A stretch of DNA of 29,511 bases. Source: an uncultured Agathobacter sp. GTDB lineage: Bacteria; Bacillota; Clostridia; Lachnospirales; Lachnospiraceae. Of this stretch, positions 1 through 29,511 are shown piece by piece. Positions within the stretch are counted from its first letter, which is position 1. Each line of letters opens with the position of its first letter. Under the pieces are notes generated by a model that saw only the letters and a list, made by a program, of their open reading frames with translations, had not been told where the DNA came from and searched no databases. Position numbers and translations under genes: made by a program. The stretch spans positions 1 through 29,511 of the forward strand of contig CAKRKX010000021.1 of the NCBI GenBank assembly GCA_934358675.1, read 5' to 3'.

Positions 1-2111
1 ATATTGTCCACCCATACCGGATATGAAACAGACTTTTCACTGCCTCTAAACTTATAGCTTATCGTAAACAGGTATTTATTGTTTTCCGTCGCCGTCCTCG
101 TTGCACCGGATGCAACCTTTACATCCGTGATTCCCAGCTTCGGCATATCCTCCGCCTTTACACTGATCGTCACGTCACGATTTGTAAGTGTATCCACTGA
201 CAATGTATGGCTGATTTTCGGTCCAAGACCTACACCCTGATTAAAATAAAAGCTGAAGCTGTCCGTCGCCTTGATTTCTTCCGTCACCGGATCTTTGAGA
301 ATTCCGGTGATTTTGTATACACCGCTTGACGAGCCCAGTGGCATTCTTAATGTAATCTGCTCCTGTGACTGTGCCTTTCCAAAGCAGGCATCCAGCGCAT
401 TACCGGTCTGTGTATCTGTCAGTGTATATTCCGTAGCATACTCTTTCTTTCCTTTCTGCCGGATCGTCACAAGAGACTGTACAGCAACCGTTTTATTTAT
501 TGTGGATGCATCCCAAAGCTCCATGGAAAAGTCTTCTATATTGGAATCTGCAGCACCACCATCCAGCACAAGCTGCATCCAGTCTACGCTTACGACCCAG
601 GTCGGCGGAGCCACCGTCACAGATATGACATTTTTTCCCTTTTTTAATTTTTCAAGCGGTATCTCCAACACCGTCGTGTTCCACGTATTGTCCGTGCCCG
701 ACAGATAACCGATCGTCTCGTTATTATATTTTTTATTAAATTGATTTGTCTGATCCATCGGCAGATAAATGTCATCATTGAGATACACATAATCTGTCTC
801 TCCGTAATCCTCATCCACATCATACGCCTTGACCGCCAGATAGGCACTCTGTGTCGGCAGCTCATCCAGTGTAAATGCAAGCTCGATCGGATGTTTTCTG
901 TCTGATGAGCACACATTCACATCCATATCGCCATCTGCCTTGCCCGTATGACTGTTGTTCTCGTTGTCTTCCGTGATCATCAGTGTCTGTGGATGGGGTA
1001 CAGAAGCCGGTGCCTTGGCCGGTGCTCGCAGGGGCTGGTCCAAATCCCATGCAGCAACAGACATGACATTCTCTTCCGGCGGCATGACACCGTAATCCTC
1101 CACCAGATCCTCCAGTGTCAGAAGCTTTGGTATTTCATCCTCCGCCATCCGCTGCTGTATCACTTCCGGATAGTGATACGGGCATTTTTTATCCATACAG
1201 TCCGTATCCGTATCACGTATATGCTCCAGACCTTCCAGACGTGCAACAAGCTCCGCCAGACGCTCCTCATCTTCTACGGAAAGTGTTTCTTTCTCCTCTG
1301 TATCGTCTGTTTTATTTTCTTCAAGCCACGCATCCAGCTTCTCCCTCGCTTCGGTCAGCTGCTCCGGATCTATCATATCCGTGTTTTTCTCACCTGTGCA
1401 GAGGTAGGTAAGGGGATCCGGCAGCTTTTCTAACAATGCAAACAGTTCTGCGATCGTTTGTCCCGCAGGATCCGCGATCGTTACACTTATCTGCGGAAGA
1501 CTGACACCATCCGCTACCACATAGTTCTCCGGAATAACCGGCAGATAGACATAACAATTCCCCCAAGTGGCAGAATCGAAGCTGTCCGTCATGTCGGTTT
1601 CCCATGTCACATCAATGGACACCTCCTGCGCACTTTTTACAAGCGGAATCGTTTCTACCGGTTCCGGACTTTCTGTTGCAGCTTCGCCTTCTCCCGGATT
1701 AAGGTTTTCCTCCGGTTTTGTGTCTTCTCCCGATTCTGCGCCTTCTCCCGGTTCTCTTTCTTCATCAGGTGTCTGGATTTCTCCGGATTCTGCTCCCTCT
1801 TCTGTGGAGTTTTCTTCTTCCTGCGCGGCATCATCCGCCGGCTCATCCACGCTCTGTGTATCCAGCATTACGGTAAGCGTATCCGGAAAAACGATTTCGC
1901 TTTCCTGTGCGCCAACAGACAGAAACTGTACTGCTACGGTTTCGTCCAGATCCGCAAATCCCGTAATCACTCCCTGTGGTTTAATTCTTTCACCGGCTGC
2001 TGCAAACGCTGTGAAATCAACGCTTGTGAATACAAGCGACGCTGTCATAAGAAGTGCTGTACCACGCACAAATTTTTCATATTTCTCTCTCTTTGGCCTC
2101 TGCATCTTCAT
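1..2111 (-). CDS. Large secreted acidic surface protein (N-terminal part; runs off left edge)
   Basis: An uninterrupted reading frame runs from ATG at 2111 to the window edge (about 703 residues, no stop), so the C-terminus and anchoring mode are not visible. The start has GGAAGGTGAG a few bases upstream. The N-terminus is a long Gram-positive signal peptide: basic residues to about 16, a hydrophobic core (GTALLMTASLVF) and a likely AFA-AA cleavage near 37. A Glu/Pro/Gly-rich low-complexity stretch follows (about residues 80-150, with repeats such as PGEGAESGE), then a charged helical part with a CxxxxC segment (about 290-330), then beta-rich modules that look Ig-like or carbohydrate-binding-like. 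I recognise no catalytic motif and cannot name a family. It is divergent from the LytTR operon, and the shared intergenic region suggests it may be a target. Secretion is well supported; function is unknown. Confidence 0.85.
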   Translation of the reverse strand, partial: MKMQRPKREKYEKFVRGTALLMTASLVFTSVDFTAFAAAGERIKPQGVITGFADLDETVAVQFLSVGAQESEIVFPDTLTVMLDTQSVDEPADDAAQEEENSTEEGAESGEIQTPDEEREPGEGAESGEDTKPEENLNPGEGEAATESPEPVETIPLVKSAQEVSIDVTWETDMTDSFDSATWGNCYVYLPVIPENYVVADGVSLPQISVTIADPAGQTIAELFALLEKLPDPLTYLCTGEKNTDMIDPEQLTEAREKLDAWLEENKTDDTEEKETLSVEDEERLAELVARLEGLEHIRDTDTDCMDKKCPYHYPEVIQQRMAEDEIPKLLTLEDLVEDYGVMPPEENVMSVAAWDLDQPLRAPAKAPASVPHPQTLMITEDNENNSHTGKADGDMDVNVCSSDRKHPIELAFTLDELPTQSAYLAVKAYDVDEDYGETDYVYLNDDIYLPMDQTNQFNKKYNNETIGYLSGTDNTWNTTVLEIPLEKLKKGKNVISVTVAPPTWVVSVDWMQLVLDGGAADSNIEDFSMELWDASTINKTVAVQSLVTIRQKGKKEYATEYTLTDTQTGNALDACFGKAQSQEQITLRMPLGSSSGVYKITGILKDPVTEEIKATDSFSFYFNQGVGLGPKISHTLSVDTLTNRDVTISVKAEDMPKLGITDVKVASGATRTATENNKYLFTISYKFRGSEKSVSYPVWVDN

Positions 2112-2185
2112 ACCTGCTCACCTTCCCTTTTTATCTTTATCGTGATCCGACAACTACTCGATCACCCCATGATATTCTTAGATAC

Positions 2186-2214
2186 ATTATAACGAAACTT
2201 CTTTTTTGAATGGG
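2186..2214 (-). promoter_or_regulatory. Predicted promoter of the surface-protein gene, strong -10, weak -35
   Basis: On the minus strand a perfect TATAAT (2186-2191) lies 74 bases before the start codon. The region 16-17 bases further up (about ATTCAA) is a poor -35 box. A strong -10 with a weak -35 beside a direct repeat (2222-2252) is the usual arrangement for activator dependence. That reading is inference. Confidence 0.5.
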
Positions 2215-2221
2215 CTTCTTT

Positions 2222-2252
2222 GCGGATTTGGTCACTTTTTGGGCGGATTTGG
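2222..2252. promoter_or_regulatory. Direct repeat GCGGATTTGG, LytTR-like operator candidate
   Basis: GCGGATTTGG occurs at 2222-2231 and exactly again at 2243-2252, a 21-base step (two helical turns). LytTR-domain regulators such as AgrA and ComE are known to bind two short direct repeats about 21-22 bases apart. The pair lies between the divergent promoters, adjacent to the weak -35 of the surface-protein gene and 16 bases upstream of the -35 of the regulator operon. A close relative is at 29126-29155. Confidence 0.55.
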
Positions 2253-2267
2253 CTACCCCCTGTTTCG

Positions 2268-2296
2268 TTGACTCAATCCATCTTCTTTGCTACACT
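2268..2296 (+). promoter_or_regulatory. Sigma-A promoter of the LytTR/kinase operon
   Basis: TTGACT (2268-2273), a 17-base spacer and TACACT (2291-2296) match a vegetative promoter. Transcription would start near 2303, leaving a leader of about 105 bases before the TTG start at 2409. Confidence 0.7.
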
Positions 2297-2408
2297 ATAG
2301 ATATCATTGTAGACGCTGGGCAAGCCTGTTTGATGCGCTTTTACACCAGTTAAATATAGGAGTTTCGCAATCGCTTACAGATAAATTAACGGAAAGGGGA
2401 CTTAAACC

Positions 2409-3155
2409 TTGCAGATTGCTTTATGTGATGATGAAATAACAAACCATGAAAAAACCAGAGAACTTATCAGGCAGTATAAACAGATACATCCTGAACGTAC
2501 CCTTTCCCTGTCATCTTTCTTATCCGGAAGGGAGCTTATCAACCATGTCGATGAACACGGTGGCTTTGACCTCTATATTTTGGACTGCATTATGCCGGAA
2601 ATGAACGGTATTGAGCTTGGTGCGGCGCTCAGAATGCGTGATGATGCGGGTCTTTTACTCTACCTCACTACATCTGCGGACTTTGCGCTGGATTCCTACC
2701 GGGTAGATGCCTTTGATTATCTGTTAAAGCCTGTGGACAAGGCGATGTTTTTCCAAAGCCTCGACAAGGCTTACCACGCTTTCTCACAGATCATGCAGGA
2801 AACCGTTGCGATAAAGACAGCTGGCAGCATCCGCCTGCTTCCCATCGCGGACATCCGGTATGCGGAGCGCAAAGATAAGCATATCGACTATCATCTGGCA
2901 GATAACGCTGTGATACACAGCAGCAGCTTCAACGGCTCTTTCCAGAACGCGGTAACAGAGCTGTTGGCGCACAAAAGAATGCTTCTGGTCGGTTCCTCTT
3001 TTGTCGTAAATCTGTTCCACGTCACTGAAGTTACAAAATCAGACCTGATACTGACCGGGAATCTCCACGTTCCGGTTCCCCGCCGCATGTATGAAACCGT
3101 CAAGAAGGAATGGGCGGATTTCTGGCTGAACGGAGGCAGATACCATGCTTTTTGA
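2409..3155 (+). CDS. LytTR-family response regulator (AgrA-like)
   Basis: 248 residues. The N-terminal receiver domain (1-125) has the acidic pair D7/D8, phospho-acceptor D59 in LDCIMPEMNG, and the switch Lys in DYLLKPV. The C-terminal half (about 137-240) is a LytTR DNA-binding domain with the usual beta-rich pattern and GSSFVVNL segment. The start is TTG at 2409, chosen because AAAGGGGA lies eight bases upstream and the translation begins with the receiver's first strand (MQIALCDDE). The gene overlaps the next kinase by 11 bases, so the two are translationally coupled. By family knowledge it would be phosphorylated by an AgrC-type kinase and activate promoters carrying paired direct repeats; the candidate at 2222-2252 sits next to it. 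Confidence 0.93.
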   Translation: MQIALCDDEITNHEKTRELIRQYKQIHPERTLSLSSFLSGRELINHVDEHGGFDLYILDCIMPEMNGIELGAALRMRDDAGLLLYLTTSADFALDSYRVDAFDYLLKPVDKAMFFQSLDKAYHAFSQIMQETVAIKTAGSIRLLPIADIRYAERKDKHIDYHLADNAVIHSSSFNGSFQNAVTELLAHKRMLLVGSSFVVNLFHVTEVTKSDLILTGNLHVPVPRRMYETVKKEWADFWLNGGRYHAF

Positions 3156-4437
3156 AGACAATATTATTTTTTTACTTTTGAAGGTTATGATCACCTTCAT
3201 CGGAACCCTGGGCATGATGGGTTCCACCACGAAGTTCCGCTACGTGAAAGAGAAACCTGTCAGCATTATGATTTTTGCCGCCTATGTCCTTTATGTTATG
3301 GTCTCTTCCTATGCGATCATCTATTTCTTTAGTTTTCAACATTTGCTGCGGATATTCATTGTGACCATATCCTGCCCGGCGATCGTGCTGCTGCATAATA
3401 TATCTGACGAACCCTTCCCGCGGCTTGTATTCATTCGCGCGACACATATACTTGTCTCTTTATATATTGCAGGTACCATCACGCTCATAAATACTGCGCT
3501 GCATGGAACGGAGCTTTCCGATATCCTGATGCGGCTGCTCGCCTATCTGATCGTCATTCTGTTTGACTTTCATTTTGTGCGGCATATCTATCTGGATTTC
3601 ATCACTGTGATCCGGAAAGGCTGGGGAATTCTTTCCCTGATTCCCTGTGCCCTGATCATCCTTGCCGTGGCTCTTGCTTTCTATCCTGAACATTATATCA
3701 ATCGCCCTACAAGTGTCCTGATGATCTATCTGCTCGGTGCTGTCATAATTGTTCTCTACACTGCGATCGGCGTATATCTTTCCACGCAGTACCACAGACA
3801 GGCCATGGAGCAGAACCGGGAAATTCTTAAGCTGCAGGTGCAAAATATACAAAGAGAAGCTGCTGATATGGAAGCGCTTATGAATCAGACAAGGATTATC
3901 CGGCATGATACCAGACACATGCTCTCCACAATCGCCACTCTGGCCGAGAATGGGGATATGCAGGCAATCCTTGACTTTATCGGCGTCGCAGACGAGAATC
4001 CCGATATGCCGGAGACCTCCTGTTACTGCACAGATGCCCTTTTGGACACTACGCTTTGTTCGTATTTTAAGATGGCAGAAGAATCCGGCATCCGGCTTCA
4101 GACCTCACTTGCCATCCCGGATTCTCTTCCGGTTGACTCTGCCGGGCTTGCCATCTGTTTTGCCAATGCGCTCGGAAATGCCATAGAAGGTTGTGAAAGA
4201 CTCCCTGAGGAGGAACGAAAAATTATTGTGAAATGCATTGAGAAGCCTAAGCTGATGTTTGAAATTAAAAGTTCTTATTCCGGCAGGATCACCTTTGACA
4301 GAAACGGTCTTCCACATTCACCGGAGGGCGGTATGGAAATTCATATCCGTTCCATTGCTGCATTCTGCGAAAAGCATGATGCCTTTTACTCCTTTACCGC
4401 AGAAGGCGGCTGGTTCAAGATTACGGTCGCATTATGA
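3145..4437 (+). CDS. AgrC-like membrane histidine kinase with phospho-acceptor His but degenerate ATP lobe
   Basis: 430 residues. About 210 N-terminal residues hold six or seven hydrophobic membrane segments, followed by a coiled helix (EQNREILKLQVQNIQ), the HPK10 dimerisation box IIRHDTRHML with phospho-acceptor H254, and a GHKL ATPase-like domain. In the ATP lobe N341 is kept, but the acidic N-box residue is Gly (G344 in NALGNAI), the usual Glu-Asn of the next strand is K375-S376, and the GxGxG box reads GMEIH (396-400). These changes probably weaken or abolish ATP use, while flanking sequence is well conserved, so decay by frameshift is excluded. The start has GGAGG upstream inside the regulator gene. 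The next gene is a paralogue with the opposite defects. No AgrB or AgrD-like gene is nearby. Confidence 0.9.
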   Translation: MLFEDNIIFLLLKVMITFIGTLGMMGSTTKFRYVKEKPVSIMIFAAYVLYVMVSSYAIIYFFSFQHLLRIFIVTISCPAIVLLHNISDEPFPRLVFIRATHILVSLYIAGTITLINTALHGTELSDILMRLLAYLIVILFDFHFVRHIYLDFITVIRKGWGILSLIPCALIILAVALAFYPEHYINRPTSVLMIYLLGAVIIVLYTAIGVYLSTQYHRQAMEQNREILKLQVQNIQREAADMEALMNQTRIIRHDTRHMLSTIATLAENGDMQAILDFIGVADENPDMPETSCYCTDALLDTTLCSYFKMAEESGIRLQTSLAIPDSLPVDSAGLAICFANALGNAIEGCERLPEEERKIIVKCIEKPKLMFEIKSSYSGRITFDRNGLPHSPEGGMEIHIRSIAAFCEKHDAFYSFTAEGGWFKITVAL

Positions 4438-4462
4438 TAATACATAAAAATGGGGGAATACT

Positions 4463-5749
4463 ATGATTTTTGATAATAATACGGCATACCAGATTTACCG
4501 CATCTTTGTTGCCATATTTGGCACGCTCGGTATGGTTCTCGCCACGACTCCAATGAAAAAAAACACTAGAAGAAACTTTCTTTTCTTAGGTGGATATGCG
4601 GTCTACTCCATCGCGTTCACTTTCTTCTCCATTCATTTTGGGGGATTTTTGTCTTTTCTCAGAAGTGTGATCTTTACGATTTCTCTGCCTGGCGTGATCA
4701 TGATCTACATGGCTGCAGACACCTCCGTCTCAAGACATGTCTTCAAGTGCCTGTCGCAGCTTCTGCTCTCGCTCTATCTTCTTATCAGCGTAACTCTGCT
4801 CAACACTCTGTTTAAAGGCACGCTGCAGACCAATGCCATACTGCTGCTGTCCGTCTATATTGCTATGATCGCTGCGGAATTTTTCTTTTTGAGAAAACCT
4901 TTCCTGAATATAAGCGGAATCAATGCCAGGGGATGGGGCATTCTCGCTCTGATCCCAATCGCCTTTTTTCTCTTTGTAATGACGCTCGCACTCTATCCGG
5001 TTCATTATACGCAAAATCCATCCTTCGCGCTCCTGTTCTACCTCTCCGGTGCTGTCATTGCCATCATTTACTATGCTGTATTCCAATATCTGCGCACACA
5101 GTACCAATACCAGATGGATGAGCAGAACCGGGAAATTCTGGAAATGCAGATACAGGGAATAAAGAAGCATGCCGAAGATACCAAACGAAACGCAAAGGAA
5201 GTAGAACTCGTCTGGCAGGATACTCACAAGATGCTGTCCGGGATCGCCGCACTTGCCAGAGAAGGCAATGCCAAAGCCATCCTTGACTTTGTCACCGAAG
5301 CATCCGCATTAAACCGTCTGAATATTCCCGCGCATTACTGCAGCGATCCTATATTGAATGCTACGCTCACAGCCTATCTCGGCCAGGCCAAAAGTTCCGG
5401 CATTACCATAGAGCACCATCTTGCGATTCCCGATAAACTTCCTGTCGATTCAGCCGAGCTTTCCATCTGTTTTGCCAACGCCCTGGAAAATGCCATAAAG
5501 GCCTGTGCGTCTCTCCCGAAAAAGGAACGGAAAATTATCATCCGCTGTATCCACAAACCGGCCTTCATGTTTGAGATTGAAAATCCTTACAAGGGGTCCA
5601 TTACTTTCGGAAGAAACGGACTGCCCATTTCCACCCGGATCGGACACGGAATTGGAACGCGCTCCATTATGGCTTTCTGCGAAAAGCATAACGCCTTCTA
5701 CAATTTTTCCGCAGAGGGCGGCTGGTTTAAAGTTATGATCTCTCTGTAA
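4463..5749 (+). CDS. AgrC-like membrane kinase with intact ATP lobe but Gln replacing the phospho-acceptor His
   Basis: 428 residues, a clear tandem paralogue of the preceding kinase (same membrane layout, same EQNREIL helix, near-identical C-terminal EGGWFK motif). The ATP lobe is canonical: N339, E342 and N343 in NALENAI, E373-N374, and GHGIG at 394-398 followed by TRSI. At the dimerisation box it reads LVWQDTHKML, so the His of the RHD motif is Q252 and the preceding Arg is Trp. H255 is close by but is out of register with the acceptor. It should bind ATP but cannot autophosphorylate at the usual site. The likely role, by inference, is to phosphorylate H254 of its partner in a heterodimer. 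It follows the first kinase after 25 bases with GGGGGA as ribosome site and ends seven bases from the convergent protease gene. Confidence 0.9.
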   Translation: MIFDNNTAYQIYRIFVAIFGTLGMVLATTPMKKNTRRNFLFLGGYAVYSIAFTFFSIHFGGFLSFLRSVIFTISLPGVIMIYMAADTSVSRHVFKCLSQLLLSLYLLISVTLLNTLFKGTLQTNAILLLSVYIAMIAAEFFFLRKPFLNISGINARGWGILALIPIAFFLFVMTLALYPVHYTQNPSFALLFYLSGAVIAIIYYAVFQYLRTQYQYQMDEQNREILEMQIQGIKKHAEDTKRNAKEVELVWQDTHKMLSGIAALAREGNAKAILDFVTEASALNRLNIPAHYCSDPILNATLTAYLGQAKSSGITIEHHLAIPDKLPVDSAELSICFANALENAIKACASLPKKERKIIIRCIHKPAFMFEIENPYKGSITFGRNGLPISTRIGHGIGTRSIMAFCEKHNAFYNFSAEGGWFKVMISL

Positions 5750-5756
5750 TCCGTAT

Positions 5757-7577
5757 CTATAGCGCGAGAAACGCCTGATAAGCATTCAGCCGCCCGAATC
5801 CCCACGCCGTATTCGGATATACCATATCCCGGTTTCTATCGCATCCACGGATCAGCACATTGCCAATCTCCACGGAATTCAGTGTGAGTGCATCCTGACG
5901 GAAAACGCCCCATTCCATGAGCTGTGCACACGCACCTGCCGTAATCGCCGCTGCAACGGAAGTGCCGCTTGCAGTCACATAATTGCCCCGTGTGCCTACG
6001 CCCTGTACACGGACGGCCGGAGCACAAAAATCCGGTTTCACCACCGAGCGCACCGTAAAGCCTCTGCCGGAATCCATATAAATCCCCTTATCCGCCACCT
6101 GATAGCCTCCCACCGTAATCGGAATCTGTGCGCTCGACGGACTCGTCAGCGTGATATCCGGATCCGGTCGAAGAAAGAACACATCGAAAGGCAGCATCCC
6201 TTTCATGGGAAGCCACACGTGAAAGCTTCCGGTAATCGTTGTGTCCGGATACACCGACAGTGTCCAGATTCCTCTCGCAGCCTTGTCAAAACGGACAAAC
6301 ACAAGCTGATCTCCCCTCGTTCTCCCTACCGACCGATAGTCAATCTCCACTCTCGTACCCTCAAGCACAAAAGAATACTCCTGATACGCCCCCACTCTTA
6401 TAGCAATCTGTGGCAGTCGTCTTCCCGACGGTGAAGTCACAGACACGGCAAATACTTCCGGTGCGGATGCCCATAATTCCAGATAGAACCCCGGCATATC
6501 GTTCTCCACATCGATTTCCACCTCCACCGGATTGGATTGTAGCGCATTCCTTGCGTTGTTGCCCGACGGCCCAAATGTGACATTGCTCGTTCCGTGAAAA
6601 TGATGCTTTGCGTTTGCTTCGTTTCCGGATGCAATCACCACACACCGGCGGTACAAGGTTCCCACAGCATTCAGATATTCTTCCAGCTCGCTTCCGCCCG
6701 AGTGACTTCCATTGTTTGTTCCCATCCCAAGGCAGATGATAAGCGGCTTCTGCAGCTGCCGGGCTTTTTGTTCCAGATAGGCGACAGCTGCCATAATGTC
6801 ATTCTCCTGATAGACAGGCGTACTTCTCGGAATATAGAAGAAATCCCGCAGATATCGCTTTGCCTCCTTGACTTTTACCATCGCGATATCACAAAGCGGT
6901 GCGGCTCCGATAAAGTTGGCTGCCGCATCCTCGCTCCCGCAGGCGATACTTGCAAGCAGGGTTCCATGTCCGTTTTCATCCCGTTGCGGAACGATCGTAT
7001 AAGGATCATCCACCGCAAGTGCCTCATCGATATCCGCCTTCGTGTATTCTACTCCGTAAGCAAATCCATCTGGAGAACGCCTCCTCTTTTTTGTGCTGCC
7101 ATTGTGCATATCGGATTCCTGAGACGCTGCAGGCGTATCTGCTTCCGGGGCTTTCTCATCCTCTGTCCCTGCATTTTCATCCGCCCCCGGTGTCCCTGTC
7201 TGATCCCAGATCGCAAGTATTCGTGTTGTTCCCGCGTTGTCCTTAAAGCACGCATTGGTATAGGTGATTCCGGTGTCGATGAATCCGACAAGAATGCCCT
7301 GTCCACGCAGGGACAGGGCCGGTTGATTCTGCAGCTGCAGTATACCGCTCTCCTCAAGTGCCGCTGTATCGAGCAGACCAAAGCACTTGGGAATTGCCGT
7401 ATATGTATAGGTTTGTATGCTAAGCGGCGGCACGCTGCCCCGCTCATAATAATGAATATCCAGATTGTTGCTGATTGGCTGAACACAAACGGGTTCGAAA
7501 GGATAACGCTCCAGCGACTCCCGCGGAATGATCACATCATAGGTATCGTTTGATTTAATGAAGGCATCACAATTCAT
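5757..7577 (-). CDS. Subtilisin-family (S8, Csp-like) serine protease without signal peptide
   Basis: 606 residues with a full catalytic set: D101 in GFIDTGI, H204 in NGHGT, oxyanion N319 in ASGNEA, and S540 in SGTSVAA. About 170 residues (345-515) between oxyanion Asn and Ser form a beta-rich insert, as in the clostridial CspA/B/C-like S8 group. There is no signal peptide and no obvious pro-domain beyond about 90 residues, so it is probably cytoplasmic or released by another route. A charged low-complexity loop (about 131-170, acidic then KKRRR) interrupts the catalytic domain. The ribosome site is weak (AAAAGAG). It is the last gene of a same-strand run after the SbcC-like ATPase (59-base gap) and converges on the second kinase. 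Substrate unknown. Confidence 0.88.
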   Translation of the reverse strand: MNCDAFIKSNDTYDVIIPRESLERYPFEPVCVQPISNNLDIHYYERGSVPPLSIQTYTYTAIPKCFGLLDTAALEESGILQLQNQPALSLRGQGILVGFIDTGITYTNACFKDNAGTTRILAIWDQTGTPGADENAGTEDEKAPEADTPAASQESDMHNGSTKKRRRSPDGFAYGVEYTKADIDEALAVDDPYTIVPQRDENGHGTLLASIACGSEDAAANFIGAAPLCDIAMVKVKEAKRYLRDFFYIPRSTPVYQENDIMAAVAYLEQKARQLQKPLIICLGMGTNNGSHSGGSELEEYLNAVGTLYRRCVVIASGNEANAKHHFHGTSNVTFGPSGNNARNALQSNPVEVEIDVENDMPGFYLELWASAPEVFAVSVTSPSGRRLPQIAIRVGAYQEYSFVLEGTRVEIDYRSVGRTRGDQLVFVRFDKAARGIWTLSVYPDTTITGSFHVWLPMKGMLPFDVFFLRPDPDITLTSPSSAQIPITVGGYQVADKGIYMDSGRGFTVRSVVKPDFCAPAVRVQGVGTRGNYVTASGTSVAAAITAGACAQLMEWGVFRQDALTLNSVEIGNVLIRGCDRNRDMVYPNTAWGFGRLNAYQAFLAL

Positions 7578-7636
7578 AGAAACTCTTTTTCACTATTCTA
7601 TGTCCGGGATTTCCTGAATATTCATAACTCTTTCGG

Positions 7637-10036
7637 TCATTCTTTTGCGGACATACGGCTCGAATGGCAGGTAAAATAAAGAATCTGGTATTCTTCTGCG
7701 ATCTTCTGCAACAGTTCGTTTCCGTGCTCCACCTTCTCCTCATCGAGATTGACAAACGGATCATCCAGTACAAGGAACGGCTTCTCGCCCGGATACATCG
7801 CATCGACCAAAGCCAGTCGCATACACACGCCGAGCAGATCCTGATAGCCCGCAGACAACCACTTTGTCTCGCGCAGCTCGCCCTGCTCCTTCACCTGCAC
7901 ATCGATGTTGGCATTGACCATCCAGTTGCCGCTCGCATCGCCGGTCAGAAGCTCATAATACTTGCCGAATCCGTTCTCGATCGGTCCGAGATAGCGCGCC
8001 GAGAACTGCTCCTTTGCTGTCTGTAAGAATTCCTGTGTCAACTGCAGCGTATGATAGGTCTGCGCCTCCAGTTCCTGATCACGCTTACAGATTTCAAGCT
8101 GCTCCTGCTTCTCATCTCGCACATCGAGCTGCTCCTGCATGTCCTCAAGCTGATGCGTGTACTGCTCGATTGCATCACGGACATCTTCGATCCGATCGTC
8201 CACATCGCGGATCATCTCATTGAGCTCATCGAGTGTATATGGGCACTTCTCAACCGAATTGATCTCCCCCATCGGATACTCCATCTCAAACTGCGCCTTC
8301 TTCTTGCAGGCGAGTTCATAGGATTTTACCGCAAGCCGATACTCAGCGCCCTTCATCTGCAGCTGGCTCAATCCCGCTGCAATATCCTCTCCGAAATCCA
8401 CACCAGTCGACTGCCCAAACGCAAGAAGCGACTCGCGGATACGGTTAAATTCCTCCCTTGCTGCATCGCTTTTGGCTGCACGTGTTTTCAGGCGCTCATA
8501 CTCATGAATCTGATTCTTCAACTCATAAAGGCTCGAGCGCGCATCCCTTGCATCATAGGTAATATGGTAGTTTTCAAGAAAATTCTGTGCTCTCTGCTGG
8601 ATACGCTCCGCTTCACCGGAGGCCTCATCCATCGTCTTCTGAATCTCTTCCACCGGCTCACGCAGCTTGCGTTCCTCCTCCTGATACTCCAGAAGAAGTT
8701 CCTTGGCGCGCCGCACATCACGGTCTGCCAAAGCCTTGCGCATCGCAAGCAGGAAAATGCCGATCACGATTGCCAGTGCTCCGGCTCCGATCATAACCAT
8801 CCGGTAGTCTTTTACTTCCGGCAGGACAAAGCCGACAACAGCCGCTGCAATACCCGCCAGGATCAAAAGCACCGCCGGTACGATCATCGCGATCCTGCGT
8901 TTGGCAGGAACCGTCGGCTCCTCGCGCTTCATCGCCATCGCCTCAAAATAAGAGATTTTCGTCTCTAACTGACTCTTCTGTTCACGCAGCTTGGCAAGTT
9001 TCTCCAGCTGCTGATCCATATCGCGGATCTGCGACTCCTCCGGACATCCGTCCGCAAACATATCGGTAAGCTTCGCATACTGAGTCTTCTCCTCGTCCGT
9101 CAGTCCCAGATTGTAAAGAGTCGTCTTAAGCACGCCCATCATCTGCACGTCCTGATTCTTCTGCTGGAACTCCTCATCCTCCGGCACGCGTTCCGGAAAG
9201 ACATCCGCATACTGTTCAACATGTGCCTTACTCTGCTCCACTTCGTCGCAGAGCAGCTGATAATTGTGCTTTAAATTTTCTCTCCGGTTCTCCTCGCTTG
9301 CAACCTGCAGCGCCCTGGCATACTGACCGCGGATATCAGACAGCTCCTTTCTCTGTGCCTGCTTGTCCGCAAGCTTCCGGGTAAGTTCCTGAGCGGCCGT
9401 CTCCGCCGCATCGAAGCTCCGGAGCTCCTCCGTCAAAAGCGTGATCATGTTCTTACGCTTTTTCATGGAACCGGTCGCACGGTCCGGCGAAAGCTTATTC
9501 ATCCGGTCATGGATGCGCTTCGTCGCACTGTCAAAATTGTTGATATCGTTGGTATTCTCCGCCAGATTGCCGAGCTTTGCGTTGATGGCATCGGTCGATC
9601 CGCTCTCACAGTCATTCTGTGCGATAAAAGCGCTGCGCTTGAACGACGCACTGTCAAGCCCGAAGATCTCACTTCCGATCTCCGATGAGAAATCGTGGCA
9701 CTCCAGATTTGTCGACAGATCATACAGATGGTACTCATCCGTCTTCTCTGTCTTGCCAAACGTGCGGCTGATGCGGTACGCCTTGTCCTGATAGGTAAAA
9801 TCAAGCTCACCGCCGAACGTACCTCCCTGCCACGGGCGGTACACCACGCGCTCCTTATCAAACGATCCCGACTCTTTCTTGGAGTCAAATCCATAGAACA
9901 TAACGCGTAAAAAAGCCGCAAGCGTACTCTTGCCCCATGCATTCGGCTCATGAAACAGGTTGACCCCGCCCGTAAAATCAATGGACAGATCGGAGAGTTT
10001 TCCAAAATTATCGATATGACAAGATAATAATTTCAT
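7637..10036 (-). CDS. SbcC/YhaN-like SMC-type ATPase with two membrane segments
   Basis: 799 residues from ATG at 10036; a longer frame opens at 10072, but GGAGGAG precedes the 10036 ATG and that start overlaps nothing essential. The N-terminal ATPase half begins MKLLSCHIDNFGKL and has a Walker A variant EPNAWGKST (30-38). Long coiled coils flank a central pair of hydrophobic helices (about 382-404 and 412-432), as in Bacillus YhaN. The C-terminal half has the ABC signature LSAGYQDLLG, Walker B LVLDDPFVNLD and a terminal His switch (FTCHSSRMS). With the upstream nuclease it should form an SbcCD/YhaNO-like complex acting on DNA ends, probably near the membrane. The stop of the nuclease gene and this start are one base apart, so they are coupled. 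Confidence 0.9.
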   Translation of the reverse strand: MKLLSCHIDNFGKLSDLSIDFTGGVNLFHEPNAWGKSTLAAFLRVMFYGFDSKKESGSFDKERVVYRPWQGGTFGGELDFTYQDKAYRISRTFGKTEKTDEYHLYDLSTNLECHDFSSEIGSEIFGLDSASFKRSAFIAQNDCESGSTDAINAKLGNLAENTNDINNFDSATKRIHDRMNKLSPDRATGSMKKRKNMITLLTEELRSFDAAETAAQELTRKLADKQAQRKELSDIRGQYARALQVASEENRRENLKHNYQLLCDEVEQSKAHVEQYADVFPERVPEDEEFQQKNQDVQMMGVLKTTLYNLGLTDEEKTQYAKLTDMFADGCPEESQIRDMDQQLEKLAKLREQKSQLETKISYFEAMAMKREEPTVPAKRRIAMIVPAVLLILAGIAAAVVGFVLPEVKDYRMVMIGAGALAIVIGIFLLAMRKALADRDVRRAKELLLEYQEEERKLREPVEEIQKTMDEASGEAERIQQRAQNFLENYHITYDARDARSSLYELKNQIHEYERLKTRAAKSDAAREEFNRIRESLLAFGQSTGVDFGEDIAAGLSQLQMKGAEYRLAVKSYELACKKKAQFEMEYPMGEINSVEKCPYTLDELNEMIRDVDDRIEDVRDAIEQYTHQLEDMQEQLDVRDEKQEQLEICKRDQELEAQTYHTLQLTQEFLQTAKEQFSARYLGPIENGFGKYYELLTGDASGNWMVNANIDVQVKEQGELRETKWLSAGYQDLLGVCMRLALVDAMYPGEKPFLVLDDPFVNLDEEKVEHGNELLQKIAEEYQILYFTCHSSRMSAKE

Positions 10037-10037
10037 C

Positions 10038-11126
10038 TTAGATCTCCTCCCCTGACAATGCCATAATTCCACAGCGGATTACCTGTGTTTTCTCATCTTC
10101 GCTTAAATCGGAGCTTAACACCATGCGGATAAACTCGCCTTTGAGCGAAGCGTCCTTCTCGTAATCACTGTAATCCACACGAAGATGCGTGTGGTCATAC
10201 ACCTTTTCAAAATAGAAATAATCCGTGAACAGATCCTGCAGATATTCGCAGTTGAACTCGCTGTCCACTTCCACGTCTCCGGTCAGCACAAACTTGACCA
10301 TGCTTCCGGACGGATACGAAGTCTCGGCGATCGCCTGCTCCATACGTTCCGCCACTTCCTGTGTCGTCATCGCTCCGGTGACATCCACCTCAAGTGTGTA
10401 CAATGTTCTTGCCGCGATCGGCACAAATGTCGTGGTCGCGCGGTGCTGCTGCTCATCGATATCGAGCACAACAAAGCCTTTTTCCCCGCATTCGTCAAAG
10501 CCTCGCCCCTCAAGACATCCCGGATAGCAGTATATTCCACGGTTATCAAGTACATCCTGTACCAATCCATGTACATGTCCCAATGCCAGATAATCAATGT
10601 TCTTATTCTTTAGTTCATTCAGGCTGATACTCTCTGCCTGCTCCTTGCTCCTGTAATTGCCAAGCTGACCGTGTAGCATCACAATATTGTAATCATCGTG
10701 ATTTAACACAAGCGAATTGTATACCGTCACCTGATTGGCGGAATTCAGCTCGAGTCCCGAGATCACCACATTTCCGTAACGGTACGCTGTCCATTCCTCG
10801 CCAAAAAGCAGAAGATTCTCCGGAATCTCCTCCATCTTGGACAGAAAGTTATCGCTGTCATGGTTTCCCCTCAAATACAGGAAATCGATTTCCGGATGCG
10901 TACAGATCATATCGCGCACGGTGTTGCGCGCCATGGCAGACACATTCCTCGTGTCAAAGAGATCCCCCGCGATCAGGATCGCACGCACATCATTCTTCGC
11001 GGCATATTCCACCATTCTTGTAAAGGTTCTTAAGATTTCCTTTTTGCGCTCCCTCGCCTGCTCCTTCGTCAGATTCGCCGTCATCTTCGAATCCAGATGC
11101 AGGTCTGCGCAATGCACAATTTTCAT
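10038..11126 (-). CDS. SbcD/YhaO-like DNA repair exonuclease (metallophosphoesterase)
   Basis: 362 residues. Calcineurin-type phosphoesterase motifs occur in order: DLHLDS (D8, H10), GDLFDTR (D55), RGNHD (N88, H89), then MLHGQ and LGHVHG. The C-terminal 100 residues form a capping domain. It is the nuclease partner of the ATPase that follows. The start ATG has AGAGGAGG upstream. The 157-base gap separating it from the ClpX-like gene is almost filled by a tandem hairpin array (11141-11265), so its leader RNA is unusual. Confidence 0.92.
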   Translation of the reverse strand: MKIVHCADLHLDSKMTANLTKEQARERKKEILRTFTRMVEYAAKNDVRAILIAGDLFDTRNVSAMARNTVRDMICTHPEIDFLYLRGNHDSDNFLSKMEEIPENLLLFGEEWTAYRYGNVVISGLELNSANQVTVYNSLVLNHDDYNIVMLHGQLGNYRSKEQAESISLNELKNKNIDYLALGHVHGLVQDVLDNRGIYCYPGCLEGRGFDECGEKGFVVLDIDEQQHRATTTFVPIAARTLYTLEVDVTGAMTTQEVAERMEQAIAETSYPSGSMVKFVLTGDVEVDSEFNCEYLQDLFTDYFYFEKVYDHTHLRVDYSDYEKDASLKGEFIRMVLSSDLSEDEKTQVIRCGIMALSGEEI

Positions 11127-11140
11127 AGTATCCTCCTCTG

Positions 11141-11265
11141 CGCCACATCTCTGATGCAGCGCCTGTGGTGCTTCTTTGAAGCATCACTTGTGGTGCTTCT
11201 TTGAAGCATCACTTGCGGTACATCTTTGATGTATCGCTTGTGGTGCATCTTTGATGCATCGCTTA
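11141..11265 (-). repeat. Five tandem 25-bp units, each a small hairpin with covarying stem
   Basis: Units start at 11141, 11166, 11191, 11216 and 11241. Read on the minus strand, each contains a six-base stem and three-base loop: TGCTTC AAA GAAGCA (two units), TACATC AAA GATGTA, TGCATC AAA GATGCA, and TGCATC AGA GATGTG, the last closed by two G-U pairs. Stem bases differ between units but pairing is kept. The array lies between the stop of the ClpX-like gene and the ribosome site of the nuclease gene, so it would be transcribed as intercistronic RNA. Confidence 0.85.
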
Positions 11266-11283
11266 TGGTTATATCTCTCTAAA

Positions 11284-12702
11284 TTACATCTCGGTCGCAT
11301 GCTCCGGGATTGCGGCCATTCCGCGCATCTCAATGAGCGGACCGCCCTTCTTCTCCACATAATCCTCCGTAATCGTCACACGCCCGATATTGTCATCCTT
11401 CGGGATCTCATACATGATGTCTAACATAAATTCCTCGATGATCGCACGAAGCGCACGCGCTCCGACTTTCTTCTCCTGCGCCTTCTTGGCGATCGCACGA
11501 AGCGCCCCCTCATCAAATACCAGATCCACCTCATCCATCGCGAGCAGCTTCTGATACTGCTTGATGATCGCATTCTTCGGTTCCTGCAGAATCTTGACCA
11601 GCATATCCTCGGTCAAAGCCTCAAGCGAGAACAGCACCGGAAGTCGTCCTAAGAACTCCGGAATCATACCGAATTTTCTCACATCCTCAACGGTTACTTT
11701 CATAAGAAGGTTCTCGTCATCGTCATACTTGTCCTTTAAATCCGCGCGGAATCCGATGGAAGCTTCCTTATTTAAACGCTCCTTTATAATCTCTTCCAGT
11801 TCCGGGAACGCTCCTCCACAGATAAAGAGAATATTCTTTGTATCCACCGTTGTCATCGGAACCATCGCATTCTTGCTGCTTGCACCTACCGGGACTTCAA
11901 TCTCCGCGCCCTCCAGAAGCTTTAACATTCCCTGCTGCACCGACTCGCCGCTGACATCCCGCTGATTCGTGTTGCGCTTCTTGGCAATCTTATCAATCTC
12001 GTCGATAAAGATGATACCGTGTTCCGCGCGCTCCACATCATTGTCTGCCGCTGCCAGAAGTTTACTGACAACGCTCTCGATATCGTCACCGATATAACCG
12101 GCCTCCGTCAGCGAAGTCGCATCGGTAATCGCAAGCGGCACATCAAGAAGACGCGCCAAAGTCTTTACCAGATAGGTCTTACCGGAACCGGTCGGTCCGA
12201 TCATGAGCATGTTGGACTTCTCGATTTCCACACCATCCTGATCATCGGACATCACACGCTTGTAATGGTTGTACACGGCAACCGACATCACTTTCTTCGC
12301 ATGTTCCTGACCTACCACATACTCATCAAGGCTTGCCTTAATCTTATGCGGTGCCGGAATCGAATGAATATCAAGTACTGCCTCTTCTTTCTTTTCCTTC
12401 GGTTTCTTTTTCTTGATCTTCTGCGACTGCGGAATACCTCCCTGCAGATCCGCCAGATTGATCATGCTGATATTGGGCATCTTGCCCATATTCATATTCA
12501 TGATGTCACCCATGTTGAATCCACCGGTGTTCATCGTATCGAACGTCTTCTGCATACAATCATTACAGATGCAGATTCCCTGCTGAATATGGATCATCTT
12601 CCCCGCAACACTCTCCGGTCTGCGGCAGATGTAGCAGATATCTTCGTATTCATTATTCTTATTTGTATCATCTACTGTATTTTTATTCTGATCTTCAGAC
12701 AT
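11284..12702 (-). CDS. clpX: ClpX-like AAA+ unfoldase (paralogue with Met-rich insertion)
   Basis: 472 residues from ATG at 12702, preferred over 12720 because AAAGGAG lies eight bases before it. The N-terminal zinc-binding domain has C23-x2-C26 and C46-x2-C49. A linker of about 60 residues is rich in Met, Asn and Gly (57-85) and then Lys (96-107), longer than in ordinary ClpX (about 420 residues in total). The AAA+ core has Walker A GPTGSGKT (169-176), pore loop GYIG (201-204), Walker B FIDEID (231-236) and an IGF tripeptide (315-317) resembling the ClpP-docking loop. It unfolds proteins for ClpP. No clpP or tig gene is adjacent, so this is probably a second ClpX rather than the housekeeping copy. 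It heads the run ending with the S8 protease. Confidence 0.88.
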   Translation of the reverse strand: MSEDQNKNTVDDTNKNNEYEDICYICRRPESVAGKMIHIQQGICICNDCMQKTFDTMNTGGFNMGDIMNMNMGKMPNISMINLADLQGGIPQSQKIKKKKPKEKKEEAVLDIHSIPAPHKIKASLDEYVVGQEHAKKVMSVAVYNHYKRVMSDDQDGVEIEKSNMLMIGPTGSGKTYLVKTLARLLDVPLAITDATSLTEAGYIGDDIESVVSKLLAAADNDVERAEHGIIFIDEIDKIAKKRNTNQRDVSGESVQQGMLKLLEGAEIEVPVGASSKNAMVPMTTVDTKNILFICGGAFPELEEIIKERLNKEASIGFRADLKDKYDDDENLLMKVTVEDVRKFGMIPEFLGRLPVLFSLEALTEDMLVKILQEPKNAIIKQYQKLLAMDEVDLVFDEGALRAIAKKAQEKKVGARALRAIIEEFMLDIMYEIPKDDNIGRVTITEDYVEKKGGPLIEMRGMAAIPEHATEM

Positions 12703-12738
12703 TATCCGTCTCCTTTTCACTTTCCATCTTAACTTAAT

Positions 12739-12767
12739 AGTATAACGGATGCCGCCCGCAATGACAA
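12739..12767 (-). promoter_or_regulatory. Sigma-A promoter of the clpX-like gene
   Basis: On the minus strand, TTGTCA (12762-12767), a 17-base spacer and TATACT (12739-12744) lie about 37 bases before the ATG at 12702. The 303-base stretch 12703-13005 holds this promoter, the divergent one at 12935-12963 and otherwise AT-rich sequence with no gene that I can see. Confidence 0.75.
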
Positions 12768-12934
12768 GTTTACTGCGAAGATTTCATTTTTCTTTTACGA
12801 TCACTTTCGGATGGTATCCACCGGTTTTTACCTCCTAGATTCATCCGATGTATTTATCGTATATTCACTTTATAAAAATGCAGAACGGTAATATTGTCCA
12901 AAGTTTCAGCATGGTATTTGTGCATATTATCCTT

Positions 12935-12963
12935 TTGACAATCGATTCAAAAAGATTTATGCT
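12935..12963 (+). promoter_or_regulatory. Sigma-A promoter of the FadR-type regulator gene
   Basis: A consensus TTGACA (12935-12940), a 17-base spacer and TATGCT (12958-12963) lie 42 bases before the ATG at 13006. Confidence 0.75.
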
Positions 12964-13005
12964 TAAATTGCTTTGATAGATTGAATTGAGAAACGGAGGA
13001 ATCAT

Positions 13006-13686
13006 ATGACGAATTCGGTTGAAAAAAGTCTCCCGCAAAAGATTGCAGAAGACATTATCGCATTTATATTAGAAGAAAATCTAAAACCGGGAGATAAACT
13101 CCCAAACGAGACGGTTCTGTGCCAACGCTTAAATGTAGGAAGAAGTTCGCTGCGCGAAGCCATGCGCGCTCTGGCATCACGAAATATTGTCACCATCCGG
13201 CAGGGATCCGGCACCTATATCGCTTCCTCCACCGGTGTTGCCGACGATCCGCTCGGACTTAGTTTTATCAATAACAAGAAAAAGCTGATCCATGACCTCA
13301 TGGAAATCCGCTTTCTGCTGGAGCCTTCCATCGCAGCTTTAGCTGCCATTCATGCGGACGATACAGAAATCAAAAAAATCTGTAAACTGTGTGACGATGT
13401 GGAAGAACTGCTAAAGGCCCACAAGGACCACTCTGACAAGGACATCGAACTGCACACTGCCATCGCCCTAAGCAGCAAAAATATTGTTGTCCCAAGGCTG
13501 GTTCCCGTTATTTTCCGCTCGATCCCGCTTCTTATAGAAAGTACCGGCAACACCCTGTGCAACGAAACGATCGAGTCTCACCGAGAGATTGCAGACGCGA
13601 TTGCCGCCCATGACGCAGTCCGCGCCCACGATGCAATGTATCTGCATCTGGTCTATAACCGGAAGCAGATACAGCCCAACGGTTAA
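13006..13686 (+). CDS. FadR-subfamily (FCD) GntR-type transcriptional regulator
   Basis: 226 residues. A winged helix-turn-helix of GntR type occupies residues 1-75, with the PGDKLPNE and GRSSLREAMRAL signatures and the wing IRQGSGTYI. The FCD effector domain follows (about 90-220), with metal-ligand type residues in ELHTAIA, ESHREIADAI and AHDAMYLHL. Family members sense small carboxylates or sugar acids. GGAGGAATC precedes the ATG. It stands alone between divergent clpX and a convergent chemoreceptor gene, so no target operon or ligand can be inferred from context. Confidence 0.92.
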   Translation: MTNSVEKSLPQKIAEDIIAFILEENLKPGDKLPNETVLCQRLNVGRSSLREAMRALASRNIVTIRQGSGTYIASSTGVADDPLGLSFINNKKKLIHDLMEIRFLLEPSIAALAAIHADDTEIKKICKLCDDVEELLKAHKDHSDKDIELHTAIALSSKNIVVPRLVPVIFRSIPLLIESTGNTLCNETIESHREIADAIAAHDAVRAHDAMYLHLVYNRKQIQPNG

Positions 13687-13759
13687 GGTATAATAATTGT
13701 TTCCATACAATCTTTCATGCAACAGACCACTGATATCGTCTGCTCTCTGCCTTTTTGTA

Positions 13760-15472
13760 TTATTCTTCAAAATCTGCAATGATAAATTTTTGGATCATTC
13801 CACGCAGGCTGTCTGCCTCACTGCTCATCTGCTGGCTGGCAGCTGCGCACTGCTGGGAAGTTGCAGAATTCGTCTGTACCACATCGTTAATCTGATCAAT
13901 GCCTTCATTGATCTGCTGAATCTCGGAAGCCTGTGTCTCGAGTGTCTCTGCAATATTTGTCACTTCTTTTGTAATCGCTTTGGAGCTTTCTGCCACCTCT
14001 TCCAGCTGTGTTGCAGTCCGTTCTGCAATGACCATACCGTTTTCCACTGCTTTTACGGATGTTTCGATCAGTGTGGTAGATTCCTTCGCTGCCTGTGCAC
14101 TCTGGTCTGCCAGCATATTTACCTGATTCGCCACAACAGCAAATCCCTTTCCTGCCTCTCCTGCCCGCGCTGCCTCAATGGATGCATTTAATGCAAGCAG
14201 GTTGGTCTGGGATGCAATTTCATTAATGGTTGATATGATTTTGTCAATCTCCTGGGATGCTTTATTGATCTCATGCATGGATGTAACCATCTCCTGCATC
14301 CTTCCATTGCTCTCCCAGATGGAAGTTCCGAGTTCATCTACTCTGTCGCTGATTTCCTTGGCAGTATGTGAATTCGATTCTACCTGTTCGGACACACCTG
14401 CAACCGTTGCCGTCAGTTCTTCCACAACAGCTGCCTGATTGGTCGCACCATCTGCAAGATCATTCGAGCTTGATGCCACCTGTTCTGCTGCACCGGAAAC
14501 CTCGTTTGATACATTCTGGATTCCTTTAATAGTGGCTGCTATGCTTTTCTCAAATTCCATAAAAGAGTGTAAAATACCAATAAAATCACCTTTCCACTCT
14601 ACTTCCGGCTGTACATCAAAATGTCCCTCCGCAAAAAGTTTCATTGCACGATCAATATCATCTACATAAGATCCCAGAATACGGATAGACTTTCGCATAC
14701 TATGTGCCAATCTTCCGATTTCATCCTCAGAATGGTATTCCAATGTACTATGCAGGTTTCCTTCTGTTAAATCCTTCGCCACATCCTCGATTGCATGTAA
14801 TGGCTCAAGGATTGTATCAAGCACGATCTTTCCTGTTCTCTTTGTCAACTGCCATGCAAATGTCAGACAGATAATGATGACTATGAGTCCGACTGCAGCA
14901 CATACATATGTCCTTACAATTGCCTGATGGCTTCTTTCGTCAGTCAGCTTGTCGATTTCCTTTGCAAGCTCAACAGTTTTATTTAACTTTGGTGTACACT
15001 CATTGATAATCTGATCAACAGCCCCATCCTTCTGTCCGGCTTTAATCTTATCCATGATTGAGTATCCGGTATTCGCCCAGTCAGAAAGAGCCTTTGAATA
15101 TTCATTATACTGATTCTCCGGAACAACACCTGATTTTTTTATTGTTTTTAACTGCACATCAACATCCTCGAGCATTTCTTTTGCACCCTGCTCATAATCT
15201 TCATACGTAGACTTGTCAGGATTAAGTGCCATCTCTCTTATATCTCTTGCCGCTGCAGTTACATTTATTCTACATATCTTAACCGCCTGATCAGAAGCAT
15301 TTACCTTGTTTACATAGTCTAACATATTGAAAAACAACACACCAATGACCGCAATCGAAAGCAGTCCCGAAATAAGCATCATGGTAATGACCATTCTGTA
15401 GCCATAATTTATCCTTTCTCTCAAATGCATATTTTCCAGCTTTTTTTTCATAGTACTTTTCTTTGTAGACAT
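13760..15472 (-). CDS. Methyl-accepting chemotaxis protein
   Basis: 570 residues. A transmembrane helix at about 27-50 is followed by an extracytoplasmic four-helix-bundle type sensor domain (about 51-190), a second membrane helix (about 191-210, [16 protein letters not shown]), a HAMP domain (about 215-270), and a long signalling coiled coil. The coil carries the conserved tip [31 protein letters not shown]. The protein transmits ligand binding to CheA/CheW. It lacks a C-terminal pentapeptide for tethering CheR. No flagellar or che genes are adjacent. The start has GGAAGG about 11 bases upstream. It suggests a motile host. Confidence 0.95.
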
Positions 15473-15546
15473 AGATTTTATTTCCTTCCCTTGCTATTTT
15501 TGTTGTCTTTCCATTTTGTTTTGCTTTAAATTCATCAGACGATTTC

Positions 15547-15575
15547 AATATAGTATTTTTTTAATCAAAAAACAA
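15547..15575 (-). promoter_or_regulatory. Predicted promoter of the chemoreceptor gene
   Basis: On the minus strand, TTGTTT (15570-15575), a 17-base spacer and TATATT (15547-15552). I see no flagellar sigma-28 pattern, so the assignment to the vegetative factor is tentative. Confidence 0.45.
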
Positions 15576-15724
15576 TATGACATTTCTCCTAATTATGTCT
15601 TCATTTCCGCTTCATTTTTGTATTTTATCCCTAATTATTCATATTTTTCCATTTTTGCCGCTGCGAATACATTTATAAGAAAGTTGTCGATTTGTTTGAA
15701 GATTACGGTCTGATTTGCTAACAC

Positions 15725-15754
15725 AAGGACCATCTCATTACTGAGATGGTCCTT
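15725..15754 (-). terminator. Strong hairpin downstream of gatB, probable terminator
   Basis: A perfect 13-bp stem (arms 15725-15737 and 15742-15754, AAGGACCATCTCA) with a four-base loop, 56 bases past the gatB stop. There is no long T-run on either side, so termination is likely but not certain. The 337-base stretch 15473-15809 holds this hairpin and the chemoreceptor promoter; I see no gene in it. Confidence 0.6.
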
Positions 15755-15809
15755 AAATATTTCATCCTCTATCGTTTGCATCTGTAAAACCTTTTGTGGT
15801 CTTAACCGT

Positions 15810-17240
15810 CTATAAAAGTTCTTTGAGAAGTTTGTTGACCATACCCGGGTTGGCTTTGCCCTTGGTCGCCTTCATCGTCTGTCCGACAAGGAATCCGATC
15901 GCTTTCTCTTTGCCATTGTGATAATCCTCTACAGACTGCGGATTGTCAGCGATGATCTGCCCGATGGTCGCGCGAAGCGCACCCTCATCATTCATGCTCT
16001 TCAATCCCTTTTCTTCAACATACTGCTTCGGATCGATATCCTTATCAAAGATGACTTCAAATACATCCTTTGCGACGCTGCTGTTGATCGTACCGGCGTC
16101 GACCAGCTCGATCAGGCTTGCCAGATTGACCGGGGAGAATCCGATATCCTCCGGCTCCATCTCACGCTCCTTTAACAGGCGCATCGTCTCAACCATAAGC
16201 CAGTTGGATACTTTTTTCGGTTTTCCGCAGATCTTCGTTGTTGCCTCAAAGATATCTGCCATATGTTTGGATGCGGTAATGATCTGTGCATCGTAGTCCG
16301 GAATATCGTATTCCTTCTTATATCTAAGGAGTTTCTGATCGCGAAGCTCCGGCTGGCGATTCTTAATCTCTGTGATCCACTCATCGGAAATCACAAGCGG
16401 TACGAGATCAGGCTCCGGGAAGTAACGGTAATCCTGTGCATCTTCCTTGGAACGCATTGCATGAGATGATTCTTTGTTGTCATCCCAACGACGGGTTTCC
16501 TGCACAACGCTTCTGCCCATCTCAAGAAGTTCGATCTGACGCTCACGTTCCCCTTCGATAGCGTGGGTGATTGCCTTAAAAGAGTTCAGGTTCTTCATCT
16601 CGGTACGTGTTCCGAACTTCGGAGATCCGACCTCACGAACCGAGATGTTGACATCGGCACGCATGGAACCTTCGTTTAACTTACAATCAGATGCCCCGAG
16701 ATACTGGATCGTCTGACGAAGCTTCTCAAGGTAAGCGATCACTTCCTCCGCAGAGCGCATATCCGGCTCGGATACGATCTCGATCAACGGCACACCGGAA
16801 CGGTTAAAGTCTACGATAGAGACATCTTCCCACTCGTCATGCACCAGTTTTCCGGCATCTTCCTCCATGTGGATCTCGTGAATACGCACCTGTTTTTTGC
16901 CGGACGCAGTCTCGATTTCCACGCTGCCGTTGCGGCAGATTGGCAGATACAACTGGGAAATCTGATAGTTCTGTGGGTTATCCGGATAGAAATAATTCTT
17001 ACGGTCAAACTTGCTGTACTGTGTAATCTGGCAGTTGGTCGCAAGGCCTACCGCCACCGCATATTCAACAACCTGCTTGTTTAAAACCGGCAGGGAACCC
17101 GGCTGACCGGTACAAACCGGGCAGGTATGGCTGTTCGGTGCTCCGCCGAATGCGGTTGAGCAGGAGCAGAAGATTTTCGTTTTCGTGGCTAATTCTACAT
17201 GGACCTCCAGTCCAATGACAGTTTCATAATTCTTACTCAT
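15810..17240 (-). CDS. gatB: Asp-tRNA(Asn)/Glu-tRNA(Gln) amidotransferase subunit B
   Basis: 476 residues, the normal length. It opens with the signature YETVIGLEVHVELATKTKIFC and has the zinc-site Cys residues CSCSTAF and CPVCTGQPG, then FDRKNYFYPDNPQNYQISQ in the kinase-like cradle. The C-terminal YqeY-like tail domain contacts the tRNA. GatB activates the side-chain carboxylate of misacylated tRNA by phosphorylation and receives ammonia from GatA. It lies 15 bases after gatA and is the last gene of the operon. With the AspRS at its head, the main product here should be Asn-tRNA(Asn). Confidence 0.97.
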   Translation of the reverse strand: MSKNYETVIGLEVHVELATKTKIFCSCSTAFGGAPNSHTCPVCTGQPGSLPVLNKQVVEYAVAVGLATNCQITQYSKFDRKNYFYPDNPQNYQISQLYLPICRNGSVEIETASGKKQVRIHEIHMEEDAGKLVHDEWEDVSIVDFNRSGVPLIEIVSEPDMRSAEEVIAYLEKLRQTIQYLGASDCKLNEGSMRADVNISVREVGSPKFGTRTEMKNLNSFKAITHAIEGERERQIELLEMGRSVVQETRRWDDNKESSHAMRSKEDAQDYRYFPEPDLVPLVISDEWITEIKNRQPELRDQKLLRYKKEYDIPDYDAQIITASKHMADIFEATTKICGKPKKVSNWLMVETMRLLKEREMEPEDIGFSPVNLASLIELVDAGTINSSVAKDVFEVIFDKDIDPKQYVEEKGLKSMNDEGALRATIGQIIADNPQSVEDYHNGKEKAIGFLVGQTMKATKGKANPGMVNKLLKELL

Positions 17241-17255
17241 CTCTTCTCCTCCTTC

Positions 17256-18752
17256 CTACTTTGCTGCGCCGGTTTTACTGATTTCACCGGCTTTGTCCGA
17301 CAGCGGGCTGTGCTTGTAGCCTTTTGTCTGCTCAAAGCTGTATGCCGCGCGGATAATATTCTTTTCTTTGAAACAGTCTCCGATCAACTGTAATCCGATC
17401 GGCAGTCCATTGGAATCTGTTCCGCATGGAAGGGAGATGCCCGGAAGTCCTGCGAGGTTTACAGAGATCGTATAAATATCGCCGAGATACATCTGGATCG
17501 GGTTGCTTAAGCTCTCGCCAAGCTTCGGCGCCGTGGTCGGAGCCGCCGGTCCTAAGATGACATCGTATTTTGCAAAAGCCTCATCGAAGGCTTTCTTAAT
17601 GAGTGCCTTTACGCGGAGCGCTTTCAGATAATAAGCATCATAATATCCGGAACTTAAGACAAAGGAACCAAGCATGATTCTGCGCTTTACTTCCGGTCCG
17701 AAGCCCTCCGAACGTGATTTCTTATACATATTGTGAAGGCCGTCATATTCTTTGGTGCGGTAACCGTATTTGACACCGTCGAAACGTGCCAGATTGGAGC
17801 TTGCCTCTGCACACGCGATCACATAATATGCAGGAATTGCATATTTCACAAGGCCAAGGTCGAATTCTTCCACGACCGCGCCTTTTGCCTCAAGCGCTTT
17901 TGCAGCGGAAAGGATCGCATCCTTGACTTCCGGATCAAGGCCTTCGCCGATGTAATCCTTCGGGATACCAATCTTCATGCCTTTGACATCATCCACAAGT
18001 GCCTCGGTGAACTTGAGATCATCGCGGGCAACCGATGTGGAATCCTTGGTGTCATGCGAAGCGATCGTCTCAAGGATCGTTGCACAATCTGTCACATCTT
18101 TCGCAATCGGTCCGATCTGATCCAGGGAAGAACCGTATGCGATCAGTCCATAACGGGATACCGTTCCGTAAGTCGGCTTAATTCCGGTCACGCCACAGAA
18201 CGAACTCGGCTGACGGATCGATCCGCCGGTGTCGGAGCCAAGTGCATAGGAACATTCTTCCGCAGCGACTGCCGCACACGATCCGCCGGAAGAACCGCCC
18301 GGCACATGTGCCTCGTTCCACGGATTCTTTGTCTCGCCGTATGCGGAAGTCTCGGTTGTACTTCCCATCGCAAATTCATCCATGTTTGTCTTACCGATGA
18401 TAACGGCACCTGCATCCTCTAAGCGTTTTACCGCTTCTGCAGTATAGGTCGGTTTAAAGTTGTACAGGATCTTGGATGAACATGTGGTGAGAAGTCCTTC
18501 GGTACACATGTTATCCTTGATCGCTACCGGCACACCCGCAAGCGGTCCGGTCAGCTTTCCCTCATCGATCAGTTTCTGTACTTCTTCGGCACGATTTAAG
18601 GCGCCCTCCTCATCAACCGTCACAAAGCTGTGTACCTTTTCTTCCTTCGCCCCAATCGCATCGAGTGCGGCGCGGGTAGCTTCGACAACGGTGACTTCTT
18701 TATCTTTAATCTTTTTTCCCAGCTCTACAGCTGTCAGACTCATTAAACTCAT
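17256..18752 (-). CDS. gatA: Asp-tRNA(Asn)/Glu-tRNA(Gln) amidotransferase subunit A
   Basis: 498 residues. This is the amidase-signature subunit that hydrolyses glutamine and channels ammonia to GatB. The Ser-cisSer-Lys triad is K79 (PVAIKD), S154 (PGGSSGGS) and S178 (SDTGGSIRQP), matching the numbering known for Staphylococcus GatA. The start at 18752 is supported by AAGGAGGA seven bases upstream; a second in-frame ATG lies three codons later. It is preceded by a 93-base gap with two hairpins, longer than other gaps in the operon. Confidence 0.97.
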   Translation of the reverse strand: MSLMSLTAVELGKKIKDKEVTVVEATRAALDAIGAKEEKVHSFVTVDEEGALNRAEEVQKLIDEGKLTGPLAGVPVAIKDNMCTEGLLTTCSSKILYNFKPTYTAEAVKRLEDAGAVIIGKTNMDEFAMGSTTETSAYGETKNPWNEAHVPGGSSGGSCAAVAAEECSYALGSDTGGSIRQPSSFCGVTGIKPTYGTVSRYGLIAYGSSLDQIGPIAKDVTDCATILETIASHDTKDSTSVARDDLKFTEALVDDVKGMKIGIPKDYIGEGLDPEVKDAILSAAKALEAKGAVVEEFDLGLVKYAIPAYYVIACAEASSNLARFDGVKYGYRTKEYDGLHNMYKKSRSEGFGPEVKRRIMLGSFVLSSGYYDAYYLKALRVKALIKKAFDEAFAKYDVILGPAAPTTAPKLGESLSNPIQMYLGDIYTISVNLAGLPGISLPCGTDSNGLPIGLQLIGDCFKEKNIIRAAYSFEQTKGYKHSPLSDKAGEISKTGAAK

Positions 18753-18777
18753 TCTATGATCCTCCTTCTAGGGAACA

Positions 18778-18843
18778 TCCACCATGCAAGTTCACTCACG
18801 CGAAGGGTGGACGCTACATGTCAACTTTCTTCGAAAGTTGACA
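18778..18843 (-). repeat. Two hairpins in the gatC-gatA gap
   Basis: One is a perfect 11-bp stem with a three-base loop (TGTCAACTTTC, arms 18819-18829 and 18833-18843), starting right at the stop of the GNAT-GatC gene. The second pairs TCCACC (18778-18783) with GGTGGA (18806-18811) just upstream of the gatA ribosome site. No T-run follows either, so they are more likely to affect mRNA processing or gatA translation than to terminate. Confidence 0.65.
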
Positions 18844-18845
18844 CA

Positions 18846-19763
18846 TTAGCCTATCGTCTTCGGCACCTTAAATCCGCCGTCCTTGACTACAGGCGCATTC
18901 TTAAGTGCTGCCTCGCTTCCGTCTCCGTTCGTCACAACGTCCTCACGGAATACGTTGTTGACAGGAAATACGTGAGACATCGGTTCGATTCCTGCTGTAT
19001 CGAGTTCGTTCAGCTGGTCAATATAATCGAGCATATCTTCCATATCTTTCTTTGCAGCTTCGGATTCCTCCGGGCTTAATTCCAGCTTGGCAAGGATTCC
19101 GACATACTCCATCGTCTCGTCGGAGATCACATTCCTTGCGATACCATCCTCGCCGACAACCTTCGTAACCGTTGCGCCACTTACGCTCTCTTCCTCCTGC
19201 GCCTCTTCCTCAAGCACTGCCGCACTCTTGACTTTTGCGTAGATTGCCACGTCACAGATTCCGCTGTTGTTTTTGTCTGCATGACGAAGCGTTCCTTCGT
19301 AATCCATGCCGCAGGCTGCCATCACTTTCCCGGAATTCGGATTTGCCACATCATGTCTTGCGCACACGCGGCTCGCGCCAACTTCGTTCATAAAGAATCG
19401 AATCACTTCTGCCAATGCCTCAGTTGCATACCCTTTGTTCCAGTATTTGGTTCCGATGCAGTAACCAACTTCCACCGCATCAATCTCATCATCGACTTTG
19501 ACAGCACTGATGCTTCCGATCGGCTGCTCCAGGTCATTGAGTTCAATTGCCCACTGGTAAGTTTTCTTATCTTCATAAGATTTGATCCATTGATCAATTA
19601 CCATCTCGCTGTCCTGCACCGACTTGTGTGTCGGCCAGGTCAGGAAACGTGTGACTTCATCCTCCGAAGCCCAGTTGTAATACATGTTTTCTGCATCTTC
19701 TATCATAAAACGTCTCAATGTCAGACGTTCCGTTGCAAGTTCGATCGTTCCGATATGATTCAC
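18846..19763 (-). CDS. gatC: GNAT acetyltransferase fused to amidotransferase subunit GatC
   Basis: 305 residues in one frame. Residues 1-178 are a RimJ/RimL-type N-acetyltransferase (ERLTLRRF start, [18 protein letters not shown] acetyl-CoA loop, [13 protein letters not shown]). Residues 179-212 are an acidic linker. Residues 213-305 are a complete GatC ([15 protein letters not shown], then [22 protein letters not shown] and VNNVFRED). GatC normally has about 95 residues and stands alone. The start is GTG at 19763 with GGAGGAG upstream. I found no well-placed internal ribosome site for a separate GatC (one AAGGA lies only two bases before an in-frame GTG), so a fused product is likely. The GatC part should stabilise GatA-GatB; the acetyltransferase substrate is unknown. 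Confidence 0.9.
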
Positions 19764-19853
19764 GATGTCTCCTCCATTTCTTTCCTATGTCTGCAAGCCG
19801 ATTTCCATCACGCTTTTGCCTCTCCGGTGATTCCAATCTGCTTTAAGTCTCTC

Positions 19854-21185
19854 CTATGGCTCAAGTCTGCTTAAATCTCTTGGGAAAAGCGTTGCCTCTC
19901 GGACGTTTTCCTCTCCGATGATCTGCATGGTCAGTCGCTCAAGTCCGATTCCAAGTCCTCCGTGCGGCGGCATGCCGTGCTTGAATGCGGACAGATAACT
20001 TTCCATTCCTTCCGTCTCCATGCCACGCTTGTTGATTTTCTCCATCAGCTTGTTGTAATCATGGATTCGCTGACCGCCGGTCGTGATCTCAAGTCCGTGG
20101 AACAGGAGATCAAAGCTTAATGTATAGGTCTCATCCTGCGGATCGTCCATTGCGTAGAACGGACGCTTTTTGGATGGATAATGGGTAACGAATACGAAGT
20201 CGCTGTCATATTCTTCCTTGAAATACTGTCCGATCAGGTATTCTTCCTCCGGCTCTAAGTCGAACGGGTTGCGGAACTGTCTGTCGTATTTCTCTGCGAC
20301 ACGCTTTTTTGCCTCATCAAAGCGAACCTGTGGGATCTTGTCAACCTTCGGCAGTGTGATTCCGAGGATTTTCAGTTCCTCTGCGTAGCTGGTTTCCAAT
20401 AATTTCATCGTGTACTGCAGAAATCCGGTTTCCATTGCCATAACGTCCTCGAATCCATCGATGTAGCCCATCTCAAAATCCAGACTCGTGTACTCGTTTA
20501 AGTGACGCTTCGTGTTGTGCTTCTCAGCTCGAAACACCGGTGCTGTCTCGAAAACGCGATCAAACACACCGACCATCATCTGCTTGTAGAACTGCGGGCT
20601 CTGCTGTAAGATTGCCGGGCGGTGGAAATACTCTAACTTAAATAAGTTTGCTCCACCCTCTGCACTTTTTGCTCCAAGTTTCGGTGTGTGGATCTCTGTA
20701 AATCCCTGACTGTACAGGAAATCACGGAAACCTCTTGTGATGCCCTCCTGAATGCGGAACACAGCGCGCTCTCTTAAGTTGCGCAGCGATACGGCACGGT
20801 TATTCAGTTTTGCTTCCAGTGAAGTATTCAACTTGTACTTGGATATCTGAAGCGGCATTGCCTCTGCCGGCTCAGAAAAGATTTTGACCTGATCGAGACG
20901 AAGTTCAAATCCGTGCGGTGCACGCTCGTCACTCTTGTAGGTTCCCTCCACCTCAACGGTGTCGGCTTCCTTGAGATCGCTGAGTGCGAATTGGGATTTG
21001 CCTTCTTCGTAGACACACTGAACCAGTCCTTCACGCTTTCTTAAAACGATGAACGCAACCTCACCCATATCACGGATTGTGTGGATGGCGCCGCGAACCT
21101 TGATCTGCCTGCCCTCATAATCGCCGGCAAGGATCTCGCTGATCTCCAGTGCTTCTTTCTTGGTTACTCCTGTAAGATATTCCAT
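19854..21185 (-). CDS. aspS: Archaeal-type, probably non-discriminating aspartyl-tRNA synthetase
   Basis: 443 residues, much shorter than bacterial AspRS (about 590) and without the GAD insertion, so of the archaeal/AspS2 type. It has an N-terminal OB-fold anticodon-binding domain (about 15-110), then a class II core with motif 2 (FRAEKHNTKRHLNEYTSLDFEM region) and motif 3 GGLGIGLERLTMQI. Such enzymes charge both tRNA(Asp) and tRNA(Asn) with Asp. Position upstream of gatCAB and behind an Asn-specific T-box argues that it makes Asp-tRNA(Asn) for amidation. The N-terminus carries about ten residues before the OB fold. AAGGAGC lies nine bases before the ATG. Confidence 0.93.
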   Translation of the reverse strand: MEYLTGVTKKEALEISEILAGDYEGRQIKVRGAIHTIRDMGEVAFIVLRKREGLVQCVYEEGKSQFALSDLKEADTVEVEGTYKSDERAPHGFELRLDQVKIFSEPAEAMPLQISKYKLNTSLEAKLNNRAVSLRNLRERAVFRIQEGITRGFRDFLYSQGFTEIHTPKLGAKSAEGGANLFKLEYFHRPAILQQSPQFYKQMMVGVFDRVFETAPVFRAEKHNTKRHLNEYTSLDFEMGYIDGFEDVMAMETGFLQYTMKLLETSYAEELKILGITLPKVDKIPQVRFDEAKKRVAEKYDRQFRNPFDLEPEEEYLIGQYFKEEYDSDFVFVTHYPSKKRPFYAMDDPQDETYTLSFDLLFHGLEITTGGQRIHDYNKLMEKINKRGMETEGMESYLSAFKHGMPPHGGLGIGLERLTMQIIGEENVREATLFPRDLSRLEP

Positions 21186-21288
21186 TATTGTACGCTCCTT
21201 CTCTTCCCAGTTTGTGGGGATTGTTGGTGCGGGACGGGATGTAAATACTTTGTCAGTTACCCATTCTTTCTGTTTTTCACTTGCAAAC

Positions 21289-21360
21289 TCACCGGATATC
21301 TCACGATTTCCTGAAATATCTTGCTTTCCTGAAGTATCTTACTTCCCCGAAAGCATCCAA
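21289..21360. repeat. Imperfect 18-bp tandem repeat in the aspS leader
   Basis: Units at 21307-21324 (TTTCCTGAAATATCTTGC) and 21325-21342 differ at two positions; 21343-21360 and 21289-21306 are weaker copies. They lie between the T-box terminator and the aspS start, in a 220-base leader (21186-21404) in which I see no gene. Confidence 0.6.
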
Positions 21361-21404
21361 CATGACTCTACTTGCGTAAAAAAACATTCTGAAATTGAAC
21401 CAAC

Positions 21405-21438
21405 AAAAAATACCCCGGAGCATTTTACTGCTCCGGGG
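21405..21438 (-). terminator. T-box rho-independent terminator
   Basis: A perfect CCCCGGAGCA stem with arms at 21413-21422 and 21429-21438, followed on the minus strand by a T-rich tail (TATTTTTT). It competes with the antiterminator at 21455-21468. Confidence 0.92.
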
Positions 21439-21680
21439 CGAAATTCTAATAATCCCGCGGTACCACCCGCATTGAAAAATAAGTCGTGACTTATCTTCCC
21501 TCTCTTGCGCGTAACGTGCGCGAACGAACGAACCTACTTTTGATCCTCTATGAATCTGTTCAACCCGCCTGCTCCGGTAGTGTTCCCACAATCATCTCTT
21601 TCAAACAGCGCTCTCAGTCGGTGACGCTGTATTCCTGTCGACGCCCAATGATTGGAGTCTCCTTCAACGCATTTGTTTTT
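21405..21680 (-). ncRNA. T-box riboswitch, Asn-specific (AAC specifier)
   Basis: On the minus strand the universal antiterminator motif GGGTGGTACCGCGG lies at 21455-21468, followed by the terminator. Upstream, a Stem I is visible: CCAATCAT pairs with ATGATTG-GG, enclosing a distal stem ACAGCG/CGCTGT with a CTGAGAG loop. After it comes GGGAACACTACCGGAGC, where the triplet preceding ACTACCGGAGC (the usual specifier position) is AAC at 21582-21584, an Asn codon. Uncharged tRNA(Asn) should stabilise the antiterminator and allow transcription of aspS-gatC-gatA-gatB. The specifier assignment is by pattern and fits the downstream pathway. A promoter just past 21680 is not clear. Confidence 0.92.
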
Positions 21681-21728
21681 TATTTGTTTCTGTTTTACCA
21701 TACCGAAAAGCAAAATGCAAGAATTATT

Positions 21729-22379
21729 TTAAAAACTTGCAAAATATTTTTTCAGGCCCAAAAGAGAATCCTCATAACCATATAGGATTTCCCTTGTTTT
21801 TTCGTCCGCAGGCGCCTGATCCGGCACCATTACGACCTTGCATCCGGCATCATGCGCACTCTGCACACCATTCGGCGAATCTTCCACCGCCATGCAATTT
21901 GCAGGATTCAGCCCCAGTTCCTTGCAAGTATATTTATACACATCCGGTGCCGGTTTGCCCCGTTCCACCATGGACGCCGAAATAACCCGATCCAGAAGAT
22001 CATACAATCCAATCTGTTGCAGATACGCATTTGCCCGTTGAATATTTGTGCTTGTGGCAACTGCCGTCACGATTCCCCGCTCGCGCAAAAATTTCAGGAT
22101 TTCTTTCGCCCCCGGCTTTAGCTGAATTCCCCCTTGTTCCACCAATTCATTGAATTTCTTTTGTCGTACCTCACGCACCTTCTGATATTCCAGTTCGTCC
22201 CCAAACTCACTTTTAAGATAGGCCGAGGAAAACGGTCTGCCCAGCGAACGAAATGCCAGCAGCTGTTCTCTGGTCGGGTGATACCCGAAACATTCCAGCG
22301 CATACTTCCAGCACGTATAATAGTATTTCTCTGTGTCGATCAGAGTTCCGTCCATATCAAAAATTACTGCTTTTATCAT
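21729..22379 (-). CDS. HAD-superfamily phosphatase (beta-phosphoglucomutase-like)
   Basis: 216 residues. Motif I is FDMDGTLID (nucleophile D8, acid D10), motif II is VATSTN, motif III is the Lys in RGKPAPDVY, and motif IV is VEDSPNGVQSA. The cap is a helical C1 type between motifs I and II (about 15-85). Such enzymes dephosphorylate sugar phosphates or isomerise beta-glucose 1-phosphate; the specific substrate cannot be read from the sequence. AGAAGGATG precedes the ATG. It lies between dinB and the T-box and ends about 50 bases before the T-box leader. Confidence 0.9.
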   Translation of the reverse strand: MIKAVIFDMDGTLIDTEKYYYTCWKYALECFGYHPTREQLLAFRSLGRPFSSAYLKSEFGDELEYQKVREVRQKKFNELVEQGGIQLKPGAKEILKFLRERGIVTAVATSTNIQRANAYLQQIGLYDLLDRVISASMVERGKPAPDVYKYTCKELGLNPANCMAVEDSPNGVQSAHDAGCKVVMVPDQAPADEKTREILYGYEDSLLGLKKYFASF

Positions 22380-22497
22380 CTTATATTCATCCTTCTATCC
22401 TGCATCTGTTCACGCTTTATTTCATCTATAAGTCAGATATTTTCATCTTCGTAAGCAAAATTCGCTCTGACTATCTCAGCACTATTCCTGTCAAAAA

Positions 22498-23688
22498 TCA
22501 CTTACTCTCAAGATCCGTCCCACGCTTGATGGCTCCCGCTCCGTATTTCGAGCGGATCGAATCAAATGCCTGATCCAGCTTCTCCAGCTTTGCATAGTCC
22601 GTTGTGTCAAAAAGCGACATCTGCCGCCCCTCATCGCCTCTTGCAATATTCGAAGCCGCCACGCCAAGCAGACGGATCGGCGTCTTGTCCCACATCTCAT
22701 CAAACAGCTGGCAGACCGCTTTCTCAATCTCCTTCGTGATATTTGTCGCAGCTGCAAGCGCGCTCTGATGCGTTGTCCGCGTCAGATCATTGTAGCGGAT
22801 CTGCACCGTGATTGTCCGTGCGCGCGCACCATCTCTTCTTAATCTGCGGCACACATTGTCCGTTAATGAACGCAGTACACTTTTCGCATCCGCGGCATTC
22901 GTGATATCAAACGATACCGTTGTCGAATTGCTGTACCCCTTCGCATCCGCAGGTTCCTCCTCAACCGGTGAATCGTCGATTCCGTTTGCGTAGCGCCACA
23001 ACACCTCTCCATGCTTTTTCATTACAGAGGACAATGCCTTAGGATCCGTGTGTGCAAGATCACCGATTGTCCGGATGCCGATGCGATTGAGCTGATGCTC
23101 CGCCGCCTTTCCGACAAAGAACAGATTCCGCACCGGAAGCGGCCACATCTTCTCTTCCATCTCCTCCGGAAACAGTGTATGAACGCGGTTCGGTTTCAAA
23201 AAGTCGCTCGCCATCTTCGCCAGAAGCTTGTTCGACGATACACCGACATTTACCGTAAATCCCTGCTCCCGATAGATCTGCTCCCGGATCCGGTTCGCCG
23301 CCTCCACGGGTGTGCCGAACAGCCTCTCCGTTCCTGTCATATCCACAAACGCCTCATCCACACTGAACTGCTCGATTACATCCGAATACTGCCGCAGGAT
23401 GGCGATAAACGCCTTAGACTTCTCATGATACATCGTATGGTGCGGCTTTACAAGCGTAAGTTCCGGGTATTTGCGCAGCGCATCCACCACCGGCTCTCCT
23501 GTCACGATGCCATACTTCTTGGCAGGGATCGACTTTGCCAGGATCACTCCGTGGCGCGTCTCGATATCTCCGCCGACCGCCGCCGGAATCTCTCTTAAGT
23601 CAACAGTATCTCCCGCGGCAAGCCGGCTTACGGCCTCCCACGAGAGATACGCGCTGTTTACATCAATATGAAAAATAACCCGCTTCAT
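22498..23688 (-). CDS. dinB: Y-family DNA polymerase IV
   Basis: 396 residues from ATG at 23688; an in-frame ATG three codons earlier (23697) is equally possible and would overlap the upstream stop. Palm motifs are FHIDVNSAYLSWEA with the metal-binding Asp and SVDEAFVDMT with the catalytic Asp-Glu. The finger and thumb region has GVSSNKLLAKMASDFLKP and a helix-hairpin-helix (IRTIGDLAHTDP). The little-finger domain covers about 240-350. The C-terminus lacks an obvious strong beta-clamp peptide, although MSLFD at about 366 is a likely clamp-binding motif. It performs translesion synthesis. It is coupled to the unknown gene upstream. Confidence 0.95.
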   Translation of the reverse strand: MKRVIFHIDVNSAYLSWEAVSRLAAGDTVDLREIPAAVGGDIETRHGVILAKSIPAKKYGIVTGEPVVDALRKYPELTLVKPHHTMYHEKSKAFIAILRQYSDVIEQFSVDEAFVDMTGTERLFGTPVEAANRIREQIYREQGFTVNVGVSSNKLLAKMASDFLKPNRVHTLFPEEMEEKMWPLPVRNLFFVGKAAEHQLNRIGIRTIGDLAHTDPKALSSVMKKHGEVLWRYANGIDDSPVEEEPADAKGYSNSTTVSFDITNAADAKSVLRSLTDNVCRRLRRDGARARTITVQIRYNDLTRTTHQSALAAATNITKEIEKAVCQLFDEMWDKTPIRLLGVAASNIARGDEGRQMSLFDTTDYAKLEKLDQAFDSIRSKYGAGAIKRGTDLESK

Positions 23689-23689
23689 A

Positions 23690-24145
23690 CTACACATTCA
23701 AAAACAGATTCCAGGATTCGCTGTCTCCGCTTCCCGCAACCTTGATCTCATACGTGCGCTCATTATTGCCGTCGATCACAAACGCATACACACCGTTCTC
23801 CAGCTTCAGTTCATAGATCACGCCCTCTAAAAGCGCGTCCGCAACTTCCTTATACTGCTCCGGTTCCACGGTCTCGTCCGCAACCTTTTTCTTCAGATTG
23901 CCGTCCGGATCGTACTCGGTATATCCCTCTTCCACAACGGAGATCACTTCCGCCCCCTCAACCTTAAAAAGCATCTCGTTCGTCCGCATCGTGCGGATAT
24001 CGCGGTTGAACGAATTTTCCGGCAAAATCTTCACGTTGTCGATCACCATATGAAACATATTGTCCGCCATCTGGATATCGCCGACCGATGCCTCCGCGAA
24101 ATCAAAATGATTCAGTTCATTGATCGAATTATATTTGTAATCCAT
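23690..24145 (-). CDS. Conserved hypothetical protein coupled to dinB
   Basis: 151 residues from ATG at 24145 (AAGGCAGG upstream); the frame stays open to a TTG at 24193, but that has no good ribosome site. The protein is acidic and looks all-beta, with no signal peptide or membrane segment. Segments such as VIDNVKILPENSFNRDIRTM and KLENGVYAFVIDG suggest a two-lobe beta fold. I do not recognise the family. Its stop overlaps the possible earlier start of dinB, so the two are likely co-translated, which hints at a link with DNA damage tolerance but does not show it. Confidence 0.8.
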   Translation of the reverse strand: MDYKYNSINELNHFDFAEASVGDIQMADNMFHMVIDNVKILPENSFNRDIRTMRTNEMLFKVEGAEVISVVEEGYTEYDPDGNLKKKVADETVEPEQYKEVADALLEGVIYELKLENGVYAFVIDGNNERTYEIKVAGSGDSESWNLFLNV

Positions 24146-24308
24146 AAGTCTACCTGCCTTTGTTCGAAATCGTATGGGTTTATTATCAGCCAATTTGAAC
24201 TAATTGTCTAGGGGAAGTTTTGATTTGTTTTCTCTTTTGCTTCCCGAATATTCCATTCTTTTTCAGCATACGTTTTCGCGTTTTCCCAAACGTGATACTC
24301 TCACATAT

Positions 24309-24447
24309 GGAATGTTTCTGTTTGAGTTTTAGCTTTACACTTTTGTGGAATCGTCTGCCTCTTCCATCTACAAATTTAATCTTTTATAGAATCGCCAGCT
24401 TCCTCCACTTACATTTATTCCTTTACGGAATCGTCTGCTTCTTCCAT
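24309..24447 (-). repeat. Tandem 38-41-bp repeat: copies of the 3' end of the transglutaminase-like gene
   Basis: The last codons of the gene (EMEEADDSVKE-stop, 24415-24447) are repeated downstream. Copy 2 (24379-24408) reads VEEAGDSIKD-stop, copy 3 (24335-24367) reads MEEADDSTKV-stop, and a decayed fourth copy lies around 24309. The anchor GGAAT/AGAAT falls at 24427, 24388, 24347 and 24309 (steps 39, 41 and 38). Each complete copy keeps its stop codon. The array fills much of the 269-base gap to the next gene. Confidence 0.85.
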
Positions 24448-25443
24448 CTCCAGCAGTTCCTCACCGACTCCCTCTTTAAATCTCACGCGAAGCACCGCCT
24501 GTGGCCAGTTGACCGACACATACGCCTGCTTCTCCTTCGCCTTCGCTTCCTCATGGAACACATCAAGAAGCTCCTTTAGCACCTCTTTTGTCAGATATCC
24601 GCCTCTCCAGTGAAAAAGCAATATTTTATTCTTCTTCACCGCCTGTCTTGTCCGGTTTCTGACCTCATCCACAGTCGTCCACGATACCTTTTTTACACGA
24701 TAATAAAAATGCTCGTTGTCCGTGCACGCCGGTACTTTCCAGATCACCGGCTCATGATCCCTGAAAATCTGCTTGTCTGCAAGATTGACATAATCATATC
24801 GAACCGTATCATCCTTTGAAAGCGTATTGTCAAATGTTGCATCCAAGTGATAGTATGTTCCGTCAATCCGCACCACATTCCATGCGTGACGGTACTTGAT
24901 GCCTTTCTCCGGATTAGCCTCCGAAAGTGCCACAATACACCAGATTCCCAGTTCATCACAGAGAAGTTTTACCGCTTTGGCAATACCCTCGCATACCGCA
25001 ACGCCGTTGCCAAGCGCCCCAATGATCTCATGCGAATATTCCTTCTTCAATTTGTCGTATTTCACATTGTTGACGATAAAATCATGGATGAAAAGCTCCC
25101 TGCCTTTTTCATCCAGCTTCTCCGCCTGTCGCGCCAGTTTCTTCACGCGCGATAGCATCGCCTGCCGGTGCTCCCGGATCTTGTCCTTCGTAAAAAGATA
25201 CTCCGGCACAAACTCCACCATGGTCGAATCCGGATAATACCGGTAAGAAAATTTCACCGAATAAAAAATCTCCGGACAGTCCATTCGGATCATAAAATAG
25301 ATATCCGACAGTTCCTTATTGCTCAGCTTCAGTACCGGGAAAGAATCCTGCATTTTCAGCATTCCCTCCTTCATGGCATAATATACTTTTTTCTGTTCCT
25401 TGTTCAGTTGATTGTAGTAATAATCATCTGCTTTTGCGCTCAT
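24415..25443 (-). CDS. Transglutaminase-like (cysteine protease fold) protein
   Basis: 342 residues from ATG at 25443; the frame opens five codons earlier, but GGAGAGC and the ATGA overlap with the upstream gene fix this start. The transglutaminase core has Cys151 in NGVAVCEGIAKAV, His186 in YRHAWNVV and Asp201 in YYHLDATFD. The N-terminal 100 residues are a helical region and there is no signal peptide or membrane helix. Bacterial members cleave or crosslink peptides, often in peptidase roles; cytoplasmic location makes the substrate unclear. The tail is acidic (LLEMEEADDSVKE), and its coding sequence is duplicated downstream. Confidence 0.9.
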   Translation of the reverse strand: MSAKADDYYYNQLNKEQKKVYYAMKEGMLKMQDSFPVLKLSNKELSDIYFMIRMDCPEIFYSVKFSYRYYPDSTMVEFVPEYLFTKDKIREHRQAMLSRVKKLARQAEKLDEKGRELFIHDFIVNNVKYDKLKKEYSHEIIGALGNGVAVCEGIAKAVKLLCDELGIWCIVALSEANPEKGIKYRHAWNVVRIDGTYYHLDATFDNTLSKDDTVRYDYVNLADKQIFRDHEPVIWKVPACTDNEHFYYRVKKVSWTTVDEVRNRTRQAVKKNKILLFHWRGGYLTKEVLKELLDVFHEEAKAKEKQAYVSVNWPQAVLRVRFKEGVGEELLEMEEADDSVKE

Positions 25444-25778
25444 CGTACTGCTCTCCAAAGTTCATTCCAACTGTCATATCCCATCGACACAAAGTAGCGA
25501 AGCCAGATGCGCCAAGCGTTATCATTCCCGTTCATCTTATCTTGTTCGGCTTCCCTGTCACGAATGACCCGGACAATATCCTCCGCCCGGACCACATAGT
25601 CCTTGTCTCTTTGGAATTTGCCGGACGCAATGCCCGCTTCGTATAAGTGGTATAATTCTTGTAGTGCCGTCTGCGCTACAGTAATGTCAAACTCTGTTTC
25701 ATCGATTGTATAGCCTGCTGCCCGGTTGAACTCCAGGCATTCATGATAATATTTCTCGATTGTGCTTTCTTTGCTCAT
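25440..25778 (-). CDS. Small conserved hypothetical protein coupled to the transglutaminase-like gene
   Basis: 112 residues, soluble and mainly helical, without signal peptide. It has an aromatic-rich C-terminus (AWRIWLRYFVSMGYDSWNELWRAVR). I do not recognise it. AGAAGGA precedes the ATG, and its TGA overlaps the next start as ATGA, which means tight translational coupling and suggests a joint function with the transglutaminase-like protein. Confidence 0.82.
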   Translation of the reverse strand: MSKESTIEKYYHECLEFNRAAGYTIDETEFDITVAQTALQELYHLYEAGIASGKFQRDKDYVVRAEDIVRVIRDREAEQDKMNGNDNAWRIWLRYFVSMGYDSWNELWRAVR

Positions 25779-25834
25779 TTGTGTCCTTCTTCTCTGGATT
25801 CAGATCTTCGCTGATTCCTTCACAGTCTTATGCA

Positions 25835-26341
25835 TTATATATTTTCCAAGTATGCCAGGAATCCCTCACATCCGATCACAACATCACGATAGGTCTCCAC
25901 GAAATTGCCTGAATACCATGGATCTGTGATCGACTTTCCCTGTCTCGGCGAATCAATCGCATAATCCAACAACAAATGTATCTTATCATCCGTATCCGGT
26001 CCCGTAATCCTTATCGTATTGCGAATATTGTTTGCATCCGCGCAGAGCAGATAATCATAATAATTGTAGTCTTCTCTCGTCACCTGACGCGCACGCTTAC
26101 TCGCGAAATTCGTGTATGCCGTATTCCCGATTCCATGTTTTCTCAATTCTTCCTGCGCCGGCGGATAGATGGGATTACCTCTTCCACCCCAGATCTCCTC
26201 TGTCGAGGTCGCCGCCGAGGCAATCTCAAACTTGTCCTTGATGCCGCGTTTCTCTACCATGTCTTTGAGAATGAACTCAGACATTGGGGAGCGGCAGATG
26301 TTGCCGTGGCAAACCATGAGGACTTTTATTTTTCTTTGCAT
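25835..26341 (-). CDS. Low-molecular-weight protein tyrosine phosphatase
   Basis: 168 residues. The phosphate loop is at the N-terminus (VCHGNICRSPMSE; C11 nucleophile, R17), and the general-acid loop is DPWYSGNF in the C-terminal part. Such enzymes remove phosphate from tyrosine, for example on kinases of capsule or stress regulation. No BY-kinase or polysaccharide gene is visible nearby. GAGG lies 12 bases upstream of the ATG, a weak site. Its upstream region has been joined to the integrative element, so its native promoter may be displaced. Confidence 0.93.
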   Translation of the reverse strand: MQRKIKVLMVCHGNICRSPMSEFILKDMVEKRGIKDKFEIASAATSTEEIWGGRGNPIYPPAQEELRKHGIGNTAYTNFASKRARQVTREDYNYYDYLLCADANNIRNTIRITGPDTDDKIHLLLDYAIDSPRQGKSITDPWYSGNFVETYRDVVIGCEGFLAYLENI

Positions 26342-26375
26342 ATATTAGTATAACCTCGATTTTCCTTATATTTAC

Positions 26376-26407
26376 TAGGGTTCTAGCCATTTTCTCATAG
26401 AACCCTA
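26376..26407. repeat. Perfect inverted repeat near the element boundary
   Basis: TAGGGTTCTA (26376-26385) and TAGAACCCTA (26398-26407) form a 10-bp stem with a 12-base loop between the phosphatase start and the integrase stop. It may be a terminator for the element-side transcript or part of the attachment site. No T-run follows on the minus strand. Confidence 0.6.
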
Positions 26408-26452
26408 TCTCGATATATCTTAGCATATTATTTCTTATCTTGGTAGGTAAAA

Positions 26453-26490
26453 GCTGTACCAATGGCTGTAAAATTTACCACTCGTACAGC
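26453..26490. repeat. Inverted repeat beside int, attachment-site or terminator candidate
   Basis: GCTGTAC (26453-26459) and GTACAGC (26484-26490) flank a 24-base loop that itself contains GGCTGTAA. It lies just past the int stop, where Tn916-type elements carry their end and integrase-binding sites. The role is inferred from position only. Confidence 0.4.
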
Positions 26491-26512
26491 AGCCCTATTT
26501 TTTCTCCCAGTG

Positions 26513-27793
26513 TTATACCGCACTCACTCTTTTCAATTCTCTCTTGGCATTCTCCATATCCACCAATGCCATCTCCTTTTTTAACTGCTCCCTTGCCTTC
26601 AGCTGTTCCAGTTCGCCCTTGGCATCTTCTAGCTTAAGGTGCGTATACACATTTAAAGTTGTCGCTATGTCTGCATGTCCCATAAGATATTGTAACGTTT
26701 TTACTGCTATTCCTGACTTTGCCATATTTGTACAATAAGTGTGCCTGCATATATGAGGTGTAATCTTTGGCAATTCCACCTTGTAGATTTTATTGTATTT
26801 CTCAACAGAATGTTGAAATTTCTTTTCCCACTGATATGCCAACATTGGTTTTCCCTTATCATCCAAGAACAGAAAACCACTGACACCATCTATCATCAGT
26901 TCCACTCTTGGCTTTTTTCTGCCCGATATAACACGCTTAAATGCTTCATACACCTCATCACTCATTGGAAGAACCCTGGTTCCTGCTGTTGTCTTAGTCT
27001 GCTCTATGTACGCTTTCTTTCCACCTGTGTACTGCAACTGCTTATTAATATCTACTGTCCGCTCCTGCATATCTATGTCACGAATTGTCAATCCACACAA
27101 TTCGCTGATACGCAATCCCGTTTTTAACAAAATGAACATACCATCATAAAACTGACTGAAATATTCATCTTTCTTGATGAATTTCAAGAAGTCACGTTCC
27201 TGCTTTGGTGTCAATGCATCACGCTTGACGGAATCATTTATCAGCACTGTTGCGAGTTCAAAATCAAAAGGATTTTTACGAAGCAAATCATCTTCCACAG
27301 CCATTGCAAAGGCAGGTCTTACTACTCCACGAATACTGTGTATGGATGAATAACTGCGTCCACCATCCTGCAACTCTATCAGCCACATTTTCGCTTCAGA
27401 TGTTTTGATGTTAGCAATCTTCTTTTTTCCAAACGCGTCTTCTTTCAACACGCTTATTACTGTTTTATATCCTGCCCTTGTTGTAGGACGCACCTTCGTT
27501 TTTAAACTGATATACCGCTCCACCAATTCAAGCACGGTTATACCGCCTGCTTTATATGAAATGCCGTCACGCAAATCCTTTTCAATCAGCTTCTCTTTTT
27601 CTCTCAATGATAAGTCAATCTTTTTCCCTGCTGGTGTCTTATCGTTCCGTTCCAGCTTCCAACTGTAAATGTACATTCTTTTGCCAGTTGTCGTGTCTTT
27701 GTATGCATACATATATCTACCGTCCGCTCTTTGCATCTCATTATCTCTCAAAATGCGTCCTTTGCTATCTTTTCTTTTGAAACTCTCTGCCAT
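26513..27793 (-). CDS. int: Tyrosine-type site-specific integrase (Tn916 Int-like)
   Basis: 426 residues from ATG at 27793 (GGGAGGA upstream; a longer frame opens at 27895 across the inverted repeat and is not used). Residues 1-80 resemble the Tn916-type arm-binding domain (GRYMYAYKDTTTGKRMYIYSWKL). Residues 85-185 are a SAM-like core-binding domain and the rest is the catalytic domain: R228 (TGLRISEL), H347-x2-R350 (HICRHTYC), H373 (GHADIATT) and nucleophile Y383 (VYTH). It would catalyse integration and excision of the element. It is preceded by xis and by a hairpin. Confidence 0.95.
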   Translation of the reverse strand: MAESFKRKDSKGRILRDNEMQRADGRYMYAYKDTTTGKRMYIYSWKLERNDKTPAGKKIDLSLREKEKLIEKDLRDGISYKAGGITVLELVERYISLKTKVRPTTRAGYKTVISVLKEDAFGKKKIANIKTSEAKMWLIELQDGGRSYSSIHSIRGVVRPAFAMAVEDDLLRKNPFDFELATVLINDSVKRDALTPKQERDFLKFIKKDEYFSQFYDGMFILLKTGLRISELCGLTIRDIDMQERTVDINKQLQYTGGKKAYIEQTKTTAGTRVLPMSDEVYEAFKRVISGRKKPRVELMIDGVSGFLFLDDKGKPMLAYQWEKKFQHSVEKYNKIYKVELPKITPHICRHTYCTNMAKSGIAVKTLQYLMGHADIATTLNVYTHLKLEDAKGELEQLKAREQLKKEMALVDMENAKRELKRVSAV

Positions 27794-27816
27794 AGTTTTG
27801 TCCTCCCGCAATTTAT

Positions 27817-27860
27817 AATTCCCTTTGGGTGGTGGATTGTAACGCCACCTAAAGGGAATT
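27817..27860 (-). repeat. Hairpin between xis and int
   Basis: Arms AATTCCCTTTGGGTGG (27817-27832) and CCACCTAAAGGGAATT (27845-27860) match except for one pair that would be G-U in RNA, giving a 16-bp stem with a 12-base loop. It ends about 14 bases upstream of the int ribosome site, so it could control int expression or be an integrase/excisionase binding site. Confidence 0.75.
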
Positions 27861-27891
27861 GCAAATGTTATTTTTAGGTAATTTTTAACTT

Positions 27892-28098
27892 TCAAATACT
27901 GTAAATCTCGTCAAGAAACTGCTCAAATTTTGCTCGCTTGATTAGTACTTTCACACCATTATTGAGTAGAAAATCAGCACTGCCATTTTCCTGCACCATC
28001 TGACGCAGTTTCTTTTCTCCAATGTTGAAGTAATCACTTGCCTCTGTAATTGTGAGGCTGTATTTATGCCATAGTGGCACTTTGTTTTCTTTATTCAT
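27892..28098 (-). CDS. xis: Excisionase (Tn916 Xis-like)
   Basis: 68 residues from ATG at 28098 (TTGGAGGC upstream), close to the 67 of Tn916 Xis. It has a winged-helix excisionase pattern: PLWHKYSLTITEASDYFNIGEKKLRQMV, then a basic wing NGVKVLIKRAKFEQFLDEI. It bends DNA to favour excision by Int. It sits directly upstream of int, separated by about 100 bases with a hairpin. Confidence 0.92.
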   Translation of the reverse strand: MNKENKVPLWHKYSLTITEASDYFNIGEKKLRQMVQENGSADFLLNNGVKVLIKRAKFEQFLDEIYSI

Positions 28099-28158
28099 GC
28101 TAAGCCTCCAATCCACTTTATTGCACTGGTTTCTGTTTATATTGATACGCTTGTAAAT

Positions 28159-28986
28159 TTACTTAATAGCTGGCACTTTTGGTGGTGGTGTTGGTCGCAT
28201 TGGTAACTGCTCCTTATATTCTATAGCATACTCTGTATTTATTCTTTCTTTACATTCAAGTGTTGATATCCTTTTTAATGCATAAAAACGTTCAACTTTT
28301 CCATTTATTTTTTTACTAAACTGATACCCTAATGAATTTCTATCCTTTTTCCACAGGTGTCTGTTCTCGAATGCATTGCGGATATTTAAGAAGTCATACC
28401 CCATTTCCTCCGCGACTGATTCAATTTCTTCCCTTTTCAACAACACGCACACATCATCTTGATACTGTTCGCTTTTGTTCTCCCCTACTTCAAGCAGAGC
28501 CTGATATGCTTCGGCATAGCTGAAACTTCCACACCAGTTCTCAATTGGTATTTTTCCCCACAATTCTGCAATGCGTTTCCAAATAGCCTCAAACGGTATT
28601 GGAAAGTCTGGACGCTCATACTGCACAAATAAATCCTTTTTCATATATCTACCCATACCAGAAATTGATGGTTTGATTAATGGTGGATTATTTCGCATTC
28701 CAAAAGGAGCGTCCGATGGCATTATAGCTTTAGCTTTCGCCACACCATTTCGTTCCTCGTCTGTTTCGATAGGCTTACCTACATTTTTACACAGAGGAAC
28801 TGCGAATACATCACCATCCGGATATTCTAACATCAGCTGTAGAAATCCAAAGCCGTTCATTTTGTCAAATCGGTAGTTCACATAGAAGCCGCCGCCTTGC
28901 TTCCCCGACATAATCTTCAAAGAATTCGCTAACATCCCTTGATTAAATACATGATCCGCATTTATCTGCTTTTCTTCTTCGTTCAT
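28159..28986 (-). CDS. Unrecognised element-borne protein
   Basis: 275 residues from ATG at 28986 (AAAAAGGAGC upstream; the frame opens 15 codons earlier without a ribosome site). It is soluble with no signal peptide. The N-terminal third is beta-rich (GGGFYVNYRFDKMNGFGFLQLMLEYPDGDVFAVPL), and the C-terminal part is helical and basic with a Pro-rich tail (PMRPTPPPKVP). The pattern LLKREEIESVAEEMGYDFLNIRNAFENRHLWKK resembles a helix-turn-helix region, so DNA binding is possible. I cannot name a family. It is the first gene upstream of xis. Confidence 0.75.
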   Translation of the reverse strand: MNEEEKQINADHVFNQGMLANSLKIMSGKQGGGFYVNYRFDKMNGFGFLQLMLEYPDGDVFAVPLCKNVGKPIETDEERNGVAKAKAIMPSDAPFGMRNNPPLIKPSISGMGRYMKKDLFVQYERPDFPIPFEAIWKRIAELWGKIPIENWCGSFSYAEAYQALLEVGENKSEQYQDDVCVLLKREEIESVAEEMGYDFLNIRNAFENRHLWKKDRNSLGYQFSKKINGKVERFYALKRISTLECKERINTEYAIEYKEQLPMRPTPPPKVPAIK

Positions 28987-29044
28987 TTTCTGCTCCTTTT
29001 TCAACTGCTTCGTGTACTTTGAAGCAGTCACAAACTTAATTAAG

Positions 29045-29093
29045 TTTTGTGCAAAACCTATCTACAAAGCAAGTTTTTTGCCCTTGCACAAAA
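29045..29093. repeat. Inverted repeat upstream of the unrecognised element gene
   Basis: TTTTGTGCAA (29045-29054) and TTGCACAAAA (29084-29093) are perfect 10-bp arms 29 bases apart; between them GCAAG and CTTGC form an inner stem. The site lies 59-107 bases before the ATG at 28986, where a repressor operator, promoter or nicking site could sit. In the 223 bases 28987-29209 I see this, the repeat at 29126 and a terminator, but no gene. Confidence 0.6.
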
Positions 29094-29125
29094 TATTTCG
29101 GTTACCCTTTGCATATCTTTCTGAA

Positions 29126-29155
29126 TTTGCGGAATTGTCACTTTTTTTGCGGAAT
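29126..29155. promoter_or_regulatory. Direct repeat TTTGCGGAAT, second copy of the LytTR-like motif
   Basis: TTTGCGGAAT at 29126-29135 recurs at 29146-29155. The pair shares TTTGCGGA, GTCACTTTTT and a second GCGGA, in the same order and strand, with the repeat at 2219-2252; the step is 20 rather than 21 bases. As at the first site, it is upstream of a minus-strand gene (start 28986). Confidence 0.5.
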
Positions 29156-29162
29156 ATTTATA

Positions 29163-29193
29163 ATAGAAAAAGAGTGTGTCGATTGACACACTC
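29163..29193 (-). terminator. Rho-independent terminator of the right-edge gene
   Basis: GAGTGTGTC (29172-29180) and GACACACTC (29185-29193) form a 9-bp stem with a four-base loop, followed on the minus strand by TTTTTCTATT. It lies 17 bases past the stop of the gene ending at 29210. Confidence 0.88.
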
Positions 29194-29209
29194 TCATTAT
29201 TATACATCC

Positions 29210-29511
29210 TTATCGCTCTTTTATTTCTTTCATCTGCTTAAGTAAACCATACAATAATCTATATATTTCATTAAACTTGCTTTTATCCGTTTCCCAAAGT
29301 CCCTCTAATTCACTTTTGCTTATCTCTTTTATAAATTTATTCCATTCCTCCCCTTTTGTTCGGTACTGTTTTAACAAGTCATCTTCAAATAAATATACTG
29401 ACATTTTTCTATATAGAGAACAGGTCTCCTCGCCCATTTCCATGTTATCAATTTTTCTGAAAATAAGATTTTGAAACTGCTCCTTTTGTTTCCTTGCTTT
29501 ATTTATATATT
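29210..29511 (-). CDS. C-terminal part of an unrecognised element protein (runs off right edge)
   Basis: The frame is open from the stop at 29210 to the window edge (about 99 residues). An internal ATG at 29443 has no ribosome site, so the true start is probably outside. The visible part is highly charged and helical, rich in Lys and Glu (EEWNKFIKEISKSELEGLWETDKSKFNEIYRLL, ending KQMKEIKER), with coiled-coil character and no membrane segment. I do not recognise it. Confidence 0.7.
   Translation of the reverse strand, partial: YINKARKQKEQFQNLIFRKIDNMEMGEETCSLYRKMSVYLFEDDLLKQYRTKGEEWNKFIKEISKSELEGLWETDKSKFNEIYRLLYGLLKQMKEIKER

Follow-up and report, generated by a model that had tools for sequence, protein, structure and literature searches.

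Can two membrane sensor kinases, encoded side by side and each lacking a different part of the active site, work together as one histidine kinase? Histidine kinases are usually regarded as self-sufficient homodimers. A three-gene operon in the window (the whole stretch of DNA analysed here, 29,511 nucleotides) raises this question. Our analysis points to a naturally occurring split kinase of the HPK10/AgrC type, a reading that we hold to be very probable. It would be heteromeric, with the second kinase (K2) phosphorylating the histidine of the first (K1).

The locus and its gene products

The operon lies on the forward strand. Its first gene, at positions 2409..3155 with a TTG start, encodes a LytTR-type response regulator with REC and LytTR domains (PF00072 and PF04397, both above the Pfam cut-off). 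K1 (3145..4437, 430 aa) overlaps the regulator by 11 bp. It is a polytopic sensor with a DHp domain carrying His254 and a degenerate ATPase domain without the G-box of the ATP lid. K2 (4463..5749, 428 aa) is likewise polytopic. In its DHp domain Gln252 replaces the histidine, and its N-box and G-box are canonical. The GHKL family PF14501 matches both proteins, K2 with 44.7 bits and K1 more weakly with 32 bits. Counted from the ORF start at 3145, the His254 codon occupies 3904..3906 of the forward strand and reads CAT. It encodes the only conserved H-box histidine of the pair.

The database clusters P0001 and P0121, with representatives 100% identical to K1 and K2, comprise 7 and 8 contigs, respectively. 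An assembly error is therefore unlikely.

Where the sources name these proteins, the annotations are sensor histidine kinase, GHKL domain-containing protein or hypothetical protein. Annotation therefore does not reveal the split. A phage or plasmid origin was also considered and rejected. No viral contig encoded a K1 relative, there was no phage match, and the plasmid set gave one partial match at 27.5%.

Active-site residues

The sequence-only reading of this locus had described complementary defects in the two kinases. The ORF translations confirm all of its residue calls. K1 presents R-H254-D, G344 in the N-box, K375-S376, and GMEIH at 396-400. K2 presents W-Q252-D, E342, E373-N374, and GHGIG at 394-398. 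Close to Gln252, the K2 of the window has a histidine at 255. This residue varies among relatives: P0123 has tyrosine, and boxes of the ARRDIRQ type have arginine.

The same reading listed three changes in the ATP lobe of K1. All are present in the window, but the only one that K1 relatives share throughout is the loss of the G-box (ATP lid). Of the 76 K1 rows that have a residue at the acidic N-box site, 38 keep an acidic one (35 E, 3 D). The N-box change in the window is thus a lineage-specific addition. Asn374 is retained in 27 of 76 K1 rows. Intact single kinases, too, often lack the first glycine of GxGxG (17 of 26 have E, D or A instead), and the H-G-x-G core is consequently a better marker.

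Conservation of the complementary pattern

The order regulator-K1-K2, with adjoining genes and the same complementary defects, is present in all nine linked loci (the window and eight genomes). This is more than chance. In each of them, the histidine and the ATPase function are on separate co-encoded proteins, as in a split histidine kinase. Residues were counted over 270 collected rows. The H-box histidine occurs in 85/85 K1 rows covering the site versus 0/144 K2 rows. The ATP-lid G-box motif occurs in 0/88 K1 rows (13 without a residue there) versus 143/144 K2 rows, and the N-box glutamate is intact in all 144 K2 rows. Single-kinase relatives conserve both the histidine and the H-G-x-G core (26/26 rows by residue, 23/26 by regular expression). 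Only they combine an H-box histidine and an ATP-binding CA domain in one chain, the HPK10/AgrC-like condition, which neither K1 nor K2 presents.

The expectation of the sequence-only reading, that loss of the histidine and loss of the ATP lobe go together in neighbouring genes, is thus borne out in every linked locus, and the single-kinase relatives show neither change. Relatives with one change only, which it had counted against itself, did not appear among the rows examined. The nearest case is G436, which retains only a 152-residue fragment of the K2 ATPase domain and has no regulator match.

K1 could instead be a pseudokinase that modulates K2 or another kinase, with its own histidine unused and K2 reaching the regulator by a different route. 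Histidine kinases of this sort exist, a role discussed for DivL and for ChrS-CAfs with HrrS, and the histidine of ChrS-CAfs is dispensable according to the accessible text of PMC9491836. For K1 we consider it unlikely. A histidine kept in every covering K1 row and in no K2 row argues against it. Moreover, without the K1 histidine the operon has no conserved H-box histidine for the conserved aspartate of the regulator.

Alternatively, another intact GHKL kinase phosphorylates K1, with K2 acting chiefly as a phosphatase or a negative regulator. Apart from the pair itself, the K2 query has 10, 5, and 5 matches in G001, G002, and G003, and phosphorylation of K1 by kinases of this kind is conceivable. 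Free CheA3, the half of the Rhodobacter split kinase that bears the histidine, is described as a phosphatase in the part of PMC3591291 consulted. Nevertheless, this alternative seems very unlikely. K1 adjoins a full-length K2 in 9/9 loci, and the ATP-site motifs of K2 are kept as counted above. In G004, whose assembly may be incomplete, the K2 query matched K1 and K2 alone.

Duplication, reciprocal loss and selection pressure

With the motif columns left out, the tree shows a single duplication and, on each side, a single loss (K1 95/83, K2 100/100). The motif states are retained across both clades, of 50 (K1) and 24 (K2) rows. On this tree, the co-occurring losses are a single evolutionary event that was then maintained, and not many independent ones.

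The loss is more extensive in some K1 proteins. Two species of the same genus, G680 and G983 (two of the nine loci), have a K1 that lacks the entire ATPase domain and keeps an intact RHDLRH box. K2 starts 64 bp after this ATPase-less K1, which in G680 has no Pfam match. Other C-terminally short K1 proteins are P0225, P0227, P0228, and P0232. The deletion of the domain in two genomes carries the split further than the evidence available to the sequence-only reading.

Conservation is distributed reciprocally between the two kinases. Identity in the H-box stretch is 0.74 in K1 versus 0.58 in K2. From the N-box to the G-box it is 0.59-0.60 in K1 versus 0.75 in K2. The bootstrap interaction for this rate shift between H-box and ATP site is 0.32 (0.16-0.47). 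Among five stretches compared in K1, the H-box stretch is the best conserved, which again speaks against a pseudokinase with an unused histidine. The ATP-site stretch of K2 evolves more slowly than that of K1, as for a catalytic kinase, and this weighs further against phosphorylation of K1 by another kinase. When the whole DHp is compared with the TM region, K1 is no better conserved relative to K2 (interaction 0.03, -0.07 to 0.13). By these comparisons, the reciprocal shift in constraint is confined to the H-box and ATP site.

The dN/dS values of close pairs are ≤0.33 in all segments, except for the K2 H-box stretch in two comparisons (0.46, 0.52). It means that K1 and K2 are both under selection to be kept. 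The ATPase domain of K1, where present, has dN/dS values of 0.10-0.21, that is, some constraint. It must then have a role that the split-kinase model leaves unexplained, and partial constraint on a degenerate domain would suit a pseudokinase modulator.

Relaxed decay of a duplicated operon, with one or both genes becoming pseudogenes, could also produce defective kinases. The fragment in G436 and the absence of the ATPase domain from two K1 proteins are compatible with it. So is the patchy occurrence of the pair: samples of a family, an order, and a class contained it in 1/397, 3/394, and 1/391 genomes, respectively. We regard this explanation as extremely improbable. Apart from the low dN/dS values and the motif states held over both clades, the eight genomic pairs show neither dN/dS near 1 nor frequent frameshifts, and there are no internal stops in their matched frames.

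Structure models

AlphaFold models of K1 and K2, made as single chains, show six helices in K1 and seven in K2, followed by a helix some 80 residues long that continues into the DHp domain, and then an alpha/beta CA domain. Their pTM is low (0.52, 0.53), and the placement of the domains is unsure. AgrC 6e52 is the nearest PDB entry for both models. By sequence, the A2 (K2-led) profile matched none of the solved structures. As modelled, both proteins fit the HPK10/AgrC-like architecture, in which a polytopic sensor leads through a long DHp helix to a CA domain of the GHKL family.

Regulator, repeat and divergent gene

A homologue of the LytTR regulator adjoins K1 in 9/9 split loci, the operon arrangement of HPK10 kinases. 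The acidic pair of the receiver, its phosphorylation aspartate, and its lysine are conserved in all nine. In G680 and G983, the second threonine of the regulator's LTTS is replaced with valine.

Between the regulator and a divergent gene, a perfect 10-bp direct repeat with a 21-bp period lies at 2222..2252 (forward strand), in a LytTR/AgrA-type arrangement. We sought such 21-bp-period repeats upstream of 14 regulators and scored each against 100 shuffles. G001 has a similar element, and G002 a weaker one. Shuffles as good were 0/100 for the window, 4/100 for G001, and 34/100 for G002. The element was not found upstream of the regulator in the split loci G003, G004, G494, G680, G983, and G1120. 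Two single-kinase loci have a related-looking repeat, matched by 14/100 (G370) and 43/100 (G919) shuffles.

The divergent gene (3..2111, reverse strand) is cut by the window edge. Its product has by eye a signal-peptide-like N-terminus and, in Pfam, only a sub-threshold CBM-like match. It might be a target of the system. A loose similarity group (F3) joins divergent secreted genes at 5/14 loci. Their Pfam contents differ, so the divergent gene as a common target stays a guess.

Proposed mechanism

An intact kinase gene, partner of a LytTR regulator, was duplicated and then underwent reciprocal loss. K1 would have become the subunit that accepts and donates the phosphoryl group, and K2 the subunit that uses ATP. 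The two are probably joined through their DHp helices as a membrane heterodimer. The ATPase domain of K2 would phosphorylate His254 of K1 in trans, and K1 would pass the phosphoryl group to the regulator. The 21-bp repeat might then serve in autoregulation of the operon. Four elements of this scheme are inferences: that K1 and K2 form heterodimers, that the phosphoryl group flows in this direction, that the output needs both sensor domains, and that the repeat mediates autoregulation. Homomers of K1 and of K2 may also form.

A stronger version is an obligate coincidence detector, in which two diverged polytopic sensors can each bind a ligand of their own and signal only as a K1-K2 heteromer. 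We give it slightly less than an even chance. If true, the reciprocal loss of active sites would enforce heterodimers as an evolved AND-type gate, and this would be the first split kinase found in nature within the AgrC family. Living lineages would then still show every stage, from one like the intact ancestor through point decay to domain deletion. One small bacterial family seems to keep the intact single kinase, the reciprocal loss after duplication, and the physical removal of the domain no longer used. The long-standing question of how and why duplicated genes come to encode obligate heteromers in place of homomers could thus be tested in a simple three-gene operon. With K1 and K2, trans phosphorylation in receptors of the AgrC type could also be assayed by mixing natural partners.

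Comparison with known systems

The locus resembles AgrCA, whose kinase is a well-known type of quorum-sensing receptor, in its polytopic sensor, long DHp helix, GHKL CA domain, LytTR partner, and two repeats at a 21-bp period. AgrC is described as trans-autophosphorylating in the accessible text of PMC10482373, as the sequence-only reading had stated. The complementation between His and G-box mutants of AgrC that it also cited was not found in the open-licence literature, among the matches listed. AgrC differs in forming a homodimer from one protein that carries every part, whereas here the histidine and the ATPase are on two paralogues. As to peptide genes of the agr type, we noticed nothing like agrB or agrD among neighbouring ORFs of 80 aa or more (the ORF list includes shorter ones at positions 1-9000 of the window).

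Heteromeric or pseudokinase control of histidine kinases is described for RetS/GacS, DivL, and the pseudokinase ChrS with HrrS (portions of PMC5992135, PMC9491836, and PMC12189002). As far as these portions tell, the partner there is an intact kinase, without reciprocal loss. Mycobacterial Rv0600c/Rv0601c is reportedly a split kinase too. With TcrA, it is not known to form an HPK10/LytTR system. Its two kinases cooperate with one regulator, by the available text of PMC9274095.

Split kinases as such are already known. Among the matches listed, the open-licence literature had no AgrC/HPK10 split kinase formed by reciprocal decay of tandem paralogues. In Synechocystis, Hik36/Hik43-Rre6 is termed a split histidine kinase, with interaction by two-hybrid (PMC7656254, in part). 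It differs from K1/K2 as a CheA homologue divided into an HPt and a catalytic part, encoded far apart in that account. The example given earlier, Rhodobacter CheA3/CheA4, is indeed a natural split kinase, and Hik36/Hik43 has to be added to it. In the accessible text of PMC3591291, one protein has the histidine and the other the ATP-binding catalysis, and neither autophosphorylates alone. K1/K2, judged from sequence, share this separation of histidine and ATP site. However, CheA3/CheA4 is a CheA split by missing domains. K1 and K2 are full-length membrane sensors with reciprocal point decay, and domain loss is a later step in some lineages.

Active-site residues of the two kinases

The window presents an operon-like run of three genes on the plus strand. 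The first encodes a LytTR response regulator (2409-3155). It overlaps by 11 bp the gene of the AgrC-type kinase K1 (3145-4437), and the third gene encodes its neighbour K2 (4463-5749). K1 and K2 alike match PF14501, a GHKL domain. The complementary defects claimed in the sequence-only reading were confirmed residue by residue. K1 has the acceptor box R-H254-D, with G344 instead of the usual N-box acid, K375-S376 instead of Glu-Asn, and GMEIH instead of GxGxG. K2 reads W-Q252-D at the acceptor box and conserves E342, E373-N374 and GHGIG. Sequencing error is unlikely, because each kinase is 100% identical to the representative of a protein cluster, and these clusters (P0001 for K1, P0121 for K2) cover 7 and 8 contigs, respectively.

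In AlphaFold single-chain models (mean pLDDT 82.3 and pTM 0.53 for K1; 81.3 and 0.52 for K2), AgrC (6e52) was the top structural match of both kinases. The structure 6e95 ranks second or third, and the AgrC ATPase (CA) domain 4bxi appears further down for both. These matches suggest that the K1 CA domain would keep its fold despite the lost lid motif.

Elsewhere in the window, a Subtilase-family (Peptidase_S8) gene (5757-7577, minus strand) converges on K2; a similar ORF was found in 0 of the other 13 loci compared. A divergent, probably secreted protein (3-2111, minus strand) is cut by the window edge. A Tn916-type integrase (26513-27895, minus strand) lies close to the right end, and GatB, amidase and tRNA-synthetase genes are also present.

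Distribution of the split locus

Whole-genome searches gave eight further loci with both genes (genomes G001, G002, G003, G004, G494, G680, G983 and G1120). G001-G004 are MAGs named Lachnospiraceae, Eubacteriales, Roseburia hominis and Oscillospiraceae; for the K1-clade proteins P0053 and P0231 the named sources are Bulleidia and Erysipelotrichaceae MAGs. Counting the window, regulator, K1 and K2 adjoin in the same order in 9/9 loci. In all nine, K1 shows the RHD-T/L-RH box and lacks the ATP-lid G-box. K2 lacks the H-box His in each of them and has an intact ATP site (in G1120 with DHGLG in place of GHGIG). The residue replacing His is Q in the window, G001, G002, G003 and G1120, and R in G004, G494, G680 and G983. 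Four more putative pairs with the same residue states occur among metagenome proteins (P0033/P0062, P0032/P0078, P0030/P0084 and P0058/P0095), their linkage being judged solely from the equal length of the carrying contigs.

Genomes carrying both genes are rare. With the centre genome of each sample included, they number 1/397 in the family of G001, 1/250 in that of G002, 2/197 in that of G680 and 1/10 in that of G494. At the genus level the values are 1/77 (G001), 1/62 (G003), 1/5 (G494), 2/71 (G680) and 1/2 (G1120); the order of G004 has 3/394 and the class sample 1/391. In genome G436, all that is present is an in-frame C-terminal piece of K2 with 152 residues (7115-7576 of its locus, L100). 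It corresponds approximately to residues 276-427 of K2, with 65% identity. In the 15 kb fetched for this locus nothing matched the regulator, and nothing but the piece itself matched K1. It could be either an operon relic or a lone ATPase domain.

Motif states were assigned in a set of 270 rows, made up of 235 hits from protein searches plus 35 proteins from the loci. Near-duplicates were kept, and each row was placed with its nearest tree clade. His is present in 85 of the 88 K1 rows; the remaining three are short pieces (183-225 aa) without a residue there. The G-box motif occurs in 0/88, 13 of which have no residue at that place. The 144 K2 rows show Q (138), R (5) or a gap (1) at the His position, N-box Glu in 144/144 and the G-box in 143/144; in the exception, D replaces the first Gly. 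Among single kinases, His, N-box Glu and the HGIG core are conserved in 26/26 rows, with the first Gly replaced in 17. All 12 outgroup rows carry His, the N-box Glu and the last two of the three Gly; one of them has another residue for the first Gly. Tandem kinase genes both bearing His and G-box exist in G693, G821 and G539 (in the last, one member was missed by the regular expression). So, tandem duplication alone is insufficient to make the pattern. Large proteins beside two single-kinase loci (G370 and G812) have BspA-type LRR matches.

Evolutionary history and selection pressure

K1 and K2 each form one clade, nested among intact single kinases, in a quick tree (108 rows) and in a careful tree (75 rows, four motif stretches removed). 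Support in the careful tree was 95/83 for K1 and 100/100 for K2. With states assigned by clade, parsimony on this tree gives one His-state change and one G-box-state change. It means that the co-occurrence is a single event since kept, and not repeated convergence.

Decay has continued in one direction, and some K1 proteins have lost the ATPase domain. The genomes G680 and G983 belong to the same genus, and in both K1 has 294 residues and stops just past the H-box helix, with RHDLRH intact; that of G680 has no Pfam match. The K1-K2 spacing is 64 bp in both, and a hairpin-like inverted sequence was judged by eye in this gap (8787-8850 of the G680 locus, L089, and its G983 counterpart). Other short K1 proteins are P0225 (294 aa), P0227 and P0228 (304 aa) and P0232 (272 aa). 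P0225 groups with G680 and G983 in the quick tree, P0227 and P0232 are placed elsewhere, and P0228 was removed by clustering beforehand. P0227, P0228 and P0232, examined at the protein level, serve as supporting cases only. In the protein search giving P0121, the 120 matches listed of 417 all have at least 407 aa.

Identity was compared in seven full-length K1-K2 pairs. The H-box stretch (245-275) has a mean identity of 0.74 in K1 versus 0.58 in K2, and the N-box-to-G-box stretch (335-405) 0.59-0.60 versus 0.75. By column bootstrap, the interaction between these stretches was 0.32 (interval 0.16-0.47). It was 0.15 (0.05-0.26) for the whole helix domain (DHp) against CA and 0.12 (0.04-0.20) for the membrane sensor region (TM) against CA, with no difference between DHp and TM (0.03, -0.07 to 0.13).

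In four close comparisons dN/dS was at most 0.33, except for the K2 H-box stretch in two (0.46 and 0.52). These values indicate that both genes are maintained. Constraint also persists on the ATPase domain in those K1 proteins that retain it (0.10-0.21); this domain may therefore serve structure or contact K2.

The regulator and its upstream repeat

The receiver acidic pair, Asp and Lys are conserved in the regulators of 9/9 split loci; in G680 and G983, LTTS has Val for its second Thr. A perfect 10-bp repeat with a 21-bp period lies at 2222-2252 of the window, and shuffling the 320-bp stretch upstream gave no repeat as good (0/100). The same repeat precedes the regulator in G001, where 4/100 shuffles do equally well, and a weaker form does so in G002 (34/100). 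It was not found upstream of the regulator in the other six split loci. When the pattern built from the window repeat and that of G001 was run against the window, it matched nowhere else; 0.02 matches would be expected by chance. An AgrA site is described as a pair of 9-bp repeats separated by 12 bp, the same period (PMC10482373). The conserved receiver residues and this AgrA-like repeat support a working regulator.

G001 has a second copy (5861-5891 of its locus, L084), on the strand opposite to the next gene and upstream of a 5'-nucleotidase-type gene (PF02872, 6147-7967). In the fetched flanks, this family is near 6/9 split loci versus 0/5 single-kinase loci. It is also near the G436 piece. 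The repeat-associated genes may be targets of the regulator.

Proposed mechanism and known split kinases

K1 by itself offers an acceptor His but lacks the ATP lid, and in two genomes the entire ATPase domain. K2 by itself offers the ATP site but lacks a conserved acceptor, and the regulator retains its Asp. The simplest working arrangement would be a K1-K2 complex, with K2 phosphorylating K1 H254 in trans. The observations cover sequence, linkage, history and constraint, and from them the complex, the phosphoryl flow and the dependence on both sensors are inferred.

Split histidine kinases are already known. CheA3/CheA4 is one example, and a survey of 42417 HisKA proteins counted 711 (1.7%) as possibly split and bifunctional (PMC3591291). 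Hik36/Hik43 is another (PMC7656254). The open-licence literature searched gave no split kinase of the HPK10/LytTR kind, which leaves such absence unproven. Among the split kinases found, CheA3/CheA4 and Hik36/Hik43 included, none belongs to this kind, and none consists of two full-length membrane paralogues whose active-site losses are reciprocal, as K1/K2 does.
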